Shown here: piece after piece, positions 1-49,555 of the stretch
Layout: every line of letters starts with the position of its first letter
Position numbering within the stretch: position 1 is the stretch's first letter
NCBI GenBank assembly: GCA_016214005.1
Contig: JACRPK010000018.1
Span: forward strand, 1-49,555
Source: Candidatus Wolfebacteria bacterium
GTDB lineage: Bacteria; Patescibacteriota; Minisyncoccia; UBA6257; UBA9933
Length of the DNA: 49,555 nucleotides
Reading direction: 5' to 3'
Notes under the pieces: generated by a model
Seen by the model: the letters and a program-made list of their open reading frames with translations, nothing else
Database searches by the model: none
What the model was told of the DNA's origin: nothing
Translations under genes and position numbers: made by a program

Positions 1-176
1 AATCTCTCTATATGAATATCTTTTATCGAGCAAAATGGCTATCTCTAACCTTTCCGCTTTCGCGATATGGCTGTATTTTTTATTGTTCATATGACGATAT
101 TTTATATCGCCAAGTGTTCGGCTTCAAAGTTCAATTTCGGCATTGACAACTTAATAACTTTTTGTGGGGAGGTATT

Positions 177-401
177 ATGGCTACTCTTGATAGCGATCTT
201 AAACGCTTGGCTGGGTTTTCAATCCCGCTTGACAAGGATCTTTTCGATGATGAAGAGGTTAAGGTCGAGCGGACACATCGGCAAGGGCAGGGAGGCAACG
301 GGTTTGTCCCGATTGATCTAGTGGCGGATCCCAATCCGCTTTCCAATCCTGAACTGGCCTTGATAGCCGAAGAGGAATTTGCGGATTTCATATTTGAATA
401 A
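177..401 (+). CDS. small acidic hypothetical protein (about 74 aa, MATLDSDLKRLAGF...)
   Basis: ORF with a strong Shine-Dalgarno-like GGGGAGG upstream of ATG at 177, followed by a strong hairpin terminator at 451-490; visibly more GC-rich than neighbouring genes. Confidence 0.6.
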   Translation: MATLDSDLKRLAGFSIPLDKDLFDDEEVKVERTHRQGQGGNGFVPIDLVADPNPLSNPELALIAEEEFADFIFE

Positions 402-450
402 CCCATACAGCCGTGGGAAAACGTGCGGGCGCGCGTATAAAGTTCGTAGG

Positions 451-490
451 GAGGTGTTTTTCTTAAAAGAAAAACACCTCTTTTCATTTT
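451..490 (+). terminator. intrinsic terminator
   Basis: perfect inverted repeat gaggtgtttttctt-aa-aagaaaaacacctc followed by ttttcatttt. Confidence 0.8.
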
Positions 491-544
491 CAATTATTTT
501 TTATACGGCTTGAAAGCCTTTGATAACTCGTTTATTATTTAAAA

Positions 545-1786
545 ATGCTTCAAAACGAACTTTTTACAAAAACAAAGCGCGAAGCGCCAAAAGATGAAGA
601 AGCGATAAACGCTCAACTTTTGATTCGCGCCGGATATGTTGATAAGCTAATGGCCGGAGTCTACACTTTTTTGCCGCTTGGCCTTAGAGTTTTTAAAAAA
701 ATTGAGAATATAATCAGAAAAGAAATGGAAAATTTGGGCGGTCAGGAAATTTTAATGCCCAGCCTTCATCAAAAATCTAATTGGGAAACAACCGGCCGTT
801 GGGAAACTTATGATTCACTTTTTAGATTTACAAGCCATTACTCAAAAATAGATTACGCGCTTGGACCTACGCATGAAGAGGTTGTTTCTCCGCTTTTGGG
901 GAAATTTGTTTTATCTTATAAAGATTTGCCGAAATATGTTTTTCAGATTCAAAATAAATTCCGCGATGAAAAGCGGGCAAAATCCGGCCTGCTTCGCGGC
1001 CGCGAATTTTTTATGAAAGATTTATATTCTTTTCATAAAGACGAGGCGGATTTAGATAATTATTATGAAAAAGTTAAAAAGGCGTATGAGAAAATTTTTA
1101 AAGCCGTTGGCTTGGGGAAATTAACATATTTGACTTTTGCTTCGGGCGGAACTTTTTCAAAATATTCTCATGAATTTCAGACGCTCACGCAAGCCGGCGA
1201 GGACATTATTTATATTTGCGATAAATGTCATATTGCGGTTAATAAAGAAATAATAGAAGAACAAAGCGCTTGCCCTTATTGCGGCAATAAAAATTTGCGC
1301 CAGGACAAAGCGGTTGAGGTGGGCAATATTTTCAAGCTTAAAACAAAATATTCAGAGCCTTTTAATTTGAGATATAAAGATGAAAAAGGGGATTTGCGCG
1401 ATGTGATAATGGGCTGTTATGGCATTGGGTTAAACCGCTTAATGGGAACGATTGTTGAAATTTATAACGATAAAAACGGCATTATCTGGCCGGAAAGCGT
1501 GACTCCTTTTAAAGCGCATTTGCTTTTATTGGGGCAGGAAAAAATAAAAACCCAGGCGAATAAATTTTACAATAATTTGCAAAAATCGGGAGTTGAGATA
1601 TTATATGACGACAGGAAAGACGCGAGCCCGGGAGAAAAATTCAAAGATGCGGATTTAATAGGCATTCCGTATCGTTTGGTTATCAGTGAAAAAAATAAAG
1701 GGAAAATTGAAATCAAAAAGCGAAATTTCAATAAAGTAAAATTATTAAGTGAAAAAGAAGCAATAAAATGTTTGACTATTTCATAA
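545..1786 (+). CDS. proS: prolyl-tRNA synthetase, short form lacking the long INS editing insertion
   Basis: class II aaRS motifs (GPTHEEVV, FRDEKRAKSGLLRGREFFMKDLYSFH, EVGNIFKLKTKYSEPF, GCYGIGLNRLMG) and anticodon-binding domain; about 413 aa. Confidence 0.93.
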   Translation: MLQNELFTKTKREAPKDEEAINAQLLIRAGYVDKLMAGVYTFLPLGLRVFKKIENIIRKEMENLGGQEILMPSLHQKSNWETTGRWETYDSLFRFTSHYSKIDYALGPTHEEVVSPLLGKFVLSYKDLPKYVFQIQNKFRDEKRAKSGLLRGREFFMKDLYSFHKDEADLDNYYEKVKKAYEKIFKAVGLGKLTYLTFASGGTFSKYSHEFQTLTQAGEDIIYICDKCHIAVNKEIIEEQSACPYCGNKNLRQDKAVEVGNIFKLKTKYSEPFNLRYKDEKGDLRDVIMGCYGIGLNRLMGTIVEIYNDKNGIIWPESVTPFKAHLLLLGQEKIKTQANKFYNNLQKSGVEILYDDRKDASPGEKFKDADLIGIPYRLVISEKNKGKIEIKKRNFNKVKLLSEKEAIKCLTIS

Positions 1787-2805
1787 AAAATATCGGCATT
1801 GATTTGGGCACGGCTAATACTTTGATTTATATCAAAGGAAAGGGAATTGTGGTCAATGAGCCTTCAATTGCCGCGGTAAATAATAAAACCAGCCAGGTTT
1901 TGGCAATCGGCGAAGAAGCGAAAAAAATGCTTGGCAGGACACCAGCGCACATTTCGGTTGTTAGACCGCTTACTAACGGCGTGATTTCTGATTTTGAAAT
2001 GACTCAGGAAATGCTCCGCCATTATTTGAGAAAAGTCGGCAGCAATAAATTTTTTAATTATTATCAGGTTGTTATCGGCATTCCCAGCAATTTGACGGAA
2101 GTTGAAAGGAAGTCGGTTGAAGATGCGGCGATTTCTTCAGGCGCTGGAAAAGTTTATTTGATTGAAGAGCCAGTGGCGGCGGCTTTGGGCGCGCGACTTC
2201 CGATAAACGAGCCGGTTTCAAATATGATTGTTGATATCGGCGGAGGCACGACTGAAATTGCAGTTATTTCAATGGGTTCATCGGTGGTGGCAAAAAGTTT
2301 GAAAATTGCCGGGGATAGATTAAATAATGATATTATTGATTTTATTCGCGATGAATTTAAGCTCTTGATAGGCGAGCCGACAGCCGAAGATCTTAAAATG
2401 AATATTGGATCAGCGATTCCGCTTGACGAGAAAATTGAAATGGCGATTCGCGGCAGGGATATTTCAAGCGGTTTGCCGAAAGAAGTGATTGTCAAAAATC
2501 ATGAAGTAAGAGCGGCAATAACGCATTCTTTAAAATTAATTGTTGAGGCGATCGCTGAAACAATTGAAAAAACTCCACCCGAGCTTGTCGGCGATATTTT
2601 GAGACAGGGAATTTATATTTGCGGCGGAGGAAGCTTGCTTAGGGGAATTGATAAATTGATTGAAGATAAAATCAATGTTAGAACTTCTATTATCGATGAT
2701 CCTTTAACTTGCGTGGCGCGCGGCACAGGCATTGCGGCGGAAAATTTAAAAATTTACGCGCCTCTTTTTAATATCCCAACTAAACCTTTTGATATTTCGG
2801 AATAA
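1768..2805 (+). CDS. mreB: rod shape-determining protein MreB
   Basis: actin-like ATPase motifs GIDLGTANTLIY, VVIGIPSNLTEVERKSVEDAA, MIVDIGGGTTEIAVIS; overlaps proS by 19 bp. Confidence 0.95.
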   Translation: MFDYFIKNIGIDLGTANTLIYIKGKGIVVNEPSIAAVNNKTSQVLAIGEEAKKMLGRTPAHISVVRPLTNGVISDFEMTQEMLRHYLRKVGSNKFFNYYQVVIGIPSNLTEVERKSVEDAAISSGAGKVYLIEEPVAAALGARLPINEPVSNMIVDIGGGTTEIAVISMGSSVVAKSLKIAGDRLNNDIIDFIRDEFKLLIGEPTAEDLKMNIGSAIPLDEKIEMAIRGRDISSGLPKEVIVKNHEVRAAITHSLKLIVEAIAETIEKTPPELVGDILRQGIYICGGGSLLRGIDKLIEDKINVRTSIIDDPLTCVARGTGIAAENLKIYAPLFNIPTKPFDISE

Positions 2806-4701
2806 ATGAAACAAAAACAAGATTTTTTTTTGGAAGAAGCGGTTTTAGACGATCTGGCAAAAGATTTTGAACTGATGGAGATGCCGCTTTCGGAGGCGGC
2901 ATTTAAACTGGTCGGTTTTTCCGCGATAATCGCCATTATTATTGTAGTTTCAAGAATTTTGTTTTTAAATGTTTTAAGCGGTGATTTTTATAAAAATCGC
3001 GCGATGATCAACGCCGCTTCGGTAACTTACATTCCCGCTGAAAGAGGAGTAATTTTTGATAAATTCAACAAGCCTTTAGTTAAAAATAATCAGACGTTTA
3101 ATCTTGAATTTAAACTCGCGGAACTTTTAAAAGAAGGCGAAAAAGAAAAAATTTTTGGATTGCTTAAAAATGCAGAAGGCATTGATTTTAATGAATTAAA
3201 TAATCTTATAAATTCTGCCGATTTAGAACGCCAAGACACATTGTCCGTTCATATTGATTTAAGTGAAAAACAAGCGGATGAAATCAATAGGCTCAATTTA
3301 AAATCCTTCCGCGTTTCAAAAGATTATAAAAGGGAATATCTTTATCCCGATGTTTTTTCCCATATTTTAGGTTATATCGGCTATGCTGGAAAAAATGACG
3401 TTAAAAATAACGATTCTCTTTCGTTAAATGATTTTATCGGCAAAAGCGGATTAGAAAGCTATTATGATAAAGAGTTAAGGGGAACTAATGGAAAAATTAT
3501 TTATTATAGAAATGCCAAAGGAGAAATTATTGACAATAAATTTTTAGCCAATGATTCTGCGGGCATAAATATTGAAACAACGATTGACAATGATTTCCAG
3601 AATTATTTTTATTGGCGATTGCTGGGCAAGGTGCAGGAAATTGGCAGCAGCGGCGGAGTGGGGATTGCTATAAATCCCCAAAACGGGGAAATTTTATCGC
3701 TGGTGAGCGTCCCGGCTTTTAACAGCAATAAAATAACTAAAGAAGTTTTGAATAATTTAAACCGTCCGCTTTTTAACAGAGCAATCAGCGGACTTTATTC
3801 GCCCGGTTCAACTATTAAGCCGCTTGTTGCCTTTGCGGCTTTAAAAGAAAAAGTAATCGGCTTAAAAACTGAAATTTTTTCACGCGGTTATATTGAAGTG
3901 CCCAATCCGTATTTTTCGGATAAGCCAAGCAGGTTTGTTGATTGGCGGCCGCAGGGTTATGTTGATATATATAGCGCTTTGGCAAAATCTTCAAATGTTT
4001 ATTTTTACGCTCTGGGCGGCGGATTGCCGAAAAATGAGCTGTCTTTATTAAGCGGCCAAAGCGATATCAAAGGATTGGGGATAGAAAGATTAAAAAATTA
4101 TTGGCAAGATTTTGGGTTAAATGATAAAACCGGAATTGATTTAAGCGCGGAGTCCAGCGGATTTTTGCCGGATGAAAAAACAAAAGAAGGCAAGGGTCAG
4201 ACTTGGAGGCTTGGAGACACATATAACGTAAGCATTGGTCAGGGGAATTTGATGATAACTCCGATTGAGCTTGTTAATTACATTGCCGCAATCGCTGAAA
4301 AAGGAAAATTTTATCGTCCGTTTATCGCAAAAAAATTTATTTCCGAAAAAGGGCAAATAAAAGAAATAGTGAAAGAAACCCAGCCTGAGATTATCAGGGA
4401 TTTGTCTCAATATAAAGATTATTTTAATGAAATTGAAAAAGGAATGATTGACGCGGTTTCAAAATCATATGGCACGGCCAAGCTTTTAGCTGATATTCCG
4501 ATGAAAATCGCCGCGAAAACTGGTTCAGCTCAAATTAATTTTAATACAAAAACAAACGCATTTTTTGTCGGATATGCTCCGATTGGTAATCCAAAAATCG
4601 CGATTTTAGTTTTAATTGAAGATGCCAAAGAAGGAAGTTTAAATGCAGTGCCGGTGGCAAGAGATGTGATGGAGTGGTATTATTATAATCGGATTCAATA
4701 A
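2806..4701 (+). CDS. mrdA: penicillin-binding protein 2 (transpeptidase)
   Basis: N-terminal TM segment, PBP dimerisation region, SPGSTIKP, SSNVYFY and KTGSAQ transpeptidase motifs; next to mreB. Confidence 0.9.
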   Translation: MKQKQDFFLEEAVLDDLAKDFELMEMPLSEAAFKLVGFSAIIAIIIVVSRILFLNVLSGDFYKNRAMINAASVTYIPAERGVIFDKFNKPLVKNNQTFNLEFKLAELLKEGEKEKIFGLLKNAEGIDFNELNNLINSADLERQDTLSVHIDLSEKQADEINRLNLKSFRVSKDYKREYLYPDVFSHILGYIGYAGKNDVKNNDSLSLNDFIGKSGLESYYDKELRGTNGKIIYYRNAKGEIIDNKFLANDSAGINIETTIDNDFQNYFYWRLLGKVQEIGSSGGVGIAINPQNGEILSLVSVPAFNSNKITKEVLNNLNRPLFNRAISGLYSPGSTIKPLVAFAALKEKVIGLKTEIFSRGYIEVPNPYFSDKPSRFVDWRPQGYVDIYSALAKSSNVYFYALGGGLPKNELSLLSGQSDIKGLGIERLKNYWQDFGLNDKTGIDLSAESSGFLPDEKTKEGKGQTWRLGDTYNVSIGQGNLMITPIELVNYIAAIAEKGKFYRPFIAKKFISEKGQIKEIVKETQPEIIRDLSQYKDYFNEIEKGMIDAVSKSYGTAKLLADIPMKIAAKTGSAQINFNTKTNAFFVGYAPIGNPKIAILVLIEDAKEGSLNAVPVARDVMEWYYYNRIQ

Positions 4702-4712
4702 TTTTTATTTTT

Positions 4713-5675
4713 ATGAATAGCGAGCTTCGACAAGATTTAGTTTCCGGCGATTGGATTGTGATCGCTCCGGCAAGGGCAAAGCGACCGGAAAAATTAAAAA
4801 CGGAAAAGCGCGTTAGGGCGCCTGTTAAAAATTGCCCTTTTGAAGATTTACAAAAAAGCGGTCATCATCCGCCCAAACTTTCTTATGATAATGTGGTTGT
4901 TGTTGAAAATAAATATCCGGCTTTTGATCATATAAATATTTGCGCTGAACTTGATAAGCGCGGGCCGTATTCAATTATGAGCGGAATTGGGCATCATGAT
5001 ATGGTGATAACCCGCGACCATCATAAAAATTTTTCGAAACTTTCCAAAAAAATCGCTAATTTGGTTTTTAAGGCTTTCACGGATTATTACAAGCTTTTGG
5101 CAAATGATTATTGTTTGGCTTATGTTGCGATTTTCCATAATTGGGGCGCAAAAGCCGGCGCTTCAATTTATCATCCGCATTATCAGATAATTTCTTTACC
5201 GATTGTGCCGCCGGATGTTGAACATTCTTACGAAGGTTCATTTGATTATTATAAAAAGCATAAAAAATGCGTCCATTGCGTAATGGTTGATTTTGAAAAA
5301 AAAGAGAAAAAGCGCGTTGTTTACGAAAATAAATCAGCTGTTGTTTTGGCGCCGTTTGTTTCCCGCGAGCCGTTTGAGCTTAGAATTTTTTCGAAAAAAC
5401 ACTTGCCTTATTTTGAAGATACGCCGCAAGAAATTATGAGCGATATTGTCGATGCTTTACAAAAAGCTTTGTGCCGTATTGAAAACCGATTAGCTGATCC
5501 GGATTATAATTTTTTTATTCATACATCTCCTTTAAAAGATAAGAAAAAATATAGCCATTACCATTGGCATATTGAAATTTTGCCGAAAACAAACATTTCT
5601 GCCGGTTTTGAGTTGAGCACAGGCGTTGAAATTAATGCGGTTGATCCTGATGAGGCTGCCAAGATTTTAAAATAA
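4713..5675 (+). CDS. galT: galactose-1-phosphate (UTP-hexose-1-phosphate) uridylyltransferase
   Basis: RQDLVSGDWIVIAPARAKRP, HNWGAKAGASIYHPHYQI and HYHWHIEILPK HIT-type motifs. Confidence 0.85.
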   Translation: MNSELRQDLVSGDWIVIAPARAKRPEKLKTEKRVRAPVKNCPFEDLQKSGHHPPKLSYDNVVVVENKYPAFDHINICAELDKRGPYSIMSGIGHHDMVITRDHHKNFSKLSKKIANLVFKAFTDYYKLLANDYCLAYVAIFHNWGAKAGASIYHPHYQIISLPIVPPDVEHSYEGSFDYYKKHKKCVHCVMVDFEKKEKKRVVYENKSAVVLAPFVSREPFELRIFSKKHLPYFEDTPQEIMSDIVDALQKALCRIENRLADPDYNFFIHTSPLKDKKKYSHYHWHIEILPKTNISAGFELSTGVEINAVDPDEAAKILK

Positions 5676-6289
5676 TGATTTCTTTAATTTTAGCGACAAT
5701 TTCGAATTTTGCGCTTGATGTAATAGGGTGGGGAGGTTATTTTGGCATTTTTGTTTTGATGGCTTTAGAATCAGCCAATATCCCGATTCCTTCAGAAGTG
5801 ATTATGCCGTTTTCCGGATTTTTAGCTTCGCCATCTGGTAAGGGAATTTTTGATTTATGGATGGTTGTTTTTATCGGCGCTTTTGGAAATTTAATTGGTT
5901 CGCTTTTTTCTTATTGGCTTGGATATCTCGTCCGCCACAATGTTCTTCATTGGGATAATGGCAGAGTTTCGGGCGATGTTGGAAGAGCGCGCAAATGGCT
6001 TGATAGATGGGGAGATTGGGCAATTTTTATTTCGCGTTTGCTGCCGGTTGTGAGGACTTTTATATCATTCCCGCTGGGAATAATAAAAACACAATCGCTT
6101 TGGCGATTTTCGTATCTTACTTTTTTGGGATCGTTTATTTGGTCTTTATTTTTGGCATATTTGGGATTTATTTTCGGAAAAAATTGGGAAACTTTGCATA
6201 TATATTTTAGAAAATTTGATTATTTGATAGTAGCTCTGATTATTGTTGGAATAATTTATGTTTGTTATGATTATTGGAAGAAAAAATGA
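5675..6289 (+). CDS. DedA family membrane protein
   Basis: multi-TM; ESANIPIPSEVIMPFSGFLA and ISRLLPVVRTFISFPLGI typical of DedA/SNARE-associated family. Confidence 0.88.
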   Translation: MISLILATISNFALDVIGWGGYFGIFVLMALESANIPIPSEVIMPFSGFLASPSGKGIFDLWMVVFIGAFGNLIGSLFSYWLGYLVRHNVLHWDNGRVSGDVGRARKWLDRWGDWAIFISRLLPVVRTFISFPLGIIKTQSLWRFSYLTFLGSFIWSLFLAYLGFIFGKNWETLHIYFRKFDYLIVALIIVGIIYVCYDYWKKK

Positions 6290-6552
6290 GGAAAATTATT
6301 ATCATCATTTTATCAATAATTGCTTTTGGCTTATTTATCCAAATTTATTTTATTTTTAAAGAAAAAAACAAACTGAAAGATAAATTTGAAAGTTTAAGTT
6401 TTAGGGCGGAAAATATTAAAAATGAAAATGAAAAAATAAAATCGGAAATAGAATATTTTTTACTTCCTCAAAATCTTGAAAAAGAATTTCGCGCAAGGTT
6501 TAATTATAAAAAGCTTGGCGAAAAAATGATAATAGTGGTTCCGCAAAATTAA
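6286..6552 (+). CDS. small TM plus coiled-coil protein, FtsB/DivIC (septum formation initiator)-like
   Basis: single N-terminal TM, Lys/Glu/Asn coiled coil, C-terminal FRARFNYKKLGEKMIIVVP. Confidence 0.6.
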   Translation: MRKIIIIILSIIAFGLFIQIYFIFKEKNKLKDKFESLSFRAENIKNENEKIKSEIEYFLLPQNLEKEFRARFNYKKLGEKMIIVVPQN

Positions 6553-6573
6553 TTATGCTATAATTTATTAATT

Positions 6574-7215
6574 ATGAACAGCGCGCTTATTTTAATTTTT
6601 CAACTTATAGTTTTTTTGTTTTCCGTGATGATCCACGAAGTTTCGCACGGCTTAATGGCATATCGCCTGGGAGATCAAACTGCCAAGAAAGCCGGTCGCC
6701 TTACTTTAAATCCTTTAAAGCATTTGGATTATTTCGGGTCGTTTTTCGTGCCATTCCTGCTTTTTATTTTCAAAAGTCCGGTTTTATTCGGTTGGGCAAA
6801 ACCTGTGCCTTATAATCCTTTTAACCTTAAAAATCCGAAAAGAGACAGCGGGCTTATCGGCATTGCCGGTCCATTAAGCAATCTTTCAATTGCTTTGATT
6901 TTTGGGCTAATAAATAAGTCTTTTATTTTTTTAAATTTAGCCAACGCGCCACTTTTGATTTTTTTAGATGTGATTATTTTGATAAATGTCGCTTTGGCGA
7001 TTTTTAATTTAGTGCCGATTTCGCCGCTTGACGGCTCAAAAATTTTATTCGCCATTTTGCCGGATACGCCGAAAACCCGAGAATTTTACGAACAATGGGA
7101 AAGATACGGGATCTTTATTCTTTTATTCTTTCTTTTTTTCGGAATTCAATTTATTGTGCCAATTATAGATAAAATTTATAGCTTTTTAGGCAGCGGCGCG
7201 CTTTTTAACTTTTAA
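6574..7215 (+). CDS. site-2 protease family (M50) zinc metalloprotease
   Basis: HEVSHGLMAYRLGD (HExxH) and NLVPISPLDGSKIL motifs in a multi-TM protein. Confidence 0.88.
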   Translation: MNSALILIFQLIVFLFSVMIHEVSHGLMAYRLGDQTAKKAGRLTLNPLKHLDYFGSFFVPFLLFIFKSPVLFGWAKPVPYNPFNLKNPKRDSGLIGIAGPLSNLSIALIFGLINKSFIFLNLANAPLLIFLDVIILINVALAIFNLVPISPLDGSKILFAILPDTPKTREFYEQWERYGIFILLFFLFFGIQFIVPIIDKIYSFLGSGALFNF

Positions 7216-7226
7216 GTTTTTAATCC

Positions 7227-7367
7227 AATAGAGTAAATCATTTCTCAGAACCAGAATAATTTTGATCCAGCGACAAAATTTTCTTCCCCCTCGGACTGGC
7301 AATTCCGCTTCGCGGAAACCAAGCTTGCCAGCCCTGCGGGATGTTCTTCAAAATGATTTACTCTATT
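7227..7367. repeat. long nested inverted repeat between convergent genes (copy A)
   Basis: outer 17-bp perfect arms aatagagtaaatcattt (7227-7243) / aaatgatttactctatt (7351-7367); inner ctggcaa/ttgccag and ttccgc/gcggaa hairpins. Confidence 0.8.
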
Positions 7368-7414
7368 ATTTTTTTATGTTTTAAGGCATTATGAGCGAGA
7401 AAAAGATTCTCTGA

Positions 7415-9106
7415 TTAAACGTTCCCCATCGCTTTTTTAATAGCTTCTTTGAGCTCATCAATTGCCGGTTTTTCTTCGGATTTTTCAATATTTTTAATTT
7501 TTAGTTCTTCTTTTTTTTCTTGGTTTTCTTGTTTTGCCTGTTTTTTAACAGGTCTTTCAATTTGTTTAAGCTCGGAAAGCGATAATGTTTTTATCGGTTT
7601 TTCGTTTTCAACGTCTGCTCTGTTTTCAATTTTTTCAAAAACCGGCGCGATTTTGCGCATTCTTTTCGGTGTTTCAAATTCAATGCCGATTTCTCCCAAA
7701 TTGGTGGCATATTTGAATTTTTTAAATTCTCCGCGTTTTTGGAATGTTCCGCCTTCTTTTTTCCCGCCAATTGTCGCTTTTTTCACATGACCTTCTTCTG
7801 GCGCGCCTTTACCCAAAATTTCTTCTTCAACTTCCTGGCGGGGGCGAGCATAAAGTTTTCTGGAAGATTCAATAATTTCTTCGTGATTTTTTTCATGATT
7901 TGCTAAAGCGAGTGGCGGAAGGGTGAGCGCTGAAAATGGCCGGCTGGTAACTCCGTTAACCATTAATTTCAGATAAATGTTGTAATTGGGAATATTAACA
8001 ATGTCTTCAATGGTGAAGTCAGGAGACAATTCTTTTTCTAAAAATTCCGCGTCAGTGGCGCCGACTCTGAAAATTATCATTGTGCCGACGTTGCCGAAAA
8101 TTGCGTCGCGCACGACATTGGCTTTGCCAATACTTGGTCCGCCGACCGCGAGCTGGCCGATGTATTGGTGGGCAATGATAAGATTGAGCCGGTATTTTCT
8201 AGCTTCCGAAAGAATTGTGGCGATTGATTCGGTAACGAAGTTTTGAAATTCGTCAATGTAAAGGTAAAAATCTTTTCTTTCTTTTTCCTGAATTCTTACT
8301 CTTTCCATGGCGGCCAGCTGGATTTTTGTCACGATCATTGCTCCCAAAAGAGCGGAATTATCTTCGCCAATTCTGCCTTTTGAAAGGTTGACCAAGAAAA
8401 TTTTTTGATTATTCATTATGTCGGAAAAATTTATCGTGCTTTTTGTTTGTCCGACAATGTTTCTGATAAGCGGCGTTGATAAAAATTGCCCGACTTTGTT
8501 TTGGATAGGCACAATGGCTTCATTTCTAAATTGGTCGCGCCAGGATTCGTATTCCGTTACCCAAAATGCCCTAACAATCGGATCTTTAATGTTGGCAATG
8601 ATGTGTTGGCGATAATCTTTGTCAACTAAAAGTTTGGGAATACCCATAAGCGTTGTTCCCGGAGTGTCGACCAAAGCTAAAATACAATTATTTAAAATAT
8701 ATTCCATCCTGGCCGACCAGACATTTGACCAAATTTTTGTAAAAATTGCCATTAAATCCGAAGCAACAAGATGTTTATATTTATCATCTGAAACTTCCAA
8801 CACATTAAAACCGATAGGGTATTCTGAATCTATCGGATTAAAATAAACAACATCTTTGAGCCGTTCAGGCGGAATTTTCTTGATGATTGTTTCAACAAGT
8901 TCGCCGTGCGGGTCAATAATGCAGGCGCCATGGCCGTTAATAATGTCCTGGATAACCATATTGGTTATTAGGGTTGATTTGCCGGTGCCGGTTTTGCCGA
9001 TGATGTAGGCGTGTTGGCGGCGGTCGGTTGTTTTAATACCAAAAGCCCGATCTTTGTTGCGGAAATTTGTTTTGGCGAATAGAGTAAGTTCTTTTGTCTG
9101 ATCCAT
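7415..9106 (-). CDS. type IV secretion/conjugation-type coupling ATPase (TraD/VirD4-like, HerA-type P-loop)
   Basis: GKTGTGKSTLI Walker A, IIDPHGEL, FYLYIDEFQNF Walker B, AHQYIGQL; disordered Lys/Glu-rich C-terminus. Confidence 0.8.
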   Translation of the reverse strand: MDQTKELTLFAKTNFRNKDRAFGIKTTDRRQHAYIIGKTGTGKSTLITNMVIQDIINGHGACIIDPHGELVETIIKKIPPERLKDVVYFNPIDSEYPIGFNVLEVSDDKYKHLVASDLMAIFTKIWSNVWSARMEYILNNCILALVDTPGTTLMGIPKLLVDKDYRQHIIANIKDPIVRAFWVTEYESWRDQFRNEAIVPIQNKVGQFLSTPLIRNIVGQTKSTINFSDIMNNQKIFLVNLSKGRIGEDNSALLGAMIVTKIQLAAMERVRIQEKERKDFYLYIDEFQNFVTESIATILSEARKYRLNLIIAHQYIGQLAVGGPSIGKANVVRDAIFGNVGTMIIFRVGATDAEFLEKELSPDFTIEDIVNIPNYNIYLKLMVNGVTSRPFSALTLPPLALANHEKNHEEIIESSRKLYARPRQEVEEEILGKGAPEEGHVKKATIGGKKEGGTFQKRGEFKKFKYATNLGEIGIEFETPKRMRKIAPVFEKIENRADVENEKPIKTLSLSELKQIERPVKKQAKQENQEKKEELKIKNIEKSEEKPAIDELKEAIKKAMGNV

Positions 9107-9191
9107 TTTGATAAATTAAGCAGAAATAATTTGCGATTTATATAAAAAATATTATACTATATTTTATAGTTAAATTTCAAATTTTATTTTT

Positions 9192-10343
9192 ATGAACGAA
9201 AGAAGCTATTTAACGATTAAAGATCCGATAAGCGATAAATTATTGGAAGAATTAGAACAAAAAAATGATACAGCTAGCCAAAGAATAAAAAGACTTTTGG
9301 CTTGTCCGGATTTAACCAGAAAAGAAAATTCTCCCCTTAAATTTATTTTAGATAAAATTTTGAAAATGGATATATTCAAGAGCTTTGATATTGTTGAGGT
9401 TCCAGAAATCGTAAGTGTTAAAAATAATTTTGACTTGTTAAATGCTCCGGCCGATCATCCGAGCCGCAAAGAAACGGATACTTACTATGCGAGTAAAGAT
9501 TATGTTTTAAGGACTCAAACTACGGTAATGTGGCCTTTTTCACTTGAAAAAGAAGAAATTAAGAACAAGCTGGAAAAAAAAGGAGAGATCGGGCTTTTGT
9601 GTTATGGCAAGGTTTTTAGAAAAGACGAAATTGACAGAAATCATTTTCCGATTTTTCATCAAATAGATGGACTTTATATTTGCAAAAAAGAGAAGAAAAT
9701 AATAGGCCTTGCGAATCTTCAGGAAATATTAAAAGCCATTACTAAGGCCGTTTACGGCGATTCTATAATTTATCGTTTTTTGGAAGATACCTTTCCATTT
9801 ACTGATCCCAGCACGCAGATAGAATTGCAAATTGGCGATAAGTGGCTGGAAATTGTCGGAGCGGGAGTTGTTCACACGCAAGTACTTTCTAATCTTGGCA
9901 TAGATCCTTCTGTATATAATGGCTGGGCTTTTGGGTTCGGCTTGGAAAGAATCGCCATGGCGAAAATGAATATTCCTGATATCAGAATTTTTTGGTCTGA
10001 CGATCCAAGAATCACCGGCCAATTTAAAGATATAAATAGCCAATATAGAGAAGTGAGCAAGTATCCTTCAATAACGCGCGATATTTCTTTTGTAGTGAGT
10101 AACGATTTCATTCCTAATAATTATTTTGATTTGATAAGAGATTTCGGCGGGGATTTGGTGGAAGAGGTAAAATTGATTGATAAATATGAAAATGCGGAAA
10201 AATTCGGGGAAAATAAAATCAGCTATGCTTACAGAATAATTTATAGGAGCAATGACCGCACTTTGCTTTCTAGCGAGATTGATAAAATTCAAGAGAAAAT
10301 ATACACTGAAACAGCAAAGCAGTTTAATGCGGAAATTAGATAA
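9192..10343 (+). CDS. pheS: single-chain phenylalanyl-tRNA synthetase (PheS catalytic core fused to FDX-ACB anticodon-binding domain)
   Basis: PheS core (LRTQTTVMWPF, YGKVFRKDEIDRNHFPIFHQIDGLYI, GWAFGFGLERIAM) followed by FDX-ACB (YPSITRDISFVVSNDF...SYAYRIIYRSNDRTLLSSEIDKIQEKI). Confidence 0.88.
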   Translation: MNERSYLTIKDPISDKLLEELEQKNDTASQRIKRLLACPDLTRKENSPLKFILDKILKMDIFKSFDIVEVPEIVSVKNNFDLLNAPADHPSRKETDTYYASKDYVLRTQTTVMWPFSLEKEEIKNKLEKKGEIGLLCYGKVFRKDEIDRNHFPIFHQIDGLYICKKEKKIIGLANLQEILKAITKAVYGDSIIYRFLEDTFPFTDPSTQIELQIGDKWLEIVGAGVVHTQVLSNLGIDPSVYNGWAFGFGLERIAMAKMNIPDIRIFWSDDPRITGQFKDINSQYREVSKYPSITRDISFVVSNDFIPNNYFDLIRDFGGDLVEEVKLIDKYENAEKFGENKISYAYRIIYRSNDRTLLSSEIDKIQEKIYTETAKQFNAEIR

Positions 10344-10416
10344 AAGAGTAATCGCAAATAACGCGAATAAATTATTGGCATTATTTGCTAAAATTCGCAT
10401 TATTAGCGAACACTAT

Positions 10417-10491
10417 GGCGCTATCGTCTAGCCTGGTCTAGGACATTGGATTTTCATTCCAAAAACCCGGGTTCAAATCCCGGTAGCGCTA
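10417..10491 (+). tRNA. tRNA-Glu (anticodon TTC)
   Basis: cloverleaf: acceptor ggcgcta/tagcgct, anticodon arm ttgga-ttTTCat-tccaa, T-arm ccggg-ttcaaat-cccgg. Confidence 0.93.
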
Positions 10492-10547
10492 CTAAAATTT
10501 AAATTTTAAATATTGTTTCTCAATTATTTTTATGTTAAATTATTAAT

Positions 10548-10868
10548 ATGAAATTCTATAAATTTACAGCTATTTTCGCGCCGGAAAAAGATGCGCCAAA
10601 TGTTTATAATGCTTCAGTGCCGGTTTTGCCGGGTTGTTTTTCTTTTGGCGATAGTTTTGATGAGGCAAAATATAATATCAGAGAGGCAGTTGAGCTCTAT
10701 TTGTTATCTATTTTAGATAATGAACAAAAAATTCCTCAAGATAAAAAAATAAAATTGCCAAAAAATGCCATTGCGCAAGAAATTACCGTAGGCGTTGATT
10801 TTGAAATTAAAACAGGATTTTTCCCGACTATATCAAGTAAAAAATCGTCCGTGTCTTATGTCAAATAA
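10548..10868 (+). CDS. hicB: HicB-like antitoxin
   Basis: HicB fold signature YNASVPVLPGCFSFGDSFDEAKYNIREAVELYL; adjacent HicA. Confidence 0.8.
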   Translation: MKFYKFTAIFAPEKDAPNVYNASVPVLPGCFSFGDSFDEAKYNIREAVELYLLSILDNEQKIPQDKKIKLPKNAIAQEITVGVDFEIKTGFFPTISSKKSSVSYVK

Positions 10869-11082
10869 ATTGCCAGTTTTAAAAGGCGATGAAATTGTTA
10901 GGGTTTTAATAAAATTAGGTTTTCGTCCGAATAGAAAACGAGGAAGTCATTTAATTTTAGAGAAAAACGGAAAAATGACAGTCGTGCCAATTCACGAAGG
11001 CAGAGATATTTCAAAAGGCACATTGCTTGCCATTTTGAAACAAGCAGGAATTTCAAAACAAGAATTGAAAAAATATCTTTGA
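10858..11082 (+). CDS. hicA: HicA-like mRNA interferase toxin
   Basis: LIKLGFRPNRKRGSHLILEKNGKMTVVPIHEGRDISKGTLLAILKQAGIS; true start likely MSNKLP at 10858, overlapping hicB. Confidence 0.85.
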   Translation: MSNKLPVLKGDEIVRVLIKLGFRPNRKRGSHLILEKNGKMTVVPIHEGRDISKGTLLAILKQAGISKQELKKYL

Positions 11083-11142
11083 TTTTTTTCTTCATTTTTA
11101 ATGCCAATGGTGATAATTCATTCTCTTCGCTATAATTAAAAA

Positions 11143-13314
11143 ATGGTCACTTCTCAAATTTCTCTTCAAACTCCTCTTAATGAAGTAAAAGGCATTGGAC
11201 CGAAATTTTGCGAAAAGCTTCAAAAGTTAAAAATTGAAAAAGTTAAAGATTTGCTTTGGCATTTTCCTTTTAGATATGAAGATTTTTCAAACATCGTTGC
11301 GATAAAAGATTTGAAAGTCAATGAGCGCGCGACTATTCAGGGGATAATTCAGTCAATAAAACTTCGCCGGACTTGGAAGAAAAAAATGTTTATTGTGGAG
11401 GCATTGGTAAGCGATAAATCTGGCAGCATCCGCGCCATATGGTTTAATCAAAAATTTTTAATCACCATGCTTAAAAAAAATAGCTTGGTGAATTTAGCCG
11501 GAAAAGTTTCGCAATCGTCTGATGGCGGGCTGATGATGTCCCATCCGGTTCATGAAATTTTAACTTACAAAAAAGACGCGGAAGATTTGCGGCACACCGG
11601 CCGCGTAGTGCCGATATACCCGGAAACCAAGGGCATTACTTCAAAAGGCATTCGTTTTTTAATTAAGCCGATAATTGATCAACTGGAAAAACTTGAAGAT
11701 TTTTTGCCAAGCGAAATTTTAAAAAAGCACAGGATTTTAGAAATTAACGAAGCTGTAAAACTAGTTCATTTTCCGGAAAAAATAGAAGACGCGATTGCTG
11801 CCAAGCAAAGATTCGCTTTTGAGGATTTATTTTTTTTAAATCTTGTTAATTTACGACAAAAAATAAAATTGTTAAAAGAAAAAGCTTTTTCTTCGGAGTT
11901 TGAATTAGATAGCGTCAAAAAAATGCTTGAAAATCTGCCCTTTGAACTCACTCACAGCCAGAAAAAATCGCTTTGGGAAATTTTACAGGATATTAAAAAG
12001 CCTCATCCGATGAATAGACTTTTGCAGGGAGATGTTGGAAGCGGAAAAACAATCGTGGCGATTTTAGGGGCGATGGTTTTGGCAAATGACGGCAAACAAT
12101 CGGCTTTTATGGCGCCGACTGAAATTTTGGCGCGCCAGCATTATGAAACTTTTAAAAAATTCTTCAAAAATTTTGATAGAGGTGTTGGGCTTATCACCGG
12201 CTCAATGGCAAAAGTTTTTTACGGCGACGGTTTGGAAAGCGATTTGAAAAAAGGCGATTTAGTAAAAAAAGCCGGCAACAATGAAATTAAAATTATTTTT
12301 GGCACACATGCTTTAATTCAGAAAAACATCAAATTCAGCGATTTGGCATTGGTAATTATTGATGAGCAGCACAGATTCGGCGTCCGCCAGAGGGCAGAGC
12401 TTTTAAAAAAAACTGGCAAAGAAATTTTGATGCCGCATTTATTATCAATGAGCGCCACGCCGATTCCTCGCACTTTGACTTTGACGATGTTCGGCGATTT
12501 GGATTTATCAATTATTGACGAGCTTCCGAAAAACAGAAAAGAAATTATCACTAAAATTGTTGATTCAAAAAATCGCGATAATGCTTACGCTTTTATTCGC
12601 GGCCAGGTTAAAAAGGGCAGACAGGCTTTCGTGATTTGTCCGAGAATCGAGCCGGCCAATGAAGATGAAGAATTTATTCTAGAAAATAAAAGATCTTGGT
12701 TTAATATGTGGGACAATGCCAAAATGGTAAAAGAAGAATATGAGAATCTTTCTCAAAAAATTTTCCCCGATTTTAGAATTGGTATGCTTCATGGGAAAAT
12801 GAAGCCCAAAGAAAAAAATGAAGCGATGAAAAAATTTAAAAATCGCGAGATCGATATTTTAGTTTCAACTTCGGTTGTTGAGGTGGGTGTTGATATTTCA
12901 AATGCCAATGTGATGATAATAGAAGATGCCGATAAATTCGGTCTGGCTCAGCTTTATCAATTTCGCGGCCGCGTGGGCAGGGGAGAACATCAATCATTTT
13001 GTTTGCTTTTTACCCAGTCTTTTTCAAAAACAACTAATTTGCGCTTGAAATCTTTGGTTGAAGCAAAAAGCGGATTTGAATTGGCTGAAAAAGATTTGGA
13101 GATTAGAGGACCGGGAGAATTTTTAGGCGATTCGCTCGGTTGGGCGCAGACCGGCGCGCCGGATTTGGCAATGAAAGCGATTAGAAATCCGGAGCTTGTT
13201 AAATCAAGCCGCGAGGCGGCGGAAAGTGTTTTAAAAATAGATCCGGAACTTAAAAATTATCCGGCGCTTAAATCGCGGCTGGAAAATTTCCAGCAGGATG
13301 TGCATTTGGAGTGA
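11143..13314 (+). CDS. recG: ATP-dependent DNA helicase RecG
   Basis: wedge/OB domain plus helicase motifs LLQGDVGSGKT, MAPTEILARQH, IIDEQHRFGV, SATPIPRTL, FRGRVGRGEHQSFCLL. Confidence 0.95.
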   Translation: MVTSQISLQTPLNEVKGIGPKFCEKLQKLKIEKVKDLLWHFPFRYEDFSNIVAIKDLKVNERATIQGIIQSIKLRRTWKKKMFIVEALVSDKSGSIRAIWFNQKFLITMLKKNSLVNLAGKVSQSSDGGLMMSHPVHEILTYKKDAEDLRHTGRVVPIYPETKGITSKGIRFLIKPIIDQLEKLEDFLPSEILKKHRILEINEAVKLVHFPEKIEDAIAAKQRFAFEDLFFLNLVNLRQKIKLLKEKAFSSEFELDSVKKMLENLPFELTHSQKKSLWEILQDIKKPHPMNRLLQGDVGSGKTIVAILGAMVLANDGKQSAFMAPTEILARQHYETFKKFFKNFDRGVGLITGSMAKVFYGDGLESDLKKGDLVKKAGNNEIKIIFGTHALIQKNIKFSDLALVIIDEQHRFGVRQRAELLKKTGKEILMPHLLSMSATPIPRTLTLTMFGDLDLSIIDELPKNRKEIITKIVDSKNRDNAYAFIRGQVKKGRQAFVICPRIEPANEDEEFILENKRSWFNMWDNAKMVKEEYENLSQKIFPDFRIGMLHGKMKPKEKNEAMKKFKNREIDILVSTSVVEVGVDISNANVMIIEDADKFGLAQLYQFRGRVGRGEHQSFCLLFTQSFSKTTNLRLKSLVEAKSGFELAEKDLEIRGPGEFLGDSLGWAQTGAPDLAMKAIRNPELVKSSREAAESVLKIDPELKNYPALKSRLENFQQDVHLE

Positions 13315-13358
13315 TTTATCTAGTAGCGGAAAAAGATTTTTTTTAATATACTTAAAAT

Positions 13359-13829
13359 ATGAATAATAACGGACAAACAATAGTAGAAGTTTTAATAGTA
13401 TCTTTAATAGTTACCGTTTCCTTGGTTGGCGGATTTAGTTTGTTTTCACAATTTTATTTGACTAATCAAATAAGAAGCGAGCAGGTAGTGGCAACTTATT
13501 TGGCTGCCGAAGGATTGGAATTGATAAAAAATAAAGTTGATTCAAATAAATTGGGCGGCGCGGCTTTTAATTCCGGTCTTATTGATTGTAGCGGCGGATG
13601 CACTATTGATTATCGAAATTCAATCAGCTCTGGAAGCGGCCAGCTTTATATTGATCAAAGCGGTTTATACAGCCATAATAATATTTCAGGAAATCAAACT
13701 CCATATTCGCGAATTATTTATATTGATTCGATTTCCGGCGGCTTAAAAGCAAAATCGCAGGTTGATTGGATAACTCGTCGCGGTCCGTTTAAGGTTGAAT
13801 TAGATGCATATTTTTATGACTGGAGATAA
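13359..13829 (+). CDS. type IV pilin-like / pseudopilin protein (PilV-like)
   Basis: N-terminal prepilin-like GQTIVEVLIVSLIVTVSLVGGFSLF hydrophobic helix, Cys-containing C-terminal domain. Confidence 0.7.
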   Translation: MNNNGQTIVEVLIVSLIVTVSLVGGFSLFSQFYLTNQIRSEQVVATYLAAEGLELIKNKVDSNKLGGAAFNSGLIDCSGGCTIDYRNSISSGSGQLYIDQSGLYSHNNISGNQTPYSRIIYIDSISGGLKAKSQVDWITRRGPFKVELDAYFYDWR

Positions 13830-14301
13830 CAAAAAAGGATTTACCGTTATTGAGCTTATTGTAGTTTTATCTGTTTTCTCTATTATTATAGCCACGGTGG
13901 TTGGAATTTTTGTTTCGTCTTTGCAAACTCAACGCAGCGCGATTTCATTGGTTGAAGCCGAAGATAATATTGGCCTGGCCTTAGAACAAATGGCAAGAGA
14001 AATCAGACTTGGCATGAATTATATGGGCAGCGCGGATTTTAAAAGCCTTAGCTTCAGAAATGTAATCGGCGAACAAATTTCTTATAGCGTTAATAATACT
14101 ACTGGTCAAATTCAAAGATGTATAAATGTTTCTTGTCAGGATATAACGCCGTCAAATATCAATATTGAAAATTTTAATATCAGGTATATGAAAGCTCAAC
14201 CGGCTTTAATAACAATAAATTTTATTATTTCTTCAAAAGATATTCGCTTAAAAGACATAAAATATCAGATTCAAACAAGTGTGAGCGGAAGAAATTTGTA
14301 A
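13816..14301 (+). CDS. type IV pilin-like / pseudopilin protein (PilW-like)
   Basis: KKGFTVIELIVVLSVFSIIIATVVGIF canonical prepilin peptidase motif. Confidence 0.8.
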   Translation: MTGDNKKGFTVIELIVVLSVFSIIIATVVGIFVSSLQTQRSAISLVEAEDNIGLALEQMAREIRLGMNYMGSADFKSLSFRNVIGEQISYSVNNTTGQIQRCINVSCQDITPSNINIENFNIRYMKAQPALITINFIISSKDIRLKDIKYQIQTSVSGRNL

Positions 14302-14337
14302 TTTGATATTTAATTTTAGTATTGTATAATTATTTAT

Positions 14338-14559
14338 ATGAAACAAACTTATACGGCAGTTTATAAAAAAAGCGGCAAATTATATAGTGCTTGGATTGAA
14401 GAAATGCCGGGAGTAAATACCCAGGGGAAGACCATCAAAGAAGCAAAAGAAAATCTCAAAGAAGCTTTTTTTCTAATATTAGAAATTAATCGTTTTCTTA
14501 ATAAACAAGAAATTGCTAAGCAGAAAGTTATTAAAGAACAACTTGTTGTTTTTGTTTAA
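14338..14559 (+). CDS. HicB-like antitoxin (second locus)
   Basis: YTAVYKKSGKLYSAWIEEMPGVNTQGKTIKEAKENLKEAFFLILE. Confidence 0.75.
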   Translation: MKQTYTAVYKKSGKLYSAWIEEMPGVNTQGKTIKEAKENLKEAFFLILEINRFLNKQEIAKQKVIKEQLVVFV

Positions 14560-14564
14560 TTTTA

Positions 14565-14759
14565 ATGAAACGAAATGATTTAATCAGATATATTTTGGCA
14601 GAAGGATGTATTTTTATTCGCGAAGGAGCCAAGCATAGCGTTTTTATAAATCCATTGATAAAAAGGTCTTCTACAATTCCGCGGCATAATGAAATTAATA
14701 ATTTTTTATCTAGAAAAATTTGCCGTGATTTAGGAATACGCGAGATTGAAAAAAAATAA
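14565..14759 (+). CDS. HicA-like toxin (second locus)
   Basis: short basic protein LIRYILAEGCIFIREGAKHSVFINP...STIPRHNEINNFLSRKICRDLGI; KHSVF aligns with the HicA catalytic-His region. Confidence 0.65.
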   Translation: MKRNDLIRYILAEGCIFIREGAKHSVFINPLIKRSSTIPRHNEINNFLSRKICRDLGIREIEKK

Positions 14760-14799
14760 GATATTTGATTTAAATTATAGAAATAATATAATTATTTAT

Positions 14800-16203
14800 A
14801 TGAAATTCGGGCGACTAAAAAATCTTTTTCACACTTTCAGCGGGATTTCGCCAAGGGCGGTGGCAATTTTTGCGGGAATAGTTTTTATTATGGCCGTTTC
14901 TTTTTATTTCAATCTTTCAATCTTTCAATCTTTCAATAAATTTTTAGCTTCAGCTCAAACATCGGGCGCTCCACTATATGGTTATGCATGGTCATCAAAC
15001 ATCGGCTGGATAAGTTTTAATTGTTTAAATAGTAGCTCGTGCGCTACATCAAATTATAGCGTTAATCTTGACGCTGATAATAATCTTATTGGCTACGCCT
15101 GGTCATCAAACATCGGCTGGATAAAATTTGATCCGGTTATTACAAATTTAGGGAATAGCGCTCCGACAAATCCTCAACAAGGAGCTAAATTGAATACGAG
15201 TACTAATTTTATAGAGGGGTGGGCAAGAGCTGTTTTGCCGATTGCTTCCGGCGGTTCAGCCGGAGGTTGGGACGGTTGGATTAAAATGTCTAAAGCTGCG
15301 GCGGATAGCGGATCTTCTTATGGCGTTCAATATGATTCTATAAATAAAAAATTGACTGGTTACGCCTGGGGTGGCGATGTAATCGGTTGGATAAGTTTTA
15401 GTGGCACAAATTATAATGTTAGTTTAACAATTCAACAATTTTCGCCCCCGCCCCCTCAACCAATATTAAAAATTTCTCCTAAAATTTCTTCGATGAATGT
15501 AAATTCTACTCAAGATTTTACAGCTAATTTTGATCCCGATGGAACTGGCCCGCAGCTGGAATCTCCTGTTTCGGCATCTTGGGGGAAAATTGGCAGCAAT
15601 ATTTCTTTAAGCGCTTCAACTGGCAAGACAATAACAGTAATATCTCGCAATGAAGGACAGGCTTCAATAACAGCAACATATACAATTGACGGACAAATAT
15701 ACACAGATACTGTTTATTTTAATATTAGTCTTTATTGCGTTTGCGGCTGCGGAGGAATATCTTGCGGAATAAGCGGTGGAGGAGGTGGCGGCGATTATAA
15801 TGGACAAATTGATGTTGATAATATTGAATCAGCTGTTCAGGCATATATTTCCAATAATCCCGGAGTAGAAGTTTATTATCAAGCGTCAAATGAAAAGCTG
15901 GAAGAATATAAATCTTCGCCTGCGGCGCCGAGCGTTTGTCTAGCTTTAAATTATCCAAACTTTTTCTGGAGCCCATTGCCGGCAATTTATAAAGATATAA
16001 CATTTACCGCTACCGGAGATGGATCGTCAAGACTTTGGTCATTTGCGCCGAATGCTGTTCCTTCATCAGCAATGACTAATCCGGCGACAACAAGATTTGC
16101 CTCAACTGCTTCAAAAATAATAAGCTTGAAAGCTTATGATAGCAGAGGCAATTATTGCAAACGCACGAAGAATTTAATTGTCGGCGGAAGAATTGAACAA
16201 TAA
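14800..16203 (+). CDS. secreted/surface protein with GYAWSSNIGWISF repeats and Ig-like/PKD-like C-terminal domains
   Basis: N-terminal TM/signal; three copies of GYAW(SSN/GGDV)IGWI(S/K)F; Gly/Cys-rich linker CVCGCGGISCGISGGGGGGD. Confidence 0.7.
   Translation: MKFGRLKNLFHTFSGISPRAVAIFAGIVFIMAVSFYFNLSIFQSFNKFLASAQTSGAPLYGYAWSSNIGWISFNCLNSSSCATSNYSVNLDADNNLIGYAWSSNIGWIKFDPVITNLGNSAPTNPQQGAKLNTSTNFIEGWARAVLPIASGGSAGGWDGWIKMSKAAADSGSSYGVQYDSINKKLTGYAWGGDVIGWISFSGTNYNVSLTIQQFSPPPPQPILKISPKISSMNVNSTQDFTANFDPDGTGPQLESPVSASWGKIGSNISLSASTGKTITVISRNEGQASITATYTIDGQIYTDTVYFNISLYCVCGCGGISCGISGGGGGGDYNGQIDVDNIESAVQAYISNNPGVEVYYQASNEKLEEYKSSPAAPSVCLALNYPNFFWSPLPAIYKDITFTATGDGSSRLWSFAPNAVPSSAMTNPATTRFASTASKIISLKAYDSRGNYCKRTKNLIVGGRIEQ
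14907..14938 (+). repeat. octanucleotide tandem repeat (tttcaatc, about 4 copies) inside the coding sequence
   Basis: tttcaatc-tttcaatc-tttcaatc-tttcaata read directly. Confidence 0.95.
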
Positions 16204-16207
16204 AAAT

Positions 16208-16648
16208 ATGCAAAGAGGACAAGTTTTATTGCTTACAACCTTAATTCTCGGCGCCATGATAACCAGCGCTTATTTGTTTGTCGGTTATTTGGCGACCAAA
16301 AAACTTCGCCAATCAATTTTGGTAGTTGATTCAGCTCAAGCTTTTTACGCGTCAGATTCCGGCATTGAGGCTGAATTATATAGAATACTAAAGGGTGGAT
16401 CATTACAATGTAGGTTTATAAATGAAAATGTCGGTTTTAAAGTGTCTTCTTGCGCTGAGGGATTTGTGGAAAATTCAACTTTCGGTTTAGTAATAAAATC
16501 GACAGGCCAGGCTTATAAAGTTACCCGCAGTCAAAAAGATTTTTCACAGACTATATCATCAAGCACTAAATCAATGGCTGGATTGCCTTTTTGTTCAATT
16601 TCGTCGTTAATTCAATCTTGTCCGCTTAATTTAAAGTCAATTTACTGA
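16208..16648 (+). CDS. PilX-like pilus assembly/minor pilin protein
   Basis: QRGQVLLLTTLILGAMITSAYLFVG N-terminal helix followed by AQAFYASDSGIEAELYRIL. Confidence 0.6.
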   Translation: MQRGQVLLLTTLILGAMITSAYLFVGYLATKKLRQSILVVDSAQAFYASDSGIEAELYRILKGGSLQCRFINENVGFKVSSCAEGFVENSTFGLVIKSTGQAYKVTRSQKDFSQTISSSTKSMAGLPFCSISSLIQSCPLNLKSIY

Positions 16649-16651
16649 AAA

Positions 16652-16671
16652 CCTGCCTGCCGGCAGGCAGG
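16652..16671. repeat. 20-bp perfect palindrome cctgcctgccggcaggcagg
   Basis: read directly; intergenic, next to ttatccaca at 16674-16682. Confidence 0.95.
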
Positions 16672-16718
16672 AGTTATCCACATTTAGTTTATTGAAAAAT
16701 AGATTATAATATTTTATA

Positions 16719-17084
16719 ATGAAATTAGCTGAAATTTTTAAAAATAAAAAAATAATTATTGTTGTTATTGTTGTATTTTTAATAATTTTGGGAGCAGGAA
16801 TATTTTTTTATAAAAAATATAATGCTCCACAGATTATATCCGAACAATTAACGCCGGAACAGCTTAAACAAATTAAAAGGCAAGAAGAAATTAAAAATCA
16901 GCTTGAAGAATTAAAAAAATTAAGAGAACAAACAAATTATCAGCCGCCAACCCAAGAAGAAATCAAACAGCAGCTTAAAACAATAGAAACATTGCGAAAA
17001 GAAACTAATTACAAACCGCCCACCCAAGAAGAAATCGCCAATCAGCTTGAAGAATTAAAAAAATTAAGAGAGCAAATTCAATAA
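16719..17084 (+). CDS. membrane-anchored coiled-coil protein with internal repeats
   Basis: N-terminal TM, then about 2.5 copies of QLEELKKLREQTNYQPPTQEEIK. Confidence 0.65.
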   Translation: MKLAEIFKNKKIIIVVIVVFLIILGAGIFFYKKYNAPQIISEQLTPEQLKQIKRQEEIKNQLEELKKLREQTNYQPPTQEEIKQQLKTIETLRKETNYKPPTQEEIANQLEELKKLREQIQ

Positions 17085-17088
17085 ATAT

Positions 17089-18219
17089 ATGAAAATTTTA
17101 TCAAAAATCTTTAAATCTTTAAATTTTATAACCGCGCAAATTATAATTGCTATTATTCTTTTTTCCGGAATTTCTATTGTTTCGGCTGCATGGAGCGAGC
17201 CAACGAGCGCGCCAACGGGCGGAAATGTCGCCGAACCCCTTAACACCAGTTCTAATATTCAATCAATTATTGGCAATACCAAATTAATAGGTGGAAATAT
17301 TGGTCTTTTTGATCTTACGGCTTCGGGAAACGGAATATTTAGCGGAAAAGTTGGAATTGGATCGGCAAATATTCCGACTTCTGCCTTAGAAGTTGTTGGA
17401 AATGTAAAAATTATTAGTCCACAAGGCGGTTTAAACAATTCTTTAATGTTTGGCAGTGGACTTTTTGATAATTATGGGACTTGGGCTGAAGATTTTTCTA
17501 GTACGAATGATAATTGTAATAATAGTAAAACTAGTGAATATACTTGTTTATCAACTGAAAATAAAACTTGTACCGATATTATTACAATAACAGATAAATA
17601 TTCAGTTATACATTATAATAGTAGAAATATAACTTGCGTATCTCCAGATGAGCCGTTGTATTCAATTAAAAATATTGGAGGCATATTGAGTGCTGTTAAT
17701 AATAGCGGAGTTACTACCTTCTCCGTTAATCAAATAGGCGCATTAATTGGTGATGGTAGCGGACTTAATGGTGTTGTAAAAACAGCGGATCTTGCAAATT
17801 ATTTAACTAAAACCGGTGATGGTAGCGGACTCACTGGTGTTGTAAAAACAGCAGGCGATTCAACAATCACAGGAAGTTTAACAATTACCGGAGCTGCAAC
17901 TGCAAATTCTTGGAATACAAGTTCCGACCTTCGCCTTAAAAAAGACATAATCCCGCTTGAAAATATTTTGCCAAAATTAGCCAATATAAATGCTGTTGGT
18001 TTTAATTGGATAGAGAAGAATAAAGACGATAAGCATCAAATTGGTTTTATTGCCCAGGAAGTTGAAAAAGAATTTCCCGAGTTGGTAAGTACTGATGGTA
18101 ACGGCTATGAATCAATGGATTACGGCAAAATGTCCGCTGTTCTTTTGGAAGCTATTAAAGAGCTTAAGGCTGAAAATGATTCTCTTAAAACTCGCATAGA
18201 AAAATTAGAAAATAAATAA
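17089..18219 (+). CDS. surface/fibre-like protein with C-terminal S74 (chaperone of endosialidase) domain
   Basis: signal/TM N-terminus; repeats GDGSGL(N/T)GVVKTA; C-terminus NTSSDLRLKKDIIPLENILPKLANINAVGFNWI...QIGFIAQEVEKEFPELVSTDGNGYESMDYGKMSAVLLEAIKEL. Confidence 0.82.
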   Translation: MKILSKIFKSLNFITAQIIIAIILFSGISIVSAAWSEPTSAPTGGNVAEPLNTSSNIQSIIGNTKLIGGNIGLFDLTASGNGIFSGKVGIGSANIPTSALEVVGNVKIISPQGGLNNSLMFGSGLFDNYGTWAEDFSSTNDNCNNSKTSEYTCLSTENKTCTDIITITDKYSVIHYNSRNITCVSPDEPLYSIKNIGGILSAVNNSGVTTFSVNQIGALIGDGSGLNGVVKTADLANYLTKTGDGSGLTGVVKTAGDSTITGSLTITGAATANSWNTSSDLRLKKDIIPLENILPKLANINAVGFNWIEKNKDDKHQIGFIAQEVEKEFPELVSTDGNGYESMDYGKMSAVLLEAIKELKAENDSLKTRIEKLENK

Positions 18220-18243
18220 TAAATTAATTAAATTTTAAAAAAG

Positions 18244-18281
18244 AAAAAAGGCCGCCTCTTGCGAGAACGGCCTTTGTTGTT
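18244..18281. terminator. bidirectional intrinsic terminator
   Basis: aaaggccg/cggccttt stem flanked by A- and T-rich tracts between convergent genes. Confidence 0.75.
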
Positions 18282-19401
18282 ATTCGGGAAGAGAAACGGT
18301 GAAAATGGTTTTGCCATTTACGCTTTCAAAGCTTAAACTTCCATGATGTCCTTGAATTACATTAAGAACAAACGGAAGCCCCAAGCCGGTGCCTTTCCTT
18401 CCTTTTGTCGTGTAAAATGGGGCAAAAATTTTTTCTTTTTCACTATGCGGAATCTCTCCTTGATTTTCTATTTCTAATAAAATTCCACCATCAACATCTT
18501 TTGTTCCTACAATTATTTTTGAATTAGGTGAAGCATCATTGGCGTTTTTAACCATTTCAAGAATAACAGCGTATATTTTATCTATATCAATATGAATCAT
18601 TTTTGAACTTTTAAGATTAAAAATGATTTCAAGCGCTGAATAATTGTTATCAACGACTAATTTTATGATATTATTCAAATTAATCGCTTTTTTCCCAACA
18701 ACTAATGGTTTTCCGTAGGCGAGAATATTTTCTATTAAACTTAATGCTCTTTTAATTGATATAGATATACTATTTGCAAAAACTTTTGGATCAATATCTT
18801 CTCCTCTTAATATCATCTGGGCAAGAACCATTGGCGCGGTTAAATCATTTCTGAGATGATGAGCTATTGTTGCTATTCCGTGGCCCAATTCTTTCAGACT
18901 TTTTTGCTTTATCATTTCATCCTGCAATCGCTCATTTTCTTCTTTTTCTCTTAAAATAATAAGAAGAAAAGCCAGATCATCGGCAACCACTTTTGCGATG
19001 TGTTTTTCGTGATCGTTGAAAATATAATCTGGTTTTTTGGTGTATATCTGGATAACCCCTATGGTAGAATTTCTAAAAGCAAGCGGAACTATCATTGCTG
19101 ATTTATACCCAAGAGAACTTTGTTTTTCAAAGCGCCAATCGCCAACAATGGAAGAAATTTCTTCTATTTCTTCGTTAGTTATTGCTTTTCCGCTTATGCT
19201 TCCATCTATCGGAATTTTAATATCTATTTGAGGAATTTCTGTTTCTTCTACAACGTGAATGGCAATGGCAATAAGATGTTTTTTATCAGAACTTAAAATT
19301 CTGATGACACACATCCCTGCGCCTTCGCAAATATCACTTAAGATCGTTTCAACATTTTTCCTCAAAAGTTTTTCTATATTCGCCTTAGTGATTTTTATCA
19401 T
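18280..19401 (-). CDS. soluble GAF-domain sensor histidine kinase
   Basis: GAF-like N-terminus; H-box GHGIATIAHHLRNDLTAP; HATPase ILEMVKNANDASP, FAPFYTTKGRKGTGLGLPFV. Confidence 0.85.
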   Translation of the reverse strand: MIKITKANIEKLLRKNVETILSDICEGAGMCVIRILSSDKKHLIAIAIHVVEETEIPQIDIKIPIDGSISGKAITNEEIEEISSIVGDWRFEKQSSLGYKSAMIVPLAFRNSTIGVIQIYTKKPDYIFNDHEKHIAKVVADDLAFLLIILREKEENERLQDEMIKQKSLKELGHGIATIAHHLRNDLTAPMVLAQMILRGEDIDPKVFANSISISIKRALSLIENILAYGKPLVVGKKAINLNNIIKLVVDNNYSALEIIFNLKSSKMIHIDIDKIYAVILEMVKNANDASPNSKIIVGTKDVDGGILLEIENQGEIPHSEKEKIFAPFYTTKGRKGTGLGLPFVLNVIQGHHGSLSFESVNGKTIFTVSLPE

Positions 19402-19441
19402 ATTTACCCCTTATATTAAATTGTTAAGGTGCGAAGATGTA

Positions 19442-19470
19442 TTTATAGTATATTGCTAAAATAAAGTCAA
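19442..19470 (-). promoter_or_regulatory. sigma70-type promoter for the histidine kinase
   Basis: on the minus strand TTGACT-17 bp-TATAAA, then a roughly 35-40 nt leader with an AAGGGG Shine-Dalgarno-like motif before the ATG. Confidence 0.65.
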
Positions 19471-19515
19471 GGGGTTGTAAATAGATTTTTGTTTAGTTAA
19501 AATATTATTAAATTT

Positions 19516-20136
19516 ATGGGCAAAAATACAATTTTATCAATAATATTAATTATAATAGCAATAGCCGTTATTTTGTATTTAGCCTCGCTTGGCAATAAAA
19601 ATAATCAAAATATTTTAGAAAATAAAACTGAAATTCAAAAAAATCAAATACAAATAAAAATGCCAATAGCCACTATAAAAACAAATTTAGGAGATATCAA
19701 AATTGAGCTTTTTGAAAAAGACTCTCCTAAAACAACTGCTAATTTTATAAAGCTTTCAAAAGATGGATTTTATGATACCACGCGATTTCACAGAGTTATT
19801 AAAGATTTTATGATTCAGGGCGGTGATCCCAATAGCAAAGATAGCGATTGGTCAAATGACGGCCTTGGCGGTCCGGGATATGTTTTTGAAGATGAAATCA
19901 ATCCCAATAAATTGGTCGGGGGAGTGATAGCCATGGCAAATAGCGGTCCAAATACCAATGGCAGCCAATTTTTTATTATAACGGCTCAGTCTACTCCTTG
20001 GCTTGACGGAAAACATACGGCTTTTGGAAGAGTTATCTCGGGAATGGATGTTGTGTCAAAAATAGAAAATCTTAAAACCTACGCCAATGATAATCCGCAA
20101 GGCCAGGCAATAATAGAAAAAATCATTATTGAATAA
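19516..20136 (+). CDS. membrane-anchored peptidyl-prolyl cis-trans isomerase (cyclophilin type)
   Basis: N-terminal TM; FHRVIKDFMIQGGDP, NGSQFFIITAQSTPWLDGKHTAFGRV. Confidence 0.92.
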   Translation: MGKNTILSIILIIIAIAVILYLASLGNKNNQNILENKTEIQKNQIQIKMPIATIKTNLGDIKIELFEKDSPKTTANFIKLSKDGFYDTTRFHRVIKDFMIQGGDPNSKDSDWSNDGLGGPGYVFEDEINPNKLVGGVIAMANSGPNTNGSQFFIITAQSTPWLDGKHTAFGRVISGMDVVSKIENLKTYANDNPQGQAIIEKIIIE

Positions 20137-20172
20137 TTTTAAAGGTCGACGATTATAAAAATAAATCTATTT

Positions 20173-20571
20173 ATGACAATAACAACAATTTTGTTTTTAA
20201 TTGGCAGAATATTATATGGAGGTTATTTTTTGATAAATGGGATAAATCATTTTATAAAAATGGAAATGATGAAAGGTTATGCTGCTTCAAAAGGCGTTCC
20301 AATAGCCGGTTTAGCAGTAGCTGTTAGCGGATTATTAATCATTTTTGGCGGATTGGGAATTTTGTTCGGTTTCTATACCAAGTGGGCGATTACCGCAATT
20401 GTGATTTTTTTGATTTGTGTGAGTTGTAAAATGCATAATTTTTGGAAAGCGACCGATTCAAATATAAAAATGGCCGATATGATTCATTTTATGAAAAATA
20501 TCGCTTTAATTGGAGCAGCGCTTATGATGTTGGCAATTCCGATTCCGTGGCTGTTTAGTTTAGCTTTTTAA
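20173..20571 (+). CDS. DoxX family membrane protein
   Basis: GRILYGGYFLINGINHF...GFYTKWAITAIVIFLI four-TM pattern. Confidence 0.8.
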   Translation: MTITTILFLIGRILYGGYFLINGINHFIKMEMMKGYAASKGVPIAGLAVAVSGLLIIFGGLGILFGFYTKWAITAIVIFLICVSCKMHNFWKATDSNIKMADMIHFMKNIALIGAALMMLAIPIPWLFSLAF

Positions 20572-20575
20572 TTTT

Positions 20576-20608
20576 TTTAAAAAAACGGCTGATTGAGCCG
20601 TTTTTTTA
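20576..20608 (+). terminator. intrinsic terminator
   Basis: aaaaaacggct-gattg-agccgttttttt. Confidence 0.85.
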
Positions 20609-20644
20609 TTGAAAAGAATATTATTAAATGTTAATTTAGAATTA

Positions 20645-21853
20645 ATGAAATATCTTATCTGGCCTTTAGTTTTGGTAATTTTCGGAGCTGTTTTTATTTC
20701 GGGTTTTCTTTTGTATTTTGGAAATTCAGAAACTTTAGAATTTCAATCGGAAGCCGCTGAAAATATTGACGCGCATCCTGATATTAAAATTTTAAGTTTG
20801 CAGATAAAAAATCAAGACATTGAATTTCAAAAACCGCTTGAAAATCCTCCGAAAATAATAAAAGCGCTTTACGCGACAAGCTGGTCGGCCAGTAGCGCAA
20901 AAAAGCTTAATTATCTTATTGATTTAATCAAAAAAACAGAACTTAACGCGATTGTCATTGATATTAAGGATTATTCTGGCAATGTTACTTATCAAACGGA
21001 AATTGAAAAAGTTAATGAATATAAAGCCACTGAAAAAAGAATTCTAAGACCCAATGAAATGATAAAGCGGCTTCATGATGAAGGAATTTATGTGATAGCA
21101 AGGCAGGCTGTTTTTCAAGATCAGCAATTTGCCAAGGCGCGGCCTGATTTGGCTCTTCAAAATAAAATTACGGGAAAATCTTGGAAAGACAGAAAAGGCT
21201 TAATGTGGATGGATAGCGCTTCAAAAGAAGTTTGGGATTATAATATTGCCATTGCCAAGGATGCGTTGAACAGGGGATTTGATGAAATAAATTTTGACTA
21301 TATCCGATTTGCTTCTGACGGAGATGTTGGCGCGATTAAATATCCGATTTATGATGAAACAATCCCGAAGCAGGAAATTATGCGGCAATTTTTTGAATAT
21401 TTAAGAAATCAATTGGTGGACGCAAAAATTTCCGCTGATATTTTCGGAATGGTTTTGATAATGAAAGACGGACAAGGAATAGGCCAATATTTTGAAAATG
21501 TTTTGCCGTATTTTGACGCTGTGGCGCCGATGGTTTACCCTTCTCATTACGCTTCGGGATTTTCTGGATTTAAAAATCCGGCTAATTATCCTTATGAAGT
21601 GGTTAAATATTCTTTAGAAATCGCGGCAAGCAGAATGGCGGCGATGAATACCGCTACAAGCACGGCTGGCATTAAATTGGCGAGAATCCGGCCATGGCTG
21701 CAAGATTTTGACTTGGGCGCTGTTTATGACGCTCAAAAAGTAAGAGGCCAAATTCAGGCAGTTTATGATGTTTTAAATGAAAATAATTATGATGGCTTTA
21801 TGCTTTGGGATCCGGCAAATAATTATACGCCTCAAGCGCTTTTGGCGGAATAA
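20645..21853 (+). CDS. putative glycoside hydrolase (DUF4015-like, TIM barrel)
   Basis: KALYATSWSASSAKKLNYLIDLIKKTELNAIVIDIKDYSG, INFDYIRFASDG, DAVAPMVYPSHYA; ATG at 20645 preferred over TTG at 20609. Confidence 0.75.
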   Translation: MKYLIWPLVLVIFGAVFISGFLLYFGNSETLEFQSEAAENIDAHPDIKILSLQIKNQDIEFQKPLENPPKIIKALYATSWSASSAKKLNYLIDLIKKTELNAIVIDIKDYSGNVTYQTEIEKVNEYKATEKRILRPNEMIKRLHDEGIYVIARQAVFQDQQFAKARPDLALQNKITGKSWKDRKGLMWMDSASKEVWDYNIAIAKDALNRGFDEINFDYIRFASDGDVGAIKYPIYDETIPKQEIMRQFFEYLRNQLVDAKISADIFGMVLIMKDGQGIGQYFENVLPYFDAVAPMVYPSHYASGFSGFKNPANYPYEVVKYSLEIAASRMAAMNTATSTAGIKLARIRPWLQDFDLGAVYDAQKVRGQIQAVYDVLNENNYDGFMLWDPANNYTPQALLAE

Positions 21854-22404
21854 TTATTTTTTATTCTTGAATAATTAAGGATTAGCATAAACGAAATTGT
21901 TGCTGTTATAATCATCAAGAATATAAGCGTTTTGAACCCATAGGTAGTTGCAATAATACCCCCTAAAACAGCCGCAATCCCCTGGGAAATATCTTGTAAT
22001 CCTTCAAAAACACTATATTCGTATTCAGAAATATTTTTATCTGTTTTTTCGGCAAATTCAGCGTCAAATGCAGGATTGGCGATGGCGTTTCCGAGCCCGG
22101 TTAAAATTTGAGCCAAAAGAAGAGTATTGATTGATTCAATAATAAAATATGTTCCTATCCCCAAGAGCCAGACAAGCCATCCGCCAGTCATAAGATGCAT
22201 GCGATATTTATAACTCCAATTTTGTTTATGAAGCCATATTTCTGTTCCTCCTTGAATAAAAAAATATACTGCGACTGCCGAAGCGGCATCAAGAATATCC
22301 CCTCCAACTTTTTGGACAAAAATCGCGTAAATCGGCAATAAAATACCCTCAGAAAATGTTGAAAGGCCATATGCAGAAACAAGAATTTTATAATAAGTAT
22401 TCAT
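21832..22404 (-). CDS. half-size (about 6 TM) MFS-like membrane protein
   Basis: 190 aa with MFS-like hydrophobic pattern; LLLAQILTGLGNAIANPAFDAEFAE. Confidence 0.6.
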   Translation of the reverse strand: MNTYYKILVSAYGLSTFSEGILLPIYAIFVQKVGGDILDAASAVAVYFFIQGGTEIWLHKQNWSYKYRMHLMTGGWLVWLLGIGTYFIIESINTLLLAQILTGLGNAIANPAFDAEFAEKTDKNISEYEYSVFEGLQDISQGIAAVLGGIIATTYGFKTLIFLMIITATISFMLILNYSRIKNNYSAKSA

Positions 22405-22445
22405 AATTTTTAGTTTATATTAAAAATTATTTTGAAGCAAATTTT

Positions 22446-23408
22446 TTATTTTTCCGTTTTGATTTTATTTAAAATTTTCTCTATTTTTTTAATGCTTTCG
22501 GAATTATGAATTGAAACAGAAATAATTTCTAGGTTTATTTTTTTAAGCGCGGTTAATTTTTCTTTAATTGATTTTTCATCAGTAAGATCGCTTTTTGATA
22601 AAAATAAATATTCTTGTTTTTCCAAAAGTTTTTTATTATACGCGCCGAGCTCCTGGCGAATTATTTTATAATCCTTAACCGGGTCAGGGGATTCAGCGGA
22701 AATAAAATGAAAAAGAATTTTTGTGCGTTCAATATGGCGCAAGAATTTTATTCCTAAACCTCGACCAGTTGAAGATCCTTCAATTAGCCCGGGAATATCA
22801 GCGAGAATTAATTCATAATAAGCTCCCAAATTTGGTTCCAGTGTTGTAAAAGGATAATTCGCCACCTTACTTTGCGCTTTAGTGAGGGTATTGAGCATAC
22901 TTGATTTGCCGGCATTAGGAAGTCCGATAAAGCCGATATCAGCGATGAGTTTGAGTTCAAATCTAAATTCAAAATTTTCGCTCGGAATGCCGGGCTGGAA
23001 TCTTCTCGGTGAAGTGTTTTTTGGAGAACGAAAATGAAAATTCCCTTTGCCGCCTAGCCCGCCTTTGGCAATAATAATTCTCTCGTTTATTTTTTCAATA
23101 GAAATATCTTTATCTGTTGTTAGATTATGAATAACGGTTCCGACGGGAACTTTTAAGATTAAATCTTTTCCATCGTGGCCGTCGCAAAATTGTCCGCGTC
23201 CGTCCATGCCGTTTTCCGCTTTAAATTCTTTTTTAAAACGAAATTGACCCAGGGCGCTGATATCGGAAACGCCAACAACAAAAACATTACCGCCATTCCC
23301 GCCGCTACCTCCCGCCGGTCCTAGACTCATCATATTTTTGTTAAAAGCCACAGCGCCTTTGCCGCCATTGCCAGCTGAAATTTTAATTTTTATATCGTCA
23401 ATAAGCAT
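22446..23408 (-). CDS. obgE: GTPase ObgE/CgtA (lacks the C-terminal OCT extension)
   Basis: Obg glycine-rich fold GPAGGSGGNGGNVFV and G motifs GLPNAGKSSMLN, DIPGLIEGSSTGRGLGIKFLRH. Confidence 0.95.
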   Translation of the reverse strand: MLIDDIKIKISAGNGGKGAVAFNKNMMSLGPAGGSGGNGGNVFVVGVSDISALGQFRFKKEFKAENGMDGRGQFCDGHDGKDLILKVPVGTVIHNLTTDKDISIEKINERIIIAKGGLGGKGNFHFRSPKNTSPRRFQPGIPSENFEFRFELKLIADIGFIGLPNAGKSSMLNTLTKAQSKVANYPFTTLEPNLGAYYELILADIPGLIEGSSTGRGLGIKFLRHIERTKILFHFISAESPDPVKDYKIIRQELGAYNKKLLEKQEYLFLSKSDLTDEKSIKEKLTALKKINLEIISVSIHNSESIKKIEKILNKIKTEK

Positions 23409-23421
23409 TTATTTATATTAC

Positions 23422-24360
23422 TTAAATTTGCCACTCATGAAAAGCCGTATATTTTCTTTTTCGGCCAGTTCCATTTTTAAGATTTGAATATTTACGGAAT
23501 TCGCAGCCAATTCCTTCCCAATTTTCCGTTGATAAAATAATCGGCTTATTGTTATATGTCAAATAAGGGAAATTTCTGGGTTTATGGTTAATAAGAAAAA
23601 GCGCAATATTTTCCGGATCTATTTTTTTGTTTAATAATTTCATTGTTGGGATAGAGCCTGGTCCGATCGGAAATTTTCCATAAAGATTGATAAATTTTGG
23701 ATATTGATAAGCGACATCAATAAGTATTTCTGTCCAATGAAATTTAAAATTAAATTTGAATATGAAAATTATTTTATTAAGACATTCTGAAATTGAAATT
23801 TTATTTTGATCCTGTATTAATTTTGCTATCTTGGAAATTATTTTGGGCAGATAAAAACATAAAAATTTTTCTCGTGTCGGATAGTCACTTTTTAATATTA
23901 TGCTTATCGGGAAAACATACGCTGAACCGAATTTCGGCCGCGGTAATTTGATGAGTTTTTCATAAATTTTTTGATTGTGTTTTTTATTGAAATTTAAAAA
24001 TCCGATTTTTAAAATTATGTCTGGATTGCATGTAAATCTACAAAATGCCACATTTAAAAGCCAGAGGGGAAAATTATTTCTTAAATTTCCAAGAAAATAA
24101 TGTATTTGTATCGTTTGTCTGTCTAGCTCTCGATAAATATTGCAAAAACGATATTTTGAAATAATCGGATCAGAAGTATATGGTGGCGATTTTCTAAATT
24201 TTTTTTTATGCCATATCTCCATTCGTTTTTTTATAAATAAATCTATTTTCCGCAATATTTTTTTATTACAAACAATATTTATTTTTTCCGGCAAAATAGG
24301 GTTGACATGATTTTGCCAGTGGCGATATAAATTTTTTAAATTTTTCGGAATTTCATACAT
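23422..24360 (-). CDS. putative DNA base hypermodification protein (HMUDK-helical / alpha-glutamyl-putrescinyl-thymine pyrophosphorylase-like), stand-alone
   Basis: family-like pattern IxxRMEIWHKK..PPYTSDPIISKYRFCNIYRELDRQT, GSAYVFP, FPIGPGSIPT, ENWEGIGCEFRKYSNLKNGTGRKRKY. Confidence 0.6.
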   Translation of the reverse strand: MYEIPKNLKNLYRHWQNHVNPILPEKINIVCNKKILRKIDLFIKKRMEIWHKKKFRKSPPYTSDPIISKYRFCNIYRELDRQTIQIHYFLGNLRNNFPLWLLNVAFCRFTCNPDIILKIGFLNFNKKHNQKIYEKLIKLPRPKFGSAYVFPISIILKSDYPTREKFLCFYLPKIISKIAKLIQDQNKISISECLNKIIFIFKFNFKFHWTEILIDVAYQYPKFINLYGKFPIGPGSIPTMKLLNKKIDPENIALFLINHKPRNFPYLTYNNKPIILSTENWEGIGCEFRKYSNLKNGTGRKRKYTAFHEWQI

Positions 24361-24436
24361 TTCGTTTTGAGATTAGCATTTTAACGATATTATTGCTATT
24401 ATATTAAATACAATATTTTATGAATATATTTTATTT

Positions 24437-25681
24437 ATGCAAAAATCATCATTGAATAATTCTAAAGATTTTTTGAGACTCGGCATTGCTCCGGGAATTT
24501 TAAATATCCTTCAAAAAAAAGGTTTTAAAGAACCGACGCCAATTCAGGCTCAGTCAATTCCAGTGGCGCTTGAAGGAAAAGATTTAGTTGGCATTGCCCA
24601 AACCGGCACGGGCAAAACTTTGGCTTTCGGCATTCCAGTAATCCAAAATTTATTTCAAAACAGAGGAGTCGGACTGATAGTTTTGCCGACCAGAGAGCTG
24701 GCAATTCAAGTGCGGGAGTCGTTAAATATTATCGCGCCTTCATTTAAAATGAAAACAGCTATGCTTATCGGTGGCGCGCCAATTGGCAGGCAGATAAGCG
24801 AACTTCGCCAAAAGCCGGAAATAATTATCGGCACTCCTGGTCGGATTATAGATCATTTAGACCACAGAACTCTCAATTTATCCGGAGTAAAAATTTTGGT
24901 TCTTGACGAAGCTGACCGGATGCTTGATATGGGATTTGCGCCGCAATTAAAACGGATTTTAAATTTTGTGCCAGCTGAAAGGCAGACGCTTTTATTTTCA
25001 GCCACTATGCCGCCGGATATTATTAATATCGCGCGTTCGTTTATGAAATTGCCGACGCAGATTGAAATCGCTCCGCCCGGCACCGCTTCGGCAAATGTTA
25101 CGCAGGAAGTTTTTATTGTCAGGCGTGAACAAAAACAAGCTCTTTTAAACAGCTTGCTTAATGACTACCGCGGCTCGGTTTTGGTTTTTGTAAGGACAAA
25201 ATTTAGCGCCAAAAAAATCGCCAGAAATATCAGAGATGCCAATCATACGGCAACGGAACTTCACTCAAACCGCACTCTTGGCCAAAGGCGAGCCAGTCTT
25301 GAAGGATTTAAAAACGGAGTTTATAGGGTTTTAGTCGCCACTGACATCGCCAGCCGCGGTATTGATGTGAGCGGAATTGAACTGGTTGTTAATTATGATT
25401 TGCCGGCTCAGGCGGAGGATTATGTGCATCGCATTGGCCGCACCGGCAGAGCCAGCGCCGTTGGCCACGCGATTTCTTTTGCAACGCCCGACCAGCGCAA
25501 AGAATTATATTTTATTGAAAAATTATTAAGAAAGTCGCTGCCGCTTGCAAAATTGCCGGAGTCGCTGCCGGAATTACCGCCGATTTCAAAAACCGGACCA
25601 AGATTTTATTCTCAAAATCGTCCGAGAAAATTTAATAGAGATTTTAACCAAGGAGGAAATAGATTCCGTCGCCGTGATTAA
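24437..25681 (+). CDS. DEAD-box RNA helicase (RhlE-like)
   Basis: AQTGTGKT, PTRELAIQV, VLDEADRMLDMGF, SATMP, HRIGRTGRA motifs; basic Arg-rich tail. Confidence 0.93.
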   Translation: MQKSSLNNSKDFLRLGIAPGILNILQKKGFKEPTPIQAQSIPVALEGKDLVGIAQTGTGKTLAFGIPVIQNLFQNRGVGLIVLPTRELAIQVRESLNIIAPSFKMKTAMLIGGAPIGRQISELRQKPEIIIGTPGRIIDHLDHRTLNLSGVKILVLDEADRMLDMGFAPQLKRILNFVPAERQTLLFSATMPPDIINIARSFMKLPTQIEIAPPGTASANVTQEVFIVRREQKQALLNSLLNDYRGSVLVFVRTKFSAKKIARNIRDANHTATELHSNRTLGQRRASLEGFKNGVYRVLVATDIASRGIDVSGIELVVNYDLPAQAEDYVHRIGRTGRASAVGHAISFATPDQRKELYFIEKLLRKSLPLAKLPESLPELPPISKTGPRFYSQNRPRKFNRDFNQGGNRFRRRD

Positions 25682-25760
25682 AAAATTTTAATCTCACTCG
25701 CCAATAAAATATTTAAACAAATAAAACTTTTTTACAGCGAACATCGCGGAAAAGTATCTA

Positions 25761-25850
25761 AAACAATAATCCGCTCATAGCGTAGCGAGTCAGGCCCCCG
25801 AGCGAAGGCGAGTTGGGTGGCGAGCAGCGTAATGAGCGGATTTATTGTTT
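25761..25850. repeat. long nested inverted repeat between convergent genes (copy B)
   Basis: arms aaacaataatccgctcat (25761-25778) / atgagcggatttattgttt (25832-25850), plus an outer ataaaacttttt/aaaaagttttat pair. Confidence 0.8.
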
Positions 25851-25898
25851 ATGCTTTGGAGCGCCGTGAGCGAGAAAAAGTTTTATGGTGGGTTTTAA

Positions 25899-27362
25899 TT
25901 ATTTTATAAGTTTTTCAAGATCAAGAGTTTGATCAATTCTGATTTGCTTTACGAATTCCGGAACGTGGCTTACGAGAATCATCGCGCCTTCATATTTATC
26001 AAGCGCTTTGGCGATTATTGGAATATGGCGAAAATTGATGTGATTTGTCGGCTCGTCTAAAATCAAAAGTCCGGGACGCTCAAGCGTGAGTCTGGCAAAA
26101 GCCACCAGCCCTTTTTGGCCCTCGGAAAGCGAGCCGATTTTAGTTTTTAAAATTTCCGCGTCAATAAGAAATCCGGCCGCGCAGGATCGGAGCTCTTGTT
26201 CAGTGCCGCTTTTCATGGCATCAGCAAGAGTTTTATAAACCGTTTCATTAAAATCTAAAGTTGAAAAATCCTGGCGGTAATATCCAATGCGGATGCCTTC
26301 GGCGATATGTTCGCCTTTGGCGTGACCGCTGGCCAATTTTTCAAGCAAAGTTGTTTTTCCGATGCCGTTTGGTCCGGTCAAAAGCATCCTTTCATTTTTT
26401 TTCAAAGTGATATCTACTTTTTTTGAAACCGGTTTATGTTTTTGCATAATAGAAACAGATTTTAATTCAAGCAAGCGGCCGGTGATGTCTTCTTGGCAGG
26501 GAATAAAAAAGTTTTTAATGGTTTTATCTTCCTGGCGGACTTCAACAATATCCTCTTCAAGGTCTTCTATTTTTTCTCTCATTTTTCGTGCCACATCGCG
26601 CATATGTCCGCCTTTTTGGGCAAAAAAATTCATTTGCTCTTTGCGGTGTTGGATATCTTTTTCAAGCCGGACATTTTTCATCCGTTCGCGTTCAAGTCTT
26701 GTTTCGATTTCTTTGACCACATCAAAATAATCGCCGACATACTGTTCAATTTTATGGGTAAAAACGTCAAGATAAAGCACGCCATGAGTGAAAGAATTTA
26801 AAAAATCCGCGTCATGGGAGATAACAATACAAGTTTTTTTATAATCAACAAGAAATTTAGTAAGGTGAGCAATGCCATCTTTATCTAAATTATTAGTCGG
26901 CTCGTCAAGCAATAAAATATCCGGGTTTTGGATAAGGGCAAAAGCTAAAAGAAGTCTTGCCTGCTGACCGCCGGAAAATGATTTAATAATTTTATCATGG
27001 GGAGTTTTTAAATTTACCGCTTCGAGGACATTGTCTATGCGCGGATCAATATCATAAACTTTTTCTTTAAATGCTTTTTCAAAAAATTCTCGCACCGTTA
27101 AATCCATTTGATCGCGGGGGATTACTTGGCGCGAAACAGCGATACTGAGAGATTTATTAATATTTATTGCTCCTGATTCTGAACTCAATGAACCAGTAAT
27201 CAACTGAAAAATAGTGCTTTTGCCGGCGCCATTTTGCCCCATTAGCGTTATTTTCGCTCCTTGACGCACGGAAAAACTAGCCTCATTGAGAATTTGTTTA
27301 TTGTGTCCGTATTCAAACGACACGTTGTCAAATCTGATTATAACTCCTCCATTTTGCGCCAT
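25899..27362 (-). CDS. ABC-F family ATP-binding protein
   Basis: two ABC domains (GQNGAGKST, SFSGGQQARLLLAFAL; GPNGIGKTTL, SLSEGQKGLVAFARL) with linker. Confidence 0.92.
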   Translation of the reverse strand: MAQNGGVIIRFDNVSFEYGHNKQILNEASFSVRQGAKITLMGQNGAGKSTIFQLITGSLSSESGAININKSLSIAVSRQVIPRDQMDLTVREFFEKAFKEKVYDIDPRIDNVLEAVNLKTPHDKIIKSFSGGQQARLLLAFALIQNPDILLLDEPTNNLDKDGIAHLTKFLVDYKKTCIVISHDADFLNSFTHGVLYLDVFTHKIEQYVGDYFDVVKEIETRLERERMKNVRLEKDIQHRKEQMNFFAQKGGHMRDVARKMREKIEDLEEDIVEVRQEDKTIKNFFIPCQEDITGRLLELKSVSIMQKHKPVSKKVDITLKKNERMLLTGPNGIGKTTLLEKLASGHAKGEHIAEGIRIGYYRQDFSTLDFNETVYKTLADAMKSGTEQELRSCAAGFLIDAEILKTKIGSLSEGQKGLVAFARLTLERPGLLILDEPTNHINFRHIPIIAKALDKYEGAMILVSHVPEFVKQIRIDQTLDLEKLIK

Positions 27363-27445
27363 AGTTTATTAGGCTACCTTATTTTGTTTAAAATTGGAAG
27401 AGAAAAGTTGCGACAAATTTTATTTGCAGTTATAATCAAATTCTT

Positions 27446-28465
27446 ATGACTTTTAAAATCAACAAATTGCCAAAATCAAAAATAAGTCTGTCTATTGTTA
27501 TTGGAGAAGAGGATATGAAAAAATATGCCGATAAAGCGGCTGAAAATTTTGCCAGTCAGGTGAGCGTTAAGGGATTCCGTCCCGGCAAAGCTCCAAAAGA
27601 AATCATCATCCAGCATATCGGGCAAGAGCGGATAAATAACGAAATTCTTGATGTTGCCGTTAACGATACATACAAAAAAATTATTATTGAAAATAAAATT
27701 GATACAGTCGGCTATCCGGAAATAAAAATAGTAAAATTTGTGCCCAATCAAGAATTGGAATACACGGCCGAAACAGCAATATTGCCGGAAATTATTTTGG
27801 CGGATTATAAAGGAATTGCCAAAGTTACCGGAAAAAGCGAAAAACAGGAAATTAAAGTTGAAGAAAAAGAAGTTGAAAATACTTTAAAATGGCTTGCGGA
27901 TTCTCATGCCCAATATTCAAAATTGGAAAAACCTCTGGAAATAAATGACGAATTCGCGAAAATGTTCGGCAAATTTGAGAACCTTGAACAATTAAAAAAT
28001 AATATCAGGGAAAATATTCTTGCCGAAAAAAAACACGCTGAAAAAGAAAAATCCAGAGTTGATTTGATTTCGAAAATAGCCGAAAAATCAAAAATGGATA
28101 TTCCGGAAGCGATGATAAATTTTGAAACAGATAAAATGATTCATGATTTAAAGCATAATCTTGAACATCAAAAAGTCGAATTTTCAAAATATCTGGCGGA
28201 TTCAAAGAAAACCGAAGAAGACTTGAAAAAAGATTTTCACAATAAAGCGGTTGAAAAAATAAAAATCGCGCTGGTTATCAAAGAAATTGGCAGGGCAGAG
28301 AATATTAAAATCAGCGATGAAGAATTATCTAAAAAAATAATGGAAATTTCTCTTTCTTTGGGAAAAGAAAAAGAACATATTGATTCCGAAAGACTGCGCG
28401 CTTATGCCAGTGATGTTCTTAGCAATGAAAAAGTGTTCGGGCTGTTAGGGGGATTTTTGGAATAA
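27446..28465 (+). CDS. tig: trigger factor (short form)
   Basis: ribosome-binding N-terminus VSVKGFRPGKAPKEIIIQHIGQERI and helical C-terminal domain. Confidence 0.88.
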   Translation: MTFKINKLPKSKISLSIVIGEEDMKKYADKAAENFASQVSVKGFRPGKAPKEIIIQHIGQERINNEILDVAVNDTYKKIIIENKIDTVGYPEIKIVKFVPNQELEYTAETAILPEIILADYKGIAKVTGKSEKQEIKVEEKEVENTLKWLADSHAQYSKLEKPLEINDEFAKMFGKFENLEQLKNNIRENILAEKKHAEKEKSRVDLISKIAEKSKMDIPEAMINFETDKMIHDLKHNLEHQKVEFSKYLADSKKTEEDLKKDFHNKAVEKIKIALVIKEIGRAENIKISDEELSKKIMEISLSLGKEKEHIDSERLRAYASDVLSNEKVFGLLGGFLE

Positions 28466-28541
28466 AACGAATTTTTGCTGTGCATTTAGATAAAACACTC
28501 ACAAACTTTTGAAATTATTTTACCAATTTATCCTTACTTGG

Positions 28542-28612
28542 CTGCGGGACTAGGGATCGAACCTAGAATTCCTGCTTCAAAGGCAGGCGTGTTACCATTG
28601 CACTATCCCGCA
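28542..28612 (-). tRNA. tRNA-Gln (anticodon TTG)
   Basis: minus-strand cloverleaf: acceptor tgcggga/tcccgca, anticodon arm cctgc-ctTTGaa-gcagg, T-arm ctagg-ttcgatc-cctag. Confidence 0.9.
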
Positions 28613-29287
28613 ATTTTTTACTATTCCATCAATCCATCCACTGATTTTTCTATTTAAATTTGTACTTTTCTTTATACATATTCTTAATAATCCATAATAA
28701 TCTATCCCTGTATTTTTTCTTTTTGTTCGAATTTTATTAGTTTTATAATAAATACGATCAAATTTATATTTTGGACTATTTGTGATTTTTGACCAATATT
28801 TAATTGTTTGAGTATTTTTATTTTTTAGATTTTCATGAGTATATATTTCAAAAAATATATCTGAATCAGGAATTTTTAATATTTCTTTTAACCATTTTAA
28901 AAATAATTTAATCATTAATGGGTCCCCATTACTGAAAACGACTTTTTGAGATACATTATGTTCTTTTTGTTTCGCGCCTTCAGCCCAATATAAAGAAATA
29001 CCTATTAGCCATAATTCTCTATTTGAAATGTTTTTTATTTCTGAAATAGCTTTATTTTTAATAAACTGAGTTATTTCAATTCGTTGGTTTCTTTTTGCGA
29101 TTGCGCCACGTCGCATACTAGCCAGTTTCTTTTCTGTCAATCTTTGTTCTTGTTTCTTTGATAAATTAACCGATTTTAACCATAAAGACAAGGTTGATTT
29201 CGCGACAGGAATATGTTTAAGAATTTCAGAATAGGAAAACCCATTTCCCCGAAAATTAATAGCTTTTTCTTTCAGATTTGATTTCAT
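28592..29287 (-). CDS. HTH plus putative LAGLIDADG-like (homing endonuclease fold) protein
   Basis: N-terminal HTH (GFSYSEILKHIPVAKSTLSLWLKSVNLS), ELWLIGISLYWAEGAKQ and later GWIDGIV segment; ATG at 29287 preferred over TTG at 29341. Confidence 0.5.
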   Translation of the reverse strand: MKSNLKEKAINFRGNGFSYSEILKHIPVAKSTLSLWLKSVNLSKKQEQRLTEKKLASMRRGAIAKRNQRIEITQFIKNKAISEIKNISNRELWLIGISLYWAEGAKQKEHNVSQKVVFSNGDPLMIKLFLKWLKEILKIPDSDIFFEIYTHENLKNKNTQTIKYWSKITNSPKYKFDRIYYKTNKIRTKRKNTGIDYYGLLRICIKKSTNLNRKISGWIDGIVKNCGIVQW

Positions 29288-29341
29288 AAAAAAACAACGT
29301 TTATAATTATTAATTATATTATATCGTTGTTCGAAAATCAA

Positions 29342-30442
29342 CTACTTCAAATTCTCTATGATCGCGATTTCAAGAGGCACTATGGCAAATGGGCTATATC
29401 GCATTTCAGTATAGGCTCTAATAAGCGACTTAATCAAGCTTATTATTTTATCAGCATCAATTTTATGGCTGTGATTTTTCAAAAGTTTTAATTCGGCATC
29501 GGTTAATTCTTTTTTAAATTCATTTTCTAAGGTCGGCGCAAATTTTAACGCAAGCGTTCGGCGAAGATAATGGATTAAGTCTTTATTAAATTGTGTCAAA
29601 TTATATCCGCCTTCGTTTATTTTAGACAAATAATTTAAAGCTTTTTCAATGTTTTTTTCAGTTAAAATATCAGCGAATTCCGCTGTTTTACTAAATCCGA
29701 CTCTGCCTAAAATATTTTCAACGCTTTCAATGCCGATTTTTTCCTCCAAAGAGGCGATTTGGTCAAGCAAAGATTCGGCGTCGCGAAAACTGCCCTCGGC
29801 TGATGCGGCGATAAGATCCAAAGCGTCATCGTCGGCTTTAATTTTTTCTTCATCGCAAATTGATTTTAATTTTTCAACAATTTTTAAAAGCGGAAGTTTT
29901 TTAAAATGAAATCTTTGAGTGCGGGAAATGATAGTTGATGGCATTTTTTCCGTTTCAGTCGTTGCTAAAATAAAAATCGCGTGCTCTGGCGGCTCTTCTA
30001 AGGTTTTAAGCAAAGCGTTAAAAGCTTCTTTGGTAAGCTGGTGCGCTTCGTCAATTATATAAACTTTATATTTTGAAGAGGTAGGAGCAAATTTTATTCC
30101 TTCTTTAAGATTTCTGATTTCATCAATACCGCGGTTTGAAGCGGCGTCAATTTCTATTACATCCAGCGATTTGCCTCCATCTATTTCTTGGCAAGGTTTG
30201 CAAACATTGCAAGGTTCACCAAGCTCTTTGAATTTTTCGTCTTTTTGGCGTTTTTCGCAATTCGCGATTTTAGCGATTAAGCGGGCAGTGGTGGTTTTGC
30301 CGCTGCCGCGCGGTCCGTAAAAAAGATAAGCGTGAGCCAGCTTATCAAGCCGGCCGGCATTTTTTAAAATTTCAACAATAGTTTCTTGGCCAAGAACATC
30401 TTCAAGTTTTTTAGGGCGATATTTGCGATAAATGGCTATCAT
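29342..30442 (-). CDS. dnaX: DNA polymerase III subunit gamma (short DnaX)
   Basis: RPKKLEDVLGQETIVEILKNA, YLFYGPRGSGKTTTARL, zinc module C-x8-C-x2-C-x2-C, YIIDEAHQLTKEAFNALLKTLEEPPEH. Confidence 0.95.
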   Translation of the reverse strand: MIAIYRKYRPKKLEDVLGQETIVEILKNAGRLDKLAHAYLFYGPRGSGKTTTARLIAKIANCEKRQKDEKFKELGEPCNVCKPCQEIDGGKSLDVIEIDAASNRGIDEIRNLKEGIKFAPTSSKYKVYIIDEAHQLTKEAFNALLKTLEEPPEHAIFILATTETEKMPSTIISRTQRFHFKKLPLLKIVEKLKSICDEEKIKADDDALDLIAASAEGSFRDAESLLDQIASLEEKIGIESVENILGRVGFSKTAEFADILTEKNIEKALNYLSKINEGGYNLTQFNKDLIHYLRRTLALKFAPTLENEFKKELTDAELKLLKNHSHKIDADKIISLIKSLIRAYTEMRYSPFAIVPLEIAIIENLK

Positions 30443-30507
30443 AAATTTATTTTATCAATAATACTTGATTTATCAAGATAACATCAATATAATTTAGGTG
30501 CGGAGTA

Positions 30508-30667
30508 AATAAGTATCTTGAGCTCATATTCTATTTCGCTGAAATCTTCTCATTTAATTTAATTGGGGATATTTCAGCGGGGGAATAAGTAATTTGAGCT
30601 CATAACCATCATATTCTATTTCGCTGAAATCTTCTCATTTAATTTAATTGGGGATATTTCAGCGGGG
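30508..30667 (+). repeat. imperfect tandem duplication (about 76 and 84 bp), each unit with a hairpin and ending in the 5' end of a tRNA (agcgggg)
   Basis: both units contain gagctcat...attctatttcgctgaaatcttctcatttaatttaattggggatatttcagcgggg; stem cgctgaaat/atttcagcg. Confidence 0.92.
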
Positions 30668-30731
30668 TGGACCAGTAGCTGGTCGGAGGGCTCATAATCC
30701 TCACACGCAGGTGCAATTCCTGCCCCCGCAA
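30661..30731 (+). tRNA. divergent initiator-like tRNA-Met (anticodon CAT)
   Basis: acceptor gcgggg/ccccgc with A1/A72 mismatch, D-stem GACC/GGTC (A11-U24), anticodon arm gaggg-ctCATaa-tcctc, T-arm gcagg-tgcaatt-cctgc; short D-loop agtagct. Confidence 0.7.
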
Positions 30732-30778
30732 CAAAGATTGATAAAGGCGCAATTCCTGCCACGTAGCAGAAATGAAAA

Positions 30779-30850
30779 GCCGGCGTAGCTCAGTGGTAGA
30801 GCGAAGGACTCATAAGCCTTAGGTCAGAGGTCCGATCCCTCTCGCCGGCA
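30779..30850 (+). tRNA. tRNA with CAT anticodon (elongator Met, or Ile2 if lysidine-modified)
   Basis: acceptor gccggcg/cgccggc, D-arm gctcagtggtagagc, anticodon loop ctCATaa, T-arm agagg-tccgatc-cctct. Confidence 0.88.
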
Positions 30851-30859
30851 CACTAAATT

Positions 30860-31252
30860 ATGAAAATACCTTCGGCAAAGTCGAATAAAAAATTTCTTGC
30901 CTTTCTAGCGATTTGCGCTATAATAGGAAGCGTAATTTATATTTATTCCGGACTTAATGTTGCAAAAGCTTATAGTTTTTTTGCTCCAATAAATACTTTC
31001 GCCAAAGAAAAAATTGTTGAGCCGGTGAAAAAAGCGGCTATCTCCGGAAAAAACAGCGTTGAAAATAAATTTAAGCAGGCAAGCGCTGATTTAATTGATA
31101 TAAACACGGCAGAGGTCAAAGACAATGCTTTTTCAGCGGTTAAAAATGGAATGAATAACGGCATGAATACCATTGGAAAATTGATCGGAGTTGATGAAAA
31201 AATAATTAGCCAAAACCAAAAAATAGAAAATAATCAAAATTGCAAACAATAA
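30860..31252 (+). CDS. hypothetical protein with N-terminal TM
   Basis: ORF with basic N-terminus and TM helix LAFLAICAIIGSVIYIYSG. Confidence 0.55.
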   Translation: MKIPSAKSNKKFLAFLAICAIIGSVIYIYSGLNVAKAYSFFAPINTFAKEKIVEPVKKAAISGKNSVENKFKQASADLIDINTAEVKDNAFSAVKNGMNNGMNTIGKLIGVDEKIISQNQKIENNQNCKQ

Positions 31253-31253
31253 T

Positions 31254-31823
31254 ATGAGTTTAGCATATAACGAATTAAAACCGGGAACATACGTTGTATT
31301 TGAAGGCCAGCCTTATGAAGTGTTGGAATTTAATTTTTTGCGGATGCAGCAGCGAAAACCGGTGAGCAAAACAAAACTTAAAAATTTAATTACCGGGAAA
31401 GTCAAAGAGCAGACATTCCATCAAAGCGATGTGCTTGAAGAAGCCGGGCTTGACAAAATGGAATCTTGTTTTATTTATGAGGCTAAGGGGGCTTATTGGT
31501 TTAATGAAGTCGGCAATCCGAAAAATCGTTTTTCTTTTACTAAAGAAGAAATCGGGCGCGGAGCGGAATTTTTAAAGCCGAATATGGAAGTAACAGCGAT
31601 TAGTTTCGGCGGAAAAACTATTAATGTAGAATTGCCGATTAAAGTCGCTTATAAAGTTACCGAAGCTCCGCCGGCGATAAAAGGCAACACCGCTCAGGGA
31701 GGCGACAAGCTTGTCACAATAGAAACAGGCGCGAAAATTACAACGCCACTTTTTATCAATCAAGACGATATTATTTTGATAAACACTCAAACCGGCGAAT
31801 ATGTTGAAAGGTTTAAAGAATAA
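31254..31823 (+). CDS. efp: elongation factor P (noncanonical tip loop)
   Basis: three EF-P domains; TKLKNLITGKVKEQTFHQSD, LPIKVAYKVTEAPPAIKGNTAQGGDKLVTIETGAKITTPLFI. Confidence 0.95.
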   Translation: MSLAYNELKPGTYVVFEGQPYEVLEFNFLRMQQRKPVSKTKLKNLITGKVKEQTFHQSDVLEEAGLDKMESCFIYEAKGAYWFNEVGNPKNRFSFTKEEIGRGAEFLKPNMEVTAISFGGKTINVELPIKVAYKVTEAPPAIKGNTAQGGDKLVTIETGAKITTPLFINQDDIILINTQTGEYVERFKE

Positions 31824-33060
31824 AAAAAATAAAGGAAAAGTTTTCGTGGCAATGAGCGGCGGCGTTGATTCCAGCGTCGCTGCTTTGTTATTAAAAAAGC
31901 AAGGATACGATATTATCGGAGTTTTTATGCGTTGTTATAATTTAGACGGCTGCAGCGAACGCGATGCCGAGGATGCGCGCCGCGTGGCGGAAAAGCTTAA
32001 AATTCCTTTTTATGTTTGGGATTTTGAAAATGCTTATAAAAAGAAAGTGGTTGAATATATGGTGAAGGGATATAAAAAGGGGATTACGCCCAATCCCGAT
32101 GTGATGTGCAATCGCGAAATTAAATTCGGATTATTTTTGGATAAAGCTTTTAAAATGGGAGCTGATTATGTGGCGACGGGACACTACGTAAAAATTTCTT
32201 CGAAAACCGGCTATAAATTTTCTCCTGCGGAAAATTTTAGCCTTGACTCTCGCTCCGATGGCCATCGCAAGGCGATGGACCAAGCCCATCGGAGCTCCGA
32301 GACATTTTCTCGGAAACATTCTGAAAAGAAATTGATTTATAAAATATTCCAAGCTAAAGACAAAAACAAAGACCAGTCTTATTTTTTGTGGACTTTGACG
32401 CGGGAACAATTGAAGCATTGCCTTTTTCCGATCGGCGATTATTTGAAAAGCGAAATTAGAAAAATTGCCAAAAAAGCCAGCCTGTCGACAGCTGAAAAAA
32501 AAGATTCCCAAGGGATTTGTTTTTTGGGCAAAATTTCGCTTGATGATTTTTTAAAAAAATATATTCCGGAAAAAAAAGGAGATATTCTACTCATTATTTT
32601 TAAAGATAATGACACTTATTGCGATCGAAAGAAATGTCATCAAATTAAATATAAAAAAATAGGCGAGCATAAAGGCGCGCATTTTTACACAATTGGCCAA
32701 AGGCACGGGCTTGGCATTGGCGGTTCAAAAAAACCTTATTATGTTGTTGAAAAAAATGTGAAGAAAAATATTGTTATGGTTGCAGAAGGAGACGACAATC
32801 CGGAATTATATAAAAAAGAAATTAATCTTGTTGATGTAAATTTAATAGATTCCATTGATTTTCGTTTCGTCAAGAATGGAGTCGGAATTTTAGCACGAGT
32901 TCGTTATCGTCAGCCATTGGCATCGGCTAAATTTTATAAATTAAATGCTAAAAGCTATAAAATAATTTTCGATAAACCGCAAAAATTCATTGCCCCAGGC
33001 CAATCAGCGGTGTTTTATAATAAGAATGGCGAAATGCTTGGCGGAGGAGTTATTGTTTGA
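31801..33060 (+). CDS. mnmA: tRNA-specific 2-thiouridylase MnmA, with an insertion encoded by a palindromic element
   Basis: PP-loop AMSGGVDSSVAALLLKKQGYDIIGVFM, TPNPDVMCNREIKFG, ATGHYVKI, NKDQSYFLW, HFYTIGQRHGLGIGG. Confidence 0.95.
   Translation: MLKGLKNKKNKGKVFVAMSGGVDSSVAALLLKKQGYDIIGVFMRCYNLDGCSERDAEDARRVAEKLKIPFYVWDFENAYKKKVVEYMVKGYKKGITPNPDVMCNREIKFGLFLDKAFKMGADYVATGHYVKISSKTGYKFSPAENFSLDSRSDGHRKAMDQAHRSSETFSRKHSEKKLIYKIFQAKDKNKDQSYFLWTLTREQLKHCLFPIGDYLKSEIRKIAKKASLSTAEKKDSQGICFLGKISLDDFLKKYIPEKKGDILLIIFKDNDTYCDRKKCHQIKYKKIGEHKGAHFYTIGQRHGLGIGGSKKPYYVVEKNVKKNIVMVAEGDDNPELYKKEINLVDVNLIDSIDFRFVKNGVGILARVRYRQPLASAKFYKLNAKSYKIIFDKPQKFIAPGQSAVFYNKNGEMLGGGVIV
32253..32313 (+). repeat. in-frame palindromic insertion element inside mnmA
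   Basis: ctccgatgg (32253-32261)/ccatcggag (32286-32294) enclosing ccatcgc/gcgatgg, followed by ccgaga/tctcgg (32297-32302/32308-32313). Confidence 0.8.
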
Positions 33061-33072
33061 TAAAATTTATTA

Positions 33073-33642
33073 ATGGCACTATACACTCGCAAAGGGGACA
33101 AAGGAGATACTGGCGCGTTTGGCTGTTGCAAACGTTTTTCAAAAAGTTCAATCTTTACAGAAGCGCTTGGTTCGCTTGATGAATTAAATTCTTTTTTGGG
33201 AATTTGTAAAATAAAAGCGAATAATTTTAAATTTAAGATAAAAATCGATACTAAAACGCGTTATAGTATTTATGAAATTATTGAAAATATCCAAAATAAT
33301 CTTTTTATTATCCAGGCAAAAATCGCCGGAGCCGATAAAAAAATAACCGAAGAAAAAATTTTTGAAATCGAAAAAATAATCGATGGTATTGAAAAAGAGC
33401 TGTCATTGATTAAGAGTTTTTTTCTCCCCGGAGGCAGCGAATTGGCGGCTTATTTGGATTATGCGCGAGCTGTTTCGCGCAAGACTGAAAGAAAATCCGT
33501 AGCGCATTTTAAAAGAGAAAAAATAAAAATCAATGATGAATCGCTGACGTATTTGAATAGGCTTTCATCGCTACTTTACGCATTGGCAAGATTTGTAAAC
33601 TTTAAATTGAAAATAAAAGAAAAAACTCCGGATTACAAATGA
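33073..33642 (+). CDS. PduO-like cob(I)alamin adenosyltransferase family protein
   Basis: LYTRKGDKGDTGAFG, EALGSLDELNSFLG, FFLPGGSELAAYLDYARAVSRKTERKSV, LTYLNRLSSLLYALARFVN. Confidence 0.82.
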   Translation: MALYTRKGDKGDTGAFGCCKRFSKSSIFTEALGSLDELNSFLGICKIKANNFKFKIKIDTKTRYSIYEIIENIQNNLFIIQAKIAGADKKITEEKIFEIEKIIDGIEKELSLIKSFFLPGGSELAAYLDYARAVSRKTERKSVAHFKREKIKINDESLTYLNRLSSLLYALARFVNFKLKIKEKTPDYK

Positions 33643-35117
33643 AACTTCACGATGCATTTTTCTATTTCGTTTCTTTTTTCCTTATCGGAGTTTTTATTGC
33701 CAGCTTTAAAATAAATTTCTTTTTTATTATTTTAGGAGTTTTTTTGTTTATCGCGATATTACTGATTTTTTCATTTTTAAAAAATAAAATTTCGTTAGGC
33801 GCTGCATTGGCAATCTTATCTTTGGTGATAATTTTTGGCGCGCTTTATTATAATATTTACGATAAGCAAATTTTAATTGCTTCAAATATCCCATTTAAAG
33901 AAAAATCTGTTTTTAACGGAATTGTCATTGAATATCCGCAAAGGGGAGATAATCAAAAATTAATAATAAATATTCAACCGCCTTATTCCGGGAAAATTCT
34001 CGCTAATTTAAAGCCTTATCCATCTTTTAATTACGGCGATTTGATTCAATTTGAAGGAATAATCAATAAACCTAAGCCGCAATGGTACGCTGATTATTTG
34101 GCAAAAGACGGTATTTTGGGCGCCGTGAATTATCCTAGGGCCGATTTTATTTCAAAAAATAATTCCGCCAACTGGCAAATAAAAGTTAAAACAGCTCTTT
34201 TTAAATTCAAAAATAAAATTACTGAAACATTTCAAAAAACTTTGCCATATGAAAAAGCCGCATTTTTATCCGGCATTACGCTTGGCGAACGGGCGGAATT
34301 TTCCAAAGATCTTAAAGATAAAATGTCTAAAAGCGGCACAACGCATTTGGTGGCTTTGTCCGGGCAAAATATCACGATCATCGCTGTAATTGTAGCTGCT
34401 TTTTTCGGTTCTTTTTTAAAAAGAAAATTTGTTTTCTGGCCAACGCTTTTTATTATTCTTCTTTTTGTTTTGATGACCGGAGCCGAAGCTTCTGTTGTGC
34501 GCGCCGCTATTATGGGAGGAATAATAATGCTGGCAAAACAAATCGGCAGAACGCACAGCATGCGAAACGCAATTGCCGCTGCCGCGCTTTTGATGATTTT
34601 ATATAATCCGAAAATTTTGCGTTTTGATCTGGGATTTCAATTATCTTTTGCCGCTCTTATCGGAATAGTTTATTTAATGCCGGCAATCCAAAAAATGTCT
34701 AAATTTAAAGAAGAACCCGGATTTTTGGGCTGGCGGGAGAATTTTTTAACGACCACGTCAGCCCAGCTGGCGGTTTTGCCATTGCTTTTGATAAATTTTA
34801 ATAATTTTTCATTTTTTTCGCTACCGGCAAATATTTTAATTTTAGAAGCTATTCCGCTCACTATGATTTTCGGGTTTATCTTGGGAATATTCGGATTTTT
34901 ATCTATTTATCTGGCAAAAATTTTGGGATTGTTTACGGGATTATTTTTATCTTATGAACTTTGGATAATTGATATATTTTCAAAATTTCCGCAACCAAAT
35001 TTTAAAATGGGAATTTTTGGCGCAATAGTTTATTATTTAATAATTATAGGATTTATATTTTATGAAAAGATTATTTATCGCGATAAATCTTCCGAAAGAA
35101 ATAAAATGGCAAATTGA
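33639..35117 (+). CDS. comEC: ComEC/Rec2-type competence channel protein
   Basis: multi-TM, HLVALSGQNITIIAVIV and GAEASVVRAAIMGGIIMLAKQIGR motifs. Confidence 0.88.
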   Translation: MKLHDAFFYFVSFFLIGVFIASFKINFFFIILGVFLFIAILLIFSFLKNKISLGAALAILSLVIIFGALYYNIYDKQILIASNIPFKEKSVFNGIVIEYPQRGDNQKLIINIQPPYSGKILANLKPYPSFNYGDLIQFEGIINKPKPQWYADYLAKDGILGAVNYPRADFISKNNSANWQIKVKTALFKFKNKITETFQKTLPYEKAAFLSGITLGERAEFSKDLKDKMSKSGTTHLVALSGQNITIIAVIVAAFFGSFLKRKFVFWPTLFIILLFVLMTGAEASVVRAAIMGGIIMLAKQIGRTHSMRNAIAAAALLMILYNPKILRFDLGFQLSFAALIGIVYLMPAIQKMSKFKEEPGFLGWRENFLTTTSAQLAVLPLLLINFNNFSFFSLPANILILEAIPLTMIFGFILGIFGFLSIYLAKILGLFTGLFLSYELWIIDIFSKFPQPNFKMGIFGAIVYYLIIIGFIFYEKIIYRDKSSERNKMAN

Positions 35118-35610
35118 CGCTATTCTTGGAGAATTTAAAGGCCTTAAATTTATTCCGTCGGAAAATTGGCATTTAACCATAATTTTTTTAGGCAATCAAT
35201 CGGAAGAAAAAATAAAAGATATTGTCGCTTCCATAAAACAATCTACGGAAGAATTTGAAATAAATTTTGATAAGATTATTCTTGCCCCGCCGGATACAAT
35301 AGAAAAAAAGATGATTTGGTTTACGGCATCTCAAAAAACCAATGATTTAATTTCAAAAATTAAAAATAATTTAGATAATCAGCTTAATAAAAACGGCTTA
35401 AAATTCAAAAATGATTTTAAAAAATTCAACGGACACATTACTTTATCGCGTTTTGATAATATAAATAATTTGCCGAAAGATTTTGTTAAAAAATTGCCGA
35501 TTAAATTGCCGATTTCTTTTGCTGTTGAATCAATTGATTTAATGGAGTCGCATCTCAAACCGACTGGCGCAGAATACGAATGTTTATTTTCGGCAAAATT
35601 TGCAAAATAA
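35062..35610 (+). CDS. thpR: RNA 2',3'-cyclic phosphodiesterase (2H/LigT family)
   Basis: MKRLFIAINLPKEIKWQI, HLTIIF and HITLSRF 2H motifs; overlaps comEC by 56 bp. Confidence 0.85.
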   Translation: MKRLFIAINLPKEIKWQIDAILGEFKGLKFIPSENWHLTIIFLGNQSEEKIKDIVASIKQSTEEFEINFDKIILAPPDTIEKKMIWFTASQKTNDLISKIKNNLDNQLNKNGLKFKNDFKKFNGHITLSRFDNINNLPKDFVKKLPIKLPISFAVESIDLMESHLKPTGAEYECLFSAKFAK

Positions 35611-35634
35611 CGGCTTTATTGATAAATTATTACA

Positions 35635-36861
35635 ATGAAAAGAATATTCAATAATCAATTTTTCAGAACCGGAATATCGGTGATTTTTATTGTCGCTGTA
35701 ATTGGCGGTTCTTATTATTTTGGCTATCAAGCGGGCGTTAAAAATCCGCAAACCTTGCTTATAAAAGGCGTAAACAATATTGAAAATGACAAGCCTAATG
35801 ACGTTAATTTCAATATTTTTTGGCAAGCATGGCAGACAATCAAAGATAAATACGTTGATAGCGGCAAAATAGACAATCAAACTTTGGTTTATGGCGCTGT
35901 TTCGGGGATGGTAAATTCATTGGGAGATCCGCATACGATTTTTATGCCGCCTTCTGACACTAAAAAATTCAATGAAGAAATCAGCGGCGAATTCTCCGGC
36001 ATTGGCGCGGAAATCGGCATCCGCAGCAATCAATTAGTTGTTATTTCACCCCTAAAAGAATCTCCGGCTGAACAAGCTGGTCTAAAAGCAGGGGATAAAA
36101 TTTTAAAAATTGATGACAAAATGACAGACGGCCTATCGGTTGATGAAGCCGTTAAAATCATCAGAGGACCGAAGGGCGTAAAAGTTATTTTAACGATTAC
36201 TCGAAACGGCTGGGAAAAAGCGCAGGAAATTTCAATAATCAGAGACACCATAAAAATTCCAACGGTTGATTTTGAGATGAAAGAAGGGGATATGGCATAT
36301 TTCCATCTTTATAATTTTTATGAAAACGCTCCATTTTTATTTTATCAAAATATTGTCAAAGCGGCTTTGCAAAATCCCAAGGGAATTATTCTTGATTTGA
36401 GAAATAATCCGGGCGGTTATTTGGAGGGAGCGGTTAATATTGCCAGCTGGTTTTTTGAACCCGGACAAATTGTTGTTTCGGAAGAATTTATTTCCGGAAA
36501 AAAAGACGAATTTCGTTCTTACGGCAGCGGCGCTTTAAAAGATCTGCCCATTGTCGTGTTGGTAAACGAAGGCTCGGCCTCGGCTTCGGAAATTTTAGCC
36601 GGCGCCTTGCAAGATAATCGCAATGTTAAAATTATCGGCAAAAAAAGCTTTGGCAAGGGGACGGTCCAGCAGCTTGAAACGTTGAGCGACGGATCAACCA
36701 TCAAAATCACCATTGCCCACTGGCTTACTCCCAATGGCCATATGATTGATAAAAACGGCATAGCGCCTGATTATGAGGTGAATTTGAGCGAAGATGACAC
36801 TAAAAATAAAAAAGATCCCCAGCTTGATAAAGCGATTGAAATTTTAAAATCTCAAATTTAA
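35635..36861 (+). CDS. S41 family C-terminal processing protease (CtpA-like)
   Basis: PDZ domain, GIILDLRNNPGGYLEGAVNIASWF, VLVNEGSASASEILAGALQDN, GKKSFGKGTVQ. Confidence 0.93.
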   Translation: MKRIFNNQFFRTGISVIFIVAVIGGSYYFGYQAGVKNPQTLLIKGVNNIENDKPNDVNFNIFWQAWQTIKDKYVDSGKIDNQTLVYGAVSGMVNSLGDPHTIFMPPSDTKKFNEEISGEFSGIGAEIGIRSNQLVVISPLKESPAEQAGLKAGDKILKIDDKMTDGLSVDEAVKIIRGPKGVKVILTITRNGWEKAQEISIIRDTIKIPTVDFEMKEGDMAYFHLYNFYENAPFLFYQNIVKAALQNPKGIILDLRNNPGGYLEGAVNIASWFFEPGQIVVSEEFISGKKDEFRSYGSGALKDLPIVVLVNEGSASASEILAGALQDNRNVKIIGKKSFGKGTVQQLETLSDGSTIKITIAHWLTPNGHMIDKNGIAPDYEVNLSEDDTKNKKDPQLDKAIEILKSQI

Positions 36862-36865
36862 TTTA

Positions 36866-37321
36866 ATGAAAGTTCTTTTCTTAAAAGATGTTAAAAATGT
36901 CTGCCGGAAATCCGATGTTAAAGAAGTAAGCGACGGTTATGCGAGAAATTTTTTAATTCCCAAAGGGCTTGCAAAAATCGCCACCGCTTCCGATATTAAA
37001 AATTTAGAAATTAAAAAATTGACTAACGAAAAAAAAGATAAAGAAATTAAACAAAAACTGGAATCATTAGCCAAAAATTTAGCTGATAAAGAATTTATTT
37101 TTAAAGTTAAAACCGGAAGCAAGGGGGAAGTTTTTGAATCGGTTAATAAAGAAACGATTAAAAATAAACTTTTTGAAGATTCGGGCGAATTTAAAAATCA
37201 CGGTAATATAGAAATTGATTTATCAAAACCGATAAAAACTCTCGGAGAATATTTTATTGAAATTAATTTCGGAAAAGGAATAAGGGGAAAAGTAAAAATT
37301 AAGCTTCAACCATTATCATAG
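36866..37321 (+). CDS. rplI: 50S ribosomal protein bL9
   Basis: [36 protein letters not shown]. Confidence 0.93.
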
Positions 37322-37574
37322 TGGCGTAGCGGCGGCTGCCGTCAAAACGAGTTTTCTTTTTTGAAGCAAATTTAACAACGCCGTTTTTTAAAGCATAAAG
37401 AGTGTCATCGCCGGCGCGGACAACATTTTTGCCGGGCAAATATTTCGTGCCCCTTTGGCGAATCAAAATTTCGCCGGCTTTAACGGATTGTCCCTCCTGC
37501 CTTTTTATTCCAAGTCTTTTTGCTATGGAGTCTCTGCCTAACTTAGTAGATCCTCCAGATTTAGTATGTGCCAT
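37299..37574 (-). CDS. rpmA: 50S ribosomal protein bL27
   Basis: [62 protein letters not shown]. Confidence 0.96.
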
Positions 37575-37615
37575 AATTTATTGTAATTTTGAAATTTTAA
37601 TCTATAATTAAATCC

Positions 37616-38332
37616 ATGTCAACTTCTAACAAGCTTATTATTGATATTAAAACTATTGGCGTTGACTTTGACAACCTTGATGAAACAACCCAAGATTCTT
37701 TGACTCGCTGGATTGAAAAAGAATCGACAAGCGAAGAAGATTATAAAATCGCGCTGGAAGAACTTAAAAACGGACTTGGATTTTCGCCGCTTACCGGAGA
37801 AGTCGTTGTCATCGGAGTTTTAGATTATGCCAAAAATCAGGGCGCGGTTTATTTTCAAGCGCCAGGGCAGGAAATAGGGGAATTTCAGGAAGGGAATTTC
37901 AAATTCAAGCAAATGACGGAAAAAGAAATGCTTGAACATTTTTGGACACTTGCTTCAAAATGCGACGAATTTATCACTTTTAACGGACGGGGGTTTGATG
38001 TTCCTTTTTTAATGGTAAGATCGGCTGTCCACGGAATAAGGCCGACAAGAAATTTAATGGAAGGCAGATATTTATATCAGCAACGCGATTACAAGCACAT
38101 TGATTTGCAAGATCAATTAACTTTTTACGGCGCCACGCGCAAAAAGGGGAGTCTGCATCTATGGAGCAATGTCTTTGGCATTAAAAGCCCGAAATCCGAC
38201 GGAGTGACAGGAGACGATGTCGGCAGATTATTTAAAGAGAAAAAATTTTTGGATATTGCCAGATACAATATCGGCGACTTGGTGGCAACCAAAGAATTAT
38301 ATGACAAATGGGAAAAATATTTTAATATTTAA
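37616..38332 (+). CDS. RNase H-like 3'-5' exonuclease (predicted PolB-like)
   Basis: LIIDIKTIGVDF, EFITFNGRGFDVPFLMVRSAVHG, RYNIGDLVATKELYDKW. Confidence 0.75.
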   Translation: MSTSNKLIIDIKTIGVDFDNLDETTQDSLTRWIEKESTSEEDYKIALEELKNGLGFSPLTGEVVVIGVLDYAKNQGAVYFQAPGQEIGEFQEGNFKFKQMTEKEMLEHFWTLASKCDEFITFNGRGFDVPFLMVRSAVHGIRPTRNLMEGRYLYQQRDYKHIDLQDQLTFYGATRKKGSLHLWSNVFGIKSPKSDGVTGDDVGRLFKEKKFLDIARYNIGDLVATKELYDKWEKYFNI

Positions 38333-38334
38333 AA

Positions 38335-38484
38335 ATGACTAAAGAATTTTTTATTGAAAATAAACAGGCGATTATAATAGGTTTATTGATATTTTTAGTT
38401 GCCACATTAAGTTTCGGTCTGGGGTATTTATCAAATAGGGAATTTAATCGCGCTCCGATTGTTATTGAAAAATGTTCAAATTAG
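38335..38484 (+). CDS. small single-TM protein (49 aa)
   Basis: short ORF MTKEFFIENKQAIIIGLLIFLVATLSFGLGYLSNREFNRAPIVIEKCSN immediately after the exonuclease; too short for the supplied ORF track. Confidence 0.55.
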   Translation: MTKEFFIENKQAIIIGLLIFLVATLSFGLGYLSNREFNRAPIVIEKCSN

Positions 38485-38486
38485 TT

Positions 38487-39254
38487 TTAAATATATCCCG
38501 CTTGTTTAAGCCAATATTCATTTTCCCATTCCCAAAGTTTTTTTCCGCCTAAAAACGCTTTATAATCTTCCTGCCAATAGGGAAATTCTTTAAGTTCAAT
38601 TTCGCCGCGAAGTTCAGACCATCTGTGCTCGCATTTTTCATAATTAACGCCAATTTTTATTTTTGGAGGCCTTATTTTATCTCTGCCGCCCTTACTGCGA
38701 AGCGTAGCATTGCATTTTTGACAAATGCGATTTTGATCAATTCTTAAAATCCATCTTGTCTGAAGACTGGGGTATTGTTTATCCAAGGCCGCCATATAAG
38801 CTGATGTCTGAAGATTATAGTCTCTGTAAATGGCTTGAGAAGTTTTAATGTCTAAAACGCCGACCTTGCCGTCAATTAAAGCGAGCGTGTCTAATGTGCC
38901 GGCATAGCGATCATCATAATTAACCAATTGTTTTTCAACGTATTCTGGATCAACCTGGATATTTTTTTTATTTTGAAATTCCAAAAAAGCTTCAATGGAA
39001 GGGGCGATTGATGGATCTATTTCAGGGGATTGGCCAAGAAGAATTTTCTCAACAGCTTCGTGAATTAAAGTGCCTTCACTGGCGGATTTTTCTTTGATTG
39101 ATTCACCCTCGGCAAAACTATTAAGATCGGCATAAAATTTATATAAAGCCGGCTTGGCTTTGATTTCAACGATTTTTGTAACGCGGGGATACCAAGTGCC
39201 GTCAATTTCATAACCTGATAATTTTTTAAATTGTTCAATATTAGAGTAGTACAT
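38487..39254 (-). CDS. PD-(D/E)XK (RecB-like) nuclease family protein with a Cys/His-rich insert
   Basis: EGTLIHEAVEKIL, YAGTLDTLALIDGKVGVLDIKTSQAIYRDYNLQTSAYMAAL core; CQKC...CEHRW. Confidence 0.75.
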   Translation of the reverse strand: MYYSNIEQFKKLSGYEIDGTWYPRVTKIVEIKAKPALYKFYADLNSFAEGESIKEKSASEGTLIHEAVEKILLGQSPEIDPSIAPSIEAFLEFQNKKNIQVDPEYVEKQLVNYDDRYAGTLDTLALIDGKVGVLDIKTSQAIYRDYNLQTSAYMAALDKQYPSLQTRWILRIDQNRICQKCNATLRSKGGRDKIRPPKIKIGVNYEKCEHRWSELRGEIELKEFPYWQEDYKAFLGGKKLWEWENEYWLKQAGYI

Positions 39255-39273
39255 TGGGTTTTTGGATTACACT

Positions 39274-39340
39274 ATCTGTCGCACAAGGTATATTTTACGA
39301 CAGATAATTATATAATCATACATATCTGTCGTAAAATATA
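39274..39340. promoter_or_regulatory. ATCTGTCG operator-like cluster and 17-bp inverted repeat upstream of the PD-(D/E)XK gene
   Basis: tatattttacgacagat (39289-39305) / atctgtcgtaaaatata (39324-39340), plus atctgtcg at 39274-39281 and degenerate ttttacaaca near 39349. Confidence 0.7.
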
Positions 39341-39415
39341 TGCCACATTTTACAACATTATTTAAAATAAATAACATCGCAAAATATGGCTTTATTTTAT
39401 ATATAAATTAATCTT

Positions 39416-39631
39416 CTATCTAATATACCCCATCAAAAATCTCACTAAATCAATGGTAAATTGTAATACGCTGCCAAAAATTCCGGAAAATATTCCCCAA
39501 AATCCGCCAAACAAATTCTTAAATACCATAAAAAGCCTGTCTGACATTAAAATAATCAAATCAAACAGCTCTTTGAGCTTATCAAGCATCGGTATCGCAT
39601 TTTTAATTTGTTCTATGTCCGGTAATGCCAT
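39416..39631 (-). CDS. small hydrophobic hypothetical protein (71 aa)
   Basis: MALPDIEQIKNAIPMLDKLKELFDLIILMSDRLFMVFKNLFGGFWGIF...; abuts gltX start side. Confidence 0.5.
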   Translation of the reverse strand: MALPDIEQIKNAIPMLDKLKELFDLIILMSDRLFMVFKNLFGGFWGIFSGIFGSVLQFTIDLVRFLMGYIR

Positions 39632-39632
39632 T

Positions 39633-41087
39633 TTACTTTAATTTAAACAAGGCGGTATCTATTCTTCTTAATGTTTCGGCTTTTTTAAGAATATCCATTA
39701 TCTCAAACGGTCCCGGTGAAGCTTTTTTACCGCTAAGAGCGGCTCGCAATGGCCATAATAACTCGCCCTTGCCGTATTTTTCAGTTAAAGGCGCGATAAC
39801 CGCCTCAAGCCTTTCTTTATCAAACTCTTTTTCATTAATTTTTTCAAGTTCTGATTTTAATAAATTAAGGTTATCGGCAATTCCATCAAAATTCATATTT
39901 TTCCAAATTAAAAGATCTTTATTATAATCCGACAATTCAAAAAAGAAATCCGCCAATTCTTTAAAATCCGATAATTTTTTAATTCTTTCTTTTTCAGCCG
40001 CTACGGCGCCCATTAAAATTGATTCATCAACGCGCCATTTTTCCGGAATAAAATTTTTAATCAATTCGGCTAATTTTTCAAGGTTCAAATTTTTAATATA
40101 TTGACCATTAAGCCAATCTAATTTTTCAACATCAAAAACCGCGCCGGATTTTTGAACTCGTTTAATATCAAATTCATCGATCAATTCTTCTGCGCTTAAA
40201 ACTTCCCTGTCATCTTGCGGATGCCAGCCAAGCAAAGCGATAAAATTTACAATAGCTTCTTTCAAATATCCGTTATCCCTGTAATCTTTAAGCGATGTGT
40301 CTAAATTCCTTTTAGACATCTTTTTCTTGCTTTTGTCAAGAATTAACGGCAAATGGGCGTATTGCGGATGATGAAATCCAAGCGCTTCTTGAATTAAAAT
40401 CTGTTTTGGCGTATTCGGCAAATGATCTTCGCCGCGGATAACATGGCTGATTTTCATATCATAATCGTCAACAGCCACGGCAAAATTATAAAGCGGCTCT
40501 GTCAGGCTTTTTGCAATAACAATATCGCCCATTAATCCAGCGTTAAATTTAACATTGCCGCGGATTAAGTCTTCAAATTCAATTTCTTGTTCCGGAGTTT
40601 TAAAACGTATTACTCCCCTTTCGCCTGCCTTAATTTTATTTTGAAATTCTTCAATTGAATATTTTCGACACTTGCCGCTGTATTTCGGCGCCAAATCTTT
40701 AGCCATCATTTCTTCTCTTTCTTTATCCAATTCTTCTTTCGAACAAAAACAATAATACGCTTTGCTTTCAGCTAATAATTTCTCTAAATATTTTTTGTAA
40801 ATTTCAGTTTTTTCAGATTGCCGATATGGACCAAAATTTCCACCAATATCAGGCCCCTCATCATAATCAAGCCCAAGCCATCTTAAACTTTCTAAAATAT
40901 CTTTTTCAAATTCTTTTTTTGAACGTTCAATATCCGTGTCTTCAAGGCGCAAAATAAATTTTCCCCCATGATTTTTGAGTTTTTTGGCAAAAAGCCAATT
41001 AAAAAGCGCGGTTCTTGCTCCGCCAATATGAAGCGGTCCGGTCGGGCTCGGCGCGAACCTAACGCGAACTTCATTATTCAATTTCAT
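39633..41087 (-). CDS. gltX: glutamyl-tRNA synthetase
   Basis: VRFAPSPTGPLHIGGARTALFNWLFA and KKKMSKRN class I motifs. Confidence 0.96.
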   Translation of the reverse strand: MKLNNEVRVRFAPSPTGPLHIGGARTALFNWLFAKKLKNHGGKFILRLEDTDIERSKKEFEKDILESLRWLGLDYDEGPDIGGNFGPYRQSEKTEIYKKYLEKLLAESKAYYCFCSKEELDKEREEMMAKDLAPKYSGKCRKYSIEEFQNKIKAGERGVIRFKTPEQEIEFEDLIRGNVKFNAGLMGDIVIAKSLTEPLYNFAVAVDDYDMKISHVIRGEDHLPNTPKQILIQEALGFHHPQYAHLPLILDKSKKKMSKRNLDTSLKDYRDNGYLKEAIVNFIALLGWHPQDDREVLSAEELIDEFDIKRVQKSGAVFDVEKLDWLNGQYIKNLNLEKLAELIKNFIPEKWRVDESILMGAVAAEKERIKKLSDFKELADFFFELSDYNKDLLIWKNMNFDGIADNLNLLKSELEKINEKEFDKERLEAVIAPLTEKYGKGELLWPLRAALSGKKASPGPFEIMDILKKAETLRRIDTALFKLK

Positions 41088-41856
41088 ATCTCAAAGTTAT
41101 ATTTACGATAATTTCTTGAGATCCGGGTTCAATAGTCGGAGCGGAAATTGCCACAGTTTCAAATGATTTTGCGGTAGAGACACCCATTCCATATCCATAA
41201 ACAGGCGTTGGTCCATTTTCTTCAATTGAAAGAAGTCTGCCCAAGCGGAAATCTCCTGATTTGGCGATATTTTCAGCTTTTTCTTTGGCTTTTTTAATTG
41301 CTTCTTCGCGGGCTTGATTTTGAATATTCGTTAAATTATCAATATCAAATGATAATTGTGAAACTTCATTGGCTCCATTTTTAACAACTCCGGAAACAAA
41401 ATCTCCTATTTTTGAAAAATCGCGAATTTTTACTGAAACGTTTTGAATAATTTTATATCCTACAATTTCAGCCGGCGGACAAGGCTGACTGCCGGTATTA
41501 TTTATCGGACAGCTATAATATTGATAACGCGGCTCTAAATTATAATTAAGAGTTTTAATGTCCTTAGCGTCAATCCCTCCAGATTTTAAAAATTCAATCG
41601 CTTGATTAGTTTTTTCGGTATTTTCTTTTTGAAGAGCTGCCATATCTTTCCCGCCCTCAGTGATAACGCTGAAAGAAAATTTGGCAATATCCGGTTTTGC
41701 CACTGCTTTTCCTTCGGCAGTCGCAGAAAAACTCCTAAAAGATGACGGCTGGATTGATTTTGAATAAGCGTCAGCATAAATAAAAGCCGCGTAAGCAAAT
41801 GTGATTAAAGCGAAAATCGACGCCATTCCTAAATAATTTTTAATTTTTTCTTTCAT
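41074..41856 (-). CDS. SIMPL domain (DUF541) membrane-anchored protein
   Basis: FSATAEGKAVAKPDIAKFSFSVITEGGKDMAALQKENTEKTNQAIEFLK; repeated AKEKAENIAKS region. Confidence 0.85.
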   Translation of the reverse strand: MKEKIKNYLGMASIFALITFAYAAFIYADAYSKSIQPSSFRSFSATAEGKAVAKPDIAKFSFSVITEGGKDMAALQKENTEKTNQAIEFLKSGGIDAKDIKTLNYNLEPRYQYYSCPINNTGSQPCPPAEIVGYKIIQNVSVKIRDFSKIGDFVSGVVKNGANEVSQLSFDIDNLTNIQNQAREEAIKKAKEKAENIAKSGDFRLGRLLSIEENGPTPVYGYGMGVSTAKSFETVAISAPTIEPGSQEIIVNITLRYEIE

Positions 41857-41871
41857 ATTTTTTTATTTTTA

Positions 41872-42393
41872 TTATTCGACGATTTCTATTTCTTTTTCAA
41901 ATTTTGTGGCATATCCGATTATTTTTAATTTTAACTTATATTTCCCCGGTTGATCAAAAATTAATTTTTCCCAAGGCAAAAACGAAGCGCCACGAAGTTC
42001 ATATGGAGCAAGAATAATATTATCGTTATTTTTGCATTGTATATAAGATGATACCTTCAAATGCCGCCATTTATCATTTTCCAATTTATATATTTCAAGC
42101 GGCTCATTCGGGCATTCATTTTCAATTTTGAAAGTTTCTTCGGTTTTATTTTGGACGCCAAAGAAAATTTCTTCCCCGACCTTATAGGAATTTTTGTCCG
42201 TTATTACTTCAAGGCTGTTTTCCGGCAAATTAGGCAAGAAGAAGCCGGAAATTAATTCTTCCGAAGATTCTCCGGCGTCTTTTAAAGCTAGATTTGTTTT
42301 TTCCGATAAATTAATAAATTTCCAAATAACCAATAAAACAGCCGCAAGAATCACTAATATTATCAAAACCATTGGCGCTATTTTTTTAATCAT
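41872..42393 (-). CDS. hypothetical membrane-anchored protein with beta-rich (Ig-like) domain
   Basis: N-terminal TM, DKNSYKVGEEIFFGVQNKTEETFKI...PGKYKLKLKIIG. Confidence 0.55.
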   Translation of the reverse strand: MIKKIAPMVLIILVILAAVLLVIWKFINLSEKTNLALKDAGESSEELISGFFLPNLPENSLEVITDKNSYKVGEEIFFGVQNKTEETFKIENECPNEPLEIYKLENDKWRHLKVSSYIQCKNNDNIILAPYELRGASFLPWEKLIFDQPGKYKLKLKIIGYATKFEKEIEIVE

Positions 42394-42395
42394 AA

Positions 42396-43664
42396 TTATA
42401 ATGAAAACGATTCTTTCCTGATATTTTTCAATTTTACGCCATTTTTAATTAAATATCCAGCCATTATTTCCATAAATTTCGGCGGACCGCATAAAAAGAA
42501 AATTTTTCCGGAAAATTGATTATTTAAAATTTTTCGCAATAATTCTTCGTTGATAAAGCCCTGATAAAAATTGCACCCTTCATTGCCGGCCAATTTTTCA
42601 TCAGTAATCGCAAAATAAGGCTTAAAATTGACATTTTTAGCAGAAAGCGCCTGAATTTCATCTAAAAATAAAGCTCCTGCCACGCTTCTATTGCTGTAAA
42701 TAAGCGCCATTTTATTGCTTAAATTTTTATCAGCGGCGTATTCAAAGGCGCTCATAAAGGGCGTGATTCCAATGCCGCCGGCAATAAAAACGATATTTTC
42801 CATTTTATTTTCATTAAAAACAAAATCCCCGCGCGGACCCTTCACATTTATTCTATCCCCTATTTTTATTTTAGAAATTTTTTGTGTAAAATCGCCTAAA
42901 ATTCTTATGCCAAGTTTAAATGATTGTCTATTTAATGGCGAACTGGCAATGGAAAATCTGTATTTTTTGAAAAATTTTTTATCTTCCGGAATCGAAATTG
43001 AAACATATTGCCCTGACTTAAATTTAAAAATATCTCCTCCGTCGTTTCGTCCGATTTCTAAAATTATCGCGTCAGTTGTCGGTTTATAAATATTTTTCAC
43101 AATATATTCATATTCTTTTTCGAATTTCCAATAAAATATTCTGTATAAAGTTAAAATTGAAGCGATAATTCCGGTTATCCAATAAATTTCGGAAATTAAA
43201 TATTCATTGGTATCGGTGCCAATTAAAACGCCGTGAAGAAAAATAATAAAAAATGCCGGATAAGACAAATAATGCAAAAATCTCCATAATCTCGGCGCTT
43301 TAAATCTAAAAAACAAAGAACTTATAATTATAAATAAAAACAAATAAAATCCGATAATTCCAAGGGCGAAATTAATGCCGGCGGATTGGCTGGCAAACGG
43401 CACCAATAAATCAGCAATCCCCAATTTCAAAGTTTGATCAAAAAACAAAAATATTAAATGAACCAATATCATTGCCCATGCGGAAATGGAAATATGCTTG
43501 TGAATCGCCAAAACTTTTTCAGAGCGCAAAAATTTAGAACTCAAACCTGTATAAAGTCCGATGCCGGAGATAGTCGATAAAAACAAAAAAATATAGCCAG
43601 CCAAGCCGGAGGCTCTTATTGCATACCATATCCATGGGATTTTAGCGCTGATTAAATATTCCAT
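42396..43664 (-). CDS. ferric reductase-like transmembrane flavoprotein (FNR-type FAD/NAD(P) domain)
   Basis: HKHISISAWAMILVHLIFLFF and FLHYLSYPAFFIIFLHG heme-binding helices; YRFSIASSP, GPRGDFVF, FIAGGIGITPFMS, FFLCGPPKFM. Confidence 0.88.
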   Translation of the reverse strand: MEYLISAKIPWIWYAIRASGLAGYIFLFLSTISGIGLYTGLSSKFLRSEKVLAIHKHISISAWAMILVHLIFLFFDQTLKLGIADLLVPFASQSAGINFALGIIGFYLFLFIIISSLFFRFKAPRLWRFLHYLSYPAFFIIFLHGVLIGTDTNEYLISEIYWITGIIASILTLYRIFYWKFEKEYEYIVKNIYKPTTDAIILEIGRNDGGDIFKFKSGQYVSISIPEDKKFFKKYRFSIASSPLNRQSFKLGIRILGDFTQKISKIKIGDRINVKGPRGDFVFNENKMENIVFIAGGIGITPFMSAFEYAADKNLSNKMALIYSNRSVAGALFLDEIQALSAKNVNFKPYFAITDEKLAGNEGCNFYQGFINEELLRKILNNQFSGKIFFLCGPPKFMEIMAGYLIKNGVKLKNIRKESFSL

Positions 43665-44593
43665 TTTGCTGATTTATAAAAATTAAAACCTTTATCTATT
43701 ATAAGACACTCCGCCTCATTTCGTCTGTTGATAAATTCAAGCCCCTTTTTTGTTTCCATAATCACGATTGATTTTGCGAAAATATCCGCGCTCGCGGCAT
43801 TATTGCTGATAACCGTTGCTAATAATACGTCGCTTTCGGCCGGCAACCCGCTTTTTGAATCAATTATATGATGGAAATTAATGCCATTGATTGTCCAATT
43901 TCGTTTTGAAATTCCCGAAGTCGCGACAGCCGCTTTTTTATTTTTAATTTCTATTGATATGGCGTTTTTGGCTAAATCAAACGGATTTTGAATATCAATT
44001 TGCCAATTTTTCCCATTGTTTTTACCCGACAAAAACATATCGCCGCCGATTGAAATCCAAAAATCACTGAAATATTTTTTAAATTCATCGGCAATTAAAT
44101 CAACAACATATCCTTTGCCGATTCCGCCAAAATCAATTTTCAAATTTTCCGGTTTTTTAATAATTAACTTTTTTTCGTCAATTATTAAATCGCTCAAATC
44201 AGATTTTTTTGAAAAATTTTCTTTGATTTTTTTAAGATTAAAATCCGGCAAATTTAAATTTCTATCCAATAAATCAAAACTTTTGTTGTAGCCGATATTT
44301 TCCAAAATTTCAGCGATTGTCGGATCAAAAATTCCATTCGTTATTTTATGAAACTCAAAACATTTTTTAAAAATATCAATCATTATCGGGCTGGCATAAA
44401 AATCGCCGCTTTTCAGATTATTAAATTCAGAAAGCTCGCTGTTTTTTTTAAATCTGCTGAACTTATTTTCAAAATCTTCAAGCGTTTTTTTCGCCCAATT
44501 TATTTTTTCTTCGGCAAAAATCTTATTCTTAAAAGCAATAAAAATCTCCGCATCTGTTCCAAGCGATTTTATTTTTTCAAAAACAAATTCCAT
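43652..44593 (-). CDS. apbE: FAD:protein FMN transferase
   Basis: ENKFSRFKKNSELSEFN, IDFGGIGKGYVVDLIA, SIGGDMFLSGKNNGKNWQIDIQNPF, HHIIDSKSGLPA. Confidence 0.9.
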   Translation of the reverse strand: MEFVFEKIKSLGTDAEIFIAFKNKIFAEEKINWAKKTLEDFENKFSRFKKNSELSEFNNLKSGDFYASPIMIDIFKKCFEFHKITNGIFDPTIAEILENIGYNKSFDLLDRNLNLPDFNLKKIKENFSKKSDLSDLIIDEKKLIIKKPENLKIDFGGIGKGYVVDLIADEFKKYFSDFWISIGGDMFLSGKNNGKNWQIDIQNPFDLAKNAISIEIKNKKAAVATSGISKRNWTINGINFHHIIDSKSGLPAESDVLLATVISNNAASADIFAKSIVIMETKKGLEFINRRNEAECLIIDKGFNFYKSAKWNI

Positions 44594-44598
44594 TAAAT

Positions 44599-44901
44599 TT
44601 ACGACAATATTGTTCGCGGTTGAGGAATAATTCGCTGGGGAGCCGGCTGGGCAACTTGCTGTTTCAGTTGAGTCTGCGGTTGCGGCAAAATTTTCTGGCC
44701 CGATTGCGCGGCTTGTTTGAAAATCTCCTGTTGTTGCGCCAATTCCTGCTTTAGCCTATCAGCTTCCTCTTTTGAGCGATTTTGAAATAATTTTTTATTA
44801 ATAGCTTTTTCCTGGTCAGCCTGATAAACATAAATTAAAAAAAACACAAAAATAAGCGTCGGCGCCATTATTAAAAATATAAAATTTAAAATTTTTCGCA
44901 T
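44599..44901 (-). CDS. small membrane-anchored Gln/Pro-rich protein
   Basis: N-terminal TM and Q-rich coiled-coil tail QQQEIFKQAAQSGQKILPQPQTQLKQQ. Confidence 0.5.
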   Translation of the reverse strand: MRKILNFIFLIMAPTLIFVFFLIYVYQADQEKAINKKLFQNRSKEEADRLKQELAQQQEIFKQAAQSGQKILPQPQTQLKQQVAQPAPQRIIPQPRTILS

Positions 44902-44913
44902 TTTAAAATTATA

Positions 44914-45627
44914 TTAAATAAATTTATTCACGGCAATATAAGAAGCCGCAATTGCCGCTGTTTCAGCTCGTAAAACAAGGCTGCCAAGGCTTTTTATTTT
45001 AAAATTTCCGCTTTTTTTAATCATTGCGAGTTCATTTTCGCTCCATCCGCCTTCCGGACCGATGAATATGCCGATTTTTTGATTTTCTTTCTGCTGATTT
45101 TCTTGATCAATTTTTTCTCCGTTAATGTTAAAAAATAAATTCAAATTATTTTTGCTGGCGTTTTTAACGGCGTCTTCAAAATTTATCGCTGATTGCAAAA
45201 TCGGCAATTCTCCCCTGTCCGATTGTTCGGCCGCCTCCTTAATAATTTTTTCCATTCTGTCTGATTTAAAACTCAATTTTATTGTTCGCTCGGAAATAAT
45301 CGGAACAATTTCTTTAATTCCAATTTCCGTGGCTTTTTGAACAATTAATTCAAAATTTTCTTTTTTTAAAATCGCGCAATAAAGAATAACGTAATTTTTT
45401 GGCTCATTTTCATTTTTATAAACTTTTTCTATTTTAATTTTAACTAAATTTTTTGATAAAAAATCGATGACTCCGAATGCCTCGTTTGAATTGCCGTCGC
45501 ATAAAATAATTTTATCGCCGCTTTTTAACCTTAAAACATTTTTAAGTTGATTTAAAATATTTTTGTCAAAAATTTCAATCTGTGATAAATTTAAATCAAA
45601 ATTTCCAAAAAATCTGTGTAATTTCAT
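44914..45627 (-). CDS. rsmE: 16S rRNA (uracil1498-N3)-methyltransferase RsmE
   Basis: QKATEIGIKEIVPIISERTI, EAAEQSDRGELPIL, GIFIGPEGGWSENEL, LGSLVLRAETAAIAA. Confidence 0.92.
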   Translation of the reverse strand: MKLHRFFGNFDLNLSQIEIFDKNILNQLKNVLRLKSGDKIILCDGNSNEAFGVIDFLSKNLVKIKIEKVYKNENEPKNYVILYCAILKKENFELIVQKATEIGIKEIVPIISERTIKLSFKSDRMEKIIKEAAEQSDRGELPILQSAINFEDAVKNASKNNLNLFFNINGEKIDQENQQKENQKIGIFIGPEGGWSENELAMIKKSGNFKIKSLGSLVLRAETAAIAASYIAVNKFI

Positions 45628-45661
45628 ATCCAAATATAATATAACAAAATACAAAAAAATC

Positions 45662-45790
45662 TATCAGAAAATATTTTTTGCCTATATTTCTTATACTCAA
45701 ATCTCAATAATTTATATCTTCGCTCCAACAGGCTGGCTATGGAAAAAATTTTATTGAAGATAAATATGAGTAAAAAAAATTTTCTGATAT
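45662..45790. repeat. imperfect inverted repeat (about 30-bp arms) in the divergent rsmE/thiI intergenic region
   Basis: tatcagaaaatattttttgcctatatttc near 45662 vs reverse complement tatcagaaaattttttttactcatatttatcttc ending at about 45789. Confidence 0.65.
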
Positions 45791-45802
45791 AATTAATCTA
45801 TT

Positions 45803-46954
45803 ATGAATCACATTGTTTGTCATTATTCGGAAATCGCTTTAAAAAAAGGCAATCGTCAATTTTTTGAAGAAAAACTGATTAAAAACATAAAAAATACCTT
45901 GCCGGGGGGTTCTTTTGAATCAATAAAAATGGTTTCCGGAAGAGTTGTTATAAAATTAACGCTAAACTCTGATAAGCAAAAAATCACGGAAAATCTTAAA
46001 AAAGTTTTCGGAATTTCCAATTTTTCTTTTGCTCAAATTGCCGAAAATGACATCAGAATAATCCAAAAAACCGCTTTAGAAATTTTAAAAAACAAGAAAT
46101 TCAAAACTTTTAAAATTTCCGCTAAACGCGGCAATAAAAATTTTCCGCTTAATTCCCAGCAAATAAACGAAAAAGTCGGAGAATTTATTTTAAACAAAAT
46201 AAAAAATATAAAAGTTAATCTTGATAATCCGGAAGCGATTTGTTTTGTTGAAATTGCCGGCAATCAATCTTATTTATATTGCGAAAAAATAAAAGGACCG
46301 GGCGGGTTGCCTTCCGGCACAAGCGGAAAAATTTGCGTTTTGCTTTCCGGTGGCATTGATTCCCCTGTTGCCGCTTACAGAATAATGCGCCGCGGAGCGC
46401 AAGCAATTTTCTGTCATTTTCACAGCTATCCGCAAACAAACGCCGCTTCAATCGAAAAAATAAAAACTATCGTAAAAATTCTTGAACAATATCAAGGTAA
46501 AAGCAAACTTTATCTAATTCCATTTTTAGACGTTCAAAAAGAAATTTTTAAAAAAGCGCCGGAAAAATTGCGGGTTGTGTTATATCGCCGGTTTATGTTA
46601 AAAATCGCTGGAAAAATCGCTCAAAAAGAAGGCGCCTTGGCGCTTGCAACCGGAGACAGCCTCGGGCAAGTGGCATCGCAAACTTTGGAAAATATCAGCG
46701 CTATAAACGAAGCCGCGAATATTCCGATTTTCCGGCCGCTTATCGGGATGGATAAAGAAGAAATAATAAAAGAAGCAAGAGTTATCGGAACTTACGAAAT
46801 TTCAATCCAGCCGCATGAAGATTGCTGTTCATTATTTATTCCAAACCATCCAGAAACAAAAGCGTCTTTAAAAGATGTAAAAATCGCCGAAAAAAAATTA
46901 ACCGCGTCAAAACTCATTAATGCCGCTGTTAAAAATTCTGTTTTAAATAATTAA
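45803..46954 (+). CDS. thiI: tRNA 4-thiouridine synthetase ThiI (no rhodanese domain)
   Basis: THUMP domain, CVLLSGGIDSPVAAYRIMRRGAQAIFCHFHSYPQT, ATGDSLGQVASQTLENI. Confidence 0.94.
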   Translation: MNHIVCHYSEIALKKGNRQFFEEKLIKNIKNTLPGGSFESIKMVSGRVVIKLTLNSDKQKITENLKKVFGISNFSFAQIAENDIRIIQKTALEILKNKKFKTFKISAKRGNKNFPLNSQQINEKVGEFILNKIKNIKVNLDNPEAICFVEIAGNQSYLYCEKIKGPGGLPSGTSGKICVLLSGGIDSPVAAYRIMRRGAQAIFCHFHSYPQTNAASIEKIKTIVKILEQYQGKSKLYLIPFLDVQKEIFKKAPEKLRVVLYRRFMLKIAGKIAQKEGALALATGDSLGQVASQTLENISAINEAANIPIFRPLIGMDKEEIIKEARVIGTYEISIQPHEDCCSLFIPNHPETKASLKDVKIAEKKLTASKLINAAVKNSVLNN

Positions 46955-46975
46955 AAAATTTGATAGAATATTTTT

Positions 46976-47335
46976 ATGAAATATGGACAAAAAGAAATAA
47001 AAAGCTCCAAACTTGAAATTTGGGATAATCCGTTTCCTGACAGAAATTACACAATTGAAATAACTTATCCGGAATTCACCTGCCTTTGTCCGCGATCCGG
47101 CTATCCGGATTTCGCCTCAATAAACATAAATTACATCCCCAATAAAAAAATCATTGAATTAAAAAGCCTGAAACTTTATTTAAATAGCTTCCGCGATAAA
47201 CATATTTCCCACGAATCTGTTGTTAATGAAATTTTTGACGCTTTAAAGAAAAATCTCAAACCGCGAAAATTAGATGTTATCGGAGACTTTAATGTCCGCG
47301 GCAATGTAAAAACTTTAATAAAAGTTTCGCTTTAA
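46976..47335 (+). CDS. queF: preQ0 reductase QueF
   Basis: [47 protein letters not shown]. Confidence 0.92.
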
Positions 47336-48531
47336 AATTCTAAAATCTCAAAATTATAAAAAGCTTTGTTCGGAGTTATTTTAATTATTTTATTTAATGG
47401 CATTTCAATGTGGGGAATGTCATTTTGCGCGGTTTCTATAAAATATGAAAAAAGGCAGCGATTAACGGCCCGATGAGCAATAATAACCACATTTTTATCC
47501 TGTCTTTCAACTTCAAAAATAACTTTTTTTATTCTTTGAATAAGCATTTTATAGGATTCCCCTTTTGGATAGCAAAAATTAAATTTATCATTCTTGCGAT
47601 CTAAATAAATTTTCGGAAATTTCTCGGCAATTTCTTCATAACTTAAGCTGTCGCAAATTCCCGAATTTATCTCGCTTAATTCTTCAAGTTTTATTTTTTG
47701 ATGTTTTAAAAACTCGGCAGTTTTAATTGTCCTTGTCTTTGGGCTTATGAAAACCGTCAGATCAAAATCATTGAAATAATCCGCCAGCTTTTTGGCATAT
47801 TCAACGCCGCTATCAGTTAAAAGCGAATCACCGCCGATTTTATTTTCCAGATTAAAAAATGTTTCGCCGTGGCGCGTCAAATAAACATTTTTCTTGATAA
47901 ATCTTAAATTCCCCAAAAATTCCGCGAGCTCATCAAAAAAGATATTCGTTCTTCCATCGAAATTCTTTTCAATCCGTTCGCCAAAATTAAAAATTTTTAT
48001 ATATGGTATCTCGCTCATCGACTCATACACTTTTTCATAATGCCTTAATCTTTCTTCAAAATCTTTTTTTGCCCATTTTTCGTCTTTGCCTTCATAATCA
48101 GCGCTATTTTTTATTTTTATTCCGATAATTTCATCAATAATTTTTTGGTTGTCGCAGATATTCTCAATAAAAATATAATCTAAGCCTGATTTTTGACATT
48201 CTTTTGCCAGATAATTTCGGCGTTTTGGCGTTACGTTGGTAGCATCATAAATCGCAATTTCGCCATTATTTTTAAGCCACTGGATTAAATTGCTGAAACA
48301 TTTTTTAGCGACTTCTTCTCTTTGTTTTGAAAATTTTTCGCAATTCGGATTGAAAAAATCGCTTCCTGAAAATTTATCGCCCAAAATTTCCCTTCTATAA
48401 TTTCCGGCATTAAAAATTTTTATTTTATATCCCTGCCATGCCAAATATCTCTGTAATTTTGCGGCCAAAAAACTCTTCCCCCGCGCCGGAAGCCCGACCA
48501 TAATAACAACTAATTTAGTTTGTAAATCCAT
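47332..48531 (-). CDS. bifunctional 6-phosphofructo-2-kinase/fructose-2,6-bisphosphatase (eukaryotic PFKFB-like)
   Basis: kinase [36 protein letters not shown] and [21 protein letters not shown]; phosphatase [90 protein letters not shown]. Confidence 0.9.
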
Positions 48532-48554
48532 AAATAATTACTATAATAAAATAT

Positions 48555-49010
48555 ATGAATGACAAAATAAACCCGCCGTCTTTGGAAGAATTAAAAAAAC
48601 TCCGCGAGCCTTTAAAAAACATAAATTTAGAACATAAAAAAACACTCAGTTTTTTGGAAAAATTCGCTGTTTGGATAACCAAACATATCGGCTCAATGGG
48701 ATTTTTTATTATTATTCTTTTTTGGACAATAATCTGGACAAGCTGGAATATATTCGCGCCCGCATCTTTTCAATTTGATCCGTTCCCGGCTTTTGTTTTG
48801 TGGCTTTTTATTTCAAATATGGTTCAACTTTTTTTGCTTCCATTAATTATGATCGGGCAAAATCTCCAAGGGCGGCATGCCGAAACAAGAGCCGCGGCGG
48901 ATTTTGAAATTAATGTAAAAGCGGAAAGAGAAATAGGGGCAATTTTATCTCACTTGGAATATCAAAAAGATTTGATTTTAAAAATATTAAAAAGATTGGA
49001 AGAAAAATAG
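48555..49010 (+). CDS. DUF1003 family membrane protein
   Basis: GSMGFFIIILFWTIIWTSWN...FDPFPAFVLWLFISNMVQLFLLPLIMIGQNLQGRHAETRAAADFEINVKAEREI. Confidence 0.88.
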   Translation: MNDKINPPSLEELKKLREPLKNINLEHKKTLSFLEKFAVWITKHIGSMGFFIIILFWTIIWTSWNIFAPASFQFDPFPAFVLWLFISNMVQLFLLPLIMIGQNLQGRHAETRAAADFEINVKAEREIGAILSHLEYQKDLILKILKRLEEK

Positions 49011-49011
49011 A

Positions 49012-49057
49012 AAAACAATAATCGCTCAAAATTTTAATTTTGAGCGATTATTGTTTT
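49012..49057. terminator. bidirectional terminator with near-perfect 22-bp arms
   Basis: aaaacaataatcgctcaaaatt (49012-49033) / aattttgagcgattattgtttt (49036-49057) between convergent genes. Confidence 0.9.
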
Positions 49058-49066
49058 ATTGTTATT

Positions 49067-49321
49067 TTATGAAAGATGTTTTGAAACGAGTTTCGTCATT
49101 TCAAACATATTAACATTTCCTTTGCCGCCGAACACTTTTTTAAGATTTTCATCGGCGTTAATGTTGCGTTTGTCTTTAGAATCTTGAAGATTATTTTTTT
49201 TAATATATACCCAAAGTTCTTTAACAACTTCCGATCTTGGCATTGGTCCCTTGCCGACTACCACGGCTAATTCAGAACTAATATTCATCGGCTTCATAAA
49301 GGCGGAATTAGTTTTCGCCAT
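49067..49321 (-). CDS. SWIB/MDM2 domain protein
   Basis: SSELAVVVGKGPMPRSEVVKELWVYIKKNNLQDSKDKRNINADENLKKVFGGKGNVNMFEMTKLVSKHL. Confidence 0.9.
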   Translation of the reverse strand: MAKTNSAFMKPMNISSELAVVVGKGPMPRSEVVKELWVYIKKNNLQDSKDKRNINADENLKKVFGGKGNVNMFEMTKLVSKHLS

Positions 49322-49424
49322 ATTTTTAAATTATTCGTTAATATTGCCCCGACCTTTTTAAGTATCTAATTATTATCATTTTATTGATGAAAAACGAATA
49401 AGTCAACAATAACCACGCGAATTC

Positions 49425-49555
49425 AAATCTGAACTGCACCACTTAGCAAAAAACGAAAATCCTGCGGAGAGGTATTCGTATGATACTCATACGACGAATA
49501 TACTCTCCATATGTACACACAATTCACCAAAGAAACCCGCATTGAGCTTGCCGCG
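49425..49555 (+). mobile_element. left end of a probable IS30-like insertion sequence (truncated by window end)
   Basis: terminal-repeat-like ctgaactgcaccacttagca, hairpin, then ATG at 49511 encoding MYTQFTKETRIELAA, resembling IS30-family transposase N-termini; higher GC. Confidence 0.6.

Follow-up and report, generated by a model that had tools for sequence, protein, structure and literature searches.

The window analysed here, a stretch of 49,555 nucleotides from a Candidatus Wolfebacteria bacterium, encodes a stand-alone member of the HMUDK_hel family, a 312-amino acid protein that belongs to a distinct subfamily found in all or nearly all cases in CPR/Patescibacteria. What is new is the setting: this is an orphan CPR subfamily of a known family. 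The protein is likely to be active and to work without the known pathway, and our best inference is that its target is a modified thymine in incoming DNA. This reading draws on the preservation of the invariant site, the lack of genes for making the substrate, the passage of the gene from lineage to lineage and the genes found beside its relatives.

The open reading frame (23422..24360, minus strand) starts with ATG and is a genuine gene: relatives occur at 37 GTDB loci, nearly all of them full-length, and close pairs have dN/dS values of 0.06-0.16 (simple NG86; most dS above 1, near saturation). Its product matches PF18723 (HMUDK_hel) with 51 bits (cut-off 25; E=1.7e-13) over residues 36-293 and positions 4-273 of the 281 in the profile, the sole family matched in the Pfam search, and it also matches phrog_2396 (E=6.4e-16). 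All 35 subfamily members tested likewise match PF18723 and none matches another family; we regard the membership of the 312-residue protein in PF18723 as near certain. Searches against NCBIfam and, by sequence, against solved structures returned no match for it. An earlier note, made by eye, had seen in the protein the helical-domain pattern of 5-hmdU DNA kinases and a resemblance to aGPT-Pplase enzymes. The significant profile matches and a match in fold bear out the HMUDK_hel/aGPT-Pplase resemblance, but the Pfam name denotes a helical partner and not a kinase. Identity as a kinase was rejected for want of any kinase match, P-loop or kinase domain, and membership in ADDT (PF18724) was rejected too: the sequence search found PF18723 only, and the structural match to PDB 8z2n has an E-value of 0.07 and a probability of 0.82.

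The name used in the phage literature can be traced through gene order. In phage YuA, gp14 is an HMUDK_hel protein (E=7.8e-59) encoded directly after gp13, a PF18748 5-hmdU DNA kinase; gp15 is Nmad5, gp17 a putative deoxyuridylate hydroxymethyltransferase and gp10 an ADDT. The order published for the M6-like phage SN1 is Nmad5, aGPT-Pplase1, kinase, rSAM, PLP enzyme and aGPT-Pplase2 (PMC9476957). Read together, these gene orders identify HMUDK_hel with aGPT-Pplase1 and ADDT with aGPT-Pplase2, which makes aGPT-Pplase1 the best-supported phage-literature name for HMUDK_hel and the 312-residue protein the helical partner in that pathway rather than its kinase.

The gene's downstream neighbour and the features of the protein, which include all four motifs quoted in the earlier note, lie at these positions:

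22446..23408, minus strand: obgE, 13 bp downstream of the HMUDK_hel gene on the same strand
24256..24360, minus strand: N-terminal extension (about 35 residues) peculiar to the subfamily, with the pattern M-Y-E-[IL]-P..LK.LYRHW..H
24112..24186, minus strand: signature 1, P.T.DP....[YF].FCN..RE.D.Q (residues 59-83), with N74, R77 and D80 invariant; in this protein PPYTSDPIISKYRFCNIYRELDRQT
residues 145-151 of the 312-residue protein: motif GSAYVFP
23707..23742, minus strand: signature 2, F.W[TS]E.LID..Y (residues 207-218), with F207 and D215 invariant
23644..23673, minus strand: signature 3, F..GPG....T (residues 230-239), with G233 and G235 invariant; in this protein FPIGPGSIPT
23449..23520, minus strand: signature 4, WEG..CE.RKY.N....GR.R.Y (residues 281-304), with C286, E287 and K290 invariant; in this protein WEGIGCEFRKYSNLKNGTGRKRKY

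The subfamily was delineated by searching GTDB genome contigs with six members as queries. Most of the 37 loci recovered are titled as CPR/Patescibacteria, two being titled only "bacterium" or "uncultured bacterium", and they span WWE3, Dojkabacteria/WS6, Parcubacteria, Uhrbacteria, Nomurabacteria, Saccharibacteria, Shapirobacteria and other groups. The identity of members to the window protein ranges from 41 to 56%. Their distribution is sporadic, with the subfamily present in 3 of 199 relatives and PF18723 as a whole in 9 of 384 genomes of the phylum, the window's included. CPR genomes also hold a second, more phage-like HMUDK_hel group (CPR-B; L019-L022), and one further stand-alone HMUDK_hel protein (L023:9918-10880, genome G238) falls outside both. 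A viral origin of the subfamily was considered and rejected, the three viral contigs found being phage-type members; two of these contigs carry a Pfam-confirmed thymidylate-synthase-family gene. The earlier note had seen in the gene the best candidate in the window for an undescribed system. The family itself has already been described, whereas the literature searched contains no description of a CPR-wide orphan subfamily.

We aligned 35 members of this subfamily (CPR-A) with 22 phage, plasmid and CPR-B members. The N-terminal extension is a conserved feature of the 35 CPR-A sequences and is absent from the others. All 57 sequences share eleven invariant residues (R46, N74, R77, D80, F207, D215, G233, G235, C286, E287 and K290), a set defined on an alignment that includes the window subfamily and kept in full, 11 of 11, by the window protein. 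Such invariance at an identity of about 20% between subfamilies argues for a retained active or binding site. Around it the CPR subfamily has changed consistently (K163R, G205L/F, A209W, Q211E, G239T, D280N and R293N, window numbering), and it no longer has the HhH-like "G.F" seen in other members, whose glycine has been lost at position 205. By this comparison the core is preserved and its surroundings are changed.

The predicted fold agrees with the family assignment. An AlphaFold2 model built from 35 sequences (pLDDT 94.2, pTM 0.92) resembles viral HMUDK_hel proteins in BFVD, with Foldseek matches to those of phiRSL1 (E 3.7e-9), SP10 (9.6e-9) and PhiW-14 (1.4e-7) at query TM-scores of 0.61-0.70; the SP10 match is a 637-residue protein named 5-hmdU DNA kinase, which matches the window fold over part of its length. 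Viral proteins named for an amino acid:DNA transferase domain follow at E-values of 5e-5 and 1e-4. Among PDB entries the top three matches all come from gp46/PUGT of phage PaMx11, a 5-phosphomethyl-dU glycinyltransferase, as separate chains (8z2n/8z2m; E 0.07 to 0.7, best probability 0.82; 12% identity between 8z2n and the window model). This is the only coherent match to a solved structure; it is weak, and it supports a shared fold and nothing further.

From its position, obgE may be co-transcribed with the HMUDK_hel gene as an operon partner, and the earlier note's view that the gene has no link to its neighbours needs amending to this extent, although obgE is not a conserved neighbour elsewhere. 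A conserved operon partner was sought and rejected, no shared neighbour family being found beyond clade-level synteny in 38 loci. A DEAD-box helicase gene lies near the subfamily gene in only three loci. In two family relatives (G010 and G013; L075 and L077) obgE and the helicase gene are convergent neighbours, but at 22446-25681 of the window the helicase has the opposite flank of obgE and is divergent from the HMUDK_hel gene, which indicates that the region has been rearranged. A comparison with these two genomes as empty sites yielded no clean insertion site. The gene has 28% GC, the third lowest among the 48 genes of the window; with z-scores of -1.9 for GC and -1.3 for GC3 this composition is mildly unusual, too mildly so to serve as proof of recent acquisition.

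With ObgE as a yardstick of vertical descent, identity of the HMUDK_hel gene to the window copy shows no correlation with ObgE identity (rho -0.09, n=16). The copies from the Brennerbacteria and Parcubacteria genomes whose ObgE is 66% and 60% identical (L045 and L050) belong to a 20-row clade (support 100/99) from which the window copy is excluded; the rows closest to the window copy are L028, WWE3 and Dojkabacteria. A Saccharibacteria copy is nested among Parcubacteria copies. This disagreement between gene and species history indicates that the gene moves between CPR lineages. It is kept by purifying selection as a single gene.

The earlier note described the gene as stand-alone. This is true of the window, and within the set of searchable families it is also true of the gene's own genome and about 30 sister genomes. 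PF18723 is single-copy in the 639-kb genome. As sources of 5-hmdU, a hydroxymethylase of thymidylate synthase fold and TET/JBP were looked for there: neither ThyA (PF00303) nor ThyX (PF02511) was found with controls positive, and TET/JBP (PF12851) was not found with a control that was silent too. Having neither ThyA nor ThyX, the cell seems to have no means of converting dUMP to dTMP, and it may take thymidine from a host. MazG_C was found in none of 36 CPR genomes and is absent from this one (two plasmid controls positive), and ADDT was found in none of 31 CPR genomes, this one included (two phage records positive, YuA among them). The PF18748 kinase was found neither in this genome nor in any of 30 sister genomes, with YuA positive and a model that misses some kinases: it gave no match in the record of phage SH-Ab 15599, a likely carrier. 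Likewise, a viral contig (L005:625-2077) has a P-loop kinase-like open reading frame overlapping HMUDK_hel, with a thymidylate-synthase-family gene adjoining; this frame has no Pfam match, which indicates that Pfam under-detects such kinases. CPR genomes may therefore hold a divergent kinase, and the kinase negative is the weakest of these results.

The subfamily genomes yielded no recognised modification partners, and for this reason the role we consider most likely is that of a one-protein enzyme; since the same lone gene has spread across many CPR lineages it probably does its own job unaided. We favor, as possible rather than probable, a model in which it acts on a modified thymine that its own cell does not make, plausibly in invading phage DNA. 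The CPR-specific subfamily has retained the invariant residues and gained the N-terminal extension; in this model its product would bind DNA, recognise a modified thymine from elsewhere, most plausibly 5-hydroxymethyl-dU or a derivative in phage DNA, add to, remove or block that base, and so play a defensive part. The narrower proposal of a one-gene CPR defence, in which the lone enzyme would detect 5-hydroxymethyl-dU or derivatives of it in the DNA of a phage and so make the phage's own protective base work against it, we hold to be rather unlikely as it stands; a host lacking such a base would need no self-modification partner. Defence is countered by the position of the CPR copies, which sit among housekeeping genes and not in defence islands, and no phage of CPR bacteria with a modified thymine came to light. 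The link to defence comes instead from other branches of the family.

Among 23 plasmid relatives of the second group, a cassette recurs that comprises an acyl carrier protein or holo-ACP synthase, an HTH protein, ImmA/IrrE, MazG with MazG_C or a dTMP kinase, and a gene annotated as thymidylate synthase or dCTP deaminase; it is found in varying combinations in Sinorhizobium, Allocoleopsis, Nostoc, Streptomyces, Mycobacterium, Rhizobium and Haloarcula. The label "thymidylate synthase" rests on record annotation, two such plasmid genes having been scanned and giving no PF00303 match. Seven loci from cyanobacteria to a haloarchaeon (L086, L087, L088, L089, L068, L070 and L092) have the ACP/holo-ACP synthase cassette, often with a "thymidylate synthase" or C1 peptidase, and no such cassette was seen in L067, L090, L091 and L093. 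A Gloeothece HMUDK_hel record has a CBASS phospholipase and a ThsB-like TIR nearby, and a Parabacteroides record has TIR, Nmad2 and radical SAM genes. The plasmid surroundings of the family are thus often of a kind that resembles hypermodification or defence cassettes. PADLOC gave no match for the window, CPR or plasmid members, meaning only that they are not described in PADLOC. The DefensePredictor study reports a validated anti-phage system that contains a "5-hydroxymethyluracil kinase", and it lists aGPT-Pplase among the predicted defence proteins (PMC13092281).

Other readings have to be weighed against this model. The protein could, together with unrecognised partners such as a divergent kinase or hydroxylase, place a rare hypermodified thymine in the cell's own DNA. 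The retained invariant residues, the blind spots of the Pfam kinase models and the phage loci read in detail, which have a kinase and/or a thymidylate-synthase-family gene near HMUDK_hel, speak for such self-modification, but the genome has no match to ThyA, ThyX, TET/JBP, PF18748, ADDT or MazG_C, the kinase, MazG_C and ADDT searches are also empty across about 30 sister genomes, and no partner gene travels along despite transfer between lineages; we consider it unlikely. A similar doubt attaches to repair or editing, whereby a glycosylase-like enzyme would remove or neutralise damaged thymine (5-hmU or 5-formyl-U) in the cell's own DNA, and which we rate as a little more improbable still. A single-gene repair enzyme requires no partners, and an 8-oxoguanine DNA glycosylase is among the low-ranking structural matches (3n0u; target-length TM 0.42), but at noise level (E 5.4, probability 0.10); moreover the HhH-like glycine at position 205 is lost in the subfamily, and presence in so few relatives is more sporadic than expected of a repair gene.

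Recruitment of the domain to modify uridine in RNA, for example in tRNA, would similarly dispense with DNA-modification partners, and the subfamily's own N-terminal extension speaks for it. We think it distinctly improbable: no RNA-modification neighbour or fusion was seen at the loci, and the gene is sporadic and transferred, unlike core tRNA enzymes. Least credible, to the point of being very improbable indeed, is a decaying, functionless leftover from a phage. A sporadic, AT-rich and partnerless gene would suit that description, but the frames are intact and full-length at nearly all loci, the eleven invariant residues are kept, and the purifying selection evident from dN/dS largely refutes it.

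Most of what is known of thymine hypermodification comes from phages. That a separate, lone subfamily spreads among tiny CPR genomes under purifying selection means that the domain is useful without the rest of the pathway. The lone CPR gene thus provides a clean single-gene test of HMUDK_hel/aGPT-Pplase1 function, and the subfamily is a candidate defence or repair factor in bacteria that can spare few genes.

Set beside known systems, the window protein differs from the P-loop 5-hmdU DNA kinase (PF18748), which adjoins HMUDK_hel in YuA, in having neither P-loop nor kinase domain. ADDT (aGPT-Pplase2) and PaMx11 gp46/PUGT provide its best match among solved structures, and viral models named for ADDT match too, but they form a separate Pfam family and, at the E-value and identity given above, are not the same family by sequence. 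The plasmid HMUDK_hel proteins are, like the CPR copy, cellular and mobile, and in them too the domain forms a protein by itself, some 280-380 residues long; they often sit in multi-gene cassettes, in bacteria and a haloarchaeon, whereas the CPR subfamily is a single gene in genomes without MazG_C. In YuA, phage HMUDK_hel/aGPT-Pplase1 adjoins a 5-hmdU kinase and has a deoxyuridylate hydroxymethyltransferase close by; neither is recognised for the CPR copy, and this copy further departs from the phage protein by its extra N-terminus and by K163R, A209W, Q211E, G239T, D280N and R293N (window numbering). These phage proteins (YuA gp14 and SN1_020 of the M6-like phage) share with the CPR copy PF18723 over near full length, the predicted fold and the invariant residues.
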